Assembly: GCA_029785825.1 (NCBI GenBank)
Contig: JAFLYY010000001.1
Coordinates: 1,333,374 to 1,397,373 of the forward strand
DNA length: 64,000 nt
Origin: Nitrososphaerota archaeon
GTDB taxonomy: Archaea; Thermoproteota; Nitrososphaeria; Nitrososphaerales; Gagatemarchaeaceae
Reading direction: 5' to 3'
Shown here: positions 1-64,000 of the stretch, in pieces
Layout: each line of letters opens with the position of its first letter
Numbering within the stretch: the stretch's first letter is position 1
Made by a program: the position numbers and the translations under genes
Notes under the pieces: model-generated
The model's input: the letters and a program-made list of their open reading frames with translations, nothing else
The model's database searches: none
Told to the model about the DNA's origin: nothing

Positions 1-264
1 CGACAAGGCCTCCTGGGCTCCGTGGGTGATGCACACCTCGTTCGCAGGGTCCACCTCCAGGCCGCGGTCTTCCTCATAGAACGTAGCGATCGCCTTGGGG
101 AGGACGAGCTCGTCGAACCCCTTCGCGGGGAAGTAGTGGGTGCACCCCGAGTCGACGGCGTAGTTGAAAGCGTCGACTACCTTCCGGTCGGTGGGAAACG
201 CAGGGTCGGCTACCCCCATCGAGATGAGTTCATCGGCGCCTTCTGCCCTGCCAAGCTCTGACAA
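1..264 (-). CDS. PLP-dependent class I/II aminotransferase, N-terminal part; 5' end abnormal, 3' end outside the window
   Basis: The frame reads ISMGVADPAFPT, then THYFPAKGFDEL and VCITHGAQEAL. These match the substrate-loop and PLP-pocket segments of fold-type I aminotransferases (family pattern: ISLGxGxPDFPTP, TxYxxxxGxxELR, ITxGAQEAL). The family normally has 30-40 residues before the first motif. Here a TAG at 289-291 closes the frame and only about 20 residues precede it; the first usable start is a TTG at 262-264. A homing-endonuclease remnant ends exactly at that TAG, so the true 5' end may have been replaced. The gene is either expressed from TTG in shortened form or is a pseudogene. 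Substrate cannot be told. Confidence 0.6.
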   Translation of the reverse strand, partial: MSELGRAEGADELISMGVADPAFPTDRKVVDAFNYAVDSGCTHYFPAKGFDELVLPKAIATFYEEDRGLEVDPANEVCITHGAQEALS

Positions 265-288
265 CGCGTTGAGGAAGCGCCGGCCCCT

Positions 289-746
289 CTATATCTTCGT
301 CATCCAGAGCATGCGTCGTGCGGACGTTCGAGGAGCTTGTCGCAGAGGCGAACGCCGCGCCATTCGCACCTTCGGAGAACCGTCAGCGTCGAACAGGTCA
401 GGCAGAAGCTGTGCGATTGACGGTCCGCCTTCTTGTATGATAGCTTGGGGGAGGCGATGAAGCTGGTCTTTGGGGCCGGTGGGCAGTCCGACTCGTTCTG
501 CCTTTAACAACACGAGTTCCTTGGAGTGCGTCGCCTCGTACGCTGAGCCGTGTTCGGTCTGAGGGTGTTGAGATCGTACGGCTCCCTGACAAGAGGCACC
601 ACCTTGTCCCAGTAGAAACCATACTCTGAAGCTCTGTTCCCACTTGCGTAGCGGTAATGGGGCGGATAGCTGGTGAGGTTTCCATCGCCCAGGTGCAGCC
701 AGGTCTCGTAAGCTAGATCACGGCCAGAAAGTTTGGGGCCAATCAT
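289..746 (-). pseudogene. Frameshifted LAGLIDADG homing endonuclease remnant
   Basis: The first half starts at ATG 744-746 and reads LAYETWLHLGDGNL, then YRYASGNRASEYGFYWDKVV and PLVREPYD, a first LAGLIDADG helix with its acidic GDG followed by the typical beta-sheet region. Near position 541 the frame shifts. The second half reads HSKELVLLKAERVGLPTGPK, then HRLPQAI and LLPDLFDADGSPK, the second LAGLIDADG helix with DADG. Both catalytic acids survive, but no single frame joins the halves and the C-terminus degenerates after DADGSPK. Third codon positions are A/T-richer than in neighbouring genes, which suggests transfer. It lies 34 nt past the 3' end of a tRNA-Lys gene on the same strand. Confidence 0.72.
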
Positions 747-803
747 AGCAAGATGCCCCCTGACGAGAGGGCGAAGCAGGTGGCGGGCCCTGTGGGATTC
801 GAA

Positions 804-825
804 CTCGTGGGCGATTTGAGCGCCT
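804..825 (-). other. tRNA-Lys intron 2 (non-canonical, T arm 53/54, 22 nt)
   Basis: The intron splits the T stem from the T loop. The sequence folds as central helix CGTG/CACG, 3-nt bulges GGA and AGT, and inner helix GGCG/CGCC around a 7-nt loop, a relaxed bulge-helix-bulge. Cutting each bulge after its second base rejoins GTGGG to TTCGAAT and CCCAC, giving a perfect T arm. Multiple non-canonical tRNA introns are known in TACK archaea with heteromeric splicing endonucleases. Confidence 0.8.
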
Positions 826-841
826 CCCACGGCATGCTGGT

Positions 842-857
842 GACTCCCAAAGCTAGC
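842..857 (-). other. tRNA-Lys intron 1 (canonical 37/38 site, 16 nt)
   Basis: The intron lies after A37. Flanking pairing fits a bulge-helix-bulge: outer helix GCTGG/CCAGC, central 4-bp helix CTCT/GGAG (one G-U pair), 3-nt bulges TAG and TCA cut after their second base. Excision restores a 7-nt anticodon loop and a perfect 5-bp anticodon stem. A shorter reading without this intron (GCTGG/CTAGC stem) is possible locally but leaves an oversized variable region. Confidence 0.8.
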
Positions 858-1031
858 TAAGAGCCAGCCGCTCTAACCTGGCTGAGCCAAGGGCCCACCG
901 AGGACGCCGCCAATTAGCCGGAATTAAAAGCGTTCCCAACGCCATGGGGATCGGGCGAGCGGCGCCCCGATAAGGAGGCAATCAAAAATGGAAAGCCCCC
1001 CCCGCCGGAACGTCGACGAAACCATTCTGGA

Positions 1032-1042
1032 TTGATATAATG
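1032..1042 (+). promoter_or_regulatory. TATA-like promoter element for dphB
   Basis: An A/T island TTGATATAATG lies about 25-30 nt before the dphB ATG in a G+C-rich spacer, the distance expected for an archaeal TATA box with a nearly leaderless transcript. The rest of the 897-1062 spacer shows no gene. Confidence 0.45.
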
Positions 1043-1062
1043 GGAAGTCATAGGCAAGGACA

Positions 1063-2103
1063 ATGGGTCGTCTCTCCTTTGTCGGCCTCGGCCTAGGCGC
1101 CGAGGGGTTGACGCTCGAAGGCGTAGAAGAACTGAAGAAGGCCGACGTGGTCTATCTCGAGTACTATACCACCCCCCACGAGCCCAAGCTGCTCAACGAG
1201 TTGCAGAGGGCGACGGGGAGGATCCCCACGGTCGTGGACAGGGATTTCCTCGAGGATGGAGGGAGGATCTTGTCTGAAGCGGCGGGCCAGAAGGTTGCTC
1301 TCGCGGTCTTGGGGGACCCGATGATAGCCACCACGCACAACGAGCTGAGGGCGAGGGCGGTCAGGCAGGGGACGGAGACCAGGGTGGTCCACTCGGCGAC
1401 CATCGCCTCCGCCGCCGCGAGCTCATCTGGGCTCCATTCATACAAGTTCTCGCGGACCGTCACGGTGACCAGGGACTCGGTGGGGAAGCTGACGCAGGCG
1501 TACCACATCCTACATCAGAACCTCCTCGAAGGGGCGCACACTCTGCTGTTGCTGGAGTACGATGTTCAGAGCGGGGAAGGGGTTTCCCCGGCGGACGCCA
1601 TCGCGGGGCTCCTCTTGGCTGAGGGGAATTTCAAGCGGGGGGTGGTCAACGAAAGGACGCTCGGGCTGGTGCTTTCCAGGCTCGGACGGGAGGACGAGAG
1701 GCTAGCCGCCGGGAGTTTCGAAGCGCTGGCGAAGAAGGAATTCGGGGAGCCGCCGCACTGTATAGTGGTCCCTGGCAATCTCCATTTCACTGAGAAGGAG
1801 GCCGTGTCGGCGTTCTTCTCGGTGGCGGAGTCAGACCTCAGAGGGAACTCCGATGGCGTGCTGAGGACAGCCCAGACCCTGGTCCCCAGATACGTCGCAA
1901 AGACGAAGAGGGCGCTGGCTTCGGTGAAGCCGAAGCTGGGGACCGAGTACGAGCACGTGCTGGAGAACGCCGAGCTTTACATGAAGGACGCAGAGAGCTT
2001 CCTGGCGAACGGGGAGGACGAGATGGCCATGCTGAGCATCGGATATGCCGAAGGGCTTTTGGACTCCCTATCCTTCTCGGGGACCGTCAAGATTGACTGG
2101 TGA
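1063..2103 (+). CDS. dphB: Diphthine synthase fused to a C-terminal DUF357-type domain
   Basis: DphB/Dph5 uses S-adenosylmethionine to methylate the modified histidine of elongation factor 2 on the way to diphthamide. Residues 1-250 carry the family pattern: GLGLGAEGLTLEG near 8-20, GDPMIATTH at 84-92, and the late VPGNLHFTE segment. Diphthine synthases are usually about 255-270 residues; this protein has 346. The extra C-terminal helical part (YMKDAESFLANGEDEMAM, then GYAEGLLDSL) resembles DUF357, which elsewhere occurs as a separate small protein. The next gene starts 3 nt after the stop, so the two form an operon. The role of the fused domain is unknown. Confidence 0.9.
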   Translation: MGRLSFVGLGLGAEGLTLEGVEELKKADVVYLEYYTTPHEPKLLNELQRATGRIPTVVDRDFLEDGGRILSEAAGQKVALAVLGDPMIATTHNELRARAVRQGTETRVVHSATIASAAASSSGLHSYKFSRTVTVTRDSVGKLTQAYHILHQNLLEGAHTLLLLEYDVQSGEGVSPADAIAGLLLAEGNFKRGVVNERTLGLVLSRLGREDERLAAGSFEALAKKEFGEPPHCIVVPGNLHFTEKEAVSAFFSVAESDLRGNSDGVLRTAQTLVPRYVAKTKRALASVKPKLGTEYEHVLENAELYMKDAESFLANGEDEMAMLSIGYAEGLLDSLSFSGTVKIDW

Positions 2104-2106
2104 CGC

Positions 2107-2706
2107 ATGAACAGCAGGCACGTCCTGGCGGCCATATTCTCCGCTTCCCTGCTCGGGACCGCTCCCGACGCCCGGACCCTGGGGCAAAGGCTCCACCTGA
2201 GCAGGAGCGAAGCAGAGCACGAGCTTTCCGTCCTTGACGAGCGAGGACTGGTCAGGACAGAGGGCGGGAGGGCCAGGCTCACCGAGAAGGGGAGGAAGTC
2301 CATCAAAGTGGTCTTCATCGGCGGGGGGTTCGAAGTCATACACTACGGACACGTCTACACGATAGAGAAGGCGAAGGGCCTCGGAGACGCCCTGGTGGTC
2401 TCCGTCGCCAGGGACAGCACCATCAGGAAGAGGAAGGGGAGAGAGCCGATCGTCTCAGAGAAGGACAGGGTCAGGTTGCTGTCGGCCCTCCGGAGCGTCG
2501 ACGCGGCGATACTCGGGGTCGAGGGGGACATCTACGTCACCCTGCAGAAGGTCTCGCCTGACGTGGTCGCGCTGGGCTACGACCAGTACCATATGGAAGG
2601 CGACATCAAAAGCGAGGCGGCGCGAAGAGGGCTGAAGGTCAACGTCGTCCGCCTTGACTCCCCCTATCCTGAAATCAAGACGAGCAGGCTGCTGAGAGAG
2701 TTCTAG
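2107..2706 (+). CDS. Winged-helix plus nucleotidyltransferase protein (RibL/FAD synthase-like)
   Basis: Residues 1-65 look like a winged helix-turn-helix (LGQRLHLSRSEAEHELSVL, then a GLVR wing). From residue 66 comes a nucleotidyltransferase domain with the HxGH-type motif GGGFEVIHYGH at 72-82 and a terminal KTSRLLREF that resembles the ISTS-like nucleotide-binding end. Archaeal RibL of this family adenylylates FMN to FAD, but related proteins use other substrates, so substrate is inferred. Fusion to a DNA-binding-like domain suggests either autoregulation or a structural role. It is co-transcribed with dphB (3-nt gap) and converges on the translin gene with a 4-bp overlap. Confidence 0.75.
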   Translation: MNSRHVLAAIFSASLLGTAPDARTLGQRLHLSRSEAEHELSVLDERGLVRTEGGRARLTEKGRKSIKVVFIGGGFEVIHYGHVYTIEKAKGLGDALVVSVARDSTIRKRKGREPIVSEKDRVRLLSALRSVDAAILGVEGDIYVTLQKVSPDVVALGYDQYHMEGDIKSEAARRGLKVNVVRLDSPYPEIKTSRLLREF

Positions 2707-3332
2707 GCACGCCCGCCAGCCAGCTTCTTCTCCAGGCGCGACATCGAAATGCTCACCGACTCCCGCCCGAGTTCCACGGCTAGTAGCCCCCTGGTGTCCT
2801 CGACCAACATCCTTGCCACGTCTATCTTACGGCGCGCGCCGTTCACGACGTGGTCGTAGACCGCCAGCGGCGCGCAGGCAGAGTAGAGCTCCTCCATGAC
2901 CTCGAAGTATCTCTTCGCTCTGGGGAGCTTCCTCCTGAGGATAGAGTCGAGCACGAGCCTCTTCAGTTCCCCTACGGTGTCGAGCAGTCCGAGCAGATAC
3001 GCTTCGGGAGAAGCCCCCAGGCTCTCCATGGACGGCACTGCCTTCCCTTTGGCAAGGGACACGACGGCTGACGCTTCGACCACCTCCGCTTCGGGAGAGA
3101 TCAGGTAGCGGGACAGAGAGGGCTCTGAGGACTTTCTCAGCTCGTTCATCAGGGCCCTCGCCTTCGCCAGTTCTCTTTCCCCTTCCTTCAGCTTCCCCGT
3201 ATGGACGCTGATGATCGCCCTGGAAGAGGCGGATATGACATCCCGGGTGTCTTTTAGGACCCTGTCGCGGCGCTGCAACTGCCCTGAGAAACGGGCCTCC
3301 ATCGCCTTCAGGGACTTCTCGACCTCGTCCAA
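2703..3332 (-). CDS. Translin-family RNA/DNA-binding protein
   Basis: An all-helical protein of 209 residues matching archaeal translin. It has an N-terminal helix with RRDRVLKDTRDVISASSRAI, a central LLGLLDTVGELKRLVLDSI segment, and the conserved C-terminal YDHVVNGARRKIDVARMLVE followed by TRGLL. Eukaryotic translin/TRAX (C3PO) binds and cleaves small RNAs including tRNA fragments; archaeal members form octameric barrels. The start is a TTG at 3330-3332. The intergenic gap to the divergent nuclease gene is short (about 70 nt), so the two share a promoter region. Function in this organism is not evident from context. Confidence 0.8.
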   Translation of the reverse strand: MDEVEKSLKAMEARFSGQLQRRDRVLKDTRDVISASSRAIISVHTGKLKEGERELAKARALMNELRKSSEPSLSRYLISPEAEVVEASAVVSLAKGKAVPSMESLGASPEAYLLGLLDTVGELKRLVLDSILRRKLPRAKRYFEVMEELYSACAPLAVYDHVVNGARRKIDVARMLVEDTRGLLAVELGRESVSISMSRLEKKLAGGRA

Positions 3333-3402
3333 ATCTGATCCCGCCTCTCGGCCCGGTCGTCATAAGCTTACCCTTCGGGATGAGTTTCTGCAGACCCCTC
3401 CC

Positions 3403-3768
3403 ATGGGACGCCCGAGCCCAGAACACGTTTACATGCTTCTGAATCGAGCCCGCTTCCCGGTGCCCAACCGCAACTACCAGTCCGGTCGGTCAAGGGAATA
3501 CAGGGCGATGAACGCGCTCAGGAAGGACGGCTGGATGGTCTCGCGGAGCGCAGCGTCTCATGGCGCGGTAGACGTGTTCGCGGCGAAGGGGGGGAGGGTC
3601 CTGCTCATCCAGGTGAAGAGCGGCAAGGCGAGGGCGACCAAGGAAGAGCTCGAGGAGCTCGCGGAGTGGGGGAAGAACGCGAAGGCGGAAGCCGAAGTGT
3701 GGTACTTCAAGGGGGGGAAGGAGATGGTGAAGAGGAGGATATACGCACCCAGGGGGAGCGGCGACTGA
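3403..3768 (+). CDS. Small PD-(D/E)XK nuclease, Holliday-junction-resolvase-like
   Basis: The core reads GRSREYRAMNALRKDGWMV, RSAASHGAVDVFA and LLIQVKSG, the E...D...QxK order of the Hjc-like PD-(D/E)XK fold. The usual ExK is QxK here, a variant seen in several related families, so activity is likely but not certain. Length (121 residues from the ATG at 3403) fits archaeal resolvases, though it is less Hjc-like than standard Hjc and could be a distinct repair nuclease. Longer upstream starts would run into the divergent translin gene. The short zinc-ribbon gene that follows overlaps its end. Confidence 0.65.
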   Translation: MGRPSPEHVYMLLNRARFPVPNRNYQSGRSREYRAMNALRKDGWMVSRSAASHGAVDVFAAKGGRVLLIQVKSGKARATKEELEELAEWGKNAKAEAEVWYFKGGKEMVKRRIYAPRGSGD

Positions 3769-3926
3769 AGGCGAAGTGCTATTTCTGCGATGCGGAGCTG
3801 GAGGTCGTCCTGCACACCTTCAAGGTCGGGCCCAGGGAGGAACCTGTCTGCGAGGAGTGCCATGTGAAGACCGTCAACCGGATGAGCGCGAAGGCCGAAG
3901 AAGACTCAAAGGGCGGCTCAGGCTGA
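3765..3926 (+). CDS. Small zinc-ribbon protein (start uncertain)
   Basis: About 53 residues with CYFCDAELEVVLHTF and VCEECHVKTVN, i.e. two CxxC knuckles about 23 residues apart that would bind one zinc. No ATG/GTG/TTG lies next to the conserved part. Candidates are a CTG overlapping the stop of the nuclease gene (preceded by a GGGGAG) or an ATG 99 nt further upstream inside that gene; I mark the CTG. The tail is acidic and Gly/Ser-rich. Stop lies a few bases inside the convergent TPR-like gene. Function unknown. Confidence 0.55.
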   Translation: MKAKCYFCDAELEVVLHTFKVGPREEPVCEECHVKTVNRMSAKAEEDSKGGSG

Positions 3927-4277
3927 AGCGCAGGCCCGCCTCAGCTCTCGTATCAGAGTCGAACACTCGGTGAACCTCTCCTCGTCCTCTTCCCTCCTGT
4001 AGCAGTCCAGTGCCCTCTCATAGACTGAAAGGGCGCTTAGAGCCTTGATGGTGGGGGTGACCGTCGGCTCGGAGAGTATGAGCCTCCCGGCGGTCTCATA
4101 CCACCCGGCAGCGTCTTCATATTGCTCTAGCTGGTAGAAGCAGCTCGCTATCGACTCGCAGGTCTCCACCTTCTGAGGAGATGAGGAGAACTTCTCGAAC
4201 TGTTCCTTCAATATGTAGACCGCGGCGTTGCCACTGCGCATCCTGTCGACCCTGAACCCTTCGGAGAAGTCGCGCAC
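3918..4277 (-). CDS. Helical TPR-like hypothetical protein
   Basis: 119 residues, nearly all helix. The segment SIASCFYQLEQYEDAAGWYE followed by ALSALSVYERALDCYRREED has the spacing of tetratricopeptide-type helical pairs, so a protein-interaction role is possible. The start is GTG at 4275-4277; an internal ATG 39 nt downstream is an alternative. It is not recognised beyond the repeat-like character and has no operon partner. Confidence 0.55.
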   Translation of the reverse strand: MRDFSEGFRVDRMRSGNAAVYILKEQFEKFSSSPQKVETCESIASCFYQLEQYEDAAGWYETAGRLILSEPTVTPTIKALSALSVYERALDCYRREEDEERFTECSTLIRELRRACASA

Positions 4278-4355
4278 GTCCCCGAGCAGCGGCCGAGCAC
4301 CCTAAGTGCGACGTGCTCTAGTTTTCTTGAGCCGGCAATCAAAGTCCGGCAGGTG

Positions 4356-4841
4356 TCACCGGCTCCGAATCACTGCCTGGGCCGCCTCCCGTAGCTTCCT
4401 CCTTGCGAGGGCCTCCCTGAAGCGTCTCTTCTCCTTGGGAGTGGTCGGAGAGAGAGGAGGGATAGGGGTGGGCTTCCCCTTTTCGTCGAGGGCGACGTAG
4501 GTCAGAAAGCAGGACCCCGTGTGGGTCCCTCTGCGGGTGGACGGGTCAACCGCCTCTATCCTGACCCCAATCTCCATCGATGTCGTCCCGACGAAGTTCA
4601 CCGCCGCCTTCATCATGAGGAGGTCCCCCACGAATACGGGTGCGTAGAAGTCCATCCTGTCGATCGAGGCGGTGACCACGTTCTTCCCCGCGTGCCGCCA
4701 GGCCACGATGGCGGCTATCTCGTCCATGTACCTCATTATCGCCCCACCGAAGACGTTCCCCAGGACGTTGGCGTCGGTGGGCATCATCAGCCTCGCTGTA
4801 GTCATCTCAGACTCCGACGGCTTCTTACCCGCGGGGCTCAA
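4356..4841 (-). CDS. Acyl-CoA thioesterase, hotdog fold (YciA/BACH type)
   Basis: Hydrolyses acyl-CoA to free acid and CoA. The family active-site stretch MPTDANVLGNVFGGAIMRYM is intact, followed by the YAPVFVGDLL strand and the MEIGVRIEAVD segment; the C-terminus is a charged helix. I chose TTG at 4839-4841 because family members have a conserved Ser-x-Ser segment (here PSESEM) before the first strand; the ATG at 4803-4805 would remove it. The much longer upward extension of this frame overlaps the divergent MBL gene and is not coding. It may recycle CoA for the acyl-CoA enzymes encoded 20 kb away. Confidence 0.85.
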   Translation of the reverse strand: MSPAGKKPSESEMTTARLMMPTDANVLGNVFGGAIMRYMDEIAAIVAWRHAGKNVVTASIDRMDFYAPVFVGDLLMMKAAVNFVGTTSMEIGVRIEAVDPSTRRGTHTGSCFLTYVALDEKGKPTPIPPLSPTTPKEKRRFREALARRKLREAAQAVIRSR

Positions 4842-4898
4842 GTCCGGGCCTTCCCGTGCAGTGGAACTTGATAAACGTGAATCTGCCGCTGTGCGCGC

Positions 4899-5507
4899 GT
4901 GGCACTGGTGGTGAATCAGATCCCGGTAGGGCCCATGTCGAACATGGTCTACCTCGCCGTGGACCCGACGACGCGGGACGCAGCGGTCGTCGATTCGGGG
5001 TGGGAGACGGGGCCTATAGAGAAGGCGGTGGCCGAGTCGGGCGCCCGGGTGAAGTACATCGTGGCCACCCACGGACACTTCGACCACATGTCTACCATGG
5101 GAGAGCTCGCCGGGAAGGTAGGAGGGAAGCTGGTGGCCCATGAAAACTCCACGGCGGAGTGCGACCTTAGGGTCAGGGACGGAGACGTGCTCGAGGTCGG
5201 GCGGGCGGCCCTGAAGATCCTCCACACGCCCGGCCATACCGAGGACAGCGTCTGCATCTATGGAGGGCGCGAGGTCTTCACCGGGGACACATTGTTCGTC
5301 GGGACAATCGGGAAGTTCGACCGGGAAGAGGCGAGCGCTATGTACTCGAGCCTTTACGACGTCATCTTCAACCTCCCTCCGGAGACCGTCATCTACCCTG
5401 GGCACGACTACGGCGAGGTGAGGTCGAGGACCTTGAGGGAGGAGCGTGTGTCGAACCCGTATCTTATGGCGCGGAACGTCAGGGAGTTCATTTCCGCCTT
5501 CGCGTGA
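4899..5507 (+). CDS. MBL-fold hydrolase, glyoxalase II-like
   Basis: 202 residues with the metallo-beta-lactamase metal site: THGHFDHM near residue 60, LHTPGHTEDS, FTGDTLF, and a late YPGHDYGE. The N-terminal NQIPVGPMSNMVYLAVD is typical of the glyoxalase II/persulfide dioxygenase branch. Substrate cannot be assigned; hydroxyacylglutathione is unlikely in an archaeon, so another thioester or sulfur compound is more plausible. The start is GTG at 4899; a GTG 9 nt later is equally good. It ends inside the convergent dehydratase gene (20-bp overlap). Confidence 0.8.
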   Translation: MALVVNQIPVGPMSNMVYLAVDPTTRDAAVVDSGWETGPIEKAVAESGARVKYIVATHGHFDHMSTMGELAGKVGGKLVAHENSTAECDLRVRDGDVLEVGRAALKILHTPGHTEDSVCIYGGREVFTGDTLFVGTIGKFDREEASAMYSSLYDVIFNLPPETVIYPGHDYGEVRSRTLREERVSNPYLMARNVREFISAFA

Positions 5508-6474
5508 TGATGGACCGGAGGAGGTCCACTGCAATGTTCCCCCCGCTTATCACCAGCACAACCCTGTCTCCCGGTTCTCCCCTCAGTGGTCCTTTCATCG
5601 CGGCCAATGGGGACGCTCCCGCGGGTTCCGCCAGGACACGGGAAAGGGAGAGGAGGTCGAAGATGGCGTCTTCGATTTCTGAGTCGCTCACGAGGCCGAT
5701 CTTGTCGACGAACCTCCTTGCCGCCTCAAAGGTGAGCTCCCCCGGGGCTGCCGCCTGCATCCCGTCGGCGATGGTCCGACCCGGGTCGACCCTGGTCACC
5801 CTCCCCAGCCTCACGGACTCGAGCATGGAAGGGATGGCGACGGTCTCGGCGCCGTAGACCCGGGCTCGGGGGATAGACTTCTTCACGGCGATGGCCACCC
5901 CGGATATCAGACCCCCGCCCCCGATGGGCACGGCCACCGAGTCCATCTCGGGGAGCTGCCTCACCATCTCGAGGCCGCACGTCCCCTGTCCCGCGATCAC
6001 GACGCTGTCATTGAAGGCATGGACGAAGGTGAGACCCCGCCTCTTCGCCTGGACCAGGGCGCTCTCGTAGGCCCCGTCATACCCTTCTCCATGCCTCAGG
6101 ACGGTCGCGCCCTGTTCCTGGATGGCGGCAAGCTTCTGCGGGTTTACGTTCTTTGGGACGCAAATGGTGGCAGACGCCCCGAAAAGCCTGGAGGCGTAGG
6201 CGATCGCGAGCCCGTGATTCCCCGAGGACGCTGTGATCACACCCCTCTTCAGGTCGGCCTCAGGGAGGGAGAGCAGCTTGTTTAGTGCGCCTCGCAGCTT
6301 GAAGACGTGGATAGGAAGCGACGTCTCCAGCTTGAGATACGTCCTCCTTCCTAGCAGGTCGGACGCCCCCTTGGAGTATTCGAGGGGGGTCTCGGGGACG
6401 TACTTGCGTACCCTGACCTCGGCCCGTTTGATGTCGGCAAGGCTTGGCAGGGAAGGAGGGGTCAACCGAACCAC
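5488..6474 (-). CDS. Threonine/serine dehydratase-like PLP enzyme (fold type II)
   Basis: Shows the family landmarks: VFKLRGALNK with the PLP lysine, TASSGNHGLAIAYA, the phosphate-binding PIGGGGLISG, and ISGGNIA near the C-terminus. The family deaminates threonine (to 2-oxobutyrate) or serine, or racemises serine. At 328 residues without an ACT regulatory domain it resembles the catabolic/serine racemase branch. The start overlaps the fen1 stop by 13 bp, so it is probably co-transcribed with fen1. Threonine is also degraded by the Tdh/Kbl pair encoded at about 61 kb. Confidence 0.88.
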   Translation of the reverse strand: MVRLTPPSLPSLADIKRAEVRVRKYVPETPLEYSKGASDLLGRRTYLKLETSLPIHVFKLRGALNKLLSLPEADLKRGVITASSGNHGLAIAYASRLFGASATICVPKNVNPQKLAAIQEQGATVLRHGEGYDGAYESALVQAKRRGLTFVHAFNDSVVIAGQGTCGLEMVRQLPEMDSVAVPIGGGGLISGVAIAVKKSIPRARVYGAETVAIPSMLESVRLGRVTRVDPGRTIADGMQAAAPGELTFEAARRFVDKIGLVSDSEIEDAIFDLLSLSRVLAEPAGASPLAAMKGPLRGEPGDRVVLVISGGNIAVDLLRSIITRRRK

Positions 6475-7487
6475 TTCTCCAGTGTCTCAGACTGGGCTGC
6501 CTTGGTAGAGTGTACCCTGGCTATGGCCGCCTCCACCCGGTCCCTAGAGAAGGAGTGCTCCCCCACTAGGAAGGAGATCACCCTTTCCCTGTCGAGGGGT
6601 TTCCAGACCGGTTGTACTCCCTTGACAGACGGGGCGTCGAGGTATAGCTTCCTTATCGCCGCGTAGTCGACCGCCTCCAGCGGCTTGCTGAGCTCCCTGA
6701 CTTCTTCGAGCTTCCCGTACTTCTTCAGGTACTTCAAGGCGGTAGCCGGACCGACCCCCTCGAACCCGTCCGGGTTGAAGTCGGTCCCAAGGAGTATCGC
6801 GTAGTCGACGAGCTGCTCGCGGGTCAGCCCCGTCGATTCGAGCACAGAAGACAGGGTTATCCTTTCTGGCACGACGTTGATCACGATCCCCTTGCTCGGG
6901 AGCCGCCTCTTCCCCGAAATCGTGACGTTGCGGACGAGGACTGGGGCGCCGAAGACCAGCGAGTCGTGGTCCTGGGACGCCACCGCACCCACCGACCCTT
7001 CGATCGCCATGACGGAAGCCTGCGCTTCCCCTTCCGACGGCGCATCCACCCAGGGGATCCCCATGGCGTCCAGGAGCTCCTTGGCGTCAGCAACCATGTC
7101 CCGCCTGAGGACGGTGGAGGCTTCGGCGTACTTCCTGGCCTGGGCCACCTCTCCCGCCTGTAGGGCCCGGAGATACTTGTCCTTCGCTTCGCGCCTCGCT
7201 TCGGAGCGGCGCCTGATCTCCTCCATCTTGAGCTCCGGCGGCTTCCCGTCGAAGACGTAGACCAGCTTCATCCCAAGTTCGAGCAGGTTCACGTTCCTGT
7301 AGAAGAGGCCCGAGATGTGCGAAGTCACCCTCCCCTGGGAGTCCTTCAGGTGACCCCCGTCCATGCCGCGGATTATCGCTAGGAACTGGTAGAGGGTGTT
7401 ATAGCCGTCGACCGCGAGCTTCCACCCGGATATGTCTTCCAGCTGTATCTTCTCGCGTGGAATGGAGTCCCCGAAGTCGACGCCCAC
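6462..7487 (-). CDS. fen1: Flap endonuclease 1
   Basis: Structure-specific 5' nuclease that removes flaps during Okazaki fragment maturation and repair. The N-terminal region (WKLAVDGYNTLYQFL), metal-binding YVFDGKPPELK and DAPSEGEAQAS, QDHDSLVFGA, and the H3TH region LLGTDFNPDGFEGVGP are all present. The C-terminal QSETLEKWFG is a PCNA-binding PIP box. Length 341 is normal. The start is GTG at 7485-7487. A palindromic TATA (CCGATATATCGG) lies about 25 nt upstream. Confidence 0.96.
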   Translation of the reverse strand: MGVDFGDSIPREKIQLEDISGWKLAVDGYNTLYQFLAIIRGMDGGHLKDSQGRVTSHISGLFYRNVNLLELGMKLVYVFDGKPPELKMEEIRRRSEARREAKDKYLRALQAGEVAQARKYAEASTVLRRDMVADAKELLDAMGIPWVDAPSEGEAQASVMAIEGSVGAVASQDHDSLVFGAPVLVRNVTISGKRRLPSKGIVINVVPERITLSSVLESTGLTREQLVDYAILLGTDFNPDGFEGVGPATALKYLKKYGKLEEVRELSKPLEAVDYAAIRKLYLDAPSVKGVQPVWKPLDRERVISFLVGEHSFSRDRVEAAIARVHSTKAAQSETLEKWFG

Positions 7488-7509
7488 GCTTTAGCTCGCC
7501 TCGGCCCGG

Positions 7510-7523
7510 CCGATATATCGGTT
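7510..7523 (-). promoter_or_regulatory. Palindromic TATA promoter of fen1
   Basis: On the minus strand it reads AACCGATATATCGG, a 12-bp palindrome centred about 28 nt before the fen1 GTG, with an AACC that could act as BRE. The same 13-bp core (CGATATATCGGTT on the plus strand) recurs upstream of serA. Confidence 0.55.
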
Positions 7524-7526
7524 AGG

Positions 7527-7775
7527 TCACTCAGCCATGCGGGGCATCCGAAGCTCCTCTAGGGGCTTCTCCTGGAACTCTATCCGCCTTTTGTCCTTGG
7601 ACACCCACCTTATGGAAATGAGGCCGAGGATTTCAAGCTGCATGAGCACCTTGTCAAGCTCGTTCGGAGAGCACTTGCTTCCGTTCTTGTTCAGCGCCTC
7701 CAGGAGTTCGGAGTCCGTCGCGTTCTTCTTCTCCTTGATCCACTCGAATGCTGCATATCTGAGAGGGTATCTCAT
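7527..7775 (-). CDS. Small winged-helix-type hypothetical protein
   Basis: 82 residues, MRYPLRYAAFEWIKEKK followed by SELLEALNKNG, LDKVLMQLEILGLISIRWV and a basic wing (KDKRRIEF). The pattern of three helices and a two-stranded wing fits a DNA-binding winged helix. ATG at 7773-7775 was chosen; a GTG 9 nt upstream is in frame. A strong TATA box sits about 50 nt upstream. It is likely a conserved archaeal regulator, but I cannot name it. Confidence 0.65.
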   Translation of the reverse strand: MRYPLRYAAFEWIKEKKNATDSELLEALNKNGSKCSPNELDKVLMQLEILGLISIRWVSKDKRRIEFQEKPLEELRMPRMAE

Positions 7776-7822
7776 GAAATCCACACCGCTGTAGAAACGG
7801 CGTGTTCAGGGTGCCCCCGGCG

Positions 7823-7832
7823 GTATAAAAGG
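7823..7832 (-). promoter_or_regulatory. TATA box for the winged-helix gene
   Basis: Minus-strand CCTTTTATAC is close to the archaeal TATA consensus and lies in the spacer between the aEF-1beta stop and the winged-helix start, about 50 nt before the chosen ATG. Confidence 0.6.
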
Positions 7833-7850
7833 TATCAGTCGATGGCAGGG

Positions 7851-8147
7851 TCAGGACGGCGGCTGCGGTGGGAGTTTGCTAGACATCCGGCTCACCCCTG
7901 TCACCTCGTACTGGCTCACAAGAGGAGCCTTGGAAACCGCGTCTTCGATCCTGTCAACCACGCCTTCCTCTTCCGGCGCGACCACGTCGACGATGACGGC
8001 CGACAGCCCGAAGGCTATGGGCTCGACCCTCTGGCTTTTGATGCGGGCGGGTTCCGGGAGGTGGGCTGCGACCGAATCGGTGAGCTTCTGAAGGTCGGTC
8101 GCAGGGTCCTCAGGAAGGAGCTTGATTCTGATCAGGTAGGAACCCAA
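7851..8147 (-). CDS. aef1B: Elongation factor 1-beta (aEF-1beta)
   Basis: Guanine-nucleotide exchange factor for aEF-1alpha. The 98-residue protein has the ferredoxin-like family fold: YLIRIKLLPEDPATDL at the start, ARIKSQRVEPIAFGLSAVIV in the middle and VSQYEVTGVSRM at the end. The start is TTG at 8145-8147. It follows the zinc-ribbon gene by 12 nt, a pairing common in archaea and indicating one operon. Confidence 0.93.
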   Translation of the reverse strand: MGSYLIRIKLLPEDPATDLQKLTDSVAAHLPEPARIKSQRVEPIAFGLSAVIVDVVAPEEEGVVDRIEDAVSKAPLVSQYEVTGVSRMSSKLPPQPPS

Positions 8148-8159
8148 CGGGCGCGCCTC

Positions 8160-8342
8160 CTAAGGCCCTTCGAAGCCGCAGTTGACGCATTTGTATCTCC
8201 TGGAGAACTTCCTGCATTTTTCCGAGCGCCAGATGACTGTCTCGTGGCAGCTCGGGCAGCTGAAGTGGACGGCCCTCTCGGCAGGCTTGATGGGCCTGTT
8301 GCATGAATTACAGAGGGGGAGCGTCACCGTGCCCTGGGACAT
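8160..8342 (-). CDS. Zn-ribbon RNA-binding protein, translation-associated
   Basis: 60 residues with CNSCNRPI, FSCPSCHE and YKCVNCGFEG, i.e. several CxxC knuckles. It matches the archaeal family of predicted Zn-ribbon RNA-binding proteins that is regularly encoded next to aEF-1beta, as here. The start is ATG. A role in translation is inferred from the conserved neighbourhood. Confidence 0.85.
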   Translation of the reverse strand: MSQGTVTLPLCNSCNRPIKPAERAVHFSCPSCHETVIWRSEKCRKFSRRYKCVNCGFEGP

Positions 8343-8387
8343 TTCTTAAGGTCCCCTCCCGCCCCGGCAGATATAGGTTGCTGAAAC

Positions 8388-8711
8388 GGGCTCTGTTAAC
8401 TTGATTTTGGTTCAAGGTTCTCCCTGTTAACCGACTGGTGTTCCCTCCTAACCCAAAGACCCGGATGGCTCCGCCGCTGACAGTCACGATTAGCCCAAGG
8501 GCGGGGACAGACCGACTAGGCAAGACCGCCTTGAGTTTCACAAACCACAACTCCGCCGATAACGACGATGATCAGCCGAATGGTTGCCCCCCACCGGTCA
8601 AAACTCGGTTGGCTCAAATGCCCCCTCTCTCCTCCTTCAGACCATTTGAAGCGTGGGCCGTTAACCACGCCGGGGCCGGACAAGTCGGCCAAAGACGGGT
8701 TAACAGAGCCC
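8388..8711. repeat. 324-bp segment bounded by perfect 13-bp inverted repeats (MITE-like)
   Basis: GGGCTCTGTTAAC at 8388-8400 is exactly inverted as GTTAACAGAGCCC at 8699-8711. Inside each arm, partial similarity continues (a TTTGG about 6 nt in, then another GTTAAC). The arms are flanked by near-identical 9-mers TGAAACGGG (8382-8390) and TGGAACGGG (8712-8720) that overlap the repeat ends. No convincing gene lies inside; frames here are short and change between strands. It fills the otherwise empty 385-bp gap between the Zn-ribbon gene and the lipid reductase. A non-autonomous mobile element is one explanation. Confidence 0.5.
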
Positions 8712-8727
8712 TGGAACGGGGCGGGTC

Positions 8728-9876
8728 TCACCCCTCCACGAGGAGCGACCTGACCTCCGCCGAGGCCACGACCCTGGCGATCCTGAGAAGCCCTCCCACT
8801 CCCAAGGCGCCAAGCAGGGCGGTTGCGTGGAAGTCGAAGTCGGTCTGCGAGAGCCTCAGGACCAGCTTCGGGGTCGCCAACGATGTGAAGACCGCCTCGA
8901 GGTCGGAGTCGGAGAGCTTCTCGAAGACCCCGCGGAGCCTCAGCATGGCCTTCATCTCCTTCAGGAAGGCAACCTCCCATTCCCTCTGATACCGTTCGAG
9001 CAGCGCGGGCTTGTCCTGTTCGATGCTGGCGCAGGCCCATTTGGCCGCCATCACGGCCCCGGCGATGGAAGTCATGATCCCCCCCGCCGTGGTAGGCTTG
9101 ACCTGGCCCGCCGACTCTCCCACGTATATCTTCCTCCCTTCCACGAAGTCCGCGGCTGGCCCTCCGACATAGATCGGCGCCGTGACCCGCCTCAGCACGT
9201 TGAAGCTCCTCCCGGCGAGGAACCCTTCGAGGGCTTTGTAGGGGCTCACCCCGTATCCCGCGGCTCCCACCTTCGCCCTGTGCCCTCCGAAGGGGATGAC
9301 CCAGGCGAAGAACCCCGGATACCTTGCTGCGTCCACGAAGACCTCTACGACGTGTTCCCTTATCCAGTCCCCCTCCAGCTCGTACTTGGCCGCAGGGATT
9401 ATGCCTCGACGGGGGCTTGACGCCGGTCCCGTGGCGTCCACGAAGAGCTTCGAAATCACCTTTTCCCCCCCTACCGAGACTTCCATCCGGTCTCCTTTCT
9501 GCTCCGCCCTGGCGACGCGCGTTCGGAGGGACACCACGGCCCCGTTCCTTTCAGCCGACGCCGCGACTTCCTTGTCAAACGCGCTCCTGTCCAAGACGAC
9601 GACGTCGAGGGCCGTGGCGTTGACGGCGAAATGCCTCCCCGAAGGGGAGTGGAACACCGCCGAGAAGATCTTGTTCTGCACAGACGCCGGTCCCGGAGGG
9701 TAGCCGTACTTGCGCAGGCCCCTGAGGCTCACCAGGCCGTCGCACTTCTCAGGCTCTCCTATCTCAGGGTGCTCCTCGGCCACGAGGACCTTCGCCCCCC
9801 TCTTCGCCGCTTCGGAAGCAAAAGCCAGGCCGGCGACGCTCCCGCCGGCGACCACCACGTCGTACTCGTTGGTCAC
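8728..9876 (-). CDS. Geranylgeranyl reductase family flavoprotein
   Basis: FAD-dependent reductase of the family that saturates geranylgeranyl chains of archaeal membrane lipids. The N-terminal VVAGGSVAGLAFASEAAKRG binds FAD. EPEKCDGLVS is the family Cys-containing segment, and GESAGQVKPTTAGGIMTSI is the second FAD motif. Length 382 is typical. Family members act on digeranylgeranylglycerophospholipid or on quinone side chains, so the exact substrate is inferred. The start is GTG at 9874-9876. The G1P dehydrogenase at 36.6-37.7 kb supplies the same lipid pathway. Confidence 0.85.
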   Translation of the reverse strand: MTNEYDVVVAGGSVAGLAFASEAAKRGAKVLVAEEHPEIGEPEKCDGLVSLRGLRKYGYPPGPASVQNKIFSAVFHSPSGRHFAVNATALDVVVLDRSAFDKEVAASAERNGAVVSLRTRVARAEQKGDRMEVSVGGEKVISKLFVDATGPASSPRRGIIPAAKYELEGDWIREHVVEVFVDAARYPGFFAWVIPFGGHRAKVGAAGYGVSPYKALEGFLAGRSFNVLRRVTAPIYVGGPAADFVEGRKIYVGESAGQVKPTTAGGIMTSIAGAVMAAKWACASIEQDKPALLERYQREWEVAFLKEMKAMLRLRGVFEKLSDSDLEAVFTSLATPKLVLRLSQTDFDFHATALLGALGVGGLLRIARVVASAEVRSLLVEG

Positions 9877-9935
9877 GTCCCAGGACTTTACAAAGCCTTA
9901 ACCAGACTCGTAATAACCATTGGCAAACGCCGTCA

Positions 9936-10280
9936 ATGAAGCAGGTCATAGTCGTGAGGTCGGACCTCAAGATGGGGAAGGGGAAGATCGCGGCACAGGT
10001 CGCGCACGCGTCGCTTTCAGCAGCCGAGATGGCTCAGCGGAAGCCCGCTTGGTATGAGGTCTGGAAGGAGGAAGGGCAGGCGAAGGTGGTGTTGAGGACC
10101 CAGTCCGAAGCAGAGCTCCGAGAGCTGTTTCAGAGGGCGAGGCGCGCTGGGCTCCCGGCGGCCCTGGTAGAGGACAGGGGGCTGACCCAGGTTGAGCCCG
10201 GGACAGTCACCTGCCTGGGGATCGGACCGGGGCCCGACGGAGAGATTGACGAGATAACCGGGAACCTCAGGCTGCTATGA
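9936..10280 (+). CDS. pth2: Peptidyl-tRNA hydrolase, archaeal/eukaryotic type (Pth2)
   Basis: Releases peptide from peptidyl-tRNA dropped by ribosomes. The 114-residue protein has the family start KQVIVVRSDLKMGKGKIAAQ, VAHASLSAAE, and the later LVEDRGLTQVEPGTVTCLGI and GPGPDGEID segments. Its stop overlaps the TruD start by 4 nt (ATGA), so the two are translationally coupled. Confidence 0.96.
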   Translation: MKQVIVVRSDLKMGKGKIAAQVAHASLSAAEMAQRKPAWYEVWKEEGQAKVVLRTQSEAELRELFQRARRAGLPAALVEDRGLTQVEPGTVTCLGIGPGPDGEIDEITGNLRLL

Positions 10281-11491
10281 CCGAGCCCCCGACGGCGGAA
10301 AGAGCGGTGGGGATGGAGCTCTATGCTACTCCAGGGCCGCCCTGCGCAGGCCGCGCGAAGGTCACGCCGGGAGACTTCAGGGTCGAGGAAGTCATCGGCG
10401 CGGAAGGGCTGGAACGCGAGTGGAGCGCCGGGAAGTACCCGCTCTATCGGGTGGAGAAACGATCCATAGACACGATGCACATGGCGAGAGAGCTAGCTTC
10501 GGGGCTGAAGAGCAGGGTCAGCTACGGAGGGATGAAGGACAGCAGGGCCGTCGCGGTCCAATACGTCACCCCTACGAGCCTCAGATCATCTCGTCCCGCG
10601 CACGTGGAGGGGGCGAGGTATGAAGCCTCGCTCGTAGGGTACCTCCCCAGGCCGCTTTCCCGCTCCTCTGTGATCGCGAACAAGTTCGAGGTGGTCCTCA
10701 GGGACTGTTGCAGGGAGATCGGCGAGAGGGTCGCCGAGGCGCTCCGACTGGCCGAGGCCAGAGAGCTCCCCAACTACTATGGTCTGCAGAGGTTCGGAGC
10801 GACGAGCCCCGGCACCCATTCGATAGGAAGGGCGATGGTGAAGGGAGATTTCGAAGGCGCCGTCAACCTGCTCATCGGCAAGGGAACGAAAGGCGAGGAA
10901 GACGCTCCCCTCCCAAAAGGCAAAGACATGGAGACGAGGGTCTCGAAGGCGGTTGCGTCTCACCCTGGCGAATGGGTCAGGGCTCTGAGGGCGGTCCCCG
11001 TCAGCCTGCGCAGGCTCTACGTGCAGGCGTACCAGTCGTACATTTTCAACAAGGCCCTCAGCACGGCCCTGAAAAGGGGCGAAGACCTCTCGGGGTGCCG
11101 GCGGGGGGACAACTGGGCGTCTTGTGGGGAGAACGGCCTCCTGCTGTCGAAGGTGAGAGGGGTCAAGGAGGACCCGATCGCAGATGCTGTGCCGCTGATT
11201 CAGATGCCTGGATATGCCTACCGCGACTATGGGTCGCGGTTCGACGCGTGCACGGGCGAAGCGCTGAAAGCAGAGGGGGTCATCCCCGCCCAGTTCTACC
11301 TGAAGGAGATGCAGGAAGCCTCGTCAGAGGGCGGGTTCAGAAGGCCCCACCTGGCCGTAAGGGATGCCAAGTGGGACGTCCAAGAAGGGACTGTGAAGCT
11401 GAGCTTCACGCTTGCGCGGGGTCAGTATGCCACAGTCCTCCTTCGCGAGATGCTGAAACCCCAGGACCCGGCGGCATCTGGGCTCTTCTAG
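10277..11491 (+). CDS. truD: tRNA pseudouridine synthase D
   Basis: Makes pseudouridine in tRNA (position 13 in the family prototype). Seen: KVTPGDFRVEEVIG at the N-terminus, YGGMKDSRAVAVQYV with the catalytic aspartate, the NYYGLQRFG motif, and the C-terminal insertion module ending ARGQYATVLLREM. 404 residues, normal for archaeal TruD. It forms an operon with pth2. Confidence 0.95.
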   Translation: MTEPPTAERAVGMELYATPGPPCAGRAKVTPGDFRVEEVIGAEGLEREWSAGKYPLYRVEKRSIDTMHMARELASGLKSRVSYGGMKDSRAVAVQYVTPTSLRSSRPAHVEGARYEASLVGYLPRPLSRSSVIANKFEVVLRDCCREIGERVAEALRLAEARELPNYYGLQRFGATSPGTHSIGRAMVKGDFEGAVNLLIGKGTKGEEDAPLPKGKDMETRVSKAVASHPGEWVRALRAVPVSLRRLYVQAYQSYIFNKALSTALKRGEDLSGCRRGDNWASCGENGLLLSKVRGVKEDPIADAVPLIQMPGYAYRDYGSRFDACTGEALKAEGVIPAQFYLKEMQEASSEGGFRRPHLAVRDAKWDVQEGTVKLSFTLARGQYATVLLREMLKPQDPAASGLF

Positions 11492-11500
11492 CCCCGAACC

Positions 11501-11510
11501 CTTATACAGG
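11501..11510 (+). promoter_or_regulatory. TATA box for the FNR gene
   Basis: CTTATACAGG lies about 30 nt before the ATG of the flavoprotein gene, just after the truD stop, giving a near-leaderless mRNA. Confidence 0.5.
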
Positions 11511-11536
11511 GTTCAGGGGGGCCAGCCAAAACGCCC

Positions 11537-12532
11537 ATGCCTGACGACGTTTATGACATCACCATAATCGGCGCGGGTCCCAGCGGCCTCTTCGCGACAT
11601 TCTATGCCGGACTGCGGCAGATGAAGACCAAGCTGATCGACGCGCTCGAAGAGCCGGGAGGCCAGGTGGCGGTCTTGTACCCAGAGAAGTACGTCTTCGA
11701 CGCGCCTGGCTTCGCAAAGGTGCTCGCGAAAGACCTCGTGAAGAACCTAGTGGAGCAGGCCTTCCAGTACAATCCGACCGTGGTCCTTGGAGAGAGGGTG
11801 ATGACCCTGCGCAGGGACAACGGACTGATCGAGCTCGGAACGGACAAAGGGACGACCCACGTTTCGAAGGCGGTCCTGATCGCGGCAGGCGTCGGAGCAT
11901 TCTCCCCCAACAGGCTTGACGCCCAGGGCGCCTCGGACTACGAAGGGAAGGGAGTGTACTACTTCGTCAAAGACAAGAGCGCCTTCAGCGGGAAGAGGCT
12001 CCTTGTCGTTGGCGGTGGGAATTCGGCCGTGGACTGGGCGCTGAACATACAGGGGATCGCCAAGAAGATCACGCTGGTCCACAGGAGGGACGTGTTCAGG
12101 GCCCATGAGGGGAGCGTTTCCGAGCTTATGAAGTCGGGGTGCGACGTACGGCTCTTCCACGAGGTCAAGAGCGTAGAGGGAGACGGGTCGAAGGTCACTC
12201 AGGCGGTCATATTCGACAACCGGACGAAGGCAGAGGAGACGATCGACGTCGACGCGATACTGGTCAACATAGGGTTCCGGGCGGACCTGGGGCCCATCAA
12301 GGACTGGGGGCTGCAGATAGATGGGAGAGAGATCAGTGCGAACGGGAAGATGGAAACGAGCATCCCTGGGGTGTTCGTCTCAGGAGACATAGCGGGACCT
12401 CTGGACGGCGTGAAGCTCAACCTTATCGCGACCGGGTTCGCCCAGGCGGCCACGGCGGTGAACGTCGCAAAGGCGTACACCGACCCTACCTCTAAGATAT
12501 TCCCAGGCCACAGCAGCGAGATGAAAGGGTAG
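11537..12532 (+). CDS. Ferredoxin/flavodoxin-NADP+ reductase, thioredoxin-reductase-like type
   Basis: 331 residues with two Rossmann motifs: IIGAGPSGLFATFYAGLRQ (FAD) and VVGGGNSAVDWAL (NADPH). A GVFVSGDIAG motif near the C-terminus completes the FAD site. The redox CxxC of true thioredoxin reductases is absent (VVGGGNSAVDWALNI carries no cysteines), which places it with the TrxR-like FNR group. It may exchange electrons with the ferredoxin encoded at 56 kb; that link is inference. The stop is 1 nt from the convergent L15e stop. Confidence 0.85.
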   Translation: MPDDVYDITIIGAGPSGLFATFYAGLRQMKTKLIDALEEPGGQVAVLYPEKYVFDAPGFAKVLAKDLVKNLVEQAFQYNPTVVLGERVMTLRRDNGLIELGTDKGTTHVSKAVLIAAGVGAFSPNRLDAQGASDYEGKGVYYFVKDKSAFSGKRLLVVGGGNSAVDWALNIQGIAKKITLVHRRDVFRAHEGSVSELMKSGCDVRLFHEVKSVEGDGSKVTQAVIFDNRTKAEETIDVDAILVNIGFRADLGPIKDWGLQIDGREISANGKMETSIPGVFVSGDIAGPLDGVKLNLIATGFAQAATAVNVAKAYTDPTSKIFPGHSSEMKG

Positions 12533-12533
12533 C

Positions 12534-12995
12534 CTAGTCCAGGATCCCGAGCACGCGCTTGTAGTTGTAGTCGGCCCTGATGGCCGGGTGCTCCGGGTCG
12601 ATCAGCACGCACTCATACCAGGCATGCATCCCGTCCTTCCACACCGGGTAGGAGCCCAAGACCTTCATGTTCGGATGCCTCTCCTGCACCCTCCTCTCGG
12701 CGACCTGCTGGGACGAGACCGCCGATTTTATCTTGAGGACCCCCATGTGCTTGGGTCTCCTCCCTGACGTGGGGCGCTGCTTCCTCATCCCGCCCCGCGA
12801 GACCCTCATCCTCACCACGATCACCCCTTCCTTCGCCTTGTAGCCCAGAGCCCTCGCCCGGTCGAGCCTCCAAGGGCGGTCCACCCTTAGGAGGGCGGGC
12901 TGCTTCCTCAACTCGACGGCCCTGGACCTCATGTCCCCTCCCTTCTCGTGGAGCACCTGCTGCCAGGTCTTGGAGATCCGAGCGTAGACGGGCAT
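12534..12995 (-). CDS. rpl15e: 50S ribosomal protein L15e
   Basis: 153 residues with the L15e pattern: RISKTWQQVLHEKGG, PWRLDRARALGYKAKEGV, VRVSRGGMRKQRPTSGRRPK-like basic block, and the C-terminal WYECVLIDPEHPAIRAD. It is a large-subunit protein found in archaea and eukaryotes. Single gene, no obvious operon partner; it faces FNR tail to tail. Confidence 0.97.
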   Translation of the reverse strand: MPVYARISKTWQQVLHEKGGDMRSRAVELRKQPALLRVDRPWRLDRARALGYKAKEGVIVVRMRVSRGGMRKQRPTSGRRPKHMGVLKIKSAVSSQQVAERRVQERHPNMKVLGSYPVWKDGMHAWYECVLIDPEHPAIRADYNYKRVLGILD

Positions 12996-13033
12996 TCGGA
13001 CGCCTCGTTCGCTGTCGGCAAATAAACGTTGAG

Positions 13034-13945
13034 TCAGCTCTTCGAAAAGAAGGCTCTGACCTTCTCCCCTACCACCACGATGGCGTTGGTCTGCGCCTCC
13101 TCGGTCTGGCCCCCTATGTGGGGTGTGAGTATGGTGTTGGGCGCCTTGAGTATGTCCCCCGTGGGTGGCTCTGCCTCAAAGACATCGAGGGCTGCGCCCC
13201 CGATTTTCCCTGCCGCGAGGGCCTTGGAGAGGGCGGCCTCGTCTATCACGCCTCCCCTAGAGGTGTTCACGACCACGCTCCCCCTCTTCATCCTTGCCAG
13301 CCTGGCGGCGCCGACCATCCCAACCGTTTCGGGAGTCATGGGGACGTGCAACGTGATGTAGTCAGACGAGGAGAAGAGCTCGTCCAGGGACACCGCCCTG
13401 GCTCCGACCGGAGAGAGCAGGTCAGGGGAGATGGGGATTACGTCGTACACGAGAACGGACATGCCCAGCGTCCTCCCGATCTCCGCTATCCGCCTTCCAA
13501 TCCTACCGAACCCGACTATGCCGAGGGTCCTCCCCTTCATCTCCCTCCCGACGAGGGCGTTCTTCTCCCACTTACCGGATTTCGTGCTGACGTCGGCTTC
13601 GACCAGCTTCCGGCTGAGGGCAAGCATCAGCAAGACCACGTGCTCAGCCACCGCCTCGACGAGGGACTCGGGACTGTTGACCACGGTCACCCCCTTCTCC
13701 TTCGCGTAGCTGACGTCTACGTTGTCGAGGCCGGTGCCGGGACGGGCGACCAGCTTGAGGCGCCCCGCCCTGTCGAGGACTTCCCGGTCAACCTTCGTCC
13801 TGCTCCTTACAATCAGCGCATCGTACTCCCCAGCCACGGTCAAGAGCTCGTCTCTGGTTATGTCAGGCCGGTAGTCCACCGTTATATCTGGGCCCAGCGA
13901 AAGCCGTTCGAGCTCGACGTGGTCGCAAATCAGTACCCTGACCAT
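13034..13945 (-). CDS. serA: D-3-phosphoglycerate dehydrogenase-like 2-hydroxyacid dehydrogenase
   Basis: Oxidises 3-phosphoglycerate in serine synthesis. NAD motif LGIVGFGRIGRRIAEIG, active-site ARPGTGLDNVDV, NTSRGGVIDE, and the catalytic His in TPHIGGQT are visible. At 303 residues it lacks the C-terminal ACT/ASB regulatory domains, so feedback control by serine is unlikely. Related glyoxylate or phosphonate reductases share these motifs, hence some uncertainty. The start overlaps the end of the upstream flavoprotein gene by 16 bp. Confidence 0.85.
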   Translation of the reverse strand: MVRVLICDHVELERLSLGPDITVDYRPDITRDELLTVAGEYDALIVRSRTKVDREVLDRAGRLKLVARPGTGLDNVDVSYAKEKGVTVVNSPESLVEAVAEHVVLLMLALSRKLVEADVSTKSGKWEKNALVGREMKGRTLGIVGFGRIGRRIAEIGRTLGMSVLVYDVIPISPDLLSPVGARAVSLDELFSSSDYITLHVPMTPETVGMVGAARLARMKRGSVVVNTSRGGVIDEAALSKALAAGKIGGAALDVFEAEPPTGDILKAPNTILTPHIGGQTEEAQTNAIVVVGEKVRAFFSKS

Positions 13946-15144
13946 GACTTCAACCCCAGCCGCGCCGTATCAGACACCGGCGATATATCGGTTGAACCTA
14001 AAGGACCGTAGGCCAGCGACGCAAGGGTCGAACCGTTGGGGATCGACGATAGGAGCCCACCTGGATCGGGATTGAACCTTCCCACGGTCTCCACGCTCAC
14101 AACCCGACCCCTTTGGTCATATGCTATGGCGCAGACGGAGCACGGGTCTTGCTTTGAAGCGACCGTCGCCACTCCCTCTCGAGAGCGCAGGCTTGCCATA
14201 GGCGGCCCGTAGCGGAACCAAGACAGCCCGAAGATCACTGAGAAGAAGCTGCGTCCCGGGCGGAAGCTGACCTCGCCACCTGCAGCGTTCGCCCCTGCGA
14301 CCCTCCCCGAAGCCGCCGGAAGGTTCAGGGTACCCTCGGGAGAGACCAGCCCCGATGGTTCGGCGCAACCGCCCGCGGCGTACACTGTCTCGGCCCCTGT
14401 CCTGAGAAAAGAGTCGACGACGACGCCCCCCGAATGCCCGAGCCGGGCCGGAAGTGAGGGGACCCGCGGCCGCCTCAATGGGACCTGGACAAAGGTGTCA
14501 CATGGGATGACTTCACCTTCCGCTATCATGGCCTCCACCCGGCCTTGGCCGACCACCCGGCTGGCCTGCCCGGTACGCAGAGAGACCCCCCTTTCTGCGG
14601 CGCCCGCGGCGATCGCTGCCATGGCGCCTGCACCTGGTGCGCCGAAAGACCAGCAGGAAGCGACGAGCGCCACCTTCCTCCCCCCAGCCGCGAGCCTCTC
14701 CGCAACCTCAAGCCCTCGGACGCCTTCCCCTGTCACCACAGAGCGTTCCGACCCCGCGATGGAGCGCCCAAGTTGCTCGTACTTGTATGGCGCATCCAGA
14801 AAGTATGACCCTCGCTTCCCTACCCCCTCGACCCCCCTTGAGCCGTTCGAGGTCCCGGTGACTACGACTATGGCATCCGCCCGCAACGTCGGCCCCGACG
14901 CCGTAGTCGCCTGGGCGGGACCGACAGAAACGATCTTCGTCCCGAGCTCGACCGGGACCCCTGCTTTGTGCGAATCGGCAGTGCCGGACAGGAGGCTGCC
15001 GCCGATCAGGTCAGGCCAGGCTCTCCAGGGGGGGTCCAGCCTCTCAGACTGGTCGACGACCGTCACGTCTGCCCCACGTTCCAGTGCCTCCCGGGCCGCT
15101 TCCATCCCCGCCGTGCCACCCCCCACGACCACGACCCTGGGCAA
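13930..15144 (-). CDS. FAD/NAD(P)-dependent oxidoreductase of unknown substrate
   Basis: 404 residues with an N-terminal VVVGGGTAGMEAAREALERG dinucleotide fold, a second region VVTGEGVRGLEVAERLA and a late ETVYAAGGCAEP. The C-terminal part contains DPCSVCAIAYD (a CxxC) and a CWSFGAPGAGAM segment mid-protein. It resembles the pyridine-nucleotide-disulfide/sulfide-quinone reductase superfamily, but no family-defining active site is obvious. The start codon precedes the divergent ychF promoter by about 25 nt. It is probably co-transcribed with serA. Confidence 0.7.
   Translation of the reverse strand: MPRVVVVGGGTAGMEAAREALERGADVTVVDQSERLDPPWRAWPDLIGGSLLSGTADSHKAGVPVELGTKIVSVGPAQATTASGPTLRADAIVVVTGTSNGSRGVEGVGKRGSYFLDAPYKYEQLGRSIAGSERSVVTGEGVRGLEVAERLAAGGRKVALVASCWSFGAPGAGAMAAIAAGAAERGVSLRTGQASRVVGQGRVEAMIAEGEVIPCDTFVQVPLRRPRVPSLPARLGHSGGVVVDSFLRTGAETVYAAGGCAEPSGLVSPEGTLNLPAASGRVAGANAAGGEVSFRPGRSFFSVIFGLSWFRYGPPMASLRSREGVATVASKQDPCSVCAIAYDQRGRVVSVETVGRFNPDPGGLLSSIPNGSTLASLAYGPLGSTDISPVSDTARLGLKSWSGY
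13981..13993 (-). promoter_or_regulatory. Palindromic TATA-like element before serA
   Basis: The plus-strand CGATATATCGGTT is identical to the element before fen1. It lies about 36-48 nt upstream of the serA ATG, inside the 3' end of the upstream flavoprotein gene, and could give serA its own promoter. Confidence 0.4.
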
Positions 15145-15167
15145 CCGTCCTCGTCCGGCCTGAGACG

Positions 15168-15177
15168 GTTATAACAG
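15168..15177 (+). promoter_or_regulatory. TATA box for ychF
   Basis: GTTATAACAG lies about 25-30 nt before the GTG start, consistent with leaderless initiation, in the 53-bp divergent spacer. Confidence 0.5.
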
Positions 15178-15197
15178 GCGGGCAGAACGGCCGCAAC

Positions 15198-16403
15198 GTG
15201 CTCGTGGGAGTCGTCGGCAAACCTAATGTCGGGAAGTCGACCTTCTTCTCAGCCGCGACCCTGAAGGACGTGCAGATCGCCGATTACCCGTTCACGACCA
15301 TCAAGCCGAACGTCGGCGTGGCACATCTGTCTGTAGAGTGCGTCTGCAAGGAGATGGGGGTCACCGACTCTCCCCGCAACTCGACATGCCTTGATGGGAA
15401 GAGGCTGGTCCCGGTGAAGGTCGTAGACGTGGCGGGCCTGGTGGAAGGGGCGGCCTCCGGGAAGGGGCTCGGGAACCAGTTCCTCGACGATCTGAGGCAG
15501 GCTGACGCGCTCATCCACGTGGTCGATGCGTCAGGCTCGACGGATATCGAAGGCAGGAAGGTCCCCCCCGGGAGCCATGACCCGGCCCAGGACATAGACA
15601 TGGTCGAAAGAGAGTTCGATCTCTGGATGTACGGGATACTGAAGAGGGACTGGGAGAGGGCGACCAGGTCTCTAGAGCAGACCGGGGGGAAGGTAGTGGA
15701 ACACCTGGCTGAGAGGCTGTCGGGGCTCTCTGTGACGCTGCCTGACGTCGAAGAAGTGGTGCTCAGGCTGCACCTCAGGACCGAGAAACCGAGCGCCTGG
15801 ACTGACGGGCAGATCCTGGAGCTTGTGAGGGAGACCAGGAAACTGACGAAGCCTTCGCTTCTCGCGGCTAACAAGGCAGACCTGCCCACGTCGAAGGCGA
15901 ACATCGAGTCGCTCAGGAGGACCGGGAGAGAAGTGGTGCCATGCGCATCCGAAGCCGAGCTTCTCCTCCGCAGGGCCGCCGAACGGGGGCTCGTGACCTA
16001 CTCCCCTGGCGACCCAGGATTCGCCGTGAAGGACCCGGGAAGGCTCACCCCCGCCCAGGCGGGGGCGCTCGCCATGGTCGAGGAGAAGGTGATGAGAGCC
16101 TACGGAGGGACCGGGGTCCAAGAGGCAGTGAACAGGGCCTTCTTCGGCCTCCTCAGGGCGGTCGTCGTGTTCCCCGTCGAAGACGAGACCAAGCTGACAG
16201 ACAGGGAAGGGAGGGTCCTCCCCGACGCCTTCGTGATGAAGGGAGGGTCGACGACCCTCGACCTCGCCAGGACTGTGCACACAGAGCTAGCAGAGGGCTT
16301 CCTGTACGCGGTAGACGCCCGGACGGGGAAGAGGCTCGGAGCCGACCATCCTCTGAAGAACAGGGATATAGTGAAGATAGTGTCAAGCGGCAAGAGGGGC
16401 TAA
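15198..16403 (+). CDS. YchF-family redox-regulated GTPase/ATPase (OBG-like)
   Basis: 401 residues. Walker A VGVVGKPNVGKSTFFSA, switch region DYPFTTIKPNVG, DVAGLVEG (G3), and AANKADLPT in the G4 position are present; the C-terminus is a TGS-like region ending HPLKNRDIVKIVSS. Archaeal/eukaryotic YchF/Drg-like proteins bind ribosomes. GTG at 15198 gives the usual MLVGVVGKP start; earlier in-frame codons would overlap the divergent gene. Tail-to-tail overlap of 21 bp with rps3ae. Confidence 0.88.
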   Translation: MLVGVVGKPNVGKSTFFSAATLKDVQIADYPFTTIKPNVGVAHLSVECVCKEMGVTDSPRNSTCLDGKRLVPVKVVDVAGLVEGAASGKGLGNQFLDDLRQADALIHVVDASGSTDIEGRKVPPGSHDPAQDIDMVEREFDLWMYGILKRDWERATRSLEQTGGKVVEHLAERLSGLSVTLPDVEEVVLRLHLRTEKPSAWTDGQILELVRETRKLTKPSLLAANKADLPTSKANIESLRRTGREVVPCASEAELLLRRAAERGLVTYSPGDPGFAVKDPGRLTPAQAGALAMVEEKVMRAYGGTGVQEAVNRAFFGLLRAVVVFPVEDETKLTDREGRVLPDAFVMKGGSTTLDLARTVHTELAEGFLYAVDARTGKRLGADHPLKNRDIVKIVSSGKRG

Positions 16404-17006
16404 TGGCTCGGCCTTCCTCGCCGTAGGCCTCGCAATCAGCTTGCTCTTCCTGACCCCGACGTGCCTGAGACGGGTCACCTTCTTGGCTTCGTTGTACACG
16501 TCAGACGCCACCTTCTGGAGGACCAGTTCCTGGGCGAACCCCTCGTAGCTCATGCCGGCGGCCTTCTCCCCGATGACCTTGTCCATGATTAGGCGGAGGT
16601 CGTGCTTCTTCGAGCTGTTCATCTTCCCCTGGGAGAGCGCCGTGCAGTAGACTCTGACCACGTAGCCGTCCTTCGTGGTGTAGTCCCTTATGAAATCGGA
16701 CATCGAAGAACCGCGGCGGATCAGGCTCCTGAGGAACTCCCTGGAATATTCGTGCCCCTTGAACACCGTGTATGCCGTCTCACCCTCGACCCTGTCGATC
16801 TGGAAGAAGAGCTTGAACGCGTAGTGCTGGGGGTCCTGCTTCAGGATGTCGTAGAGGGTCGTCTCGATGACCCTGCCTTCGGGCTTCTGGACGTCTGTCA
16901 GCGGGACCTTGGCTATGGGGGCGTTGCCGAAGGACGGAGAGGCGGTGACGGTCACCCACGACTTCAGCTTCCACTTGTCCCTCACTTTGGCTACTTTCTT
17001 CGGCAA
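16383..17006 (-). CDS. rps3ae: 30S ribosomal protein S3Ae
   Basis: 207 residues matching S3Ae/S1e: KKVAKVRDKWKLKSWVTV, GRVIETTLYDILKQDPQHYA, LRSLIRRGSSMSDFIRDYTT and KHDLRLIMDKVIGEKA. The start is TTG at 17004-17006. In many archaea S15, a DHH nuclease, Pcc1 and S3Ae are neighbours; here SerRS sits between Pcc1 and S3Ae. It lies 34 nt after serS and is probably part of one transcript. Confidence 0.96.
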   Translation of the reverse strand: MPKKVAKVRDKWKLKSWVTVTASPSFGNAPIAKVPLTDVQKPEGRVIETTLYDILKQDPQHYAFKLFFQIDRVEGETAYTVFKGHEYSREFLRSLIRRGSSMSDFIRDYTTKDGYVVRVYCTALSQGKMNSSKKHDLRLIMDKVIGEKAAGMSYEGFAQELVLQKVASDVYNEAKKVTRLRHVGVRKSKLIARPTARKAEPLAPLAA

Positions 17007-17040
17007 ACGAAGGCGCCCCGCCCGTCTCGCGCTTATAACC

Positions 17041-18321
17041 TCAGCGCTGCTGTAGCGCGCCTATCTTCCCCATGTAGGGAGCCAGGGCCTTCGGAATCTT
17101 CACGGTGCCGTCCTTCTCCTGGAAGTTTTCTAGGATGGCCACCAGCGTCCTTGTGACCACCCCCGTGGAGTTGAGGGTGTGGAGCGTCGCTGTCGGGTCG
17201 CTCTGCTTGTCCCTGTACCTGATTCTCGACCTCCGGGCCTGAAAATCGGTGATGTTGCTGGCAGAGACCATTTCCCTGTACTTTCCCTGCCCTGGAAGCC
17301 AGGCCTCGAGGTCGTAGGTCTTGGCAGACATGAACCCGGTGTCTCCGCCACACAGGGTGACGACCCTGTGTGGTATCCCGAGGTCTTGGTAGATCTTCTC
17401 GGCGTTCGAAATGAGCTCCTCGTGGAGCGTCCAGCTGTCCTCGGGCCTGCAGAACACCACCTGTTCCACCTTGTAGAACTGGTGGCCCCGGAATATCCCC
17501 TTCGTGTCTTTGCCGTGGGCGCCCGCTTCCACCCTGAAGCAGGGGCTGAAACCGCAGTACTTGATAGGGAGCTCGGACGCCCGGATGATCTCGTCGGAGT
17601 GCATCGACACCAGCGGGTGCTCAGAAGTCGCTATCAGGTGGAGGTCTTCGCCCTCGACCTTGTAGATGACCGGACCGAAGTCGTCGAGGTTCACGACCCC
17701 CTCATATGCAGACCGGTTGAGCATGAAGGGCGGCTCCACGGCCACGAACCCCTTGGACCTGAAGAAGTCCAAGGCATACTGCATTATAGCGTGCTCCAGC
17801 TTGACGGCATCCCCCTTCAGAAAGTAGAAGCGCGCTCCCGCCACCTTCGCCCCCCTCTCCATGTCCACCATCCCCAGCGAAGTCAGGATGTCTATGTGGT
17901 CCCTGGGCTTGAAGTCGAACTCGGGCTTTCCGCCCCAGGTCCTCACGGTCACGCTCTCGGACTCGTCCTTTCCGTCGGGGACGCTGGAGTGGAGCATGTT
18001 GGGGAGGCTCATGAGGGCCTTCGTCAGCCTCTCGTTCGCCTTGTCTGCCTCTAGGTCAAGCCCCTTGATCTTCTGAGGGATTCCTTTGACCTCTTCGAGT
18101 TTTTCCTCTATCGGAGCCCCCTTCTTCTTCAGGGACGCCACCTCCGCCGTCAGGTCGTTCTGCCTGTGCCTGAGCCTGTCGGCTTCGGTCTTCAGCTTCC
18201 TCCACTCTGCGTCGGCGTCGGCGGCCTCCTTGACGAGCGGGACCTTGTCCTGGGCTCCCCTCCTGGTCAGGTTCACCACTATCGTCTCGGGGTTTTCCCT
18301 GACCAGTTTGATGTCCATCAT
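17041..18321 (-). CDS. serS: Seryl-tRNA synthetase
   Basis: 426 residues. An N-terminal coiled-coil arm (about 30-105, rich in KTEADRLRHRQNDLTAEV) is followed by the class II catalytic core. Motif 2 GFSPCFRVEAGAHGKDTKG and motif 3 STGVVTRTLVAILENF are present, with the serine-binding LIATSEHPL segment. This is the bacterial/eukaryotic-type SerRS, not the methanogen type. Start ATG ATG at 18316-18321; the 4-bp overlap with pcc1 implies coupling. Confidence 0.96.
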   Translation of the reverse strand: MMDIKLVRENPETIVVNLTRRGAQDKVPLVKEAADADAEWRKLKTEADRLRHRQNDLTAEVASLKKKGAPIEEKLEEVKGIPQKIKGLDLEADKANERLTKALMSLPNMLHSSVPDGKDESESVTVRTWGGKPEFDFKPRDHIDILTSLGMVDMERGAKVAGARFYFLKGDAVKLEHAIMQYALDFFRSKGFVAVEPPFMLNRSAYEGVVNLDDFGPVIYKVEGEDLHLIATSEHPLVSMHSDEIIRASELPIKYCGFSPCFRVEAGAHGKDTKGIFRGHQFYKVEQVVFCRPEDSWTLHEELISNAEKIYQDLGIPHRVVTLCGGDTGFMSAKTYDLEAWLPGQGKYREMVSASNITDFQARRSRIRYRDKQSDPTATLHTLNSTGVVTRTLVAILENFQEKDGTVKIPKALAPYMGKIGALQQR

Positions 18322-18596
18322 GTCGACTTCACACCCTTGGGCCGACCGTCTGTCCTACGCGATAATAGCGATATCTCCTCGAAGAGCGCGATGTCCCGTA
18401 GAAACGCAAGGGCGGTCGAGAGGGACGTCGAGACGGAGTCCGAGTCGATGGAGAAAGTGATCCCTCTCCCGCTCTCTGCGACCGAGATTTTGAGCCCCTT
18501 AGGGAGCCCCTCGTTGTCAGGGGCGAGTACAGAAGCGAGCCGCTCCCGGATCCTCTTGTCAGCGCAGGTCACTCTGAGCGCTGCGGAGGCCTTCAA
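18318..18596 (-). CDS. pcc1: KEOPS complex subunit Pcc1
   Basis: 92 residues matching Pcc1: LASVLAPDNEGLPKGLKISV is the family hallmark, followed by a beta strand pair and a long helix (STALAFLRDIALFEEI). Pcc1 dimerises KEOPS, which makes N6-threonylcarbamoyladenosine in ANN-decoding tRNAs. It overlaps both serS and the DHH gene by 4 bp. The other KEOPS genes here (kae1, bud32) lie 2-4 kb upstream on the same strand; a Cgi121 gene is not in the window. Confidence 0.88.
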   Translation of the reverse strand: MKASAALRVTCADKRIRERLASVLAPDNEGLPKGLKISVAESGRGITFSIDSDSVSTSLSTALAFLRDIALFEEISLLSRRTDGRPKGVKST

Positions 18597-19999
18597 CTCA
18601 GGACCCGTGCCTCGACGGCCTTGGAGAAGGTTCCGACGGCGGACGAGGGGATCTTGGCCCCCGCTGCCATCTCGTGCCCTCCCCCGACCCCCTTCACGGC
18701 CTCGGCCGCTTCCCTCATTATCGCCCCCAGGTTTACCGAGCCGTCGAAGGAATCGCCTACTCGGGAGGAGACCTTCACCTCGGACCCCTGACTCGCTGCG
18801 GTCCCGACGACGACCTTGGCCTTGAACTCCGGAGAAGAGGTCAGGATGGAGATGACCGGGCCGAGGAGCTTCTCGTCCACTATCCCTTCGCCGTTGACAA
18901 AGACCAGCTTTCCGTGTCCTTCTATCCTGGACCGGTCGGAGGTGATACCTTCCAGGGCCTTGTTGATCCCTGATCTGTACGCCGCGAGGACCTTCGTCGC
19001 GTCCTTGAGCGCCTGGGACCTGTCTCCAAGGCAGATGGAGACCCCGACCCCGGGAGCGCCCATCCTTCCGCAGGAGTTGAGCAGGGTCCCGAACTCTCTC
19101 GCGTCCCTCAGCGGGGTGAACGTGTCCTCGAACCGCTGCACATAGACCTCTCCGAAGAGGCCCGCGAGCGCCTCGGTGGACCCTTCTTCGGCCCCCAGTG
19201 CCCCCGCTATGATCTCCGTGAGGCCCTTCTTTTCCTCGTCGGAGAGCGAGGAGATGGTCCTCCAGGTCCCGCCGTCCTTCAGCTTCATCCCCGACTGGTG
19301 GAGCAAGGCGAGGACCGCGTCCTTGCTCCCGGTGAGGCCCTTGAGGAACGGCGTCGAAGTCAAGGCGACTGCTTCGTGGATGGGCCTGGTCTCCCTCCCT
19401 GTGAACATGAGGTCGGTCGACGCCGCAAGGAGCCCGGTTGACCTGGCGGCATCCATGGCGGACCTGTTCAGGCCGGTGAGGGACCTCCCCTCCCCGGAGT
19501 CCTGGCGGTCCGCGAGCGCTCCGACCACCGCCAGCGGGGCCAGGTCCCGGTTAGCCGGGTCCACCGCCTCCGAAAAGAAGTAAGCCATAGCGGACGAGCA
19601 TGCCTCCCTCCCCCCGTCGTAGCCGTAGTTCCAGGCGTTCACCACGACGGGCTTCGCCGCGTCTGCTTCGGAGATCTGATGGTGGTCGATTATCAGGAAC
19701 CTCTCCCCGAGCGCCGCCTGTAGTTCGCTGACGAGGGCCGAGCCCAAGTCGGTGAAGATGTGAAGGTCATAGCCTGCGCCGCCGATCTGTTCGATGGTCT
19801 TGAGGTCGAGGTCCGGGACCGCCCTCAGGGTGACGTTGGCCCCTTTGCGCATGAGAGACGCGAAGACTATCGAGCCGCTGCAGAGGCCATCGGCGTCGAT
19901 GTGTGTTACAACCAGGATCTTCTTCCCCCCAGTAGCGGCGCTGAGTATAACCGGGACGAGACTCAGGTACCTCGCCCGGAGACCATCGAGGTCAGCCAA
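18593..19999 (-). CDS. DHH/DHHA1 phosphoesterase, RecJ/GAN-like nuclease
   Basis: 468 residues. The DHH domain has VVTHIDADGLCSGSI, DLGSALVSELQ and IIDHHQIS; the C-terminal DHHA1 domain carries GGGHEMAAGAKI. Archaeal members (GAN/RecJ-like) associate with the replicative GINS complex or act on RNA. Gene order S15-DHH-Pcc1 is a conserved archaeal arrangement. The start is TTG at 19997-19999, 14 nt after the S15 stop. Substrate (ssDNA versus short RNA) cannot be told from sequence. Confidence 0.88.
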   Translation of the reverse strand: MADLDGLRARYLSLVPVILSAATGGKKILVVTHIDADGLCSGSIVFASLMRKGANVTLRAVPDLDLKTIEQIGGAGYDLHIFTDLGSALVSELQAALGERFLIIDHHQISEADAAKPVVVNAWNYGYDGGREACSSAMAYFFSEAVDPANRDLAPLAVVGALADRQDSGEGRSLTGLNRSAMDAARSTGLLAASTDLMFTGRETRPIHEAVALTSTPFLKGLTGSKDAVLALLHQSGMKLKDGGTWRTISSLSDEEKKGLTEIIAGALGAEEGSTEALAGLFGEVYVQRFEDTFTPLRDAREFGTLLNSCGRMGAPGVGVSICLGDRSQALKDATKVLAAYRSGINKALEGITSDRSRIEGHGKLVFVNGEGIVDEKLLGPVISILTSSPEFKAKVVVGTAASQGSEVKVSSRVGDSFDGSVNLGAIMREAAEAVKGVGGGHEMAAGAKIPSSAVGTFSKAVEARVLS

Positions 20000-20013
20000 A
20001 GGGGCCTCGCCAG

Positions 20014-20463
20014 CTATGCCAGCTGCGCGACCACGGCGGTGTACTTGAAGTCGGGCGGGAGGATCCCTCTCTCCTTGTAGTACTTTGAAAGCCTGTAGAT
20101 CTTTGCTTCCACTAGTTCCAGGGAATGGACGTTCTTCCTGTCGCTCTTGTGGGTCCCGAGGTGTTTCTGCACCCTCTGGGCTCTTTGTATCAGGTCCTGG
20201 AGGTCCTGCGGTGTCTTCGGGGCGGCCTTCCCTTCGGCCAGTATCTTCCCGAGGGGCTTGCCTGCGAGGGCCCTGATCAGCGGTACTCCATAGTCATCCC
20301 TAAGCGACAGCCCTATCTTGCTTGGAGAGACCCCCTCCTTGGCGAGCTTCAGTGCGACGGTCCTCGCTTCTTCGGGAGTCGTGGTAACCCACGTGGGGTT
20401 TGTCTTGCTTGGGGGCCTGGTCTGGTGAGACTTCCCGTGTCTGTGAGAGTGAATGCGGGCCAA
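20014..20463 (-). CDS. rps15: 30S ribosomal protein S15 (S13e)
   Basis: 149 residues of archaeal/eukaryotic type with an N-terminal extension (ARIHSHRHGKSHQTRPPS) before the S15 core (DLQDLIQRAQRVQKHLGTHK, NVHSLELVEAKIYRLSKYYK). The start is TTG at 20461-20463. A TATA-like ACGTTTATC about 37 nt upstream suggests its own promoter at the head of the S15-DHH-Pcc1-SerS-S3Ae block. Confidence 0.96.
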   Translation of the reverse strand: MARIHSHRHGKSHQTRPPSKTNPTWVTTTPEEARTVALKLAKEGVSPSKIGLSLRDDYGVPLIRALAGKPLGKILAEGKAAPKTPQDLQDLIQRAQRVQKHLGTHKSDRKNVHSLELVEAKIYRLSKYYKERGILPPDFKYTAVVAQLA

Positions 20464-20498
20464 TCTTTGTTCGAGAAGGCGAGTCCATTCCGCTCTGC

Positions 20499-20508
20499 TG
20501 ATAAACGT
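20499..20508 (-). promoter_or_regulatory. TATA box for the rps15 block
   Basis: Minus-strand AACGTTTATC sits in the 64-bp gap between the bud32 stop and the S15 start, at a promoter-like distance. Confidence 0.45.
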
Positions 20509-20527
20509 TGCCTGCGTTTTGGCCGTT

Positions 20528-21202
20528 TCACACGACTCTGGCGTAACGCCCCCGGCGCTCTATGCTCCTCAGCTGTCTCAGGACCGACCTGAACCTCTGC
20601 GACCCGACCTCGGAGGCGTAACCGCGGAAAAGAGAGTCCAGGGCCGCCTGGGCGACCCCCGGATGCGCACCTATGAGGGTCTCCTTGATGAGCCTCAGGT
20701 CGACCGCGTGGTCCTCCAGCCTGTTCGTGCGGGCCGAGAGCCCGAAGTCTATGAAGACCAGGTCCCTCCCTGTCTTCAGCACGTTGGCGGTCGTCAGGTC
20801 CCCGTGCATTATCCCAGCCATGTGCATCCGAGCCGCGCTCCTTCCGAATCCCTCGAAAGTGTCCTCCGCCTCGTCCGTCCCTAGCGACCCCACCAGGTCC
20901 CTGAGCCTGTCTCCCCGGACATACTCCATCACCAGAGTAGCACGGGGGAGGTCCATGGCATAGAGGAAGGGAACACGAACCCCGGCCCTCTTGGACTGCG
21001 CCATAATCTCAGCCTCCCGGACGGTCCTCTGCCGCCTTATCGAGTCGTCGAGGGCCGGGAGCCGGTAAGGGAGCGGCTTCCTTGACTTGAACACCGCCTC
21101 CAGCCCCTGCCACTCTCCCAGAGTGATGTCTGCCTCGGCCCCCCTGTAGATGAGGGTCCCAGGAGGGACCTCAGCTTCGCCAGGGCGTGTCGACACCGTC
21201 AA
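20528..21202 (-). CDS. bud32: KEOPS subunit Bud32, atypical small kinase
   Basis: 224 residues. IYRGAEADITLG is the glycine-poor nucleotide loop of Bud32; VFKSRKPLPYRLPALD contains the conserved lysine and substrate region; RMHMAGIMHGDLTTANVL is the catalytic loop and VFIDFGLSA the metal-binding DFG. Bud32 acts as an ATPase/kinase partner of Kae1. It overlaps kae1 by 32 bp, so they are separate but coupled rather than fused as in some archaea. Confidence 0.94.
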   Translation of the reverse strand: MTVSTRPGEAEVPPGTLIYRGAEADITLGEWQGLEAVFKSRKPLPYRLPALDDSIRRQRTVREAEIMAQSKRAGVRVPFLYAMDLPRATLVMEYVRGDRLRDLVGSLGTDEAEDTFEGFGRSAARMHMAGIMHGDLTTANVLKTGRDLVFIDFGLSARTNRLEDHAVDLRLIKETLIGAHPGVAQAALDSLFRGYASEVGSQRFRSVLRQLRSIERRGRYARVV

Positions 21203-22160
21203 GCCTCCATGACTGCCTGACCCTCGCTTCTTGAACGGGAATCCGGGAGCCCGAGCTGTAGGCTAGCCACCCAGTCCAGGCTATCTGAGCCCCGCAGTCT
21301 CCGCTGTACTCCAGAGGGGCGGAAGCCATAGCGGCGGAGTGCCGCCCCGCCATGACGGTCATCATCTCTGAGAGCCTCCTGTTGGCGGCAACCCCCCCGA
21401 CTATCATGACCTCCCGCTTGCCTGTGAACGCGAGGGCCCTCTCTGTGACTTCTGCGACCATGGCGAATGCCGTCTCCTGGACCGAATATGCGACGTCCTT
21501 GAACGAGGTCCCCCCGTCGATCATCGTCTTGGAGGCGGTGAGGAGCCCCGAAAAGGATACGTCGTTTCCCTTGACGGCGTAGGGGAGCCTGCGGTATCCG
21601 CCTCCCATGGCCGCTTCTTCGATGGCACGACCGCAGGGCGAGGCGAGTCCGTGATGCCGCCCGAGCTGGTCAAGCAGTTGCCCCAGGGTGAGGTCGAGCG
21701 ACTCGCCCAGGATTCTCCATCGCCCTCCCGAGTGAGAGATTATCATGGTATGGCCGCCCGACACGAGGAGCACCACCGGGTCCTTCATCCCCGTTAGAAG
21801 GCAGCCGAGCTCGATGTGTCCCACTGCGTGGTTCACAGGGACCAGGGGGACGTCGAGACCAGCCGCCAGCGTCCTGGCGACGACCCCTCCGACTCGGAGA
21901 CAGGGCCCGAGTCCGGGTCCCATGGCGTAGGCTACGGCAGAGATCTCGCCCAGGGGGACCTTCGAGGCTTCCATGGCGTCAGCTACGACGGTGGAGGCGG
22001 AGGCGAGGTGGCTCTGCGACGCTTCGAAGGGGTGTATCCCGCTCCCTTCAGGGGCCTTGTAGATCGACTTGGAGTTGGAGAGTATTTCCCCCTGGGACGA
22101 CACGACAGAGACGGAGAAAGTGTGCGCCGTGCTTTCGACGCCGAGGACGAAGCGCTTCAT
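21171..22160 (-). CDS. kae1: KEOPS subunit Kae1, tRNA threonylcarbamoyladenosine transferase
   Basis: 329 residues of the ASKHA fold. LGVESTAHTFSVSVV starts the protein; VNHAVGHIELG supplies the two metal-ligand histidines; VSGGHTMI, GRAIEEAA and VGGVAANRRL are conserved ATP and metal sites. It transfers the threonylcarbamoyl group to A37 of tRNA. The stop of the upstream hypothetical gene is 6 nt before the Kae1 ATG. Confidence 0.96.
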   Translation of the reverse strand: MKRFVLGVESTAHTFSVSVVSSQGEILSNSKSIYKAPEGSGIHPFEASQSHLASASTVVADAMEASKVPLGEISAVAYAMGPGLGPCLRVGGVVARTLAAGLDVPLVPVNHAVGHIELGCLLTGMKDPVVLLVSGGHTMIISHSGGRWRILGESLDLTLGQLLDQLGRHHGLASPCGRAIEEAAMGGGYRRLPYAVKGNDVSFSGLLTASKTMIDGGTSFKDVAYSVQETAFAMVAEVTERALAFTGKREVMIVGGVAANRRLSEMMTVMAGRHSAAMASAPLEYSGDCGAQIAWTGWLAYSSGSRIPVQEARVRQSWRLDGVDTPWRS

Positions 22161-22166
22161 CGGATC

Positions 22167-22688
22167 CTACAACTTTCGGGATTGGCGGTAGAGGTCCCCT
22201 AGCAGGTTGACGTAGGGCTTAACCTCTGAAAGAAAGTCGTCAAACTTGCCCCTCTCGAAGGTGGCGCTGTGCTTCCCCCCTTCCTCGGTTATTTTGGCGG
22301 CGAGGACGATACCCCCGCTCCGGTCAGGGTTCGGCTTCAGCTTGGGGAAGTGGATGAGCGCACCGTAGCCTATCTTCTTCCGCCCGACCGTGAAGACCAC
22401 GTTGTAGTACATGCTGAGCGTTTTGGTGAACTGGGCGAGTTGCTTCTTCCTGCTTTCGCTCCGCTTCACCTGTTCGAAGTCAGCCTCGGACAACCTGTCT
22501 ATCATCTCCTTGAGGAGCTTCATCTCGCTTACCTTGTTGGTGTATCCAGCGTACTCGATTGGCAGCTGGTAGACGCTGTTCATGACCGAGTCCCAGTTGT
22601 CTATCACAGCAAACGTGGCGGTGTCCATGTTCATTTCGCGCTTGAGCTCGTCAGAGAGGATGTCTTCGACGGTGAACTTCTTCGGCAC
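22167..22688 (-). CDS. Conserved-looking hypothetical protein leading the kae1-bud32 transcript
   Basis: 173 residues, soluble, mixed charge, with MPKKFTVEDILSDELKREMN at the start, a helix rich in charged residues (MIDRLSEADFEQVKRSESRK) and a YYNVVFTVGRKKIGYGAL strand region. I do not recognise the family. It is 6 nt upstream of kae1 on the same strand, so it may be linked to tRNA modification or simply share the transcript. The ATG start is clear. Confidence 0.65.
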   Translation of the reverse strand: MPKKFTVEDILSDELKREMNMDTATFAVIDNWDSVMNSVYQLPIEYAGYTNKVSEMKLLKEMIDRLSEADFEQVKRSESRKKQLAQFTKTLSMYYNVVFTVGRKKIGYGALIHFPKLKPNPDRSGGIVLAAKITEEGGKHSATFERGKFDDFLSEVKPYVNLLGDLYRQSRKL

Positions 22689-22778
22689 AGGACCGCCTGG
22701 GGAGCGCGTCTAGTTATGGTTAACTCTTAGTAGACCACCCCCGGAAGTCGGGATGCGGAGAAGCGAGGGAGAGGGCGC

Positions 22779-23210
22779 TTGAAGGGGTCGATTCAATCCC
22801 TCCACGTCGCCTGTTTCACCCATGAGACAGAAGACGAGGGGAGGGTGGCAGAGGCCCTGGCGTGGCTGGTGGGACCAGGGACCATCCCGGAGGTGGAGGA
22901 GCTCGAAGGGCACTTCGGGAACGCGATCAGGAGGGTAGAGCTCAAACTGACGGGGAAGGAAGCCGAAGCCGGGTTCAGACAGGCGGTGTCGAGGATGCCA
23001 AGGACGGTCGTGGAAGAGATAGCCGGTGAAATACCCTCCTGCATGGATGAGCACGGAGCGCTCTTCGTCAGGCTCGACAAGCAGCAGCTCGTGCTCGGAA
23101 GGGTAGCCCTCGGCTCAGCGGACCCGGTCAGGCTGAAGGTCAAGCCCAGGGGGGACATCATCAGGGGTGGGGCCCGCGAGTTCTACCTTCGCCTGCTGCG
23201 AGGAGGGTGA
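22779..23210 (+). CDS. Predicted exosome-associated RNA-binding protein (DUF54 type)
   Basis: 143 residues; LHVACFTHETEDEGRVAEAL and a terminal DPVRLKVKPR fit the archaeal COG1325/DUF54 family, first predicted as exosome-associated from its place in the RNase P/exosome/proteasome superoperon. The start is TTG at 22779. The following small gene begins 1 nt after the stop, and that gene resembles an RNase P subunit, which supports the RNA-processing link. The biochemical activity is not established. Confidence 0.7.
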   Translation: MKGSIQSLHVACFTHETEDEGRVAEALAWLVGPGTIPEVEELEGHFGNAIRRVELKLTGKEAEAGFRQAVSRMPRTVVEEIAGEIPSCMDEHGALFVRLDKQQLVLGRVALGSADPVRLKVKPRGDIIRGGAREFYLRLLRGG

Positions 23211-23211
23211 A

Positions 23212-23508
23212 ATGGCGAAGCGGTACGTGCTCTTCGTCGCCGAAGACGACCTGACAGAAGGAGACCTGAGGGCCCTTTCGGAGTCCCTCGAAGAAGAATA
23301 CGGCCAGGCCAGGGTGATTGCCGTCCCCGGACGCCCGAGGGCCGTGATCATCCGGACGCTGCAGAAGTTTGTCCCCTCTCTGCGCGACCCCGCGACGTCT
23401 CCCCGGGTCGGCGGGAGGAGGCTGATCCCGCTGTCGACCTCGGGGGCGGTCGGTAACCTCAAAAGGAGAGCAGGAGGGGCGGCCCCGCATGGCAAAGTTC
23501 ATGAGTGA
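23212..23508 (+). CDS. Small protein, possible divergent Pop5-type RNase P subunit
   Basis: 98 residues: AKRYVLFVAEDDLTEGDLRA at the N-terminus and IPLSTSGAVGNLKRRA near the end. Pop5/Rpp14 proteins begin with an R/K-RYxxF strand and end with a VSGTIxxLKRK-like motif; the match here is partial and the protein is shorter than usual (about 115-130). The neighbouring DUF54 gene supports the guess. It could instead be an unrelated archaeal protein. It overlaps the SCP2 gene by 20 bp. Confidence 0.45.
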   Translation: MAKRYVLFVAEDDLTEGDLRALSESLEEEYGQARVIAVPGRPRAVIIRTLQKFVPSLRDPATSPRVGGRRLIPLSTSGAVGNLKRRAGGAAPHGKVHE

Positions 23509-23866
23509 TGAGTACGTCTCCCAGGTGCAGGCAACCCTGGTCGCCGACCCGAAGTGGTCCGAGTCGACGAAGGCCCTGAAGACAAGCATCGCTTTCAACG
23601 TCACCGATGCCGGCCAGAACTTCATCCTCACGGTGGAGAATGGGACGTCCACGTTCCAGAAGGTCCCCCCGGGGTCGGCCGCAGAATTCTCCTTCGACGG
23701 GACCTACGATGTGTGGTCCAAGGTGGCGAAGGGGGAGGTGGACATACAGGCAGCGGTCCTGAAAGGGGAGCTGAGGTTCAGGGGCTCCCTGACGAAGATC
23801 CTTGCCTACAGGGACAGGTTCATCAGAGTCGCCGAAGTCATGAGGGACGTGCCTAAGGAGTTCTAG
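23489..23866 (+). CDS. SCP2 sterol-carrier-like lipid-binding protein
   Basis: 125 residues with the SCP2 pattern: an N-terminal helix, strands around FNVTDAGQNFILTVENG, then AAEFSFDGTYDVWSKVAKGE and VLKGELRFRGSLTKIL. Such domains bind lipids or acyl-CoA in a hydrophobic tunnel. It converges on a block of acyl-CoA enzymes that begins 3 nt away on the other strand, consistent with a lipid role. Confidence 0.85.
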   Translation: MAKFMSDEYVSQVQATLVADPKWSESTKALKTSIAFNVTDAGQNFILTVENGTSTFQKVPPGSAAEFSFDGTYDVWSKVAKGEVDIQAAVLKGELRFRGSLTKILAYRDRFIRVAEVMRDVPKEF

Positions 23867-24294
23867 GAAGGCACGAAGACGTAGTAGGGGTTCCCTCCTT
23901 CTCCGGTCCTCGTCTCGATCCTCACCTTCATGCCTGGCTCCGTAGTCTCTGGATCTGCTCCTTCGAGCCAGGCCAGCGCCTTCACCCCGTCTCTGAACTC
24001 CGCGATAGCTATGATGTAGGGCCCCTTTCCCTCGAAACTCGCCGGGGTCACCCTGACCTGGGTGAACGTCACCAGGCTCGCCTCCGTGCCGAGGTCGACC
24101 CATTCTGATTGTGACGCCATGCAACCGGGGCAGTCGGACTGCGGGGGGAAGGAGATGCGGCCGCAGTTCGCGCACTTGGTGGTGACGAACTTCCCTCGGC
24201 TCAGAGACTCCCAGAACTCGCGAGTCTTCGAGATGGGTATGTCGAACCTGAGGGTCAGGGTCCTCCTCGAGCGAAGCTGTGGAAGGTCGTCCAT
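23863..24294 (-). CDS. DUF35 Zn-ribbon/OB-fold acyl-CoA-associated protein
   Basis: 143 residues. A rubredoxin-like zinc site KCANCGRISFPPQSDCPGCM is followed by an OB fold (LVTFTQVRVTPASFEGKGPY). DUF35 proteins pair with thiolases or HMG-CoA synthase and help bind acyl-CoA. The gene is 2 nt after the stop of the thiolase gene upstream in the operon, the typical partnership. ATG start at 24292-24294. Confidence 0.88.
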   Translation of the reverse strand: MDDLPQLRSRRTLTLRFDIPISKTREFWESLSRGKFVTTKCANCGRISFPPQSDCPGCMASQSEWVDLGTEASLVTFTQVRVTPASFEGKGPYIIAIAEFRDGVKALAWLEGADPETTEPGMKVRIETRTGEGGNPYYVFVPS

Positions 24295-24296
24295 GG

Positions 24297-25457
24297 TCAG
24301 TCCCTCGAGAGTATCGTCACGTAGGCGTAATGACCTGTCCCTCCGATGTTGTGGGCCAGCCCCACGCCGTGCTTGATAGGCGCCTGGTGGCGCCCTGCCT
24401 CGCCTCTGAGTTGCTTTGTGATCTCCACGGCCATCGAAACCCCGGTCGCCCCTATGGGGTGCCCTTTGGCCTTGAGCCCGCCATCGAGGTTTACCGGGAT
24501 CCTCCCGCCGAGTTCCGTCTCACCCTCGCGGACCATCCTGGCCCCTCCCCCCTTCTCGCAGAAGCCCAGGTCTTCGTAGGCCATCAGCTCCGCGATGGTA
24601 AAGCAGTCGTGCGCGGTGGCGACGTCGATTTCTCGGGGGGATACTTTGGCCATGGCGTAGGCTTTCGACGCGGCTGTGACAGCCGCGCGGAGCCCCACAT
24701 AGTCCTCCCTCCTGCTCAGGTTGGCGGTGTCCGAAGAATAGCCGACCCCCCTTATCCAGACAGGGGTGTCGGTGAGGGTCTTGGCGACAGCCTCCGATGC
24801 TAGCACCACGGCCGCCGAGCCGTCGGAGAGAGGACAAGCGTCGTAGAGCTTCAGCGGCCACGCAACCATCTGCGAACCGAGCGCCTTCTCCAGGGTGATC
24901 TCTTTCTGGAACTGCGCCAGGGGATTCATTGAACCGTAGCGGTGCGCCTTCACAGATATCCTGGCGAGGTCCTCCTGGGTGGTGCCGAACTTCTTCATGT
25001 GGGCGACGGCGTAGAGGGCGTAGTAGGCTGGGAAGGTCATCCCGTAGTTCTCGAACTCCCAGGTGTAGGAGCCTGCCCTCCCGATGAGCTCCACCGAAGT
25101 CGGGGTGTCGACCTCGGTCATCTTCTCGACCCCCACTGCCATGGCCACCTCGGTCTCCCCGCTCACGATGCTGTTGTAAGCAGCCTTCACCGCGGCGCTC
25201 CCACTGGCGCATGCTGCCTCCACCCTCATGGTCCCCGCCCCGCTCAGCCCAGCGTACTCGCCTACTACGACCGCGGGGAGCGACTCCTCATACCATCCAC
25301 CGGCGCTGCCGACCACGACGTTGCCGATGTCCTTCCTGTCGACCCCGGCATCGTCGACCGCCTGCTTTATCGACTCGAACGCGAGCTCCCCCAGGTTCAC
25401 GTCGGTCCTCCGCCCGAACCGGCTGTGACCTATCCCCACGACGGCGACGCGGCTCAA
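24297..25457 (-). CDS. Thiolase-family acyltransferase (SCP-x/acetyl-CoA acetyltransferase type)
   Basis: 386 residues. MRVEAACASGSAAVKAAY holds the nucleophilic cysteine; VATAHDCFTIAELMAYED, KAKGHPIGATG and the C-terminal GVGLAHNIGGTGHYAYV are conserved. Pairing with a DUF35 gene is typical for archaeal thiolases feeding the mevalonate pathway or beta-oxidation; no HMG-CoA synthase is nearby, so beta-oxidation is the more likely context here. The start is TTG at 25455-25457. Confidence 0.9.
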   Translation of the reverse strand: MSRVAVVGIGHSRFGRRTDVNLGELAFESIKQAVDDAGVDRKDIGNVVVGSAGGWYEESLPAVVVGEYAGLSGAGTMRVEAACASGSAAVKAAYNSIVSGETEVAMAVGVEKMTEVDTPTSVELIGRAGSYTWEFENYGMTFPAYYALYAVAHMKKFGTTQEDLARISVKAHRYGSMNPLAQFQKEITLEKALGSQMVAWPLKLYDACPLSDGSAAVVLASEAVAKTLTDTPVWIRGVGYSSDTANLSRREDYVGLRAAVTAASKAYAMAKVSPREIDVATAHDCFTIAELMAYEDLGFCEKGGGARMVREGETELGGRIPVNLDGGLKAKGHPIGATGVSMAVEITKQLRGEAGRHQAPIKHGVGLAHNIGGTGHYAYVTILSRD

Positions 25458-25512
25458 GTCTGCCTTTCCCTTCGAAGTCCTACCCTTATTTCAAGTTCCC
25501 AGCGAAGTGAGG

Positions 25513-26706
25513 CTACTGAAGGACCCCCATCTCCTTCGCCACTTCCTTCATGATGGTCAGCCTCTGGATGTCGTTGGTCCCCTCATAGGTCTTGATGATC
25601 TGCGAGTCCCGGAGGACCCTCTCGACCTGGCTGTCGGTGGACACCCCGTAAGCTCCCATTATCAGCATGGCCATGTGGGCGTTCTTCTCGGCTGCCTCCG
25701 TCGCGGTTATCTTCGCGATCGAGGACGCCTTGATGAAGTCCTTCCCCTTCTTCGTGAGGGTGGCTGCCCAGTAGGTGAGGAGCCTCGCCGTATGGACGGC
25801 AGCCGTCATCTCTGCAATCTTGAATTGGACCTGCTGGTAGCTGAGCAGATAATTGTCGAAGGTCTGCCTCTGGGTAGAGTAGTTCAGCGCGGCTTCGAGG
25901 GCGGCCTGGGCGAGGCCCGTTCCCTGGGCGGCTACTCCCACCCTCCCGTGGTCGTAGCAGGTCAACGCTATCCTCACCCCTCTTCCCAGCTCGCCGACTA
26001 TGTTCGTCTCCGGGACCTCGAGGTTATCGAAGACCAGCTCCACCGGCTGGTCCCCCCGTAGCCCTATCACGTCCGTCCTCTGCCCGACGTTGAGCCCGGG
26101 CATCCCCTTCTCCGCTATGAAGGCGGTTATCCCGTGGTGCCTCTTTCCCTCCTCCTTGGGGCTGGTTCTGGCGAATATGAGGAAAGTCTCAGCCTTGTCG
26201 CCGTTGGTGATGAACATCTTCTTCCCATTGATGACGTACTTGTCCCCCGCCTTCTTCGCGCTGGTCGAAATCGCCGCGACGTCCGAGCCAGTACCTGGCT
26301 CTGTCATGGCATGGGCGGCTATCCTCTCCCCCCTGGCTATGGGGACCAGGTACTTCCGCTTCTGCTCCTCGGTCCCGAAGAGGAAGAGTGGGGTAGAGAC
26401 GAGGTAGGTCGCACCCACCACCGCGGAGAAGGCCGCCGAGAAGCGGGCAATTTCTTCTGTGGCTATCACGAGCGAAAGGTCGTCGCCGCCCCCTCCGCCG
26501 TACTCCTCTGGGAAGGGGACGCCAAAAAGGCCCAGCTCCGCCGCCCTCTTTACCAGCCTCATGTCCATCTGGTTGTCCCGGTCTATCTTCTGGGTGACCG
26601 GCGCCAGCTCCTTCTCGGCGAACTCCCGCACGGCGAGCCGGAAGGCCTCCTGCTCTTCTGTCACAGAGATGTTATAGTCAGATGAAGTCGGGGACAGGGT
26701 GCTCAT
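25513..26706 (-). CDS. Acyl-CoA dehydrogenase
   Basis: 397 residues. FAD/substrate motifs AHAMTEPGTGSDVAAIST and KMFITNGDKAETFLIFA, and the C-terminal KTYEGTNDIQRLTIM carrying the base-region typical of short/medium-chain enzymes. It introduces the trans-2 double bond in acyl-CoA and passes electrons to an ETF, not encoded here. It lies head to head with the hydroxyacyl-CoA dehydrogenase/hydratase fusion, with about 110 bp between. Confidence 0.94.
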   Translation of the reverse strand: MSTLSPTSSDYNISVTEEQEAFRLAVREFAEKELAPVTQKIDRDNQMDMRLVKRAAELGLFGVPFPEEYGGGGGDDLSLVIATEEIARFSAAFSAVVGATYLVSTPLFLFGTEEQKRKYLVPIARGERIAAHAMTEPGTGSDVAAISTSAKKAGDKYVINGKKMFITNGDKAETFLIFARTSPKEEGKRHHGITAFIAEKGMPGLNVGQRTDVIGLRGDQPVELVFDNLEVPETNIVGELGRGVRIALTCYDHGRVGVAAQGTGLAQAALEAALNYSTQRQTFDNYLLSYQQVQFKIAEMTAAVHTARLLTYWAATLTKKGKDFIKASSIAKITATEAAEKNAHMAMLIMGAYGVSTDSQVERVLRDSQIIKTYEGTNDIQRLTIMKEVAKEMGVLQ

Positions 26707-26816
26707 GGCTCGGTCGCCCGAGTTCGTCGAATATTAAGGGGTATCCCACCAGTAACCTCCATTTCCAGTGGAAAGGGAATTAAGTGGCTCTGTGGCGTCC
26801 ACTGTCCCGAGAGAAG

Positions 26817-28805
26817 ATGGCAATCACAAAAGTCACTGTGGTAGGGGCGGGGGACATGGGGCACGGCATCGCGGAGCTCTTCGCCGTGAACGGGTTCGAC
26901 GTGGTACTGGTGGACAAACTCCCCCAGGCCATCGACAGGGCGAAGGCTAGGATTTCGGCTAGCCTCGATAAGATGGTTGAGCGGGGGAAGATCGGCCGGG
27001 AACAGGCGGACGCGACCCTGCGCCGGCTCACCTATTCAGGGAACACGGGAGAGGGGGTGTCCGGGTCCGACCTAGTGGTCGAAGCCGTCCCTGAGTCGCT
27101 AGAGCTCAAGAGGTCCGTCCTCAAGGAGATAGGCGAGGCCGCTCCTCGCCGAGCCATCATCGCTTCCAACACCTCGAACATCAGGATCACCGACCTTGCT
27201 GAGGCCGTCCCTGGCCCGGAGAGGGTCGTCGGTATGCATTTTTTCAATCCTCCTATGGTGATGAAGCTCGTCGAAGTCATCCCAGGGGCCAGGACCGACG
27301 ACGCAGTCGTGCAGCAGACGGTCGACGCCTGCCAGAAGGTGGGAAGGACGGCGGTCAGGGTCATGAAGGACAGACCGGGGTTCATCGTGAACAGGATTAA
27401 CGCGGCTGACACGCTCTTCTTCTGCCTCGTGCAGGACAGGAAGCTCGCCACGCCAGCGGAGGTCGATTCGTTCGCCAGAGGGCAGGGGCTTCCCATGGGC
27501 CCCTACGAGCTCGTGGACTTCGTCGGGGTTGACGTCGCAGCGGACTCCCTCGCGTACTTCGCGGGGTCTATTTCCCCAGAGTACGGGAAAGGGAGGACTT
27601 TCGGAGAGATGCAGAAGCAGGGGCTCCTCGGCAAGAAATCTGGGAAGGGATTCTATGACTGGTCGACAGGGAGGGCGCAGATTCCGAAGGCGGAGCCCAC
27701 AGGTGCGATATCCATCATGGACGTATTCGCGCTCGAGATCAACGAGTCGGTCAAGCTCATCGAAGAAGGGGTGGCGGCCCCGGGAGACATAGAGAAAGGG
27801 GTAGTCCTAGGGATGAACAGGCCATTCGGTCCCATCTCGGTCGCCAAAGATCTCAGTAATGCGGAGGTGAAGTCCAAGCTGGAAGAGCTTGCCTCGAAGT
27901 TCGACTGCGCCATCTTCGCCCCTGCGAAGTCAATCGCAGAGGGGAGAATGAGGGAAGCCATCGACGGGCGGCTTCAGGCGGTCCAGGCCCCCGCGGCACC
28001 CGACGCAGTGCCGCCTCCTCCCCAGAGTGGGGGCGGGGTGCTGAGGCTAGAGAGGCTCCCCGGCGGGGTAGCGAGGGTGGTGCTGGGGAGGCCTAGGCTC
28101 AACCTAATCAACGGCGAGGTCCTCGCCGAGCTGGACAGGGCTCTAGACGCAGTCCAGCTCGACCAAGATATCCGCGTGGTGATTGTGACGGGGGAAGGGG
28201 GGGTCTTTTCAGCCGGGCTTGAGCTCACGCAGTACGTCCCGGGAACGGTGGCGATGATGGATTTCGCAAGGAAAGGAGAGAGGGTGATGAAAAAGTTGGC
28301 CGACCTCCCCAAGCTGACGATCGCCGTCCTGAAGGGATACGCTCTCGGGGGAGGGATGGAACTGGCGCTGGCCTGCGACCTGCGAGTGGCGACCTCAGAC
28401 GTGGAGATAGGGTTCCCAGAGTTGAGCAGGGGGCTCGTCCCGGCATGGTCTGGGACACAGAGGCTCCCCCGCCTTGTAGGGCTCTCGCACGCGTCGTCCC
28501 TGATACTCACAGGGGAGAGAATCAAGGGGGGGCGGGCGTACGAGATCGGCCTGGTAAACAGGGTTGTGCCGGACGGCGACCCGGACGAGTTCGCCAAAGC
28601 ATTCGCTTCCCAGCTGGCGGCATCCCAGGCCCCGGTGGCGGTCACACTGGCAAAGAGGCTCCTCAACAAGGCGGCAGAGGCATCCCCCGACGTCGGCCTG
28701 GAGATGGAAGCCATGGCAGCAGGGGTGCTCTTCGGGACCGACGACCTGAAGGAAGGGTTCTCAGCCTTCCTCGGGAAGAGGAAGCCCGAGTTCAAAGGGA
28801 AGTGA
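26817..28805 (+). CDS. 3-hydroxyacyl-CoA dehydrogenase / enoyl-CoA hydratase fusion
   Basis: 662 residues. The N-terminal half has the NAD motif VVGAGDMGHGIAELFA, ASNTSNIRIT, and GMHFFNPPMVMKLVEV with the catalytic histidine. After a Pro/Ala linker (about 390-415) comes a crotonase domain with GEGGVFSAGLEL, LKGYALGGGMELALACDLR oxyanion hole and LSRGLVPAWSGT. This is the archaeal two-domain enzyme used in beta-oxidation and, in Sulfolobales, in the hydroxybutyrate cycle. ATG at 26817 was preferred to an upstream GTG in frame. The next gene follows by 8 nt. Confidence 0.94.
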   Translation: MAITKVTVVGAGDMGHGIAELFAVNGFDVVLVDKLPQAIDRAKARISASLDKMVERGKIGREQADATLRRLTYSGNTGEGVSGSDLVVEAVPESLELKRSVLKEIGEAAPRRAIIASNTSNIRITDLAEAVPGPERVVGMHFFNPPMVMKLVEVIPGARTDDAVVQQTVDACQKVGRTAVRVMKDRPGFIVNRINAADTLFFCLVQDRKLATPAEVDSFARGQGLPMGPYELVDFVGVDVAADSLAYFAGSISPEYGKGRTFGEMQKQGLLGKKSGKGFYDWSTGRAQIPKAEPTGAISIMDVFALEINESVKLIEEGVAAPGDIEKGVVLGMNRPFGPISVAKDLSNAEVKSKLEELASKFDCAIFAPAKSIAEGRMREAIDGRLQAVQAPAAPDAVPPPPQSGGGVLRLERLPGGVARVVLGRPRLNLINGEVLAELDRALDAVQLDQDIRVVIVTGEGGVFSAGLELTQYVPGTVAMMDFARKGERVMKKLADLPKLTIAVLKGYALGGGMELALACDLRVATSDVEIGFPELSRGLVPAWSGTQRLPRLVGLSHASSLILTGERIKGGRAYEIGLVNRVVPDGDPDEFAKAFASQLAASQAPVAVTLAKRLLNKAAEASPDVGLEMEAMAAGVLFGTDDLKEGFSAFLGKRKPEFKGK

Positions 28806-28813
28806 GCACGGGC

Positions 28814-30007
28814 ATGGCTGAGATTCGTGAGGTGTACGTAGCCGACTACCTGAGGGTCCCCTTCTCCAGGTCCCGGCCGGGCCAGCCCGAGAGAGACGTC
28901 TACAACTCCGTCAGGATGGACCAGGCCCTCGGCCTGCTCATACGCCGGCTGGTCGAAAGGTCGGCACTGAGGCCGGAGGACATCGGAGACGTCGTCACAG
29001 GGTGCGCGTTCCAGACGGGCGAGAACTGGCTCTATGGGGGAAGGCACCCCGTGCTGCTGGCCGGGCTCCCGGTGACGGTCCCGGGGCTGGCCATGGACAG
29101 GGCGTGCGCGTCTTCGATGAACGCCGCGGCCGAAGGGGCGATGGAGATAATGACAGGGAACTCGGAGCTCGTCCTGGCTGGAGGGATGGAGCACCTCACC
29201 CACGTCCCGATCTCCAACAACCCCGCCCTCGCCCCCAACACCAGGCTTCTCACCAGACCAGAGTACATGAGGTATCAGATGAGCACAGGGTACTCCATGG
29301 GTCTCACCGCCGAGAAGCTGGCGGAAGAGGAGGGGTTCTCCAGGGAAGAGATGGACAGTTACTCGCTCGGGTCGCACGTCAAGGCCGCAAAGGCGCTGGA
29401 CGACGGCTGGTTCAAGGGAGAGCTGATGGAGATGAAGGTCGAAGTGTCGGGGGAGGAACGGGTCGTCGACGCCGACCAGAGCATCAGGAGGGACACGACG
29501 ATCGAACAGCTGGCGGGCCTGCAACCATCGTTCAAGTCCGGGGGACTCATCACAGCCGGGAACTCGTCACCGCTCAATGCCGGCGCATCCATGGTAGTCC
29601 TCGCCTCGAAGGACAAGCTTCAGGAGCTCGGGGTCGAGCCCCTCGCACGGATAGTGTCCATGGGGTGGGCAGGGGTTGACCCGAGCGTGATGGGGAAGGG
29701 TCCTGTCCCCGCGTCCCAGAAGGCCCTCGCCAGGGCCGGGATGAAGCCGGAACAGATCGACCTCTGGGAGATCAACGAGGCGTTCGCGGTCGTGGTGCTA
29801 TACGGGATGCGCGAACTCGGTCTTGACCCTGGCAGGGTGAACGTCAACGGAGGCGCCATAGCCATAGGGCACCCGCTTGGCGCGTCGGGCGCGAGGCTCG
29901 TCGGGACCCTGGCCAGGGAGCTGAAACAGACCGGGAAAGAACGTGGGATGGCGACACTCTGTGTGGGGGGCGGGCAGGGGTTCGCGATCCTGATGCAGCG
30001 GGCGTAG
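28814..30007 (+). CDS. Acetyl-CoA acyltransferase (thiolase)
   Basis: 397 residues. MDRACASSMNAAAEGAM contains the nucleophilic cysteine; NVNGGAIAIGHPLGASGARL and LCVGGGQGFAIL are the other active-site blocks, and INEAFAVVVL is conserved. It catalyses the last, thiolytic step of beta-oxidation (or the reverse condensation). The ATG is 8 nt after the fusion gene, so they are co-transcribed. It differs from the SCP-x type thiolase on the other strand, so two thiolases with different specificity are likely. Confidence 0.94.
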   Translation: MAEIREVYVADYLRVPFSRSRPGQPERDVYNSVRMDQALGLLIRRLVERSALRPEDIGDVVTGCAFQTGENWLYGGRHPVLLAGLPVTVPGLAMDRACASSMNAAAEGAMEIMTGNSELVLAGGMEHLTHVPISNNPALAPNTRLLTRPEYMRYQMSTGYSMGLTAEKLAEEEGFSREEMDSYSLGSHVKAAKALDDGWFKGELMEMKVEVSGEERVVDADQSIRRDTTIEQLAGLQPSFKSGGLITAGNSSPLNAGASMVVLASKDKLQELGVEPLARIVSMGWAGVDPSVMGKGPVPASQKALARAGMKPEQIDLWEINEAFAVVVLYGMRELGLDPGRVNVNGGAIAIGHPLGASGARLVGTLARELKQTGKERGMATLCVGGGQGFAILMQRA

Positions 30008-30009
30008 CC

Positions 30010-31155
30010 TTACTCTATCGCGCCGCTCGCTTTCAGCCTGGAGACCGTGGAAGCGGCGTACCCCAGAGCCCTCATCACAGAGAGGGTGTCAGCGCCAAGA
30101 TCCGGTGCGGGCGTGAACGGTTCCCTCCGGATGGCGGGGGTACCCCTGAGCGGGCCGTTGAGGACCTGGCCGTCCTCCCTGATTTCGACGAGCATCTTCA
30201 GGGTCCTCGCCCAGTCGCTCTTCAGGGCTTCCTCCACCGTGAGGACGGGGGTCGCACAGGTATCCCTCCCCATGAGCAGCTCCGACCACTCGTCCCTCGT
30301 CCTGCTGGCGAACACCCTCTTGAGCTCCGAGGTTGCGAAGGCCCTCTCCTCCTTGGTCCCAAACCTCTTGTTCTGCAGCTCGGGGACCCCCAGGGCTGTG
30401 ACCAGGTTTCGCCAGAAGACCTCTTCGATGGCCGCCACTGCAACGTACCCGCCATCGGACGTCCTGTAGACGTTGTAGTACGGGGTCGAGCCGAAGACCA
30501 TGCTGTGCTTCTCCCTCGGCGCCTTCCCGGTCGCGAGGTATGCAGCCGCGGGTATGACCATCCATGAAAGAAGCGAACCTACTATGGGGACGTCCAAGAA
30601 GATGCCGCGCTGCCGCCCGGCGAGGGCACCCAGTATCCCCAGGGCGGCGTACATCCCTGACGCCACGTCCCCAAGCTGGAGGAGCGGGACCTCGGTCCCC
30701 TTCGAATATGCCATGGTCCCCGCCATCGCCTGGAAGTTGATGTCGTGGCCAGGCATGGCGCTCAGCCTGCTCTCCTGGCCGTAGGCCGAGATCGAGCAGT
30801 AGATTATCCTCGGGTTCAGCCTCTTCACGCTTGCGAACGAGAACCCGAGCCGGGACATGGCGCCAGGCCTGAACCCTTCCATGAAGACGTCGGCGGTCTT
30901 CAGTAGGCGGCGCATGACCTCTTTCCCCTCGGGGGACTTCAGGTCGATGCCGATGCTCTTCTTGTTCCTGTTGACCGTCGCGTGGACGGGGCTCCTCCCT
31001 CCCTTTGTGGGAGGGGTCGCCCTCATGTAGTCACCCAGGCCGGGCTGCTCGATCTTGACGACTTCGGCTCCCATGTCGGAGAGGAGCATGGAGCAGTACC
31101 CGCCCGGGAGGAGCCTGGTGGCGTCGACCACCCTCACCCCTTCAAGGAAGCTCAT
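30010..31155 (-). CDS. CaiB/BaiF family III CoA transferase or 2-methylacyl-CoA racemase
   Basis: 381 residues with RVVDATRLLPGGYCSMLLSD, MGAEVVKIEQPGLGDYMR, NRNKKSIGIDLKSPEG and the catalytic-aspartate region AMPGHDINFQAMAG. The family moves CoA between acids or racemises branched acyl-CoA. In a beta-oxidation neighbourhood either activation of a carboxylic acid or racemisation of methyl-branched acyl-CoA would make sense. It is convergent with the thiolase gene (2-nt gap). Confidence 0.88.
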   Translation of the reverse strand: MSFLEGVRVVDATRLLPGGYCSMLLSDMGAEVVKIEQPGLGDYMRATPPTKGGRSPVHATVNRNKKSIGIDLKSPEGKEVMRRLLKTADVFMEGFRPGAMSRLGFSFASVKRLNPRIIYCSISAYGQESRLSAMPGHDINFQAMAGTMAYSKGTEVPLLQLGDVASGMYAALGILGALAGRQRGIFLDVPIVGSLLSWMVIPAAAYLATGKAPREKHSMVFGSTPYYNVYRTSDGGYVAVAAIEEVFWRNLVTALGVPELQNKRFGTKEERAFATSELKRVFASRTRDEWSELLMGRDTCATPVLTVEEALKSDWARTLKMLVEIREDGQVLNGPLRGTPAIRREPFTPAPDLGADTLSVMRALGYAASTVSRLKASGAIE

Positions 31156-31307
31156 GTGACCCGGGGGAGAAGCAGCTCAGATAAAGGCTAAATCCGCGGT
31201 GCGTCCTGCGAGCCCTGACGATGAGGTGAACGCCGTCCCAGTCATAGCCCGGAGTAAGCTCCCGGACAGATGATGAACTCGCGACGAAACTGAGTCAGAC
31301 ATTCTAA

Positions 31308-31317
31308 GTTTAGATAG
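31308..31317 (+). promoter_or_regulatory. TATA-like element before the small RHH-type gene
   Basis: GTTTAGATAG, an A/T run, lies about 25-30 nt before the GTG of the small gene at 31339. Confidence 0.4.
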
Positions 31318-31338
31318 AGTGACGCTCCATGCCGGAAG

Positions 31339-31518
31339 GTGAAGTCCGTGAAGGTCCACGACGACACTCACAAGGCCCTCAAACTCCTCAAAACGAGCAG
31401 GAGGAGCGCCAGCATAGACCAGGTCATCCGGGAGATGATCAGGGCTTCGACCGGGGCTCCGGTGGGGAGGGGCGAGCGAGCGGGCTCTGAGGAGCTCACG
31501 AAGTACCTCGGCCCCTGA
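31339..31518 (+). CDS. Small ribbon-helix-helix-like protein
   Basis: 59 residues reading from GTG: VKSVKVHDDTHKALKLLKTS, then SIDQVIREMIRAS and an SEELTKYLG tail. A beta strand followed by two helices is the ribbon-helix-helix layout of antitoxins and small regulators. No toxin gene lies next to it; the following small gene is not a recognisable nuclease. A second GTG 9 nt downstream could be the start. Third-position G+C is high, supporting real coding. Confidence 0.6.
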   Translation: MKSVKVHDDTHKALKLLKTSRRSASIDQVIREMIRASTGAPVGRGERAGSEELTKYLGP

Positions 31519-31563
31519 CCGGCAAGACAGAAATACGAACCGCGGGGAGCCCGGAAGCCGTCC

Positions 31564-31710
31564 ATGGCAAAATTCGACGGCATAGTAGGGAAGTCCCTCC
31601 TCACGGTGGAAGAGAACGAGAATGAGTTGACCCTGGTCTTCGGGGACAACAGGTTCCTCTTCGTCCGGCTGGAGAACGGGAAGCTCCACTCCGAAAGCGT
31701 CCCCGAGTAG
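31564..31710 (+). CDS. Small hypothetical protein
   Basis: 48 residues, ATG to TAG: MAKFDGIVGKSLLTVEENEN, then LTLVFGDNRFLFVRLENGKL. It looks like a compact beta protein with strong G/C preference at third positions. It follows the RHH-like gene by 45 nt on the same strand and stops 3 nt before the convergent MBL gene. No family recognised. Confidence 0.5.
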   Translation: MAKFDGIVGKSLLTVEENENELTLVFGDNRFLFVRLENGKLHSESVPE

Positions 31711-31713
31711 GGC

Positions 31714-32367
31714 CTACTCTTCTTCGAGAATCTCTACTTTTTTGTTCCCGCCGACCAGCACCCTGAACCTCTCGGCGTCCGCCATCGTCCCCACGATTTT
31801 GCCGATGTGCATCGGCACCAGAGCCTTCGCGCTGATGGAGGCCGCCGCTTCAGCCGCCTCCTCGGCGGTCATCACGTAGGTACCTGAGACGGGGAGGAAA
31901 GCAACATCCACGTCCAGGCTCTTCATTTCGGGGATGAAGTCGCTGTCTCCCGCGTGGTAGAACCGCGTCCCGTCCAGCGTCACCACGTACCCGACCTTCC
32001 TGTCTTCCTTCGGATGGAAGACCTTCCCCGGCTCCCTGAACTTGTTCAGGTTGTACGCTGGGACTGCTTCTATCTTTACTCCGCCCGCATCCAGGCTCTC
32101 CCAGGGTTTGACGATCCTCTTCTGCTGGCCGAACGCTCTGAGAGGACCTTCGCACTGCTCGGGGGCGACCATCAGGGTAGACTGCTCCGCGAACCTTCTG
32201 ATGTCCTCGTTGCTCAGATGGTCAAAGTGCTCGTGGGAGACGAGGAGGACATCGGCGGCATAGTTCCCCTTCGTCTTGAAAGGGTCCAGCACCACCGTCT
32301 TCGAACCCTGCAGAACGAAAGAGTCGTGGCCGAGCCAGTGGACTTTGACTCCCTTGTATGTCCACAA
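31714..32367 (-). CDS. UPF0173-type metal-dependent hydrolase (MBL fold)
   Basis: 217 residues. VHWLGHDSFVLQGSKTVVLD is the family start; VSHEHFDHLSNEDI and FYHAGDSDFIPEM carry metal ligands, and VPMHIGKIVG the final histidine. Related proteins hydrolyse lactones (e.g. ascorbate-6-phosphate lactonase) or other small esters, but substrate is unknown. Start TTG at 32365-32367, 13 nt after the proteasome beta gene, so probably one transcript. Confidence 0.82.
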   Translation of the reverse strand: MWTYKGVKVHWLGHDSFVLQGSKTVVLDPFKTKGNYAADVLLVSHEHFDHLSNEDIRRFAEQSTLMVAPEQCEGPLRAFGQQKRIVKPWESLDAGGVKIEAVPAYNLNKFREPGKVFHPKEDRKVGYVVTLDGTRFYHAGDSDFIPEMKSLDVDVAFLPVSGTYVMTAEEAAEAAASISAKALVPMHIGKIVGTMADAERFRVLVGGNKKVEILEEE

Positions 32368-32380
32368 CCGGGACCGCCCC

Positions 32381-32980
32381 TTAGAGGTTTACCCCTTCCT
32401 CTTTGATTCCTGACTTGTCGATGGTCAGGATGTCGATGCCGTTTCCGCTCATGGCGTCCCTGGCGACGGCTGCCTTTATCGCGGCCACGGCGAGGTCCCG
32501 CGCCTCTTTCTGCGTCATACCCGGGCTGTATCCTGCCTCCACGACGCCGATCGCGGTCTCCTCCCCGGTCCCCACGGTAGCGTACTGGTCAGAAATCACG
32601 CTCCCGAGCGGGTCCAGGACGTAGACCACCGGTCTGTCTCCCACCCCTCCCAGTATCACCTGGGTAAGGAGAGGAGCGTACCTGTTCTGGAACATCAGCG
32701 TCGACATCAGCTTCGCCACCGAGTTCGGTTTCATAGACCTCTGCGACTCCAGCTCCCTGAGTTTGGAGTAGACGGCCACCTCCTTGACGAGGTTCTGCAT
32801 GTCGGCCACCATTCCTGCGCACACCGCCCCCACGCTGTCCGTGATCCTGAACACCTTCTTCCCTGATTTACTCCTCACGAAATTCCCGAGCGTGATCCTC
32901 CTCTCAGCTCCCAGGACCACCCCGTCCTTGTAGGCGATCCCCACGGCTGTGGCTCCTGGCATATATTGCTCGTATGACAT
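32381..32980 (-). CDS. psmB: Proteasome beta subunit with degenerate active site
   Basis: 199 residues of the Ntn fold. Aligned on the VG and KDG positions with the other beta subunit (48.8 kb), the N-terminal sequence PGATAVGIAYKDGVVLGAER has Ala where catalytic Thr1 is expected (Thr follows at 2) and Glu where Asp17 is expected. Lys33 (GKKVF) and the RDAMSGNGID segment with Asp166/Ser169 equivalents are kept. A Thr shifted by one might still act, but a structural, non-catalytic beta subunit is more likely, as known for one of the two beta subunits in Sulfolobales. ATG at 32978-32980 chosen. Confidence 0.88.
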   Translation of the reverse strand: MSYEQYMPGATAVGIAYKDGVVLGAERRITLGNFVRSKSGKKVFRITDSVGAVCAGMVADMQNLVKEVAVYSKLRELESQRSMKPNSVAKLMSTLMFQNRYAPLLTQVILGGVGDRPVVYVLDPLGSVISDQYATVGTGEETAIGVVEAGYSPGMTQKEARDLAVAAIKAAVARDAMSGNGIDILTIDKSGIKEEGVNL

Positions 32981-33039
32981 GGAATCGTTTCTGGCTGCTT
33001 GAACCCGTCCTTTTAGACATTGTGCCTTTTGCGGCGACG

Positions 33040-34080
33040 TCACCGGTTCTTGGGGTCGACCTCGACAAGCACGCCGTTCCCCTCTCGTTCGGCCTTCCAC
33101 TGGCACCCGGTGAACTGCGACGCGAGGCGCAGCCCCGTTTCGAGGTGAGAAGTCAGGGCAGGCACCTTGACCAAGGACGGCCCGGCCGCGAGGGAGAGCA
33201 GGGGAAGGAGCATGTCAGCCAGATTGGCGTCGAGGCACCCGCCGGACTCCTCGGCGGCGGCAAACCCTCTGGCAGCTTCGTGCCCTACGTCCTCCGCGGG
33301 CTTCCCCTTCGCACCGATCGAGTCGGAGCCGATGATGACCCCCTCCCCTGCCCTGTAGACGAGCACCGAGGTTCCCGGAGAGTCGGACGGCCCGTCGAGC
33401 GCCTCCGCCTCATCCACGGCTATGCCCCTCCCAGAAAGCTCTGCGGCCGCGGCGGCCGACTGGCGCTCGGCCACCTCTCTGGGGAGCCCTCCGCACCTGC
33501 TGACCACCTTAGCCGAGGATACGGCCCGCCTCGAGACGAGGGTCAGGGGGACGACCCCTCTGCTCGGCTCGACCTCGGCGGTCACCTCCCCTCCGCCCCT
33601 CGGGTAGTACCCTCTCCTTGCCGCCTCCACCCTCGCGCTGATCCCCACCGCCCTGTATCCCTCGGCTGCGACGCGCTGGAAGTAGTCGAAGGTAGGGCTC
33701 CAGGGCACGTCAGTCCCCCCCACCAGTTTAAGCGAGAGCCTGGCGCCGCTCAGGGCAACAGCTGGAATCACCGCCTGTAGGACCAAGGTTATGCTGGCGG
33801 CCGTCCCCGTGTCCAGCTGCATCCTCTCCTGGACGGGTTCCCCCGGGACGAAGCTCACCTCCGGAGACCCTTCTCTCGCCCCCTCCAACCTGCCGGAGAA
33901 GGCCCCGGCCAGCACCCTGAGGGAAGTCACGTGCTGCCTCTTGAGGCCAGGGACGTCTCTCCCTGCCCTGATCCTGGCGATTTTGACCGGGACCTTCTTG
34001 ATAGCGGAGAAGGCGACGGCCGTCCTGAGTATCTGACCTCCCCCTTCTCCCTGGGAACCGTCGACTTCGACGAACTCCAC
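33040..34080 (-). CDS. rtcA: RNA 3'-terminal phosphate cyclase
   Basis: 346 residues. DGSQGEGGGQILRTAVAFSA is the diagnostic N-terminal block; RGYYPRGGGEV and the C-terminal LTSHLETGLRLASQF, with the catalytic-histidine region, are also seen. RtcA converts 3'-phosphate RNA ends to 2',3'-cyclic phosphate with ATP, complementing RtcB ligation (58 kb). It is on the same strand as the proteasome gene, 59 nt upstream. Confidence 0.95.
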   Translation of the reverse strand: MEFVEVDGSQGEGGGQILRTAVAFSAIKKVPVKIARIRAGRDVPGLKRQHVTSLRVLAGAFSGRLEGAREGSPEVSFVPGEPVQERMQLDTGTAASITLVLQAVIPAVALSGARLSLKLVGGTDVPWSPTFDYFQRVAAEGYRAVGISARVEAARRGYYPRGGGEVTAEVEPSRGVVPLTLVSRRAVSSAKVVSRCGGLPREVAERQSAAAAAELSGRGIAVDEAEALDGPSDSPGTSVLVYRAGEGVIIGSDSIGAKGKPAEDVGHEAARGFAAAEESGGCLDANLADMLLPLLSLAAGPSLVKVPALTSHLETGLRLASQFTGCQWKAEREGNGVLVEVDPKNR

Positions 34081-34127
34081 GTCTCCCGGCCCCCCGGCAG
34101 CGACGGTTAAGCTCTGGCTCGGCTTTT

Positions 34128-34137
34128 CTTAAATAGA
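34128..34137 (+). promoter_or_regulatory. TATA box for nadM
   Basis: CTTAAATAGA lies 30 nt before the nadM ATG in the divergent spacer with rtcA and matches the archaeal TATA consensus well. Confidence 0.6.
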
Positions 34138-34166
34138 CCAAGCCGGGCCGGCCGAACGAAACCGGA

Positions 34167-34703
34167 ATGCGCGTCGGTGTATTCGTCGGCCGCTTCCAGC
34201 CGTTCCACCTCGGTCACCTCGAGGCGGTCAGATACGCCCTGAAAAGGGTAGACTACCTCTATGTCGTGGTCGGGTCTGCCCAGCGAAGCCACGAGAGGAA
34301 CAATCCGTTCACTGCCGGGGAGAGGATCGCGATGGTCAAAGGCGCCCTGGACGGGAACGGCATCGACCCTTCGAAGTGGATGGCAATCCCAATCCCTGAC
34401 GCAGACTCGCATTCGCTCTGGGTCGCCACGGTGGTCTCGATGGTCCCCCGGTTCGACGCCGTCTTCACCAACGACGCCCTCACCTTCCTCTTGTTCAAGG
34501 AGGAGGGGTTCGACGTCAGTTCCGTCCCCTACCTAGACAGGCAGAAGTACTCGGCCACTAACGTCAGAGACAGAATCCTTGAGCAGAAGGACTGGGAGAG
34601 CCTCGTCCCGAAGGAGGTGGCGGAGCTGGTCAAGAAGTTCGGAGGGGTGGAGAGGGTGAGAGCACTTATCCGGAAGGACCTGACGGGTGTCAAGCATGGA
34701 TAA
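34167..34703 (+). CDS. nadM: Nicotinamide-nucleotide adenylyltransferase, archaeal type
   Basis: Makes NAD+ from NMN and ATP. GVFVGRFQPFHLGHLEAVRY has the HxGH nucleotidyltransferase motif; RNNPFTAGERIAMVKGAL and YSATNVRDRI (ISTS-like) complete the site. 178 residues, normal. It overlaps the aminotransferase gene by 8 bp. Confidence 0.95.
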   Translation: MRVGVFVGRFQPFHLGHLEAVRYALKRVDYLYVVVGSAQRSHERNNPFTAGERIAMVKGALDGNGIDPSKWMAIPIPDADSHSLWVATVVSMVPRFDAVFTNDALTFLLFKEEGFDVSSVPYLDRQKYSATNVRDRILEQKDWESLVPKEVAELVKKFGGVERVRALIRKDLTGVKHG

Positions 34704-35790
34704 GCAGAAGCTGATTATGCTGCCGGGGCCCACCAACGTCTCGGAGCGGGTCATGCAGGCGATGCTCAGACCTGTGATAAACCACAGGGGGGACTCGTTC
34801 AGGGAGCTCTACAAGGGGGTCCTGGAAAAGACGAGGCAACTCTTCCAGACGCAGGGCGACGTCGTGGTGCTGTCGTCGTCTGGGACCGGCGGGGTCGAAG
34901 CAGCAGTCTGGAACCTCATCCGCCCTGGAGACGTCGCGATCGTCCCCGTGTTCGGGGAGTTCAGCAAGAGGCTGGCCGAGACGGTCGAGATGGCGGGGGG
35001 TGAAGCGGTGCAGGTGGCATCCGAATTCGGCACGGCCCCGACCCTAGAACAGCTGAAGGCGGCCATGGACAAGGCTGGAAGCTTCAAGGCGATGTTCCTC
35101 GTGCACAACGAGACGAGCACGGGGGTGGCGGTCCCGTACGTGGAGGAGGCAACGAAGGCGGCCAGGGAGCACGGAGCCTTCGCGGTGATAGATGCGATTT
35201 CGAGCCTGGGAGGATACGCCATCCCGGTGGACCGCTGGGGAGTAGACGTCTGCATCACAGGGAGTCAGAAGTGCGTCGCCGCCCCCCCGGGGCTCGCCCT
35301 GCTTTCGGTGAGCAGCAGGGTCAGCGAGTTCCTGGAAAGCTCCCCTTCGAAGACCAGATATTTCGAGATCACAAGATATCTCGAATACGGTAAGAAGGGG
35401 GAGACCCCCTTCACGCCCGCCCTCCCGCTCTACTACGCCCTGGACGAGGCCCTCGAGGAACTCATTGAGGAAGGGCTTGAGAAGAGGGTACAGAGGCACG
35501 ACAGGATGTCGCAATTGATCTATGACGGCATGGCGGGGCTCGGCCTGAGCGCCGTGGCCGAGAGGTCGGTGAGGTCGAAGACGGTGATTGCCTCGTACTA
35601 CCCGAAGGGGATAGACGACGCGAAGTTCCGGAGGTCCCTGTCTCAGGAGAAGGGGGTCGTGATAGCCGGGGGGTTCGGGCCGTTCGCTGGCAGGGTGTTC
35701 AGGGTGGGGTGCATGGGGCAGATAAACGAAGGATACGTCAAGACCACGGTAGAGGCGGTCCGCGACACCCTCGCGGCGTTCGGCGGCTGA
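34696..35790 (+). CDS. Class V aminotransferase (serine/alanine-glyoxylate type)
   Basis: 364 residues. Opening LIMLPGPTNVSERVMQAMLR, SSSGTGGVEAAVWN and the PLP-lysine segment CITGSQKCVAAPPGLALL mark the alanine-glyoxylate/serine-pyruvate group. FRVGCMGQINEGYV closes the active site. It may interconvert glyoxylate and glycine or serine and hydroxypyruvate; with SerA and Kbl it would link serine and glycine metabolism. The ATG at 34696 overlaps the nadM stop. Confidence 0.9.
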   Translation: MDKQKLIMLPGPTNVSERVMQAMLRPVINHRGDSFRELYKGVLEKTRQLFQTQGDVVVLSSSGTGGVEAAVWNLIRPGDVAIVPVFGEFSKRLAETVEMAGGEAVQVASEFGTAPTLEQLKAAMDKAGSFKAMFLVHNETSTGVAVPYVEEATKAAREHGAFAVIDAISSLGGYAIPVDRWGVDVCITGSQKCVAAPPGLALLSVSSRVSEFLESSPSKTRYFEITRYLEYGKKGETPFTPALPLYYALDEALEELIEEGLEKRVQRHDRMSQLIYDGMAGLGLSAVAERSVRSKTVIASYYPKGIDDAKFRRSLSQEKGVVIAGGFGPFAGRVFRVGCMGQINEGYVKTTVEAVRDTLAAFGG

Positions 35791-35792
35791 AA

Positions 35793-35802
35793 CTCTTTAA
35801 AC
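35793..35802 (+). promoter_or_regulatory. TATA box for the FKBP gene
   Basis: CTCTTTAAAC directly after the aminotransferase stop, about 26-35 nt before the FKBP ATG. Confidence 0.55.
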
Positions 35803-35827
35803 CCAACCTGGAGGCTGGTCGAAGCCG

Positions 35828-36631
35828 ATGCCGCTAGACAAAGGGACGCTGATATTCGCCAACTACACCGCCTACGTGAAGGACACGGGCGAGGGGATCG
35901 AATCCACCGTCGAGTCGGAGGCGAAGCGCCTCAAGATATACGAAGAGTCGAGGAAATACGAGCCCAGGCTCGAGGCAGTAGGCGAGGGGTGGCTCATATC
36001 CGGCCTGGACTCGGAGGTCGCGAAGCTGTCGGTGGGGGACAAGAAGCAGATAGAGCTCGCCCCTGAGAAGGCTTTCGGCAACAGGGACCCGACTCAGCTC
36101 CGGATGGTCCCGCTCCGCAAGTTCGGCGAGAGAGAGCACGACCTCGCAGTCGGGGATTCGGTCGAGATCGACAACAGGGTAGGCATAGTCAGGTTCATCG
36201 GATCGGGGCGAGCGCAGGTAGACTTCAACCACCGGCTGGCCGGGAAGTCGATAATCTACGACTTCGAAGTGCTCCGGAAGGTGGAGACGGACGACGACAA
36301 GGTGAGGGCGCTGATCGACAGGAGGCTCGCCGCCGACGGAGGGACCCCCGGCTTCCAGCTTGCCGACGGCAAGGTGACGGTGACGATACCCGAGGGGCTG
36401 TTCCTGGTTGAAGGGCTGCAGATCATCAAACGAGGCATTGCGAACGACGTGTTCAAGTTCGTCCCGACGGTCGCCGCACTTAGCTTCGTGGAGAGGTTCA
36501 ACAACGAGAAGGCCAAACAGACGGAACCTCCCAAGGAGGCAAAGCCTGCAGAACCCCCGACGGAGGAGAAGCCGACGGCACCTGAGAAGCCCCGGAGGAA
36601 GAAGGCCGGAGCCGCTGCAAAGGCGCCTTAG
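35828..36631 (+). CDS. FKBP-type prolyl isomerase with extra C-terminal domain and K/P/E-rich tail
   Basis: 267 residues. The SlyD-like core (about 1-155) has LIFANYTAYVKDTGEGIEST, SGLDSEVAKLSVGDKKQIEL, PEKAFGNRDP with an inserted chaperone flap, and AGKSIIYDFEV. A second globular part (160-225, VTVTIPEGLFLVEG) follows. The tail from about 230 is low-complexity EKPTAPEKPRRKKAGAAAKA. Long FKBPs of this type occur in archaea. The tail could bind nucleic acid or ribosomes; that is inference. It overlaps the convergent egsA gene by 4 bp. Confidence 0.88.
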   Translation: MPLDKGTLIFANYTAYVKDTGEGIESTVESEAKRLKIYEESRKYEPRLEAVGEGWLISGLDSEVAKLSVGDKKQIELAPEKAFGNRDPTQLRMVPLRKFGEREHDLAVGDSVEIDNRVGIVRFIGSGRAQVDFNHRLAGKSIIYDFEVLRKVETDDDKVRALIDRRLAADGGTPGFQLADGKVTVTIPEGLFLVEGLQIIKRGIANDVFKFVPTVAALSFVERFNNEKAKQTEPPKEAKPAEPPTEEKPTAPEKPRRKKAGAAAKAP

Positions 36632-37710
36632 ATAACCCCTGTAGCCTTCGCCAGCGCGGCCGCGCGCTTCTCGTCGAGCTTCTTCGTCGAGAGTATGGTG
36701 AACCTATCCGGACGGATTGAGCTTGCTTTCACCAGAGACCGGATTATGTCAGCGTCGCTGACTCCTATCGCCGAGGCGTCGACGGGCGCCCCGACGTTTC
36801 TCAGCGCCGACCTCACCCTCCTCCAGTCGAGCCCGTGGAGCTTGGCCATCATTATGGTCCCGATGCCGCACTTTTCTCCGTGAAGCCCCGAAGTAGGGGC
36901 CAGGATGTCGAGGTAGTGGCTGAAGAGGTGCTCCGAACCTGAGCAGGGGCGGGAGCTACCTGCTATCCCTGCCGCCACTCCCGTGCTTATCAGCGCCTCC
37001 ACCAGTTCCCTGACGCTCTCGGTCCCGAACTTCCCAATCATCCGGGACCGGTCGAGAACAACGCCGGCGCTCATCAGCGCCAGGCTAGCGGAATACCCGC
37101 CGTAGTACTCACCCGTGACCTTCTGCGACAGCTGCCAGTCCTTCACTGCGGTCAGCTTCGACACAAGATCCCCACACCCCGAGGCAAGCAGCCGCCTGGG
37201 AGCCGACGCTATCACCCCGATGTCTGCGAGAATCCCCACCGGCGGCTTAGCCATTACGGAGTACGGCCTGTCCAACCCCTTCAGCGAGGCGAAGGGGCTC
37301 GAGATCCCGTCGTGGGAGGCGCTGGTTGGGACCGAATAGAACGACACCCCCAGCCTGAACGCCGCGAGCTTCCCGACGTCGACGCTCTTCCCTCCTCCCA
37401 CCCCGATGATGCAAGCCGACATGGACGCCGCGCGCTCGACCTTCCGGACGTTGCCCAGGTCCGCAGCCGTGACCTCCACCCAGAGGGGGCTCCCACCGAG
37501 GGCCGAGTCTATGGAGCCCTTCACCTTGGAGGCGACGTTGGACCCGGACGCGACGACGACCTTCTTCTTCCGGGCCTCGTCTCCGACGAACTCGCCGAGG
37601 CGTCCCAGGACCCCCTCGCCGATGAGGACCCTGTTAGGGAGTTCCATGAGGTGATAGCCAGGCTCCACGTTCAGGGACGCCAACGGCCGTGGTTTAAGGC
37701 CGCTTCTCAT
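36628..37710 (-). CDS. egsA: sn-glycerol-1-phosphate dehydrogenase
   Basis: Reduces dihydroxyacetone phosphate to sn-glycerol-1-phosphate, the archaeal lipid backbone. 360 residues. Dinucleotide region GVGGGKSVDVGKLAAFRLG, SVPTSASHDGISSPFA, zinc-ligand region GSEHLFSHYLD and SGLHGEKCGIGTIMM are present. It is a firm archaeal marker in the window. Confidence 0.95.
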   Translation of the reverse strand: MRSGLKPRPLASLNVEPGYHLMELPNRVLIGEGVLGRLGEFVGDEARKKKVVVASGSNVASKVKGSIDSALGGSPLWVEVTAADLGNVRKVERAASMSACIIGVGGGKSVDVGKLAAFRLGVSFYSVPTSASHDGISSPFASLKGLDRPYSVMAKPPVGILADIGVIASAPRRLLASGCGDLVSKLTAVKDWQLSQKVTGEYYGGYSASLALMSAGVVLDRSRMIGKFGTESVRELVEALISTGVAAGIAGSSRPCSGSEHLFSHYLDILAPTSGLHGEKCGIGTIMMAKLHGLDWRRVRSALRNVGAPVDASAIGVSDADIIRSLVKASSIRPDRFTILSTKKLDEKRAAALAKATGVI

Positions 37711-37750
37711 GGGTCCCCGGTCTCCCGCCGGTTTGTCGCACCCGCGACGG

Positions 37751-37760
37751 TTAAATAGGA
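37751..37760 (+). promoter_or_regulatory. TATA box for tatA
   Basis: TTAAATAGGA lies about 30-38 nt before the tatA ATG in the divergent spacer with egsA. Confidence 0.55.
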
Positions 37761-37788
37761 GCCTCTTGTTTAGAATAATGAAGAGCTA

Positions 37789-38118
37789 ATGATTGGAAGC
37801 ATAACCGACTGGGGCATCCTTGCCGTCGTGGTCATCGTTCTCTTCGGGGGCGCGAAGAAGATCCCTGAACTGGCGCGCTCCATGGGCAGAGCGATGGGCG
37901 AATTCAGGAAGGGACAGGCCGAGCTGGAGAAGGAAGTGGCAGAGCTGCGGACCTCGACCGACTTTACAGGTGCGGTCAAAAGCACGCCCCAGCAGCCGGT
38001 GAAGGAAGTAGCTCCACAGGCGCACCAGCCAATCAACGAAGACAGAGAGTACTCGCGCAGGCGCATATCGCAGCTCGAGGAAGAGCTGAAAGAGCTCAAA
38101 GAGAAGGCCGGCGCGTAG
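37789..38118 (+). CDS. tatA: Sec-independent translocase subunit TatA
   Basis: 109 residues: one N-terminal membrane segment (WGILAVVVIVLFGGAKKIPE), the FGGAKKIPELARSMG hinge and amphipathic helix, then a charged coiled tail. TatA forms the pore-like assembly that exports folded proteins with twin-arginine signals. It is followed 61 nt later by tatC. At least one clear Tat substrate, the molybdenum hydroxylase Fe-S subunit, is encoded 10 kb away. Confidence 0.93.
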   Translation: MIGSITDWGILAVVVIVLFGGAKKIPELARSMGRAMGEFRKGQAELEKEVAELRTSTDFTGAVKSTPQQPVKEVAPQAHQPINEDREYSRRRISQLEEELKELKEKAGA

Positions 38119-38179
38119 CTGCGCAGGCAGCCTTTAGAGAACGGAGTTAAGGGCCATCCCTCGGTGCGTCCGCAAGGGG

Positions 38180-39004
38180 ATGAGCTTGTCAGCCGCTAAG
38201 CCTGAGTCAGACCGGAGGGAATTACCGTTCCTCGAACACATAGCCGAGCTGATTCGCAGGTTCCTCATCTCGCTCGCCTCCTTCTTCGTGTTCTTCGTTC
38301 TCTTCTTCATTTGCAAGCCGGTATGGGTCAGGCTTGGGTCGGTCACGGTATTCTATCCGTTTCCAGACCTGTTTCATAGTTTCACCACAGAGTTCTTCAA
38401 CTTCGCGAAGCAGCAGCTCCTCCCTCCGCACATGCTTCTGATCAACCTGAACGCGTTCGATACATTCGTAGCGATCCTTTACACGGCGATGGCGCTGGCC
38501 GCGATCTCCTCATCACCCGTCTGGATCTATGAAACGGCGTCCTTCATCGGACCGGCGCTCAAGCCCAGGGAAAAGAGGACGCTACAGTTGATTCTGATCC
38601 CTGCAACCGGCCTCTTTCTGGCCGGCGGCTTGTTTGCCTACAAGATTGTTTTGCCCGTCATCTTCAAGTTCCTGTATCTGTTCACGCTGTCTACCGGGGT
38701 CGAACCCACCCTGGGCGTAGGGACGTTCGTCTCGACGGTGATAGCATACATAGTCGCGCTGGGCCTGTCTTTCGAGATTCCCATAGTCATGATCGCCGTC
38801 AGCTACGTGGGACTTGTCTCCTACGAGACATGGTTGAAGAACTGGAGGTATGCCATCGTCGGCTCTTTCGTCTTAGCGTTGCTCATCTCACCCGGTGCGA
38901 CAGGAGGCATCATAGAGGTCACGACCGGGCTAACGCTTTCGGGCTTGTTCTTCGGCGGGGGCCTGGTGTCCAGGGCGCTGGTTCTGCGGAGACGGAAGCA
39001 GTAG
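38180..39004 (+). CDS. tatC: Sec-independent translocase subunit TatC
   Basis: 274 residues with six predicted membrane spans and the TatC signature: LPFLEHIAELIRRFLISLAS at the N-terminus (the conserved E/R recognition region), AISSSPVWIYETASFIGPAL and FEIPIVMIAVSYVGLV. TatC is the receptor for twin-arginine signals. A hairpin with a T-rich tail follows the stop. Confidence 0.94.
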   Translation: MSLSAAKPESDRRELPFLEHIAELIRRFLISLASFFVFFVLFFICKPVWVRLGSVTVFYPFPDLFHSFTTEFFNFAKQQLLPPHMLLINLNAFDTFVAILYTAMALAAISSSPVWIYETASFIGPALKPREKRTLQLILIPATGLFLAGGLFAYKIVLPVIFKFLYLFTLSTGVEPTLGVGTFVSTVIAYIVALGLSFEIPIVMIAVSYVGLVSYETWLKNWRYAIVGSFVLALLISPGATGGIIEVTTGLTLSGLFFGGGLVSRALVLRRRKQ

Positions 39005-39033
39005 ACGACGGGGGACCTGGTCGAACCGTCGCG

Positions 39034-39060
39034 CGTGTCCAAGGACACGTCTCTTGACTT
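39034..39060 (+). terminator. Hairpin after tatC, possible terminator
   Basis: CGTGTCC-AA-GGACACG, a perfect 7-bp stem, begins 30 nt after the tatC stop and is followed by the pyrimidine-rich TCTCTTGACTTTT. Archaeal termination mainly needs T-runs, so the hairpin may be incidental. Confidence 0.35.
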
Positions 39061-39150
39061 TTGCTGCGTCAAGGGCCGCGGAGGATGTCTTGACCTCGGC
39101 CTTTCGGTCCGGGCCGACGGAGGGGTTCAGGCTATGACCGACCCCGACGA

Positions 39151-39160
39151 GCTTATACGA
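39151..39160 (+). promoter_or_regulatory. TATA box for the RR-signal protein
   Basis: GCTTATACGA, 23-32 nt before the GTG start at 39183. Confidence 0.5.
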
Positions 39161-39182
39161 CCCCTACACGGCGAACGGCACT

Positions 39183-39896
39183 GTGACCGAGGAGGAAGAC
39201 GTTGACAAAACCAGGAGGAGGGTGTTCGCCAAGTTCCTGCCTCACCTTGCCGTCACGGCAATCGGAGTCGGCGTCTTCTCGTCCCCCGTCCGCCTGCTTT
39301 CTTCGGCGGTGGAGAGATACAACAAAGCGACGGAAGAGACGACGAAGAGGCTGAATGACCTCCTTCCCCTCCTTCCCTGGCTCGAGAGCCTCCAGCTGAA
39401 CGTGGAGGGGCCCCGCACAGTCTCGCTGGTGATATCAAAGGAAGACATGGGTAGCAGCGTGGAGCAGTACCTCATCAGGAGGTTCAAGAACGATGGAGCC
39501 GACGGCGCGATGTTCGGGGAACCTCCGGGGAGCCGCGAAAAGGCCGAGTTCGAATATGCCCTGCGTCTGCCGACCAAGAACGTCTACGCGAAGGTCTCGA
39601 GAACATTCACCGTGCCGGACAGAGAACGCTACCTGGAGATCGCGAGGCGTCTGAACCCGTCAGAGGTATGGCTGTTCGTCAACAGCGGGGAGGATGTGGA
39701 CGAGCCGATGGACCCGGTCTTCGTCGGCGAAAACGCGGTCCTGCGCGGGAGGCTGAAGTCCGTCACGACCGCAGAGATGTTGTCAGAGTTCTTCGGGAAG
39801 GAGTTCGACGTCGTGGTAGAACCTCAGGACGATGGCTCAGACAGGGTCGTGCTCCACATGAAGACCCACCAAGCTAGGAACGAGCTGACGGCATAA
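39183..39896 (+). CDS. Hypothetical protein with twin-arginine-like N-terminus
   Basis: 237 residues. TRRRVFAKFLPHLAVTAIGV at 10-29 has the RRxFxK pattern of a Tat signal followed by a short hydrophobic stretch, but no AxA cleavage site, so it could remain as a membrane anchor. The rest is soluble: a heptad-like stretch (AVERYNKATEETTKRLNDLL), then mixed alpha/beta with two similar-looking strand regions. No family recognised. Position directly after tatA-tatC makes a Tat substrate or accessory factor plausible. Confidence 0.6.
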   Translation: MTEEEDVDKTRRRVFAKFLPHLAVTAIGVGVFSSPVRLLSSAVERYNKATEETTKRLNDLLPLLPWLESLQLNVEGPRTVSLVISKEDMGSSVEQYLIRRFKNDGADGAMFGEPPGSREKAEFEYALRLPTKNVYAKVSRTFTVPDRERYLEIARRLNPSEVWLFVNSGEDVDEPMDPVFVGENAVLRGRLKSVTTAEMLSEFFGKEFDVVVEPQDDGSDRVVLHMKTHQARNELTA

Positions 39897-39966
39897 CCCA
39901 GCACGAGTTGCCCGTCGCCCCGGTCTTGCTTCGGCCGCGCATTCGCATAGAAGGCCTGGCGGCGAG

Positions 39967-39977
39967 AATTAAATAGG
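39967..39977 (+). promoter_or_regulatory. TATA box for the XdhC-like gene
   Basis: AATTAAATAGG about 24-34 nt before the TTG start at 40001, a strong archaeal TATA match. Confidence 0.6.
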
Positions 39978-40000
39978 CCCGGAGGAGCAGAAGCTCAGGG

Positions 40001-40366
40001 TTGAAACAGTTCGAGTTTGCGCGGGTGGTGGCCGGCCTGGTCGAGAAGGGGCAGCCCTTCGCGGTGGCGACCGTGGTTAAGACCGCGGGGTCCTCGTTGG
40101 GGAAGCCCGGTTTCAAGACAGTCATCTCGAAGGACGGCGACGTCCTCTACGGGTCTCTGGGAGGCGCGTGCCCCGAGTCGGCCCTGGCTGCGACCGCGAA
40201 GCAGACTCTCGCGAGCGGCCACCCGAAGACGGTGACCGTGTTCCTAGAGGACACAGAGAGGTCGGTGGCAAGTGCGTTCCGCGTAAAGGGCGAGGATGAG
40301 ATACACGTGGAGACCAACTGCGGCGGGGAGATGCAGGTTTACGTGGAACCGTATCTTCCGAAGTAG
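40001..40366 (+). CDS. XdhC/CoxI-type molybdenum-enzyme maturation domain protein
   Basis: 121 residues containing FAVATVVKTAGSSLGKPGFK and SLGGACPESALAATA, matching the N-terminal XdhC/CoxI domain; the usual Rossmann domain is missing. XdhC proteins hold and sulfurate the molybdenum cofactor for xanthine-dehydrogenase-type enzymes. The nearby molybdenum hydroxylase operon and moa genes give it an obvious client. The start is TTG. Confidence 0.78.
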   Translation: MKQFEFARVVAGLVEKGQPFAVATVVKTAGSSLGKPGFKTVISKDGDVLYGSLGGACPESALAATAKQTLASGHPKTVTVFLEDTERSVASAFRVKGEDEIHVETNCGGEMQVYVEPYLPK

Positions 40367-40400
40367 AGACGTGCGCTCGTCAGCCAGGACTCCGGACCGG

Positions 40401-40832
40401 TCATTTCTTGATTGGGACGCCTTCTACCCAGCGACCCTTCCCTCTGATCCGTTCCCTCTTCCAGAGCGGCAGTGTCGTCTTTATTCTGTCGATAGCGTAC
40501 CTGCACGCTTCGAACGCGTCGGCCCGGTGCTCTGAGGAGACCGCGACGACGACGCTCGCCTCGCCGACCCTTAGGAAACCCTCCCTGTGTATCATGGTGA
40601 GCTGCTTCACCGGCCACTTCGTCCTGGCCTCGGCCTCGATCTGCTTGAGTCTTTTTTCCGCCATCTTCGAATAGGCCTCATACTCCATGGCGTCCACATC
40701 GCCCGCCTTGCTCTTCATCCGGACAGTCCCTATGAATACGACTGTGCCTCCGGCGCCCCTGTCGGCGACCTCGGCCATCACTCCTGCGGGGCTGATCCTC
40801 CGCCTGGCGATTCTCGTAACTGAGCGCGCCAG
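40401..40832 (-). CDS. moaE: Molybdopterin synthase catalytic subunit MoaE (start uncertain)
   Basis: Converts cyclic pyranopterin monophosphate to molybdopterin with sulfur from MoaD. GAGGTVVFIGTVRMKSKAGD, MEYEAYSKMAEKRL, HREGFLRVGEASVVVAV and the catalytic-lysine PLWKRERIR region are all present. The conserved N-terminal strand (SVTRIARRRISPAGVMAEV) lies upstream of the first GTG/ATG (40776-40781), so initiation must be at a rare codon; a CTG at 40830-40832, just after the MoaD stop and a GGAGG, gives full length (143 residues). Confidence 0.87.
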   Translation of the reverse strand: MARSVTRIARRRISPAGVMAEVADRGAGGTVVFIGTVRMKSKAGDVDAMEYEAYSKMAEKRLKQIEAEARTKWPVKQLTMIHREGFLRVGEASVVVAVSSEHRADAFEACRYAIDRIKTTLPLWKRERIRGKGRWVEGVPIKK

Positions 40833-40833
40833 C

Positions 40834-40923
40834 CTATCCTCCCGCTACAGGCGGGATTACGCCTGTCTCGTCTCCCTCGGCCATGGGCGCCGGCGCGTTG
40901 ACCAGGGCATTCACAGCCGCCAT
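40834..40923 (-). pseudogene. moaD: MoaD C-terminal fragment (29 residues)
   Basis: The frame MAAVNALVNAPAPMAEGDET followed by GVIPPVAGG is the C-terminal third of the ubiquitin-like sulfur carrier MoaD, including the essential GlyGly end. Full MoaD needs about 80 residues; here the frame begins 7 nt after the moaA stop, so the first ~50 residues are absent. It sits between moaA and moaE. Either a deletion removed the N-terminal part and another MoaD is encoded elsewhere, or the assembly lost bases here. Confidence 0.7.
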
Positions 40924-40930
40924 GCGACAT

Positions 40931-41944
40931 CTAGCCTCCCACGGCGTTCATGTTCCTCGGCTTCTCCCATCCGCCTTTGATCCACGGCATGTGCCCCACG
41001 CCTTCCGGCTTTTTGCTCACGACGCCTTTCATGAACCTGGCGAGCTCCGCGTCCGACCCTCCTCTAAGGAAGGGTTTGAGGTCGTAGTACTGCGTGTCGA
41101 AGAGGCAGGAGAGCAGCATCCCATCTGAAGTCAGCCTGATTCTGTCGCAGTCGTCGCAGAACGGGTCGCTCATAGGCGTTATCAGTCCGAGCCTCCCTCG
41201 GTCGCTGCCGATGGACCAGAGTGAGGCGGTCTTCCCCATCTCCCTGCCCATGGGTCTGAGGTCATAGGAGCTTTTCAGGGCCGCTATGATGTCCTTCCCC
41301 GCCATGACGGCGTCGGGGGACCAGACTCCCAGCCCGTCCAATGGCATAAACTCGATGAACCTTATCGACAGCCCCCTGGAGTGCGCATAGTCGACCAGGT
41401 CGACGATCTCGTCGTCGTTGTAGCCCCTGAGAGCCACTGAGTTGACCTTGACAGGATCCAGTCCGACCCGGAGCGCCTCCTCGATGCCCTCCAAGACCCG
41501 CGGGAGGGCGTCCACGCCGGAGATCTTGCTGAACCTGTCCCTCTTCAGGCTGTGGAGGCTTACCGTCACCCCCTGCAGGCCCGAGTCCTTGAGCAGGTGG
41601 GCCCTCTGCTTAAGGAACCAGCCATTGGTAGTCATGTCGAGGGTGTCGACCCCATCGATGCGGGAGAGCCTGGCAACGAGGGCCTCCAGATTCCGCCTCA
41701 AGAGCGGCTCCCCACCAGTTATCCTGATGCCGTCTATCCCCAGCCCCGACAGCATGCGCGCGGTCTTTTCGACTTCGTCGAACGTCAGTTGGTCGGCTTC
41801 GGGCAACCACTTCACCTTGCTCTTGTCGGGCATGCAGAAGAGGCAGGCGAAGTTACACCTGTCAGTCACGGAGATCCTGAGCTTCTTAGCAACTCTGCCT
41901 TTGCTGTCGACAAGTCGGTCAGCCGCAGGCACTACAAGGGTCAA
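40931..41944 (-). CDS. moaA: GTP 3',8-cyclase MoaA
   Basis: Radical-SAM enzyme starting molybdenum cofactor synthesis. 337 residues. CNFACLFCMPDKSK is the SAM cluster, CDDCDRIRLTSDGMLLSC the C-terminal second cluster, and GITGGEPLLR-like RITGGEPLLRRN the SAM-binding GGE. The protein ends MNAVGG, the functional GlyGly tail. The start is TTG at 41942-41944. It heads a moaA-(moaD)-moaE run. Confidence 0.95.
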   Translation of the reverse strand: MTLVVPAADRLVDSKGRVAKKLRISVTDRCNFACLFCMPDKSKVKWLPEADQLTFDEVEKTARMLSGLGIDGIRITGGEPLLRRNLEALVARLSRIDGVDTLDMTTNGWFLKQRAHLLKDSGLQGVTVSLHSLKRDRFSKISGVDALPRVLEGIEEALRVGLDPVKVNSVALRGYNDDEIVDLVDYAHSRGLSIRFIEFMPLDGLGVWSPDAVMAGKDIIAALKSSYDLRPMGREMGKTASLWSIGSDRGRLGLITPMSDPFCDDCDRIRLTSDGMLLSCLFDTQYYDLKPFLRGGSDAELARFMKGVVSKKPEGVGHMPWIKGGWEKPRNMNAVGG

Positions 41945-42133
41945 TCAGGGAGAACTCCTGCATATGGCAAAAAAACATTGCTCGGCAATGTAGTGCATTC
42001 CTGTCGCGGAGCCCCCGAGTCCTGGCCGCTCGTGCACTGGCTAAGCTTAGGCCGCGGCAGAGCGCGAGCGTTCAGCGTATCACCTGAGTACTCCAACACC
42101 GCAAGCTGCCCTTGTAGACGGACCCTTTTCGTC

Positions 42134-42904
42134 CTACTTTATGCTGTAGTCCGGTCTGATTCTCAGATATAGCATCCCGTAGAACAGGGAAATCAGCACC
42201 GCTGCAGTAGGACCGTGGAGGGACCGCAGAAGGGCCTCGAACCCATAGGAGTTTAGACCTAACAAACCGAACGGACCGATGGGTGAAATCGACCCGAGGA
42301 GGTATAGGCCCAATACTCCCTGGAATATCACCACAGCGGCCAACACCCAGTACAGGACTTTTGCCTCCAGGAACCTAGCGCTGAACAGCCATTGCTTCAG
42401 GGTCAGCCTCTTCGTCGCGATCCTCGCAACCTCGAGGACGACGATGCCTATCCCGGTTGCAATCAGGAGCGTCGCGAACAAGGAGTGGAGGTTGAGTGCG
42501 AACGGAAGTGTCGCACCAGTCAGGAGCTTCATAGGCGTGAAAATCTCGGGTGAGGCAATCATCGTGCCGGTGAGGTACGAGCCGCCTACTTCCAAGAGGA
42601 ACGCTATCTTCAGAGCCATCTCCAGGCCTATGGTCTTGGTTATTTTGACCGGCTCTGTCGAGGCGCGCCTCGGCACGAAGAACCTAGTCACGTAGTGGAT
42701 CGCCATCAGAATCACAGCAATCAGGTATATGTCAGCTTCAAAGGAGAACGGATACCTGTAGACTGCCGTTTCGAACGAGGTCGCAGGGAGGACAATCCCT
42801 TCGTAGAATACACCCAGGGCGAGGATAAAGAGTCCAGAAACCGTCAGTCTTGTTTTCATCCAGCGCATTTGTACGGCGGTCTGAACGGCACCAGAGGTGT
42901 TCAT
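42134..42904 (-). CDS. Polytopic membrane protein, possible b-type cytochrome
   Basis: 256 residues with about six hydrophobic segments (roughly 19-41, 57-78, 95-117, 130-160, 182-206, 222-247). Histidines at 70, 140 and 230 fall within or at the ends of membrane segments, as in haem-binding membrane proteins, but there is no defining cytochrome motif. Glu105 and Glu159 are also buried. It lies between moaA and the retropepsin-like genes and has its own TATA box. An electron acceptor for the molybdenum hydroxylase is one possibility, by inference only. Confidence 0.6.
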   Translation of the reverse strand: MNTSGAVQTAVQMRWMKTRLTVSGLFILALGVFYEGIVLPATSFETAVYRYPFSFEADIYLIAVILMAIHYVTRFFVPRRASTEPVKITKTIGLEMALKIAFLLEVGGSYLTGTMIASPEIFTPMKLLTGATLPFALNLHSLFATLLIATGIGIVVLEVARIATKRLTLKQWLFSARFLEAKVLYWVLAAVVIFQGVLGLYLLGSISPIGPFGLLGLNSYGFEALLRSLHGPTAAVLISLFYGMLYLRIRPDYSIK

Positions 42905-42930
42905 TCCGACCTAACCAGTTGGGTTAGACG

Positions 42931-42943
42931 GCTATTAAATCGT
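42931..42943 (-). promoter_or_regulatory. TATA box for the membrane protein gene
   Basis: The A/T run GCTATTAAATCGT (minus-strand ACGATTTAATAGC) lies about 27-39 nt before the ATG at 42904. The spacer 42944-43139 shows nothing else recognisable. Confidence 0.5.
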
Positions 42944-43139
42944 TTTGAGTGCAGAGACTTTGTCAATCTGTCAGCGATATGTCCCCTCTTGACCTGACTC
43001 GCTCCACCGCTGCCGAACAATGCGCATCAGAGCTGACCGGGGGCGACATTATGCCGTCACGACCGCACCATAGAAACCTGCCGAACGAGCCTATCGTTGA
43101 CTCAGCGACGTCGGTCTTTTCGTCATCGCATCGTGTAAT

Positions 43140-43571
43140 CTAGGAGATAGAAAGCATCTTCGACTTCCCGTCGTAGGTCACTTTGAACTTGTCGAGGAAT
43201 GACCTTCCGAGGACCATGTCGTATGGCAACAACAAGGACGGCTCCATCTCCAGTGAGACCGCTGTCACATCCTCAACCGCAAGGTGGCCGATCGAAACCC
43301 GCTTCAGCCTGACCATGATACCACGTTCCACTCCTCTGAAGGACATCAAGTAGGGCGCCTTTTGGGGGAAGACCTCCCTCCACTCCCTGGCTCTGTTGGC
43401 GACGTCAGAATACCCCAAGAACACAGCGTCGTTGGCGAACATCAGGCAGTGGGTGGAGTTGAAGTCTACCAGGGCAGAAAGTTCTCTTGTGCGGCCGCCT
43501 GTCCCGGCAACGCGACACATGACCAGCATCGGATCCTTGACCTGGAATGTCAGCTTCTTGCTGCCGAACAC
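43140..43571 (-). CDS. Retropepsin-fold protein with altered active-site motif (DFN)
   Basis: 143 residues. ELSALVDFNSTHCLMF stands where aspartic proteases of clan AA have ALVDTGA: the Asp (36) is kept but Thr-Gly is Phe-Asn. Further on, DMVLGRSFLDKFKVTYDG matches the second conserved block (ILGxxFLxxFxVxxD). So the fold is supported but catalysis is doubtful. The GTG start directly follows the stop of a paralogous upstream gene, so they form an operon. Confidence 0.65.
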   Translation of the reverse strand: MFGSKKLTFQVKDPMLVMCRVAGTGGRTRELSALVDFNSTHCLMFANDAVFLGYSDVANRAREWREVFPQKAPYLMSFRGVERGIMVRLKRVSIGHLAVEDVTAVSLEMEPSLLLPYDMVLGRSFLDKFKVTYDGKSKMLSIS

Positions 43572-43982
43572 TCAGCTCACCTTCGTTAGCCGCAGCAGTC
43601 TGTGATCCCAGTCGAGACTGACTACGGCGTGCTTCAGTAGGCTCTGACCGATAACCGCTTCAAACCCGATCTCCTGGGGGAGGTCTATTGCCGCGAATTC
43701 CACCCTTTCAAAAGAAAGGCCGCCTATCTCCACCGCCTCAACCTCGAAAATGACCGTCTTGCTGAAGCCTCCTGCCGTCATCAGGGTCCGTGCGTTAGGG
43801 GGGCCGACCGTCTCGTGCTGGAACGCCACCTCTGGATGGCCGAAGATGTACGCGTCCCCCTTGGGGACGATACAGTACTCATACACCGGGTCCACAAGTG
43901 CTCTGTACTCCCGGGCCTTGGAGTTGGACCCCTTCACCCTGACGAAAAGGGAAGGGAACCTTCCCAACTCGAATTCCGTCAA
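43572..43982 (-). CDS. Paralogous retropepsin-fold protein (DPV motif)
   Basis: 136 residues, related to the next gene in the operon. YRALVDPVYEYCIVPKGDA replaces the DTG triad with Asp-Pro-Val; EAVIGQSLLKHAVVSLDWDH is the conserved C-terminal block of retropepsin-like domains. A tandem pair could assemble as a heterodimer, since retropepsins dimerise to build one active site from two Asp. Overlaps the preceding small gene by 4 bp. Confidence 0.65.
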   Translation of the reverse strand: MTEFELGRFPSLFVRVKGSNSKAREYRALVDPVYEYCIVPKGDAYIFGHPEVAFQHETVGPPNARTLMTAGGFSKTVIFEVEAVEIGGLSFERVEFAAIDLPQEIGFEAVIGQSLLKHAVVSLDWDHRLLRLTKVS

Positions 43983-44224
43983 AGGAGCATCGGATAAGGC
44001 GCTTCACCGGTGTAGAATATGCAGATGTCGGGGTACTTCATCAAGCCGGATCTGAGTCTGAATCTGTCTACGTCCTGACCCACCACCTTTCCCTTGGAAG
44101 GTTGGGAGTTGGCGTCCCGGGCGGTGACCAGAATAGCCACCCAGCGGTTCTTGTACTTCCCGGTAATCTGGTCGAGGGTGAGGTCCTCTGGCTCATTTCC
44201 ACCCTGAGGCTGACCCGCACTCAA
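43979..44224 (-). CDS. Small protein, DUF5678-like, first gene of the retropepsin-fold operon
   Basis: 81 residues: DQITGKYKNRWVAILVTARD, then GKVVGQDVDRFR and YPDICIFYTGE. The pattern (KYxxxWVAI, G.VV, late PDxxIxYxGE) resembles DUF5678 proteins, which often neighbour clan AA protease-like genes in prokaryotes. No activity known. The 4-bp stop/start overlap with the next gene indicates coupled translation. Spacer 44225-44351 to the molybdenum hydroxylase operon holds no feature I can support. Confidence 0.5.
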   Translation of the reverse strand: MSAGQPQGGNEPEDLTLDQITGKYKNRWVAILVTARDANSQPSKGKVVGQDVDRFRLRSGLMKYPDICIFYTGEAPYPMLL

Positions 44225-44351
44225 TCTACGTCAACCCAGATGGGCAGAGAGGACGACATTCACGATACCCTGCGCTCTAGAGCCTCTTAAGGAGTTGCCG
44301 ACAGTTGGAGAGGGTTGCTCCCCATCCTCAGCCGTCAACGAGGTCGCGCGC

Positions 44352-45365
44352 CTAGCTCAGCAGCGTCAGCGCCTTACTCACGGCGCCCTGGGCTAGGAAC
44401 ACCCTGAAGGAGTTACCTGTGCCAGTCGTGAGCGGGGTCGCCCCTTCGACCGCCTTCGCGGCTGCCTCTTGAATCGTGCCGGTCGTAAGGCTCTGCCCGA
44501 CGAGGAATGACTCCGCGGCCGTCGCCCTATGTGGCGCGACGTCGACCCCTCCCAACACCAAGCTGGCGTGGGAGATGGTGCCGCCACTGATGGTGAGCAC
44601 AGCCGCTGCGCTAGCGAGTGCGAAGTCGAAGGACTGCCTTGCGCGCACCTTGTACCAAGAACTCACGGAGTTCGCAGGAAGCACTGGGACATGAATCTCT
44701 GTAATCATCTCGTTGTGCTGGAGTGAGTTCTCCTTTACCTTCCCCCCTACTATGGCTACTCCTGGGAGGAGCTGGCTGATTGGCATGTTGGTGGTCCCGT
44801 TCGGGCCTTGCACGGTGACGTCCGCATTCAGCGCGAAGTATGCTACTGGCGTGTCGCCAGGGTTGACTGCAAATGTCAGCCTACCGCCGAAGATGGACTG
44901 ATAATATCTGTTGTCGCCCAGGACGCCGTAGCAGACGTTGCCGCCATTTTGCCAGCAGGGATAGTTGTTTCTCAGGTACCAACACCAAGTGTCTTGGATG
45001 ATGTCGCCGGCGGCTGTTGCTTGGTTGCGAATCTGGGGGGCGGCCACGGTGGCCGCGGCCTGACTCAAAACCGCGTAATACTGCGCTATGTTCGGGTCGG
45101 AAGCGATGGCTGAGACGGGCGTGGTGGCACCGATTCTGAGCCCATCGGTGGCATCATATTTTATGTAATTGAGAGGGAGGCTTGAGATGTCGATCACATA
45201 TTTCGGGGTCTTGTATGTCACACCATTTTTCATCGAGTAGAGGAGATCCGTGCCGCCCGACACAATCCTAGCTTGGTCGCCATACTGTGTCAGGAAGGAG
45301 ACCGCCTCCGCAGGCGTGCTCGCCGTGAGCAGGCCGAATTTTGGTACTTCGTTGTTGCTACTCAA
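44352..45365 (-). CDS. Molybdenum hydroxylase FAD subunit
   Basis: 337 residues. RIVSGGTDLLYSMKNGV and GLRIGATTPVSAIAS are FAD-binding loops, QIRNQATAAGDIIQDTWCWY the second FAD segment, and the C-terminal half is a CO-dehydrogenase flavoprotein C domain. An inserted loop with three Cys (WCWYLRNNYPCWQNGGNVCY) resembles the loop of YagS/hydroxybenzoyl-CoA-reductase-type subunits, where an extra Fe-S cluster can sit; whether a cluster forms here is open. It is third in the operon, after the Fe-S and molybdenum subunits. Confidence 0.9.
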   Translation of the reverse strand: MSSNNEVPKFGLLTASTPAEAVSFLTQYGDQARIVSGGTDLLYSMKNGVTYKTPKYVIDISSLPLNYIKYDATDGLRIGATTPVSAIASDPNIAQYYAVLSQAAATVAAPQIRNQATAAGDIIQDTWCWYLRNNYPCWQNGGNVCYGVLGDNRYYQSIFGGRLTFAVNPGDTPVAYFALNADVTVQGPNGTTNMPISQLLPGVAIVGGKVKENSLQHNEMITEIHVPVLPANSVSSWYKVRARQSFDFALASAAAVLTISGGTISHASLVLGGVDVAPHRATAAESFLVGQSLTTGTIQEAAAKAVEGATPLTTGTGNSFRVFLAQGAVSKALTLLS

Positions 45366-45376
45366 TTTCTCACCCT

Positions 45377-47806
45377 CTATGATGTCGTGCTCGACGTCGT
45401 GCCCGATGCGCCGTTGGGGTTGCTATTCATCCATTGTATCGCCTCTACCACGTCCTCGATGCGGACAGGGGTCTTGTGGAACCTGTACCCGCCCAAGGCG
45501 TTGCTGAGGGCATTGATGAAGGAGATGTCAGCCGCGATGATGCAGTTCTCGCCTATCCCTGTTGCGCCGAATGGGCCCGTGGGGTCGATGTTCTCCACGG
45601 GGATTACGTTCGCCGAATCGGGATTCTCGTATATCGTGGGTATCTGGTAGTCATGGTAGTTCGGGTTGAGCCAGCTCCCTGAAGTGGGATAACCCGGCTT
45701 CACAGTAACGTTCTGGCTGGGGTCGTTCAGCAGCTCTTCGAAGAAGGCCGAGCCGATTCCCATCACCGAGCCGCCCATCATCTGGTGTATGGCGCCCTTG
45801 TAGAAGATGGTCCTGCCTAGGCCCAGAGCGAAGGTGTGACTGATGACATGAACCACCGCGGTCTCGGTGTCCACCTCTACCTGGGCGAACCTAGCTCCGG
45901 TTGACCTGTAGGCTACGTTGAATGGGATCTGCCATACCCCGAACCCCTTGATTGAGCTCGTGAGTAGAGCCGCGGCGTCTTTGAAGGAGATGCTGTTCGT
46001 TGGGTTCGTGGTGTCATAGATTGTGTCGTTTCCGAAGGCGAGGTTGTTTGCGTTTGCATTCAACTGGCTCGCCACTATTGGGAACCACTGGTTCTTGAGA
46101 TCCTCTACGGCATAGAGCAGAGAGTGGGAGTTGTGCGTGGACTGGCTTCCTGCTGTCACGCTGGCGTTGGTCGTGTACTTCGTGTCTGACTGAATCAGCT
46201 TGACATTGTCCATCGAGGTGAGACCGAGCGCCTCTGATGCGATGAGGGGGAAGGTTGTGTTGCCGCCGGCGCCGTGGTCGGTGAGGCCGATGTATACGGT
46301 GACTGTCCCATCGGGGTCGACCTGCACCTGCGACGTGGATGGAGGGAAGGGAGAACCCTTGGAGGCATTCTGGATGCACATCCCTACTCCGACCCTCTTG
46401 GTGCCGTTGACGGAGCTGGGGACGCCCCACCCTTTCCACAGGTTGCTCCAACCGAACGCTTGCATTGCTTCCTGGAGCGCCTGCGGTTGTGCTATGGTGG
46501 TATATGGCAGGTTAGCAAAGGGCTCGACTGCGTTCGGAGCCTGCCTCATGTTCTTGAGCCTGAACTGGGCGGGATCCATGTTGAGCTTGTGCGCCAGCTC
46601 GTCGATGGCGGACTCCATCAGGAAGTGGCCTTGCTCTTCACCGACGCTCCTCATTGCCGCCCCGTTCGAGTAAGCGTCTGTGGTCACTGGGATGCTGTAA
46701 AAGCGCATGTTTGGACAGTTGTATGCGTTGTAGAAGTCGCCGACCGCGTCTGCTCCCTGGGCACCGCCGCGTCCTCCGACGTTGGCTGTGTACACTCCGT
46801 CGATGGCTACCAAGGTACCATCGTTCATCGCGCCCAGCCTGAACGTAGCCGACAACGGCCACCTGTTCGTGGTAGTGCGCGCGTGCGTGAGCCTGGTGTG
46901 GACGAATTTCACCGGGGCGCCAATCTTCTGCGCAAGTACGGCAGCCAGGACGTATTCCTCTCCGGAGGACTTGTTCCCAAGGCCGTTGCCCAAGGCACCG
47001 CCGTCCTCATAGCCACCCAGTGAAGTGCTGACCCTCACGTCTGTAGCTGGGATTGCGAAGTACCCCGCCAGCAGCTGCTGGACGGCCCACGCGAACTGGG
47101 TGGAGGCGTTGACAGTCAACTGTCCCCCTGTCCAGTAGGCTACCGCTCCTCTAGGAAAGATCTCGAAGTGCTGTTGTATCGAGGTGTTGAATGTGTCTTC
47201 GTAAACGACGTCGGCGTTTGCAAGCGCAGTGTCTACGTCACCCAGATTCAAGGTGAGCGTCCCCGACGTCACCGCCCCGTTTTCGCCTACGCCACCACCG
47301 GGGACGTTACCGCCCGGCCAAAGCTGCGGAGCTGTTGCCTGAAGCGCATCTTGGGCGTCGAAGACGTATGGGAGTTGTTCGTACTCTACCTGAATCAGGT
47401 TCAGGGCGTCCACCACCTCGTTCGCGGTGGGGGCAGCCACTACCGCCACGGGCTGGCCAGGGTACAGCACCTCGCTGCTGACCAGCGGCGGATAGGCTCT
47501 GGCCCCAGCGCCAAACAGGGCACCGACCGGAAGATCAGACTCCACGAGAGTCACATATCCAGCAGCTTGAGCCGCGCTGACGTCTATGCTCGTCACCTTG
47601 GCATGAGGATGCGGCGCGACGAGGAAACCAGCGTACCACATGGTACTTTGTCCTATGTCGCTAGGACCTATGTCGAGGGTGTACTTCCTCTGACCAGTCA
47701 CCTTCGCGTATATGTCGCGTCGAGTGACCGCCTGGTTGCCCACCAGATTGAATTTGGCGTTAGGGTCCAGGTTGTTCAGGCCGCTGCTCTGGGGTTTGCT
47801 ACTCAT
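45377..47806 (-). CDS. Molybdenum hydroxylase large (Moco-binding) subunit
   Basis: 809 residues of the xanthine dehydrogenase/aldehyde oxidoreductase family. An N-terminal ald_xan domain (VTRRDIYAKVTGQRKYTLDI, GQPVAVVAAPTANEVVDA) is followed by the cofactor-binding domains with GGYEDGGALGNG, TDHGAGGNTTFP, and the catalytic glutamate in GATGIGENCII near the C-terminus. It lacks a signal peptide of its own, so it would ride out with the Tat-signal partner. Substrate (aldehyde, purine, N-heterocycle or CO-like) cannot be told; the AYRSTGARF-type coxL signature is not the classic form I CO dehydrogenase motif. The sequence is Asn/Thr/Gln-rich compared with cytosolic neighbours, which fits an exported enzyme. 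Confidence 0.92.
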   Translation of the reverse strand: MSSKPQSSGLNNLDPNAKFNLVGNQAVTRRDIYAKVTGQRKYTLDIGPSDIGQSTMWYAGFLVAPHPHAKVTSIDVSAAQAAGYVTLVESDLPVGALFGAGARAYPPLVSSEVLYPGQPVAVVAAPTANEVVDALNLIQVEYEQLPYVFDAQDALQATAPQLWPGGNVPGGGVGENGAVTSGTLTLNLGDVDTALANADVVYEDTFNTSIQQHFEIFPRGAVAYWTGGQLTVNASTQFAWAVQQLLAGYFAIPATDVRVSTSLGGYEDGGALGNGLGNKSSGEEYVLAAVLAQKIGAPVKFVHTRLTHARTTTNRWPLSATFRLGAMNDGTLVAIDGVYTANVGGRGGAQGADAVGDFYNAYNCPNMRFYSIPVTTDAYSNGAAMRSVGEEQGHFLMESAIDELAHKLNMDPAQFRLKNMRQAPNAVEPFANLPYTTIAQPQALQEAMQAFGWSNLWKGWGVPSSVNGTKRVGVGMCIQNASKGSPFPPSTSQVQVDPDGTVTVYIGLTDHGAGGNTTFPLIASEALGLTSMDNVKLIQSDTKYTTNASVTAGSQSTHNSHSLLYAVEDLKNQWFPIVASQLNANANNLAFGNDTIYDTTNPTNSISFKDAAALLTSSIKGFGVWQIPFNVAYRSTGARFAQVEVDTETAVVHVISHTFALGLGRTIFYKGAIHQMMGGSVMGIGSAFFEELLNDPSQNVTVKPGYPTSGSWLNPNYHDYQIPTIYENPDSANVIPVENIDPTGPFGATGIGENCIIAADISFINALSNALGGYRFHKTPVRIEDVVEAIQWMNSNPNGASGTTSSTTS

Positions 47807-48519
47807 TACGCGCTACCTCCCTGAAGATTCTGCGCCGCCAGTTGGATGCTGGCGATGATTCCGTCGTAGTTTCCGCACCTGCAGATGTTCCCGCTCATCG
47901 CAGTCTTGATCTCGTCCAAGGTGGGGTTCGGATTGCTCAACAGGAGGGCAGTCGCAGACATAATCTGTCCCGGTTGGCAACCGCTGCATTGCCCGCCGTC
48001 TTCCTGTACCCAAGCCAACTGCAGAGCGTTGAGGACTCTACTTTCAGCGCTCGCAGGAATGTTGTACCCCTCGACCGTGACGATTGAGTGTCCAGCCGCA
48101 CGATATGCAGGGTATGTGCACGACATATAGGGAACGCCATCAATCAAGACGGTGCACCCCCCGCATTCTCCTCTGTTGCAGGGCCGCTTGGTGCCTATCA
48201 GACCAAGGTCATCCCGAAGCACATTGTTCAACATGTCTCTTGGCTCCACGCCCACGTCGTAGTTCTTTCCGTTTATGTTCAGCGTAACAGGCTGAGAAGC
48301 AAATGGGTCAGAATTTGACGTCGCAGGGACGTTCTCAGTTGGAGTCTGGACCACGGTAGTGCTGTTACCCGTGCTCAGGGCGATTCCGCCTAAGCCAATC
48401 ACCCCGGCGGAGATTGTGCTCGCCTTCAGAAATGTTCTCCTATTCATCTTCGAGTCCAACGGTGTGGACTCGGACTCTTCGCTGTGGGACTGCTTTGTTG
48501 TAGAATCCTCACTTCCCAT
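47806..48519 (-). CDS. Molybdenum hydroxylase 2Fe-2S subunit with Tat signal
   Basis: 237 residues. A hydrophilic lead of about 24 residues is followed by NRRTFLKASTISAGVIGLGG (26-45), a textbook twin-arginine signal. The mature part has the plant-type cluster (C114, C119, C122, C134) and the second helical cluster (C178, C181, C213, C215). The enzyme is therefore expected outside the membrane, exported folded with its partner by the Tat system encoded 10 kb away. ATG at 48517-48519; a TATA box lies about 25-30 nt upstream. The operon order is Fe-S, Mo, FAD. Confidence 0.93.
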   Translation of the reverse strand: MGSEDSTTKQSHSEESESTPLDSKMNRRTFLKASTISAGVIGLGGIALSTGNSTTVVQTPTENVPATSNSDPFASQPVTLNINGKNYDVGVEPRDMLNNVLRDDLGLIGTKRPCNRGECGGCTVLIDGVPYMSCTYPAYRAAGHSIVTVEGYNIPASAESRVLNALQLAWVQEDGGQCSGCQPGQIMSATALLLSNPNPTLDEIKTAMSGNICRCGNYDGIIASIQLAAQNLQGGSA

Positions 48520-48541
48520 GCCTAACGGATGAGGGTGGGTG

Positions 48542-48551
48542 GGTATAAAGC
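48542..48551 (-). promoter_or_regulatory. TATA box for the molybdenum hydroxylase operon
   Basis: Minus-strand GCTTTATACC about 23-32 nt before the Fe-S subunit ATG. The 305-bp spacer 48520-48824 otherwise contains a G-U-tolerant hairpin near 48630-48655 and the divergent psmB promoter, but no gene I can support. Confidence 0.6.
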
Positions 48552-48765
48552 ATTTGTTTCTGCACCGGGTTACCTTAACAAAAACGGGAAATCTCGGCAG
48601 TCGCGTGTCTCGCAAAAAGATGACACCCGTTGCGTGGTCCCCACGGAACCATGCGCAAAGTCGAAGGACGCGCACGATGCCTGGAGTGCCCGGCTGCACT
48701 GCTCGAGAGAGAACTGGTTGACTCGATGATGTTTCGCGCCAAGTAAACAAAGCCTCGGTTGGAAA

Positions 48766-48776
48766 GATTAAATAAG
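48766..48776 (+). promoter_or_regulatory. TATA box for the active psmB-aCPSF1 operon
   Basis: GATTAAATAAG, a strong match, lies about 49-59 nt before the psmB ATG, so this transcript would carry a short leader. Confidence 0.6.
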
Positions 48777-48824
48777 CAACGGCGGCGCAGACTCTCTTGT
48801 CCGTTCTGAAGAGGTTTTGGGCAA

Positions 48825-49499
48825 ATGTCTAACGCTTTCAACCAAGCAGGGAAGAGGAAGACCGTGGAGTCGATGACCTACCACGGCACGACGACCGTGG
48901 GGCTCGTCTGTTCCGACGGAGTCGTGTTCGCGACCGACACTAGGGTGACCGCTGGAGGGTTCATCGCCCACAAGAAAGCCAAGAAGCTGCTCAAGATTGA
49001 CGACAACATAGCGATGACGATCTCCGGGGGGGTCGCCGACCTGCAGTACGTCGCAGACACCCTGAAGTATCACACCAACACCTACAGGATTGAAAAGGGA
49101 AGGCCCATGCCGGTGAAGGCCGCCGCCCAGGTAGTCTCCAACGTCGCGTTCTCGTCGAGGCTGTATCCGCTTCTTGTAGACGTCCTCATTGGAGGGGTAG
49201 ACTCCACTGGAGGCTCGATATACAACGTGGACTTCTTCGGGTCGATGAACCAGGAGAAGATGATAGCGACAGGGAGCGGGTCGCCTGTCGCCTATGGGAT
49301 CCTGGAGGCCGAGTTCAAGGAAGGGATGACGACGTCCAAGGCCTATCCCCTTGCGGCGAAGGCCATAATCGCGGCCACGAGAAGGAACGTCGCGACGGGG
49401 GACCATTTCGACGTGGCGATTCTCGACGCGGAAGGATTCAGAGAGTTGTCGGAGACCGAGAAGGACAAGCTCCTGGCCCAGTTTACAACTGACAATTAG
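48825..49499 (+). CDS. psmB: Proteasome beta subunit, catalytically intact at Thr1/Asp17/Lys33
   Basis: 224 residues. A propeptide of about 20 residues ends at Gly, followed by TTTVGLVCSDGVVFATDTR with Thr1 and Asp17, and KKAKKLLKI with Lys33. The later RDxxSG segment of active subunits reads RRNVATGDHFD here, so the Asp166 and Ser169 positions are Asn and Thr. It would supply the cleavage activity of the 20S particle together with the other, degenerate beta subunit. The next gene, aCPSF1, begins 2 nt later, an association seen in many archaea. Confidence 0.93.
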   Translation: MSNAFNQAGKRKTVESMTYHGTTTVGLVCSDGVVFATDTRVTAGGFIAHKKAKKLLKIDDNIAMTISGGVADLQYVADTLKYHTNTYRIEKGRPMPVKAAAQVVSNVAFSSRLYPLLVDVLIGGVDSTGGSIYNVDFFGSMNQEKMIATGSGSPVAYGILEAEFKEGMTTSKAYPLAAKAIIAATRRNVATGDHFDVAILDAEGFRELSETEKDKLLAQFTTDN

Positions 49500-49501
49500 T
49501 C

Positions 49502-51415
49502 TTGGAACAGAAAGCTAGCGGAGTAGGCCTGATGAGCGCCATCCTGACCAACATCCCAGCGGAGGCTCAGATAACGCGCATAGAGTACGAAGGGCCAAGA
49601 ATCGCGCTCTATACAAGGAACCCGGCATTCCTGCACAAGAACAGCTACGTCATCTCGGAGATAGTCAACTCTCTGAAGAAGAGAGTCGTGACAAGGACGG
49701 AGAAGTCCATACGGAAGCAGGAGAGCGACGCCCGGCAGATTCTGGAGCGCCTCGTCCCTCCCGGGGCTGGAGCGTCCAACTACTTCTTTGACGACGCCCT
49801 CGGAGAGATAACGCTCGAAGCCGAGAACCCCAGGATCCTGTCGCAGGAAGCGGGGTTCGACCTCGGCGGCGCCATGGAGCAGACAGGGTGGAAGATCAAG
49901 GTGAGGAAGGCCCCGCACATAAAGTCCACCGCCATTCAGAACGTGTACTACGCGCTGAAGGTCGGGAGCGAGGCCAGGGAGAAGTTCTACAGGGAGCTCG
50001 GGGAGGCGATCTTCAGACCGAGAATCGCAGCCGAAGAGCATGTGACCATCAAGACCCTCGGCGCGTTCCAGCAGGTGGGGAGGTCGTGCGTCCTGGTGGA
50101 GACGGCTGAGAGCAAGATCCTGCTGGACTGCGGCATCCATCCGGGCTCGAGGAACAGCTGGGACGCGTATCCGAGGCTCGACTGGGCCGATATAGCGCCC
50201 AATGAACTTGACGCCATAGTTGTCAGCCATGCGCATCTGGATCACCAGGGCTTCGTCCCAGCCATGTACAAGTACGGTTACGACGGGCCGGTGTACTGCA
50301 CCGAGCCGACCCTGCCGCTCATGACCATGCTGCAGAACGACTTCGTGAAGATAGCACAGATAGAGGGCGGGAGGCTAATCTACGACCAGAAGGACATCCG
50401 CGACGAGATACAGCACGCCATAACACTTCCATACGGGATGGTCACAGACATTTCCCCCGACATCAAACTCGTGTTCAACAATGCAGGGCACATACTTGGT
50501 TCTGCCACGGTCCACCTGCACATAGGCGACGGAGCTCATAACATAGTCTACACAGGGGACTACAAGTACGGGAGGACGGCGCTGTTCGACTCGGCCACCT
50601 GGAACTACCCGCGCGTCGAGACGCTCATCACCGAGAGCACCTACGGAGCAAAGGAGGACATCATGCCCGTAAGGGAGGAGGTAGAGATGAGCTTCGTCAA
50701 CGCCATCAACGAGACCCTCCGCCAGGGAGGGAAGGTGCTAATCCCCATCCCGGCCGTCGGGAGGGCCCAGGAGATTCTCATAGTTCTGGACCAGTACATG
50801 AGGAACAAGGTCCTGATGGAGGCGCCCGTCTTTATGGAAGGGATGATCTCCGAGGCCACGGCTATCCACGTCTCCTACGCCGACTACCTTTCGCGGGAGC
50901 TGAGGACCAAGATACTCGAAGAGGGGGTGAACCCGTTCAAGTCGGAGTACTTCACGGAAGTGGAGCACCCTTCAGACAGGGAGGAAGCATATCGCGAGGG
51001 GCCGGCCATCATAATGGCGACCTCTGGGATGCTCGAGGGGGGGCCGGTGCTGGACTACTTTGAGCACTTGGCGCCGTCTGAGAAGAACAAGATACTCTTC
51101 GTCTCTTACCAGGTCCAGGGATCTATGGGGAGGAGGGTCCTCGATGGTGGGAGCCAGGCGAGCCTCATGGACCAGAACGGGAAGATAAAGATCGTCGACG
51201 TCAAAGCCAAGGTACAGAAGGCCGACGGGTTCAGCGGCCACAGCGACTACAACCAGATTATCAGGTTCGTCGGGAAGGTGAGGCCCAAGCTCCAGCTCGT
51301 GATAGTGAACCACGGAGAGAAAAGGAAGACGGAGAACCTGGCATACTCTATCCAGAGGATATACCGCGTCCCCGCCATCCACCCGGCAGTGCAGGAAGCT
51401 ATCCGGGTATACTAG
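49502..51415 (+). CDS. aCPSF1, beta-CASP ribonuclease with KH domains
   Basis: 637 residues. Two N-terminal KH-type domains (about 1-150) precede the metallo-beta-lactamase core with VVSHAHLDHQGFVPAM, GHILGSATVHLHIG and YTGDYKYGR, a beta-CASP insert, and the C-terminal VQKADGFSGHSDYNQI and VIVNHGEKRK. aCPSF1 is the archaeal transcription-termination and mRNA 3'-end nuclease. The start is TTG at 49502. Operon with psmB may couple RNA and protein turnover. Confidence 0.95.
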   Translation: MEQKASGVGLMSAILTNIPAEAQITRIEYEGPRIALYTRNPAFLHKNSYVISEIVNSLKKRVVTRTEKSIRKQESDARQILERLVPPGAGASNYFFDDALGEITLEAENPRILSQEAGFDLGGAMEQTGWKIKVRKAPHIKSTAIQNVYYALKVGSEAREKFYRELGEAIFRPRIAAEEHVTIKTLGAFQQVGRSCVLVETAESKILLDCGIHPGSRNSWDAYPRLDWADIAPNELDAIVVSHAHLDHQGFVPAMYKYGYDGPVYCTEPTLPLMTMLQNDFVKIAQIEGGRLIYDQKDIRDEIQHAITLPYGMVTDISPDIKLVFNNAGHILGSATVHLHIGDGAHNIVYTGDYKYGRTALFDSATWNYPRVETLITESTYGAKEDIMPVREEVEMSFVNAINETLRQGGKVLIPIPAVGRAQEILIVLDQYMRNKVLMEAPVFMEGMISEATAIHVSYADYLSRELRTKILEEGVNPFKSEYFTEVEHPSDREEAYREGPAIIMATSGMLEGGPVLDYFEHLAPSEKNKILFVSYQVQGSMGRRVLDGGSQASLMDQNGKIKIVDVKAKVQKADGFSGHSDYNQIIRFVGKVRPKLQLVIVNHGEKRKTENLAYSIQRIYRVPAIHPAVQEAIRVY

Positions 51416-51858
51416 CGGCGCTGGGTAACACGCCAGCTGCTGATGTAGAAACATTAAACGCGCAGCACATATCACGACAAGATAGTTGCAGCCTGAACCT
51501 CCTTCCAGAGGGCATGTTTGGCAGACCTAGCCTGGACTCGGCGTTCCCGACGCTACTCCCCAGGTCGGCCCCCATCGCAGACCGCGGTTCCCCTCTGATC
51601 ATGATGGCATCGCCCCTCCGCTTCCACTCCGTGGAGACGGCTGTGATGTTGGTGGACAAGGGAGCGCGCCCCCGAGAAGCCATTCGATGACGAAATCATC
51701 GAGGCCGGCCCCGTGAGCCTCTGGAGGTCGAGGTTGACCTGACCCTTCAGGAAGGCGCGAGCCTGATCACGCAAATCCAGGGCGGAGTGCTCGTCTGAAG
51801 CTGCGGGGTCATCCGCGCGGGACCTCGCGACGAGGCAGTTCGCCTCAGGAGACCTCAC
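51399..51858 (-). pseudogene. Decayed coding remnant, unidentified
   Basis: The 500-bp gap between aCPSF1 and sepF is not featureless. On the minus strand, two frames with strong G/C third positions follow each other: RSADDPAAS-like SRADDPAASDEHSALDLRDQ, KGQVNLDLQRLTGPAS in one, then STNITAVSTEWKRRGDAIMI and GEPRSAMGADLGSS in another, switching near 51680. This looks like a protein gene broken by a frameshift. No family recognised. A perfect hairpin TCGATGA-CGAAA-TCATCGA (51684-51702) sits at the switch point. Confidence 0.4.
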
Positions 51859-51918
51859 CGTATCATAACGGGAGCCGAGAGAACGGAAAGCTGAACGGTC
51901 TCAGGACGCTGGTCCCGA

Positions 51919-52236
51919 TCACTGCAGCCCGCGCCAGATGCGGACGCCTGGTGGGGTGATAACCACCCTTTCATCGCCCAGCCTGGCGATGTCTCCTCCG
52001 ACAGAGGTTGCGAACTCGTAGAGCTGTTCAACGGACGACTTCAGTTCTTCGAGGCTCTTCTGGGCGAGCGGAGTCACCTTCAGGATGACGATTGTCTTGT
52101 TGGACACGTCTTCCTGTATCTTCGGGAGGTCCTCGATGCTCCTCAACGCCAGGGCCTTCAGTAGGACCTCCTTGCTCTGGCCCTCAAGCTTCCTCTCCTG
52201 CATCACGCCTGACATGAGACCTTGGTTTGCTGACAT
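51919..52236 (-). CDS. sepF: SepF-like cell division protein
   Basis: 105 residues. TIVILKVTPLAQKSLEELKS, EQLYEFATSVGGDIARLGDE and RVVITPPGVRIWRG match archaeal SepF, the membrane anchor of FtsZ in many archaea. An N-terminal amphipathic start (MSANQGLMSGVMQERK) could be the membrane-binding part. No ftsZ is in the window. Confidence 0.88.
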   Translation of the reverse strand: MSANQGLMSGVMQERKLEGQSKEVLLKALALRSIEDLPKIQEDVSNKTIVILKVTPLAQKSLEELKSSVEQLYEFATSVGGDIARLGDERVVITPPGVRIWRGLQ

Positions 52237-52377
52237 GGCGGCTATTATTAAGGGTAGGGAGGCAGTGCAAATCTATGATGGCCATGAAATTGTTAGACTC
52301 TGTTGTGGAGAATTGTTCAGAGGGAAGAAAATCCGTTCTCAGCTTAAAAGGGGAGGGGATGCTGAAACTGTTCGGCT

Positions 52378-52866
52378 TCAGAGAGACTTGTGGGCGTTCC
52401 AGTATCTGTCTCCGACATGATGCAGGTTCCTGATGCACCCTCCCTTGGTCATCGCAGTGGCCTCTGCACCCCCCACCAGGGAAGCACCTACCGCTATCGC
52501 CCTCCCTCTCTTCTCCTCCTTGACCACAACCATCCTTCCGGCCGGCCCCCAATCATCCATCACCCTGATCCCTGGCCTCATGACATCTGCCCCGTTGATC
52601 AGGAACCTGATGGCTCCTTCATCTACGGTGGCCGTGGGAAAGAGCGCCAGGGTGGCCTGGGAGCCCAGGAAAGGGAGATAGATTGTTCCGGCCTGCACGA
52701 ATTCGTAACCGTCGAGTGCGACGAACACCACCCCCTCCTCGGGTTCGGAGCAGCTCGCCTGCGAGGACTTCGGGAGGCCGAGGGAGACGCCGAGATGTGA
52801 CTCGATTTTGGATATGAGGTCAGCGGAGTCTCGGCGGGAAAGCACCCACTTCTTCAAATGGGTCAA
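52378..52866 (-). CDS. PUA-domain RNA-binding protein (MCT-1/Tma20-like)
   Basis: 162 residues. The C-terminal PUA domain shows LFPTATVDEGAIRFLINGAD, VMRPGIRV and AVGASLVGGAEATAMTKGGC followed by HHVGDRYW. Archaeal/eukaryotic MCT-1/DENR-related proteins bind ribosomes or tRNA. TTG at 52864-52866 or TTG at 52855-52857. The left end of the insertion sequence lies only 7 nt before the start, so the native promoter has been displaced; a TTAATTA in the IS end could replace it. Confidence 0.85.
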   Translation of the reverse strand: MTHLKKWVLSRRDSADLISKIESHLGVSLGLPKSSQASCSEPEEGVVFVALDGYEFVQAGTIYLPFLGSQATLALFPTATVDEGAIRFLINGADVMRPGIRVMDDWGPAGRMVVVKEEKRGRAIAVGASLVGGAEATAMTKGGCIRNLHHVGDRYWNAHKSL

Positions 52867-52873
52867 CCCGCAA

Positions 52874-52888
52874 GCTTTGGGACGTAAT
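52874..52888 (+). repeat. Left terminal inverted repeat
   Basis: GCTTTGGGACGTAAT, perfect match to the reverse complement of the right end. Confidence 0.85.
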
Positions 52889-54129
52889 TAACCCCACTGA
52901 CGTTCTACGCTCGACCCCCCTCTGAATTATGCCCCATTGAGCAGGCTCCGTTACATTGTTGAGAACCGATTGCCACACATTCGATTAAAAGCCGGTTCTT
53001 GTCCATCAACCCGCCGTTGAGGGGGCAACGGCACACTGTCGGCGAGCTCAGGGACCCGGTCAAGTCTGTCAGGTCGGGGGAGTTCGAGTACGAGGAGAGG
53101 CCACCGAAGTCCCTCGACTGGGCCTCCTACACCGAGGCCTACGAGCTCGCAGACATGCTCCGCCTGATCCCCAGGTTCGTCGAAGAGGCGGTCGACCGGA
53201 TGCCCGCCGAGGAGCTGGCGCCCAGAAGAGGGCCTGGAAGACAGGCCACCCATCCCCCGGCCGACGTAGCCGAGGTCATGCTGATGCAGTCATACTTCGG
53301 GGTCTCCAACAGGGTGGCCGCAGGCCTCGCCGTCGTCTTCAAGGAGAAGCTCCGCCTCTCCGACACCTTCTCCTACAAGACGGCCGAGAGGGAGTACGAC
53401 CCCGGTCCCGTCATGAGGATACTCCGGGAGGTATTCAGGCTGACCAACGAGTACGGTAACGCCAACGAGGACGCCTTCTCCTTCGACGGGACCGGGGAGC
53501 CCACGTCGACGGAGGTCAACTACGAGTCGGTCCGCTCGGAGCAGAGGAGGGAGAAGGAGGGCTCCACGACGACAGGTGACGGCTCCTCGTCGTGGCCCTC
53601 CAAGAGGCACGAACTCCAGTATGTCGAGGAGTCCGTCGGCGTCCACACCAAGATCTACGGGGGCGTCACGTCGACGGAGGGCCACTCGGTCGGGGAGCTC
53701 CTGATGTTCCCTTCGGTCCTCTCCCAGACACGCATCAACTGTCCTGGAGCGGTGAAGGCGGCGCTGGGGGACGCGGAGTACTCGACCAGGCCCGCGTGCT
53801 CGATGGTGGCAGCGGCTGGGGCCATACTTGCTTCTTCCCCAAGGTCAACTCGATATTCCTGGCGCACGGCGTAGCGTCCTGGAACAACATGATGCACTCG
53901 TTCGTGGAAGACCCGCAGGGGTGGCTGCGAGCCTACCACATGCGCTCCATATCGGAGACGGCCGACTCGATGGACAAGAGGAGGTTCCCCTGGAAGCTGA
54001 AGAAGAAGAGGCCGGCCTGGAGGAAGGACGCGGAGTCGTTCCTCAGGAGGGACGTCCACAACGTCCGCCAGTACTCGTACCTGTCCTACCTGGAGCCCGG
54101 CCTCATCAAGAAGATGGAGCGAGTCCCGG

Positions 54130-54144
54130 ATTACGTCCCAAAGC
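54130..54144 (-). repeat. Right terminal inverted repeat
   Basis: ATTACGTCCCAAAGC on the plus strand, inverse of the left end; it lies within the transposase reading frame (DYVPKPN). Confidence 0.85.
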
Positions 54145-54160
54145 CCAACCTGCATGACTG

Positions 54161-54170
54161 CTTAAATAAA
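54161..54170 (+). promoter_or_regulatory. TATA box for the LSm gene
   Basis: CTTAAATAAA lies just outside the right end of the insertion sequence and overlaps the end of the transposase frame, about 43-52 nt before the LSm ATG. Confidence 0.55.
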
Positions 54171-54212
54171 TGAATCCAGACGCCCGCCCTAAGGGTCCAT
54201 TTGTCAGTCGAC

Positions 54213-54431
54213 ATGTCGGTGAAGGTCCTCGATGAGAGCGTCGGTAAGATTGTGCTCATCAAACTGAAGGGAGGCAAGGTGATCAGGGGGAACTTACAGG
54301 GGTTCGACCAGCACATGAACCTGGCGCTCGAGAAGGCGGAAGAGGTGGCGGAGGACGGTCACTCGAGTTCGCTGGGCACGCTTATAGTCAGGGGGGACAA
54401 CATCATAATAATCTCCCCGCCCCCGAGCTGA
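54213..54431 (+). CDS. Sm-like RNA-binding protein (archaeal LSm)
   Basis: 72 residues. Sm1 motif IVLIKLKGGKVIRGNLQGFD and HMNLALEKAEEV, Sm2 motif GTLIVRGDNIIIISP. LSm proteins form heptameric rings that bind U-rich RNA. ATG at 54213 gives the standard start; a TTG 12 nt upstream is in frame. Confidence 0.95.
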   Translation: MSVKVLDESVGKIVLIKLKGGKVIRGNLQGFDQHMNLALEKAEEVAEDGHSSSLGTLIVRGDNIIIISPPPS

Positions 54432-54475
54432 AGTTCAAGCAGCCGCAAGTGTGACATCTCGGGATTTCCGAATCT

Positions 54476-54485
54476 ACTTTTATAC
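54476..54485 (+). promoter_or_regulatory. TATA box for the coiled-coil protein gene
   Basis: ACTTTTATAC, 31-40 nt before the ATG at 54516. Confidence 0.6.
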
Positions 54486-54515
54486 TCAGGCCGCCAGAGT
54501 AGAAGGCAGAGCCCA

Positions 54516-55175
54516 ATGGTGGACCTCCTCACGGTCGCGGTGGCCGGCGTCGTCGGGGTCGGCCTCGGAGGGCTCACAGCATACTTCGTCTTCTACACCA
54601 GACCGAAACGCGCTGCAGCCGCTCCCAGGCACACCGAGTCGGTGCCCCTGCGATCCGAGACCACTGTCACGTCGGCGGAACTCGAACGGTCGAGGAGGGA
54701 CATGAGAACCATCATGGTGGAGAGGGACCTCCTTTCGTCGGCCATGATGAAGCTCTACGAGGCTGAAAGCGAGGGGAGGATTACGCGCGAGGAGAGGGAG
54801 ACCATCTCGAAGAGATACAGCGACCAGATTAAGGACCTGCAGTCCAAGCTCAAGGACGTAGAGCTCGTGGTGGAGGTCGGCGAGTTGGAGGGTCTCAGAG
54901 GGGAGCTGGTGTCGCTCTTCGAGAGCAGGATCCGGAACATCGAAGTGCGTCTCGACGCCGCAAAACAGATGCTGGGGCCATCGGCCCCGCAGCCCCCGAA
55001 GAAGGAGGCTACGCCGAAGGTGGAGCGGGAGACCGACCTCGAGAAGGTGGTCGAGAGGAGGGCCAAGCCGGAGATGTCCGAATCAGAGAAGCGGGTCAAG
55101 GTGATCAGGGACGAAGTGATGGACGCCCTGACCAAGCTAGAGCAGATAGACATAGAAAAGAAGCAGGAAGATTGA
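54516..55175 (+). CDS. Membrane-anchored coiled-coil protein
   Basis: 219 residues. One N-terminal membrane segment (LLTVAVAGVVGVGLGGLTAY, 4-28) is followed by a long charged helical region (about 60-130, heptads around RITREERETISKRYSDQIKD), a Pro-rich break and a second helix at the end. It resembles hypothetical membrane proteins conserved in Thaumarchaeota. It overlaps the rpiA start by 1 nt (TGATG), so they are coupled. Function unknown. Confidence 0.7.
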   Translation: MVDLLTVAVAGVVGVGLGGLTAYFVFYTRPKRAAAAPRHTESVPLRSETTVTSAELERSRRDMRTIMVERDLLSSAMMKLYEAESEGRITREERETISKRYSDQIKDLQSKLKDVELVVEVGELEGLRGELVSLFESRIRNIEVRLDAAKQMLGPSAPQPPKKEATPKVERETDLEKVVERRAKPEMSESEKRVKVIRDEVMDALTKLEQIDIEKKQED

Positions 55176-55861
55176 TGGACCCGACAAGGGACGCCCTGAA
55201 GGGAGTCGCCGCCGATGTCGCCCGGTCCATAGCCCCGCGCGCCGTCCTCGGTCTGGGGAGCGGATCCACGGTGGCAGGGCTCATAGAAGAGCTGGCGCCG
55301 TTGATAATCGGGAAGTCAGTCAGAGGCGTTGCTACTTCCACTCAGATAGAGTTGGTGGCGTCGAGGTGCGGCATCGAACTCGTGCCTTTCAGGGGGTCGG
55401 TCGACTTGGTAGTCGACGGCGCGGACCAGGTGGACCGTAGGCTGAACCTGGTCAAAGGAGGCGGCGGCGCCCTGCTCCGGGAGAAGGTGGTGATGGGAGC
55501 CGCGAAGTCGATCGCCGTGGTCGCCGGAGAGAACAAGTTCGTGAGGAGGCTCTGCGACAATGGAGTACGGGTCCCAGTCGAAGTCTTCCCCATGGCGAGG
55601 GAAAGCGCCAAGCTCAAGCTGTCCATGCTCGGAGGAGTCGCCGAAGAGCGCCTCCTCCCCAAGGGATATCCCTACTTCACCGAGAACGGCAACGTGATAC
55701 TTGACACCCTCTTCGAACCCATCGAGTCACCGAGGGACCTCGAGGTCAGGGTGAGGTCTACCCCGGGGGTAGCGGAGGTCGGGATATTCACATTCAAGCC
55801 GCTGACCGTGTACAGGCTGGAAGGGGAGGGAAGGTTCGAGACGCTCACGGCCGAAGCGTGA
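55175..55861 (+). CDS. rpiA: Ribose-5-phosphate isomerase A
   Basis: Interconverts ribose-5-phosphate and ribulose-5-phosphate. LGLGSGSTVAGLIEELAP, DLVVDGADQVDRRLNLVKGG and GGGGALLREKVV are the substrate-binding and catalytic blocks; Lys in KGGGGA and Asp in DGADQ are the active residues. 228 residues, typical. Coupled to the upstream membrane protein gene. Confidence 0.95.
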   Translation: MDPTRDALKGVAADVARSIAPRAVLGLGSGSTVAGLIEELAPLIIGKSVRGVATSTQIELVASRCGIELVPFRGSVDLVVDGADQVDRRLNLVKGGGGALLREKVVMGAAKSIAVVAGENKFVRRLCDNGVRVPVEVFPMARESAKLKLSMLGGVAEERLLPKGYPYFTENGNVILDTLFEPIESPRDLEVRVRSTPGVAEVGIFTFKPLTVYRLEGEGRFETLTAEA

Positions 55862-55921
55862 AAGCCCAGACGTCCCTGATGGGATGCCGACCTCGCGGTG
55901 AAGAGCCTCCGCCTCCGCATG

Positions 55922-55931
55922 ACTTATAACC
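55922..55931 (+). promoter_or_regulatory. TATA box for the ferredoxin gene
   Basis: ACTTATAACC, 31-40 nt before the ferredoxin ATG. Confidence 0.5.
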
Positions 55932-55961
55932 ACCTGACCGGAGCGACAGATTGAGAGACAT

Positions 55962-56390
55962 ATGACTCGCGAAGTGGGATACAAGTCCGCACCAATCGAC
56001 CCGAACTTCCTTTCGAAACCCGACCAGTTCCCGGTGACGGGGGAGCACAACGGCCACAAGGTGAGGGCCGCGGGGACGCAGAGGAACGACGGGGATGGAA
56101 ACCCGTACCCGATCAGCAATGGTATCCACGGCACCCAGGTAGCTGTCGACTGGGATTCGTGCGTCGCAGACGGCGTCTGCATGGATGTCTGCCCGGTATT
56201 CGTCTATGAATGGGCGCTCAACCCCGGCCAGGCAGGGACCGGAAAGGACAAGGTAGTCGACCAAGGGACCCCCGAGTGGGACCAGTACAGGAGCGACAAG
56301 TCAGAGCCCATACGCGAAGCTGACTGCATCTTCTGCATGGCATGCGAGACGAGCTGTCCCACGCAAAGCATCAAGATCACGCAGCCTTAG
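55962..56390 (+). CDS. Zinc-type archaeal dicluster ferredoxin
   Basis: 142 residues. The C-terminal ferredoxin domain has DSCVADGVCMDVCPV and ADCIFCMACETSCPTQ, giving one 3Fe/4Fe and one 4Fe site. The N-terminal extension (FPVTGEHNGHKVRAAG) is like the zinc-binding extension of Sulfolobus/Thermoplasma ferredoxins, with histidines that could bind zinc. These ferredoxins accept electrons from 2-oxoacid oxidoreductases. Spacer 56391-56567 holds only a TATA box. Confidence 0.92.
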   Translation: MTREVGYKSAPIDPNFLSKPDQFPVTGEHNGHKVRAAGTQRNDGDGNPYPISNGIHGTQVAVDWDSCVADGVCMDVCPVFVYEWALNPGQAGTGKDKVVDQGTPEWDQYRSDKSEPIREADCIFCMACETSCPTQSIKITQP

Positions 56391-56538
56391 CCGCAGAACG
56401 AAGCGCACTAGGGTATCGTCCCGCTAGAACTGGCTAACTCTGCCCCGACCTTCGTAGGCAGGTATGCCTCGTTCGGTCCAGACAGGCTCGACCCGTTTAG
56501 GTGACCCTTCCGCCCGCCTCGGCCACTTGTCAGCAACC

Positions 56539-56548
56539 ATTTTATCCT
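56539..56548 (+). promoter_or_regulatory. TATA box for the PDCD5-like/PAC2 operon
   Basis: CATTTTATCC, about 26-35 nt before the start of the small helical protein. Confidence 0.5.
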
Positions 56549-56573
56549 GAAGGAATTCGGAGCCGTCTTGGCC

Positions 56574-56951
56574 ATGGAAGAAGACGCGGACCTGAAGCTG
56601 CTGGAGCGGAGGAAGCTCGAGGAGATGAGGCGGAGGCTGAAGGCCGCGGCTCCGACCGTGCGACCAGAGAAGACGGACCGGGAGGTCGTGGAAGGGATGC
56701 TCTACGACAGGGGGGACGAAGTGTTGCAGGCGGCCTACTCGCTCTACCCGAAGGAGACGGAAAGGCTCGTGCGGGAGCTCGCGTCGCTGATCAAAAATGG
56801 CCGGTTGCAGGAAAGAATCGCCGGAGGGGAGATCCTCTCGATCTTCAGGCAGCTCGGGATGAGGATAAGGCTGAAGACGTCCATCAAGGTGATGGACCAG
56901 GGGAAGCTCGTCGATCTCAGCGAGAAGCTGGGGAGGAGCGAGGGGCGGTGA
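56574..56951 (+). CDS. Helical protein, possibly PDCD5-related
   Basis: 125 residues, mainly helix. LKLLERRKLEEMRRRLKAAA at the N-terminus, RLVRELASLIKNGRLQERIA in the middle and GGEILSIFRQLGMRIRLKTS at the end. PDCD5/DNA-binding family proteins have a similar basic start, a middle triple helix and a GRIxxxITDEELxxIL block, but sequence agreement is partial. ATG at 56574; TTG at 56568 is in frame. It overlaps the PAC2 gene by 4 bp. Confidence 0.5.
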   Translation: MEEDADLKLLERRKLEEMRRRLKAAAPTVRPEKTDREVVEGMLYDRGDEVLQAAYSLYPKETERLVRELASLIKNGRLQERIAGGEILSIFRQLGMRIRLKTSIKVMDQGKLVDLSEKLGRSEGR

Positions 56952-57721
56952 AAGGAGCCGGGACCATCAGCGAGGAGGTCTTGGAGGTCCCGAAGGCCGC
57001 TGAACCGGTCCTCGTCTGCGGCCTCCCAGGGAGCGGCTATGTGGGGAAGCTGGCGGCCGACCACTTGGTGTCGTCCTTCAAGCTCAAGAAGGTGGCGGAG
57101 TACAGGAGCTCCACCTTCCCGCCCCAAGTTAGCGTAAAGGAAGACGGGACGGTAGACCCTCCCACTGGGGTGTTGTACTACGCCCCCACCAAGGCGAAGA
57201 AGGGTCTCCTCGTATTCACGGCCGACGCGCAACCAACGACCGCCGAGGGCGAGTACGAGCTGTCCGATGCAGTGGTGAAGTTCGCCAAGAAGTGCGGAGT
57301 AAAGAAGGTCTACACCCTGGCAGCCTACATCACCGGGTCGTTCTCTCAGTCACCCAAGGTGTACGGCGCTGGGACATCCAAGACGATCGCCGAGGCGCTT
57401 CGGGAGAACGGCGTCATCCTGATGAAGGACGGAGGAATAAGCGGGATGAACGGCCTCCTGATAGGCATCGCTGCGCTGAGGGGCCTCGAGGGGGCGTGTC
57501 TGCTGGGAGAGACATCAGGATACGTCGTGGACGCCGGGGCCTCTAAGGCGGTGCTGGAGCAGCTCTCTAAGGTGCTCGGCATCCCCATGGACACCTCCAA
57601 GCTCAAAGAGAAGGCAGACGAGACTCAGAAGCTGATCGGCCAACTGCAGTCAATGGCCGACCAGGCGAGGGAAGCCGCCCCCCAGCCCGGACGCAGTCAG
57701 AGGCCCGGATACATAGGCTAG
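56948..57721 (+). CDS. PAC2-family protein (proteasome assembly chaperone-like)
   Basis: 257 residues from GTG 56948. LVCGLPGSGYVGKLAADHLV is the family N-terminal block, VYTLAAYITGSFSQSPKVYG and GMNGLLIGIAALRG follow, and GETSGYVVDAGASKAVLEQL marks the C-terminal part. Archaeal PAC2/PbaB-like proteins assist proteasome assembly or act as ATP-independent chaperones. Two proteasome beta genes are also in this window. Coupled to the upstream gene by a GTGA overlap. Confidence 0.88.
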   Translation: MKGAGTISEEVLEVPKAAEPVLVCGLPGSGYVGKLAADHLVSSFKLKKVAEYRSSTFPPQVSVKEDGTVDPPTGVLYYAPTKAKKGLLVFTADAQPTTAEGEYELSDAVVKFAKKCGVKKVYTLAAYITGSFSQSPKVYGAGTSKTIAEALRENGVILMKDGGISGMNGLLIGIAALRGLEGACLLGETSGYVVDAGASKAVLEQLSKVLGIPMDTSKLKEKADETQKLIGQLQSMADQAREAAPQPGRSQRPGYIG

Positions 57722-57725
57722 CTTC

Positions 57726-58109
57726 TCAGAAGGGATAGAACGCAGGGAAAGTCACGCCGAAGAGCGTTACCATGATTGCGTCGAGTATGAGCAGGATTAC
57801 CCAGGCAAGGACGGCTATCCCGACCGACTTGGGCCAGGTGGTGCGGAAGGCGCCCCTGAAGACGGCGAGCCACGCGAGAAGCCCTAACAAGAGCGCGATG
57901 GCGCCAGCTGGGGCCCCTATCACTGCCCCCAGTGCAAGGGTTACCGCGAAGTAGACTACATAGTAGACCACCACTCCGCCGAGCGTGGCCCCCATAGCGT
58001 CCCCGAACCCCACGGTGTCCCCCTTGATCACCCTCGCGGCGAAGTAGACTGGGATGGTGACGACCACCCAGAGGATGGCCAGCCCCAGGACGTAGACCAG
58101 GACCCCCAA
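57726..58109 (-). CDS. Small polytopic membrane protein
   Basis: 127 residues with about four hydrophobic spans (4-24, 38-60, 62-84, 94-117), a Gly/Ala/Val-rich composition, and a short basic loop (FRGAFRTTWPKSVG). No family recognised. The start is TTG at 58107-58109. Downstream of rtcB on the same strand (27 nt after the rtcB stop), so possibly on the same transcript. Confidence 0.6.
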   Translation of the reverse strand: MGVLVYVLGLAILWVVVTIPVYFAARVIKGDTVGFGDAMGATLGGVVVYYVVYFAVTLALGAVIGAPAGAIALLLGLLAWLAVFRGAFRTTWPKSVGIAVLAWVILLILDAIMVTLFGVTFPAFYPF

Positions 58110-58136
58110 GGGCGACGCAAGGAAGAGGATGGCGGT

Positions 58137-59594
58137 TCACCCCTTGATGTTGCCCACCGGACGCAGCGCCACGACCTTCTTAGAGATCCCGGCCCTGTCC
58201 ATGGTCTCCACCACTTCGGAGATGTCCTTGTAGGCCATCCCCGCCTCCTCGGCCAGGCCGTCCATGGTCGCGGCCTTCACGTATATCCCCCTGTCGAGCA
58301 TCTTCCTCTGTAGCTCGGCTCCGCGGACCTCTCGCTTTGCCGCGGTCCTAGACATCGTCCTCCCCGACCCGTGGGCAGTTGAGCCGAAGGTCTCTTCCAT
58401 CGCCTTCTGAGTCCCCACCAGAAGGTAGGACCCGGTCTCCATGGACCCGCCGATGATGACCGGCTGGCCCACCTCCCTGTAGGGGGCGGGAATGTCGGGA
58501 TGACCAGGGCCGAAGCTCCTCGTCGCCCCCTTCCTGTGGACCAGGAGTTCCCCATTGAACCCTTCGTACCTGTGCCTCTCCACCTTGGCTATGTTGTGGC
58601 AGACGTCGTAGATCAGGTGCATGTCGAGAGACTCTGCATCCCGGTGGAAGACCTTGGAGAAGGCATCCCTGACCCTGTTGACTATGATCTGCCTGTTGAC
58701 GAAGGCGAAGTTGGCTGCGCAGACCATCGCGGCGTAGTAGTCCTTCGCCTCCTTAGAGTCGAACGGGAGGCAGGCCAGGTCCCTGTCCCGCACCTGGATG
58801 TCGTACCGGCGCATATTGGACTCGAAGTTCCTCAGGTAATCGGTACAGATCTGGTGCCCGAACCCTCGGCTGCCGCAGTGAATCATTACAACGACCTGGT
58901 CGTCGTGGACGATCCCGAACCCTTTCGCGAGTCCTGGGTCGAAGAACCTGGCCGGGTCCACTACCTGAATTTCGAGATAGTGGTTCCCGGAACCAAGGGT
59001 CCCGAACTGGCTCACCCCCCGGCTTACGGCTTGCCTGCTCACCTTCGAAATGTCAGCACCTTTGATGTATCCTCCCTCTTCTACATGGGCAGGGTCGTCG
59101 TCCCAGGCGAGGCCGTGCTCCGCGCACCACTTCACCCCAAGAGAGGTGATGTCCCCCATCTGGCCCTGGGCGAAGTTTTGGGGCCCTTTTACCCCCACCC
59201 CGGCGGGTACCAGGTTGAAGATGAGGTCTACCAACTCTTTTATCTTTGATTTGACCTCCGAGTACTGCAGATTCGTTCTGATGAGGCGCATTCCACAATT
59301 AACGTCGAAACCTATTCCTCCGGGCGAGATTACGCCTTTTTCGACGTCAAATGCTGCAACCCCGCCTATAGGGAAGCCATACCCCCAATGCGCGTCAGCC
59401 ATGGCGTAAGCGTAGCGGACTATCCCGGGGAGGCACGCCACGTTGGTCACCTGCTCTATCACCCCGTTGTCCATGGCCTCGAGGAGCTTCCGAGTGGCGT
59501 AGATCCTGGCAGGGACCCTCATCCCCTGCTTGTAGGTGGTGGGAATCTCCCAGGAGACGTCGGAAACCTGCCTGAACGAGCTAGTCTGTGCCAC
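58137..59594 (-). CDS. rtcB: RNA-splicing ligase RtcB
   Basis: Joins tRNA exons by ligating 2',3'-cyclic phosphate or 3'-phosphate to 5'-OH ends with GTP and Mn2+. 485 residues. ISPGGIGFDVNCGMRLI, LGSGNHYLEIQVV, IHCGSRGFGHQI and the guanylylated histidine in TAHGSGRTMSR are all present. Expected to ligate the exons of the two-intron tRNA-Lys at the other end of the window. The start is GTG at 59592-59594; TATA-like CTTAAAG about 37 nt upstream. Archease lies just upstream. Confidence 0.96.
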   Translation of the reverse strand: MAQTSSFRQVSDVSWEIPTTYKQGMRVPARIYATRKLLEAMDNGVIEQVTNVACLPGIVRYAYAMADAHWGYGFPIGGVAAFDVEKGVISPGGIGFDVNCGMRLIRTNLQYSEVKSKIKELVDLIFNLVPAGVGVKGPQNFAQGQMGDITSLGVKWCAEHGLAWDDDPAHVEEGGYIKGADISKVSRQAVSRGVSQFGTLGSGNHYLEIQVVDPARFFDPGLAKGFGIVHDDQVVVMIHCGSRGFGHQICTDYLRNFESNMRRYDIQVRDRDLACLPFDSKEAKDYYAAMVCAANFAFVNRQIIVNRVRDAFSKVFHRDAESLDMHLIYDVCHNIAKVERHRYEGFNGELLVHRKGATRSFGPGHPDIPAPYREVGQPVIIGGSMETGSYLLVGTQKAMEETFGSTAHGSGRTMSRTAAKREVRGAELQRKMLDRGIYVKAATMDGLAEEAGMAYKDISEVVETMDRAGISKKVVALRPVGNIKG

Positions 59595-59649
59595 GCAGAA
59601 CCACCCTTGGTCGCTGCGGCCGCGCTGCTTCTTTAAGCGTTTAGAGGGC

Positions 59650-60072
59650 TCAGATGTCGAGGACGACGGTCGCCTTCCACCGAGGCCCGTCTTGGCGCAC
59701 ACCGAAGAGGTGCATGGTCACAGCCTTGGCGTCGTTACGGAGAGAGTGGCGCTCCCTGTCTATCGCCTCCCCCCTCGCCTGCGCAGTGAGGGACAGGTTA
59801 CCGGGACCGACCCTGACGCTGAACTCCTTGAAGAGGAGGGAGTCGACGTCCTTCGAAATGATGAGCTCGGTGAGGAAGTCATAGAGGAGCCTGTCGAGGT
59901 CCGGGGCTTCCAGGGAGAAAATCTTCACGGTGCCTCCCTTCAGGGTCTTAGGGTCGACCATGACGTCCGTGACGGCGAGGGCGCACGTTTCGAAAAGTCC
60001 GTCAATCGAGTCGGACTCGGCTTCGAAAGCGACGTCTGCGAGGGCGACGTCTGGGAGGTACCTGAATGCCAT
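59650..60072 (-). CDS. Archease, RtcB activator
   Basis: 140 residues. FRYLPDVALADVAFEAESDS, LFETCALAVTDVMVDP, LLYDFLTELIISKDVDSLLF and NDAKAVTMHLFGV match archease. The usual HTAD motif at the start reads DVALAD here, so the first metal-ligand position differs, while the later Asp and His are kept. Archease speeds RtcB guanylylation; the adjacent gene order archease-RtcB is common in archaea. The spacer 60073-60219 holds nothing recognisable. Confidence 0.9.
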   Translation of the reverse strand: MAFRYLPDVALADVAFEAESDSIDGLFETCALAVTDVMVDPKTLKGGTVKIFSLEAPDLDRLLYDFLTELIISKDVDSLLFKEFSVRVGPGNLSLTAQARGEAIDRERHSLRNDAKAVTMHLFGVRQDGPRWKATVVLDI

Positions 60073-60219
60073 CGCGTTGGGAGCCTGCGCGCCCAGCGCT
60101 CTTAACCTGTGCGCAGGCAACGGCACGGTGGTGGACCGGGGGTCGGCAATGGCTGCGCGCGCGGCTCCCGGAGCCCGAAGTAGGAGAGAGGGCGCCAAGG
60201 AGGCTTCCGAGATACGGTC

Positions 60220-61440
60220 CTAGGCGCCTTTCCTGGCGGGGATGAGCTCCAGCTCCCTTCCCGCTTTCTCGAAGGCGCCTATCGCGAAGTCGAGGTCCTC
60301 TTTTGAGAGGGCGGCGTTCATTATTGTCCTTATCCTTGCCCTCCCCTGCGCGACCATGGGATACACGATGGGGAGGGCGAACACTCCGATCTCAAAGAGC
60401 CTGGAGCTGAGCTTCTTGGCTTTCCCGCTTTCGCCGACCATCACGGGCGTGATGGGGGTCTCGCTCCTGCCGAGGTCGAACCCGAGGTCCTTCATTGCAT
60501 TCTTGAAGTAGCGGGTGTTCTCCCAGAGCCTCTGGACGTGCTGCGGTTCCTTCTCGAGGACGTCCACGGCGGCCAGGCAGGCGGCGGCCACTCCCGGAGG
60601 GTGCGAGCCGCTCAGAAGCCAAGTTCTGGATTTGTTGTAAGCGAAGTTGACCAGATCGCGGGAGCCCGAAACGTGACCGCCGACCACCCCGAAGGCCTTG
60701 GAGAACGTCCCCATCTCCACATGGACCTTGTCTCTCCCGAGATGGAAGTGCGAGACGATGCCTCTCCCTCCCTCTCCCAACACCCCCTCCCCATGGGCGT
60801 CGTCGACATACACCATCGCCCCGTGCTCAGCTCCGAGTGACGCCACCTTGTCTAGGGGGGCGATGTCGCCGTCCATTGAAAAGACCCCGTCTGTGATTAT
60901 CAAGATGCGCCTGAACTGCGGGGCTGTGCGCTCTGCCTCGTCGAGGACCCTTGCCAGGTCACCCGCGTCGGAGTGCTTGTACACCTTCCTTTCTGCTGCC
61001 GAGAGTCTGACGCCGTCGATGATGCTTCCATGGTTGAGTTCGTCGCTGATTATCAGGTCCCCCTTCCCCGCGAGCTGCGGAATCAGCCCTGCGTTGGCGG
61101 CGAAGCCCGTCTGGTACACCAAGGACGCTTCGGCGGACTTGAACTTCGCCAGCCGCCTCTCCAGCTCGACGTGAAGGTCCATGTTCCCCGCGATGGGCCG
61201 GACCGACCCCGAACCTGCGCCGTGTGTGTTGATGGCGTCCACGGCGGCGGCCTTCAGTTTAGGGTGGTTGCTAAGGCCGAGGTAATTGTTGGAGCAGAAC
61301 ATCAGGACCCGCTTCCCGTCGACCGTGCACCAGGGGGCGCTCGGGCCCCCGAGCACCCTCAGCTTCCAGTCCAGCTCCTGGCGGACGAGGTCTTCGTACT
61401 CCTGACGGAGGAAGGTTGTCGGGTCTCTCATGGCTTCCAT
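60220..61440 (-). CDS. kbl: Glycine C-acetyltransferase (2-amino-3-ketobutyrate CoA ligase)
   Basis: Cleaves 2-amino-3-oxobutyrate with CoA to glycine and acetyl-CoA. 406 residues of the alpha-oxoamine synthase family: MFCSNNYLGLSNHPKLKAAA, GSGSVRPIAGNMDLHVELER, VYVDDAHGEGVLGEGGRG and the PLP-lysine MGTFSKAFGVVGGHVSG. Pairs with the threonine dehydrogenase gene 41 nt upstream. Together they turn threonine into glycine and acetyl-CoA. Confidence 0.92.
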   Translation of the reverse strand: MEAMRDPTTFLRQEYEDLVRQELDWKLRVLGGPSAPWCTVDGKRVLMFCSNNYLGLSNHPKLKAAAVDAINTHGAGSGSVRPIAGNMDLHVELERRLAKFKSAEASLVYQTGFAANAGLIPQLAGKGDLIISDELNHGSIIDGVRLSAAERKVYKHSDAGDLARVLDEAERTAPQFRRILIITDGVFSMDGDIAPLDKVASLGAEHGAMVYVDDAHGEGVLGEGGRGIVSHFHLGRDKVHVEMGTFSKAFGVVGGHVSGSRDLVNFAYNKSRTWLLSGSHPPGVAAACLAAVDVLEKEPQHVQRLWENTRYFKNAMKDLGFDLGRSETPITPVMVGESGKAKKLSSRLFEIGVFALPIVYPMVAQGRARIRTIMNAALSKEDLDFAIGAFEKAGRELELIPARKGA

Positions 61441-61481
61441 CCGGCGGAGGCGTGAGAGCGGTTAAACGCCTTTCCCCGAAG

Positions 61482-62438
61482 CTACCGGGGGACGAGCCGG
61501 TCCTTCAGCTTCGCGAGCATGTCCGAGACCATCCCCTGAAGGTCGTAACCGGGGCTCCACCCCCAGTCCCTCCGCGCCTCGGAGTCGTCGATGGACATGG
61601 GCCAGGAATCGGCGATCTTCTGGCGGGAGTCCGGAGCGTAGCTCACGCTGAATCCGGGGATCCACTTCCCGATTTCCGTGGCCAGCTCCCCAGCCGAGAA
61701 GCTGAACGCTGCGAGGTTGTACCCCAGGTGACGCCTGACCTTGGAAGGGTCCGCTTCCATGATGAGCACCGTGGCTTTCAGAGCGTCCGGCATGTACATC
61801 ATCGGCAGGACTGTGTCATCTCTCAGGAAACACCTGTAGGAGCCCTTCCGTATCGCCTCGTAGAAGATCTCGACGGCGTAGTCAGTAGTCCCGCCCCCCG
61901 GGGGGGTCACGTTGCTTATGAGTCCCGGATAGCGGAGGCATCTCACGTCCAGCCCGTATTTCACGAAGTAGTAGTTGCAAAGGAGTTCTCCGGCCACCTT
62001 GGTGACGCCATAGATGGTGGTGGGGTTCAACGGGGCGTTCTGGGGGGCATCTTTGCGGGGAGCATCCGGGCCGAAGGCACCTATGGAACTCGGCCAGAAC
62101 ACCCTTGAGACTCCGCCCTTCCTGGAAGCTTCGAGGACGTTCCTGAGCCCGTCCATGTTCACCTTCCAGGCCAGCTGCGGTTCCTTCTCTCCGGTAGCCG
62201 AGAGGAGGGCGGCCAGGTGGTAGACCGTGTCCGCGCCGGTGTCCCTCACGGCCGAGGCTACGGCGTCGGAGTCGTCAGTGTCCAGGGTTATCACTGGGCC
62301 ATCGTTTAACGAAGGAGGGCCGGCGGACCTGTGGACCGCCGCCACCACGTTGGCATCACCGTAAAGAGACCGGAGGTGAGGTACGAGCTCAGCCCCTATC
62401 TGCCCAGCTGATCCCGTGACGAGGACCTTGGGTGGCAA
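61482..62438 (-). CDS. tdh: L-threonine 3-dehydrogenase, SDR type
   Basis: 318 residues of the extended SDR family. KVLVTGSAGQIGAELVPHLR binds NAD; SSIGAFGP and TIYGVTKVAGELLCNYYFVK hold the Ser/Tyr/Lys catalytic set; YPGLIS and the PMMYMPDALKATV block are typical of UDP-galactose-epimerase-like threonine dehydrogenases. The neighbour kbl supports the assignment. TTG start; TATA-like CTTAAAC at about 27 nt upstream. Confidence 0.9.
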   Translation of the reverse strand: MPPKVLVTGSAGQIGAELVPHLRSLYGDANVVAAVHRSAGPPSLNDGPVITLDTDDSDAVASAVRDTGADTVYHLAALLSATGEKEPQLAWKVNMDGLRNVLEASRKGGVSRVFWPSSIGAFGPDAPRKDAPQNAPLNPTTIYGVTKVAGELLCNYYFVKYGLDVRCLRYPGLISNVTPPGGGTTDYAVEIFYEAIRKGSYRCFLRDDTVLPMMYMPDALKATVLIMEADPSKVRRHLGYNLAAFSFSAGELATEIGKWIPGFSVSYAPDSRQKIADSWPMSIDDSEARRDWGWSPGYDLQGMVSDMLAKLKDRLVPR

Positions 62439-62473
62439 CCCTTGCGGCCTGCATGCCGAAGCTGTTTAAGGGT

Positions 62474-62704
62474 TCAGGCCAGTATCTTCATCGTGATGGT
62501 GGAGACGACTCCGGGCTTCGACCTCAGGTTCTCTGCGATAATCGACTTCACTGCCTGGTCGTCGGCCCCCTCGACCATCACCAGTAGGTCGTACAGGCCG
62601 TACAGTTGGTAGACTGCCTTTATCCCCGAAGTCTCCTTCAGCGCCGAGATACTCTGCTCTTCGGCACCTGGGCTGAGGTTGACGAGGACTATCGCCCGCT
62701 CCAT
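62474..62704 (-). CDS. Stand-alone Lrp/AsnC ligand-binding (RAM) domain
   Basis: 76 residues lacking a helix-turn-helix: AIVLVNLSPGAEEQSISALK, AVYQLYGLYDLLVMVEGADD and VVSTITMKILA. RAM domains sense amino acids and pair with full-length Lrp proteins. It lies just upstream of the threonine catabolic pair. A TATA-like CTTTAATC sits about 30 nt before its ATG. Confidence 0.88.
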   Translation of the reverse strand: MERAIVLVNLSPGAEEQSISALKETSGIKAVYQLYGLYDLLVMVEGADDQAVKSIIAENLRSKPGVVSTITMKILA

Positions 62705-62734
62705 TTCAGTGCTTGTTACGGTGGGGGCCTTCGA

Positions 62735-64000
62735 TTAAAGATTGCGCCGGCCCGGACCGGCGGTCATGCGTCGTAGGGCCTCTTCGAGGGGGATCAGCTC
62801 TTCCTTACGGCTGTTCATATCCCGTATCGTAACCGAACCCGCTTTTACCTCTCTCTCCCCGAGGATGATCACCCATGAGGCGCCTAGGCGGCTCGCATCC
62901 TCCATCTGCTTGGACAGGGGCTTCCGTTGTAGCGATATCTCGCATGGGACTCCGCCGTCGATCGCTGCCCTTCTCACCTTCAGGGCCTCGCCAATGAGGC
63001 CTTCTCCTGCTATCGCGACGTAAGCGAGGAGCCCCGGAGGCCTGCCCTGGGCAGACATGGAGATGGCCATGCGTTCCACTCCTCCCGCAGCGCCGGTCGC
63101 GGACAAGTCGGGGCGCCCGAACAGCCTAGGGAGGGCGTCGTACCTACCGCCGCCGAAAAGGGACCCGAGCCTGGGGTTCCTGCTGTCGACTGCTTCGAAC
63201 ACGATCCCGGTGTAGTAGTCAATCCCCCTCACTACGCTCATGTTGTACTCGACGTTTTTGACCCCCCTCGAGTCGAGCGTGTCCGCGAGGGTGACAAGAT
63301 CCCCCGCCGACTCCAGCTTGAGCTCTTGCGCCCTGGCGAGGACGTCGTCGGGTCTGCCGCGCAGCCTGCCGAACTCGAGGAGCTTCTCCACCTGCTCTGT
63401 TCCGAATCCTCGTTGGACGTACTCGTCCGTAAGCTCCTCAGGCGGCTTCTTCTCCACCTTGTCCAGGGCGCGCATCAGGTCGAGGACGCGCTCGTCTTCC
63501 GCAATCCCTATCTTCTTCCGGATGAAATCTTCCACCACGCGCCTGTCCCCCACCTTCACAGTCGTCTCTGCAAGGCCCGCCAGCCTGAGTATGGCCGACG
63601 CTGCGTCGATTACTTCAGCGTCAGCTTCGACAGACGGGGGCCCGAACATCTCCAAGTCCCACTGGTGGGCCCACCTGTACCTGCCATACTGGGGCTCGTC
63701 GTACCTCCAGATTCCGCCGAAGGCCGAAAGCTTCACTGGGAGTCGTACCCCCTTTCGGGAGCAGACGTACCTCGTGATCCCTACGGTCAGGTCGAAGCGG
63801 AGCCCGATATCTCGCCCTCCCTTGTCTTTGAAAGAGTAGATCTCCTTGTCTATGGCCTCCCCGCTCTTCACCCTGAGGACTGCCAGATGCTCCAGCGATG
63901 CGGGCTCCATCACTTGGAAGTTGTAGAGCCGCGATGCTTCGTCGAAGGCGTCCCTGATTCTCGCATGGACCGCGTATGTGGAGGGCTCGATGTCGTCGAC
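62735..64000 (-). CDS. hisS: Histidyl-tRNA synthetase (5' end beyond the window)
   Basis: Class II enzyme. RFDLTVGITRYVCSRKGVRL and WRYDEPQYGRYRWAHQWDLE (motif 2), VVRGIDYYTGIVFEA (histidine A) and SLFGGGRYDALPRLFG (motif 3 region) are visible, with a C-terminal anticodon-binding domain ending MTAGPGRRNL. The frame continues to the window edge (YAVHARIRDAFDEASRLYNF), so about 15 N-terminal residues, including the start, are outside. Confidence 0.95.
   Translation of the reverse strand, partial: VDDIEPSTYAVHARIRDAFDEASRLYNFQVMEPASLEHLAVLRVKSGEAIDKEIYSFKDKGGRDIGLRFDLTVGITRYVCSRKGVRLPVKLSAFGGIWRYDEPQYGRYRWAHQWDLEMFGPPSVEADAEVIDAASAILRLAGLAETTVKVGDRRVVEDFIRKKIGIAEDERVLDLMRALDKVEKKPPEELTDEYVQRGFGTEQVEKLLEFGRLRGRPDDVLARAQELKLESAGDLVTLADTLDSRGVKNVEYNMSVVRGIDYYTGIVFEAVDSRNPRLGSLFGGGRYDALPRLFGRPDLSATGAAGGVERMAISMSAQGRPPGLLAYVAIAGEGLIGEALKVRRAAIDGGVPCEISLQRKPLSKQMEDASRLGASWVIILGEREVKAGSVTIRDMNSRKEELIPLEEALRRMTAGPGRRNL

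Follow-up and report, generated by a model that had tools for sequence, protein, structure and literature searches.

The minus strand of the window (the whole 64,000-nt stretch analysed here) carries, from position 896 to 784, a tRNA-Lys(CUU) gene that is interrupted twice, once in the anticodon loop and once in the T arm. Very probably, this is a functional single-copy gene whose two bulge-helix-bulge (BHB) introns are spliced by an (alpha-beta)2 endonuclease and whose intron combination was inherited vertically, the other combinations found in related species having arisen by replacement. The features of the locus are listed in Table 1.

Table 1 Features of the tRNA-Lys(CUU) locus in the window (numbers of tRNA positions refer to the spliced molecule)
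Feature	Coordinates	Strand	Basis or remark
Exon 1, positions 1-37 (acceptor 5' strand, D arm, anticodon CTT)	858..896	-	Rfam, splice search
Intron 1, 16 nt, canonical site 37/38 (site C)	842..857	-	Splice search and BHB fit; relatives
Exon 2, positions 38-53	826..841	-	Splice search
Intron 2, 22 nt, T-arm site 53/54 (site D)	804..825	-	Splice search and BHB fit; covariation, 20 alleles
Exon 3, positions 54-73 (T loop, T-stem 3' strand, acceptor 3' strand, discriminator G)	784..803	-	
Encoded CCA	781..783	-	Not encoded in all orthologues
Intergenic block holding the tRNA gene	368..1062	.	Homology around the tRNA in presumed vertical CD and BCD relatives; replaced in G013
Presumed diphthine synthase gene (dph5; product assumed by us), divergent syntenic neighbour, used to track the locus in relatives	1063..2103	+	

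Anatomy of the gene and its two introns

The Rfam tRNA model (gathering score 29) matches positions 784-896 with 36.3 bits. ARAGORN calls a tRNA-Lys(ctt) and sets the gene end at 800, because a CCCAC inside intron 2 mimics the 3' strand of the T stem. To locate the introns, a splice search of our own enumerated the possible excisions at which a BHB central helix can form and scored the cloverleaf left by each. Exactly two introns were recovered (Table 1). Removal of both leaves a 75-mer with a complete cloverleaf (score 41.4), including a 7-bp acceptor stem, GGGCCCT/AGGGCCC. In the same search, the real gene scores 40.7 versus at most 20.7 in 300 shuffled genes. By this score, an acceptable cloverleaf is found neither for the unspliced gene nor for the form from which intron 1 alone is removed. 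The first-pass annotation had described a doubly interrupted gene, once in the T arm, with introns of the same position and length, 3-nt bulges at both junctions and no T stem before splicing. The splice search, the cloverleaf and the relatives treated below confirm this description in each of these points.

In the T-arm intron, the exon sequence CGTG (828-831) and the intron sequence CACG (806-809) form the central helix, the bulges are GGA and AGT, and GGCG (821-824) pairs with CGCC (810-813) in the inner helix; an outer helix is lacking. This strict BHB is equalled by 33 of 200,000 shuffled introns. In the anticodon intron, the central helix consists of exon CTCT (860-863) and intron GGAG (844-847), with bulges TAG and TCA; the anticodon stem lies outside the central helix and the inner helix is reduced to 1 bp. 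Such a fit is reached by 1,724 of 200,000 shuffles, and structure alone is poor evidence for this intron. Both junctions have the 4-bp central helix and the 3-nt bulges that characterize archaeal BHB introns. When the precursor is folded by itself, the two motifs are not present together in its minimum-energy structure.

The T-arm intron is further characterized by covariation. Its central helix is paired in all 20 distinct alleles of the site D intron. The inner helix shows compensatory double changes, from G-C to A-U in four alleles and from C-G to U-A in two, and pairing drops from 97% to 20-56% across the 20 alleles when the partners are slid by 1-3 columns. The tRNA-Lys(CUU) gene thus supplies a T-arm BHB intron that has well-defined boundaries and shows covariation.

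If the gene is expressed, as we infer, an (alpha-beta)2 endonuclease of the crenarchaeal broad-specificity type would cut both BHB motifs of the precursor, and a ligase, which we take to be of the RtcB type, would join the three exons. The T arm would form only after this joining.

tRNA introns and splicing endonuclease of the genome

The genome, a Nitrososphaerales MAG from an uncultured soil archaeon (1.97 Mb, 62% GC), has an estimated completeness of 100%. Interruption is the rule among its tRNA genes: 31 of the 40 located genes are interrupted (39 introns by automatic detection, about 42 after two genes were read by eye), in an incomplete census that covers searches and the stretches around tRNA matches and lacks about ten expected isoacceptors. 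The tRNA-Lys(CUU) gene is therefore typical of its genome. A 23-nt intron of tRNA-Gly(GCC) is likewise located at 53/54, and tRNA-Ser(GCU) has, as read by eye, a T-arm intron near 59/60. The first-pass annotation was right in placing two BHB introns in this gene, one of them in the rarely used T arm, but archaeal tRNA genes with a T-arm intron, or with as many as three introns, have been described before (PMC3293823, PMC8450103).

Intron load and intron type resemble those of Thermoproteales. Pyrobaculum calidifontis has 71 introns in 46 tRNA genes, up to three per gene, and the mean in Thermoproteales is 0.84 introns per tRNA gene (PMC8450103), similar to the value of about 1 per gene found here. 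Both share an (alpha-beta)2 endonuclease and genes with more than one short BHB intron, located at noncanonical as well as canonical sites. The present case differs in belonging to a family of Nitrososphaerales and in the wholesale switching of Lys alleles between sister species. The nearest known relatives of this kind of gene are found in Caldiarchaeum subterraneum and among thaumarchaeal noncanonical introns, where introns likewise occur in the D, V and T arms (PMC3293823; PMC8450103). In Caldiarchaeum, however, 13 of 45 genes are interrupted, compared with about 31 of the 40 located here. The kind of gene is thus already known, and the Lys(CUU) case adds an intron-rich family of Nitrososphaerales to the groups in which tRNA genes are multiply interrupted.

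Some other tRNA genes of the genome are worth recording. Three introns were read by eye in tRNA-Ser(GCU) (L100, G000:C1:1516285-1516589), namely in the D loop, at 29/30 and in the T loop near 59/60, and this gene is very weak in the standard tRNA model. tRNA-Lys(UUU) (L096, G000:C1:370952-371220) also has two introns, located in the D loop and the variable loop. On contig C2 (G000, 150895-151549; L024, L029, L011, L025, L006), five Leu/Ser-type tRNA genes are clustered, four of them intronless. They are apparently redundant with chromosomal tRNA genes, and the contig is possibly mobile or foreign. ARAGORN labels of interrupted tRNAs are unreliable, as a Thr(CGU) gene was labelled Lys(TTT). A T-arm pattern scan of the genome returned 1,477 matches at ≤1 mismatch and was uninformative.

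Genes for an alpha2beta2 splicing endonuclease, which the first-pass annotation had suggested looking for elsewhere in the genome, were found as two tRNA_int_endo paralogues, both with the domains PF01974 and PF02778. Two copies are likewise present in most genomes of the family. The alpha subunit (185 aa) matches the catalytic subunit of Aeropyrum pernix (3p1z, 1.6e-42). The catalytic His and Lys are kept, Tyr-His-Lys is complete in the alignment, and K40-P41-K42 aligns with K44-P45-R46 of the crenarchaea-specific loop of A. pernix. This loop, a Lys followed by Pro or Val and a basic residue, has been tied to broad specificity (PMC12397907). The beta subunit, a predicted frame of 238 aa, is divergent and has its catalytic His replaced. 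A broad-specificity enzyme, as proposed in the annotation, is well supported as a prediction, because a catalytic alpha subunit with the crenarchaeal lysine loop is accompanied by a beta subunit without the catalytic His. The tRNA-Lys(CUU) gene alone, from which this had been concluded, is no special evidence for it, since interruption is so common in the genome.

Intron combinations and probable allele replacement in the family

The anticodon-arm sequence CGGCTGGCTCTTA occurs once in the genome, so that no second exact match points to the further tRNA-Lys(CUU) with fewer introns considered at the outset. The sequence was found in 42 of 46 genomes of the family. The loci of relatives were aligned to the spliced sequence to define intron sites; G020, where two contig ends resemble a tRNA and an assembly break is the apparent cause, was excluded in this respect. 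Four main sites were distinguished: A (13-15, D loop), B (24-27), C (37/38) and D (53/54). Across 41 family genomes, the combinations are CD (13), BCD (10), AB (6), ABC (5), BC (2), B (2) and ABD (1), with one gene free of introns and one with B and an intron at 44. Site C is thus occupied in 30 and site D in 24 of the 41 orthologues. The number of introns per orthologue ranges from 0 to 3, and the combination switches wholesale between sister species. Wherever an orthologue lacks a given intron, its exon sequence is contiguous at that site, which fixes the exon-intron boundaries. The exons are intact across the family. In the other sampled families of the order, tRNA-Lys(CUU) is intronless or has the canonical intron alone. 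Two tRNA-Lys(CUU) genes lie 1.3 kb apart in G033 (contig C3, L106/L139); the 5' acceptor strand of one of them no longer pairs.

These comparisons bear on two other readings of the gene. The anticodon intron alone might be real, with the T arm using the CCCAC within the putative intron 2 and the gene ending at 800, as picked by ARAGORN. Such an end gives up the 7-bp acceptor stem, and in orthologues without the T-arm insert the T arm is uninterrupted at exactly the same point; comparative sequence refutes this reading, to which we assign hardly any probability. A pseudogene broken by insertions would account for a cloverleaf interrupted twice, and some relatives do carry degenerate Lys copies (G033 and the G027 remnant described below). 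It is nevertheless very unlikely, as the gene is the sole exact-match Lys(CUU) at 100% estimated completeness, its exons are intact across the family and the T-arm insert carries compensatory changes.

For a functional gene with two introns, the pair in the anticodon loop and T arm (the CD allele) would represent an old, vertically inherited state in the family, and the other combinations at the four main sites would result from repeated replacement of the locus in related species. The closest relative at dph5, G013 (89% identical protein), illustrates this. Its DNA is 91% identical to the window from the dph5 start onward and 86% identical over positions 1-367, with no match to 368-1062. In place of this block, G013 has a 1.7-kb non-homologous block with a broken LAGLIDADG gene and an AB-type tRNA-Lys. 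The CD allele of the window looks ancestral in this pair, because its homology to CD and BCD relatives continues from the tRNA onward into dph5 without interruption. A second swapped pair of sisters consists of G009 (AB with endonuclease) and G014 (CD). In G027 (L138, G027:C87:3300-4300), an intact ABC gene with its endonuclease is followed after ~50 bp by a CD-type gene of which the 3' half is left, and the match of this remnant to the window extends beyond the end of the tRNA. The remnant would be the displaced resident, and the pattern fits a CD gene replaced by an invading cassette.

LAGLIDADG genes adjoining tRNA genes

Free-standing LAGLIDADG genes abut tRNA-Lys(CUU) in ten genomes of four genera (L118, L129, L121, L055, L114, L107, L112, L115, L123, L128). 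They are located about 30-55 bp upstream of the tRNA on the same strand and are frameshifted or broken in four cases. In G010 and G023, an endonuclease gene lies downstream of tRNA-Lys, two cases too rare to judge. The proteins have a LAGLIDADG_3 domain with two LAGLIDADG-type motifs, in which GDG and YHAEGS are invariant, and their closest solved structures are of the I-DmoI type (4e-09). In a set of 300 genomes from the order, proteins of this type are confined to the window's own family (12 genomes), and all 10 of the 10 close homologues sit at tRNA-Lys(CUU). No LAGLIDADG gene was found near 30 tRNA loci of the own genome.

Endonuclease genes and intron sites are associated. The site B intron is present in 10 of 10 endonuclease-adjacent tRNA-Lys genes, and an endonuclease is found at 0 of 14 genes without it (Fisher p 0.0085); one of 24 genes with a D intron has an endonuclease versus 9 of 17 without (p 0.0005), both p-values being optimistic since the genomes are related. 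Independent contrasts between the endonuclease and the site B intron are concordant in 3-4 cases and discordant in none, too few for significance (p 0.125-0.25). Compared with CD alleles, endonuclease-bearing alleles have the site B intron and lack the usual GCTAGC...GGGAG form of intron C.

The cause of the allele replacement can be sketched conditionally. I-DmoI-like LAGLIDADG genes may parasitise tRNA genes, with BHB introns acting as immunity and as hitchhikers. The putative endonuclease would cut resident tRNA-Lys alleles such as that of the window, and its gene would be copied in together with the neighbouring tRNA-Lys gene, whose short BHB introns (at 24-27 and often also in the D loop) would break the recognition site. 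We regard this as a tentative and rather unlikely account. The LAGLIDADG genes may instead be passengers at a neutral site in freely recombining intergenic regions, which we consider plausible and just short of probable. Several LAGLIDADG-adjacent tRNAs are intronless, as expected for passengers, Gly(CCC) and two Ser(GCU) among them, and the independent contrasts are few. This sits less well with the close homologues all lying at one tRNA gene, with the lack of an endonuclease at all 14 site-B-minus genes and with intein-like LAGLIDADG controls, none of which (0/20) adjoins a tRNA.

The generality of the association was assessed in 20 free-standing LAGLIDADG frames of <400 aa from the family, with 20 in large intein-like frames as controls. 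Six of the 20 free-standing frames, and none of the controls, have an Rfam tRNA match nearby; a seventh adjoins SRP RNA and an eighth, as read by eye, a Ser(GCU) gene. Several endonuclease frames end 0-40 bp from the tRNA. Introns are present in the adjacent Met (a T-arm intron), two Ser(GCU), Thr and Phe genes and absent from Gly(CCC) and two other Ser(GCU) genes. A strict link between intron and endonuclease at every such tRNA is rejected by these intronless cases, and introns would therefore not be the sole form of resistance.

Free-standing homing endonuclease genes that adjoin tRNA genes and act on tRNA-gene DNA are known from SegB of phages T4 and T6 (PMC13096335). SegB is a phage-borne GIY-YIG enzyme, whereas the putative enzymes considered here are archaeal, I-DmoI-like LAGLIDADG proteins tied to BHB-intron alleles. 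Among the open-licence papers listed in the literature searches, none was seen to describe archaeal LAGLIDADG genes linked to tRNA genes. I-DmoI, which belongs to the endonucleases of archaeal rRNA introns, is encoded inside its own intron; the Lys-adjacent genes differ in lying outside. The new element would be allele turnover tied to external LAGLIDADG genes, as suggested by their distribution. If this is true, archaeal tRNA introns could be gained and turned over without an endonuclease inside the intron. The Lys locus would allow a direct test of how short archaeal tRNA introns arise and move, as one orthologous gene combines 0 to 3 introns, swapped sister alleles, a probable displaced remnant and an adjacent candidate mobile nuclease.

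Other free-standing LAGLIDADG genes beside a gene for a tRNA (Gly, Met, Ser, Thr or Phe) or for SRP RNA are found at L193, L195, L196, L197, L198, L205, L207, L210, L153, L155 and L159.

Follow-up and report, generated by a model that had tools for sequence, protein, structure and literature searches.

Results

The locus at 43140-44224 of the window (the whole 64,000-nucleotide stretch of DNA that was analysed, from a genome of 1.97 Mb) contains three consecutive genes on the minus strand, and all three open reading frames reported there by a first-pass annotation were confirmed. The first gene of this triad encodes a small DUF5678-like protein, P81 (43979-44224, TTG start), and the other two encode degenerate retropepsins, A (P136; 43572-43982, TTG start), in which DTG is replaced by DPV, and B (P143; 43140-43571, GTG start), in which it is replaced by D-x-N (DFN). 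The start of A overlaps the stop of P81 by 4 nt and the GTG start of B abuts the TGA of A, which agrees with the translational coupling proposed earlier. The A-B junction was abutting or overlapping in 8 of 11 copies examined, the remaining three having a gap of 3 to 15 nt, and the frames and junctions of the triad were conserved between copies. The within-genus dN/dS was about 0.03-0.22 for P81, A and B where it could be estimated, so that all three are under purifying selection and are not decaying genes. Fusion of A and B by programmed read-through was ruled out, since the stop codon of A is TGA, TAA or TAG across genomes and the spacing ranges from -4 to +15 nt. A phage origin was unsupported by comparison with PHROGs. 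The PADLOC models of anti-phage defence gave weak PDC-M08B matches for A (E 0.0099) and for a retropepsin of genome G040 (E 5e-4).

The gene maps placed the triad directly after CoxM, at the end of a molybdenum-hydroxylase operon with the order CoxS-CoxL-CoxM, which ruled out a free-standing cassette; the coupling first described for the "three-gene cassette" held. This host operon, as well as the tracking of one enzyme branch by the triad, had been overlooked. On the same strand, the operon encodes a 2Fe-2S subunit of the CoxS type bearing a twin-arginine (Tat) signal (47806-48750, start codon uncertain), a molybdenum subunit of the CoxL type, from the xanthine dehydrogenase family (45377-47806), and a CoxM-type FAD subunit (44352-45365), whose best NCBIfam match, 4-hydroxybenzoyl-CoA reductase beta, was below the model cut-off. 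The three subunits carry MoCoBD_1/2 and Ald_Xan_dh_C, FAD_binding_5 and CO_deh_flav_C, and Fer2_2 and Fer2-type domains; the Fer2-type matches were just under the cut-off and the remaining ones above it. Judged by this domain content, the host enzyme is assigned to the xanthine-dehydrogenase-family molybdenum hydroxylases. Downstream of the triad are genes for a 256-aa protein, hydrophobic by eye (42134-42904, minus strand), the molybdenum cofactor synthesis proteins MoaA (40931-41944, minus) and MoaE (40401-40781, minus), an XdhC/CoxI N-terminal domain of the known molybdenum-hydroxylase chaperone type (40001-40366, plus), TatC (38180-39004, plus) and TatA/E (37789-38118, plus). The 256-aa protein, encoded by the gene adjoining the triad, is kept within the genus and has a relative near the cassette of genome G055, with no Pfam or NCBIfam match.

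The distribution of the triad was surveyed in MAG assemblies, sampled densely in one archaeal order. Among 400 genomes of this order, the A/B profile matched 26, including 12 with 14 tandem copies, 3 variants (G035, G048 and G040) and 11 weak matches in families f8 and f10 (E 5e-6 to 7e-4). The 14 copies were spread over four genera and two families, although near-identical ones are included (G004/G017/G085, and G174 with the second copy of G009), and this recurrence in 12/400 genomes bears out the view that the arrangement is more than chance. P81, A and B were found together in every copy, and the order CoxS-CoxL-CoxM-P81-A-B was kept in 14/14 as far as the contigs reach. Over the wider phylum, the A/B profile matched 7/398 genomes, among which only that of the window had the tandem pair; a scan of genome contigs with B gave seven loci, six of them cassettes and one a short planctomycete match of 27 residues. 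One contig of genome G140 (L059) carries two complete CoxSLM-P81-A-B operons about 9 kb apart.

The presence of the triad followed the type of CoxL. In the 400 genomes of the order, 14 CoxL proteins were at least 46% identical to that of the window and all of them were accompanied by P81-A-B, while the next CoxL was at most 33% identical. When the flanks of 49 CoxL loci were searched with the P81 or A/B profile, matches were obtained at 14/14 cassette loci and 0/35 others, the latter with flanks of only about 1.5 kb, beyond which a farther module would escape. In the CoxL tree of 46 rows, the 14 copies were represented by 12 cassette rows that formed one clade (SH-aLRT 100), and its sister was the CoxL of G035 and G048 (support 98). 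The cassette CoxM proteins also formed one clade with support of 100.

A twin-arginine motif, scored by motif and by eye, was present in 13/13 cassette CoxS proteins and in 2/22 other CoxS; one copy was without CoxS owing to a contig end. The two Tat-bearing CoxS outside the cassettes belong to G035, which has a single-retropepsin pair nearby, and to locus L146, with no module in its flanks. P81-A-B is best explained as a module accessory to a single branch of molybdenum hydroxylases, one whose members bear a Tat signal. In this setting the three proteins might be stable extra subunits which hitchhike on the Tat signal of CoxS, with the beta-barrels serving as a scaffold, an anchor or a docking site for an electron partner. 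The strict position after CoxM, the tight spacing, the 14/14 co-occurrence with the enzyme and the lack by eye of signal sequences in A, B and P81 fit such a role, and a precedent is given by the three-subunit PaoABC of Escherichia coli, from the same superfamily, which is exported by hitchhiking on the Tat signal of PaoA (PMC4273604). However, relatives in the wider enzyme branch do without the module, as at the two loci of genome G034 (L144 and L154) with no retropepsin in the flanks, and we regard additional subunits as rather doubtful.

The retropepsin nature of A and B was examined by profiles and by predicted structure. Pfam matches were below gathering for both proteins (PF13650 for A, E 1.5e-4; PF13975 for B, E 8e-4). 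In profile-profile comparison with 17 archaeal retropepsins with D-[TS]-G, a set partly chosen by that motif, the joint A/B alignment reached 97.6% with a score of 73.3 (best of 100 column-shuffled controls, 15.5), and the A rows alone and the B rows alone reached 90.8% and 96.9%. Identity between the A proteins and the B of the window is 23-29%. When A and B were tethered via one residue and modelled with AlphaFold2, the pLDDT was 71 and the pTM 0.47, the relative placement being of low confidence. In VIA-align comparisons, lobe A of this model matched APRc of Rickettsia (5c9f) with Z 12.7 (2.7 Å over 118 residues) and HIV protease (8dch) with Z 10.8; these two enzymes are active homodimers with DTG, a motif that A and B lack. 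The model thus supports a single-lobe pepsin fold for A, and the profile comparison assigns B to the same fold; a search by sequence for a close relative of B among solved structures found none. The retropepsin fold claimed in the first-pass annotation is supported by these matches, as is the C-terminal ILGxxFL-like block, a hydrophobic-hydrophobic-Gly element read as AVIGQSLL in A and MVLGRSFL in B, whose Gly was invariant in all 26 rows of alignment A2. The proposed heterodimer fared differently in its two parts: pairing is plausible, because the three genes are coupled and occur jointly in every copy, whereas the geometry was not established by the tethered model, which as a whole did not superpose on the tethered dimers of HIV protease (a TM of about 0.28 by query and an rmsd of about 16 Å).

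The catalytic motif was lost from both paralogues, as had been noted. The motif regions in the window read ALVDPVYEYC in A and ALVDFNSTHC in B, and D-[TS]-G occurred in 0/22 A/B proteins of alignment A2 (11 A and 11 B) against 17/17 retropepsins of the comparison set, whose selection was based in part on that motif. Only 2 of these 22 A/B proteins retained the motif Gly, and all 11 B proteins had Asn at this position. The earlier statement that the single Asp is kept applies to B, in which Asp and Asn of D-x-N were both invariant (11/11), and to the A of the window; across A proteins the position held Asp in 7/11, Asn in 3/11 and Val in 1/11. The usual catalytic Asp pair is thus absent or not required. 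The A proteins (support 94/90) and the B proteins (99/99) were each monophyletic in the tree, which argues for a single duplication before the spread of the triad. Close homologues with intact DTG were sought in both clades and none was found, so the loss is old, and a recent loss was ruled out.

The invariance of Asp and Asn in B would also suit an unusual active protease, in which B gives the sole catalytic Asp, partnered by the Asn of D-x-N or by another group, and a precursor of CoxS, CoxL or CoxM or the Tat signal region is trimmed. Histo-aspartic protease (3fns), a one-Asp enzyme, was among the fold matches. This activity nevertheless appears unlikely, given the Asn or Val that some A proteins carry at the Asp position and the Asn that replaces the motif Gly in every B protein.

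P81 had no Pfam match at E<=10, so the gathering score of DUF5678 (PF18929) was not reached, and its best-scoring relative gave E 0.099 (12.9 bits against 23.2 for gathering). In spite of this, the DUF5678-like character first assigned to it was recovered by profile-profile comparison of the P81 family with DUF5678 (94.4%, score 43.4; 100 shuffles at most 13.1, reversed profile 10.3), which indicates that the two are related at the level of sequence profiles. The family differs from DUF5678 by a conserved insert around RDxNxQPxxG. The predicted structure was confident in its mid-part (pLDDT about 90), and a PDB fold search with it gave no match with E below 1. In 201 genomes of the order, the P81 profile had 17 matches in 15 genomes, and by coordinates all 17 adjoin an A/B-type retropepsin.

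Related pairs are ordinary in the phylum. At 19/30 DUF5678 loci from 200 phylum genomes, the DUF5678 gene was immediately followed, in the same orientation, by a gene for a retropepsin with D-[TS]-G, indicating that the ancestral type of module is a common one. These Thermoproteota pairs of DUF5678 (PF18929) and a TIGR03698/TIGR02281-like, Asp_protease_2 retropepsin have the same gene order as the triad, some with a 4-nt overlap, and both partners are profile-similar to P81 and A/B; however, they keep D-[TS]-G and one retropepsin, while the triad has two, both degenerate and tied to a molybdenum hydroxylase. As such pairs are widespread and could land anywhere, the triad might be a chance neighbour or a decaying selfish module, but the contrast between 14/14 and 0/35 loci, the single enzyme clade and the purifying selection on both degenerate genes disfavour this strongly, and we consider it very improbable.

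Longer N-terminal parts were observed in the DUF5678 proteins of L092, L094, L101, L102, L103, L104 and L108, mostly followed by a DTG retropepsin. Some of them matched DNA-binding or antitoxin-like families weakly, AbiEi_4/MarR in L101 and L103 and a FitA-like RHH in L102; such long proteins are perhaps protease-controlled regulators. Since DUF5678 is joined elsewhere in the phylum to these weakly matching DNA-binding domains, the pair type can be regulatory, and P81-A-B could have arisen from DUF5678-retropepsin pairs to act as a sensor or regulator, binding a ligand or a repressor instead of the enzyme. We find this quite unlikely, because no DNA-binding domain was detected in P81 by Pfam and the triad associates with an enzyme clade and not with a promoter or regulator.

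Variants with other retropepsin arrangements were found near related enzymes. In G035 and G048, one P81-like gene and one retropepsin with DPA lie about 10 kb from CoxL on the opposite strand. In G040, a P81-like gene comes after CoxM; next in the row are a retropepsin with intact DSG, one further gene and a second retropepsin, this one with ATG. In the CoxM tree this genome groups with G035 and G048 (support 90). These arrangements are compatible with one ancestral module in the enzyme branch that was later doubled and degraded, without proving it. The two G040 retropepsins (L064:11182-11577 and 12402-12800) stand in one gene row, the ATG protein being a close copy of the DSG one, and this pair is possibly an intermediate toward a one-sided pair; a search for plasmid relatives of the DSG protein found none. 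At the G035 and G048 loci (L158, L066, L159 and L065), CoxSLM, with the Tat signal in G035, is followed by genes that by eye resemble those for both subunits, small and large, of a NiFe hydrogenase and for sulfur-transport proteins, and the single DUF5678-like/DPA-retropepsin pair sits at the far end of the gene row.

Discussion

Our work revealed a double, asymmetric degeneration of a retropepsin pair and its tie to one molybdenum-hydroxylase branch with a Tat-signal small subunit, and both are new. Neither a function for this gene combination, for which the first-pass annotation knew of none, nor an association of DUF5678 and retropepsins with molybdenum enzymes was described in the titles or abstracts of the papers found by searches of open-licence literature. 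Because the P81-A-B set tracks one enzyme branch, an old protease fold now probably helps to build or escort an exported molybdenum enzyme in some acid-loving archaea.

The reading we favour, with a probability of roughly 0.35, is that P81-A-B is an assembly or export-proofreading factor for the molybdenum hydroxylase that acts via a pseudo-protease heterodimer. A and B would pair in the cytoplasm, with P81 as their dedicated partner, and the old substrate groove would hold rather than cut a segment of CoxS, CoxL or CoxM. The client would be held during the loading of the FAD, Fe-S and molybdenum cofactors and released once the complex was ready for Tat export. Against such an assembly factor, a Tat signal is also carried by the module-free CoxS of L146, and the invariant D-x-N may mean that B has kept some chemical function, which speaks against a pure chaperone. 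More broadly, it is possible, and put forward here only tentatively, that A-B with a DUF5678-like partner represents a new class of dedicated assembly or Tat-proofreading factors for molybdenum hydroxylases, the groove having switched from cutting to holding, by way of an ancestral single pair that still exists near related enzymes in G040 (DSG) and G035/G048 (DPA).

Two known systems offer partial parallels. XdhC-family chaperones are encoded alongside their enzymes (PMC2997495), and a dedicated chaperone for PaoABC is a suggestion of the authors of the PaoABC study (PMC4273604). Like the triad, XdhC, CoxI and PaoD are encoded with the enzyme and have a proposed role in its maturation; they belong to a different family, the action described for XdhC is on the molybdenum cofactor, and no XdhC_CoxI domain was detected by Pfam in P81, A or B. 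P81-A-B would supplement XdhC-type chaperones and not replace them, as an XdhC-domain gene also lies nearby. In a study of RimABK, the operon-encoded, retropepsin-like RimB works with the co-encoded enzyme RimK and, in addition to its protease activity, stimulates it (PMC11957791). Unlike A and B, RimB still has DTG; it is proteolytically active, its partner RimA is a phosphodiesterase and not a DUF5678 protein, and the enzyme served is a different one.

These results give the DUF5678-retropepsin pair type a functional context. The triad would be an unusual case of a prokaryotic retropepsin fold kept by selection despite loss of the protease motif, and an unrecognised step may exist in the assembly of Tat-exported molybdenum hydroxylases. 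As a minor observation on the enzyme itself, an insert region of CoxM has four Cys in the other cassette operons and three in the genus of the window, in which a presumed extra Fe-S cluster may be altered.
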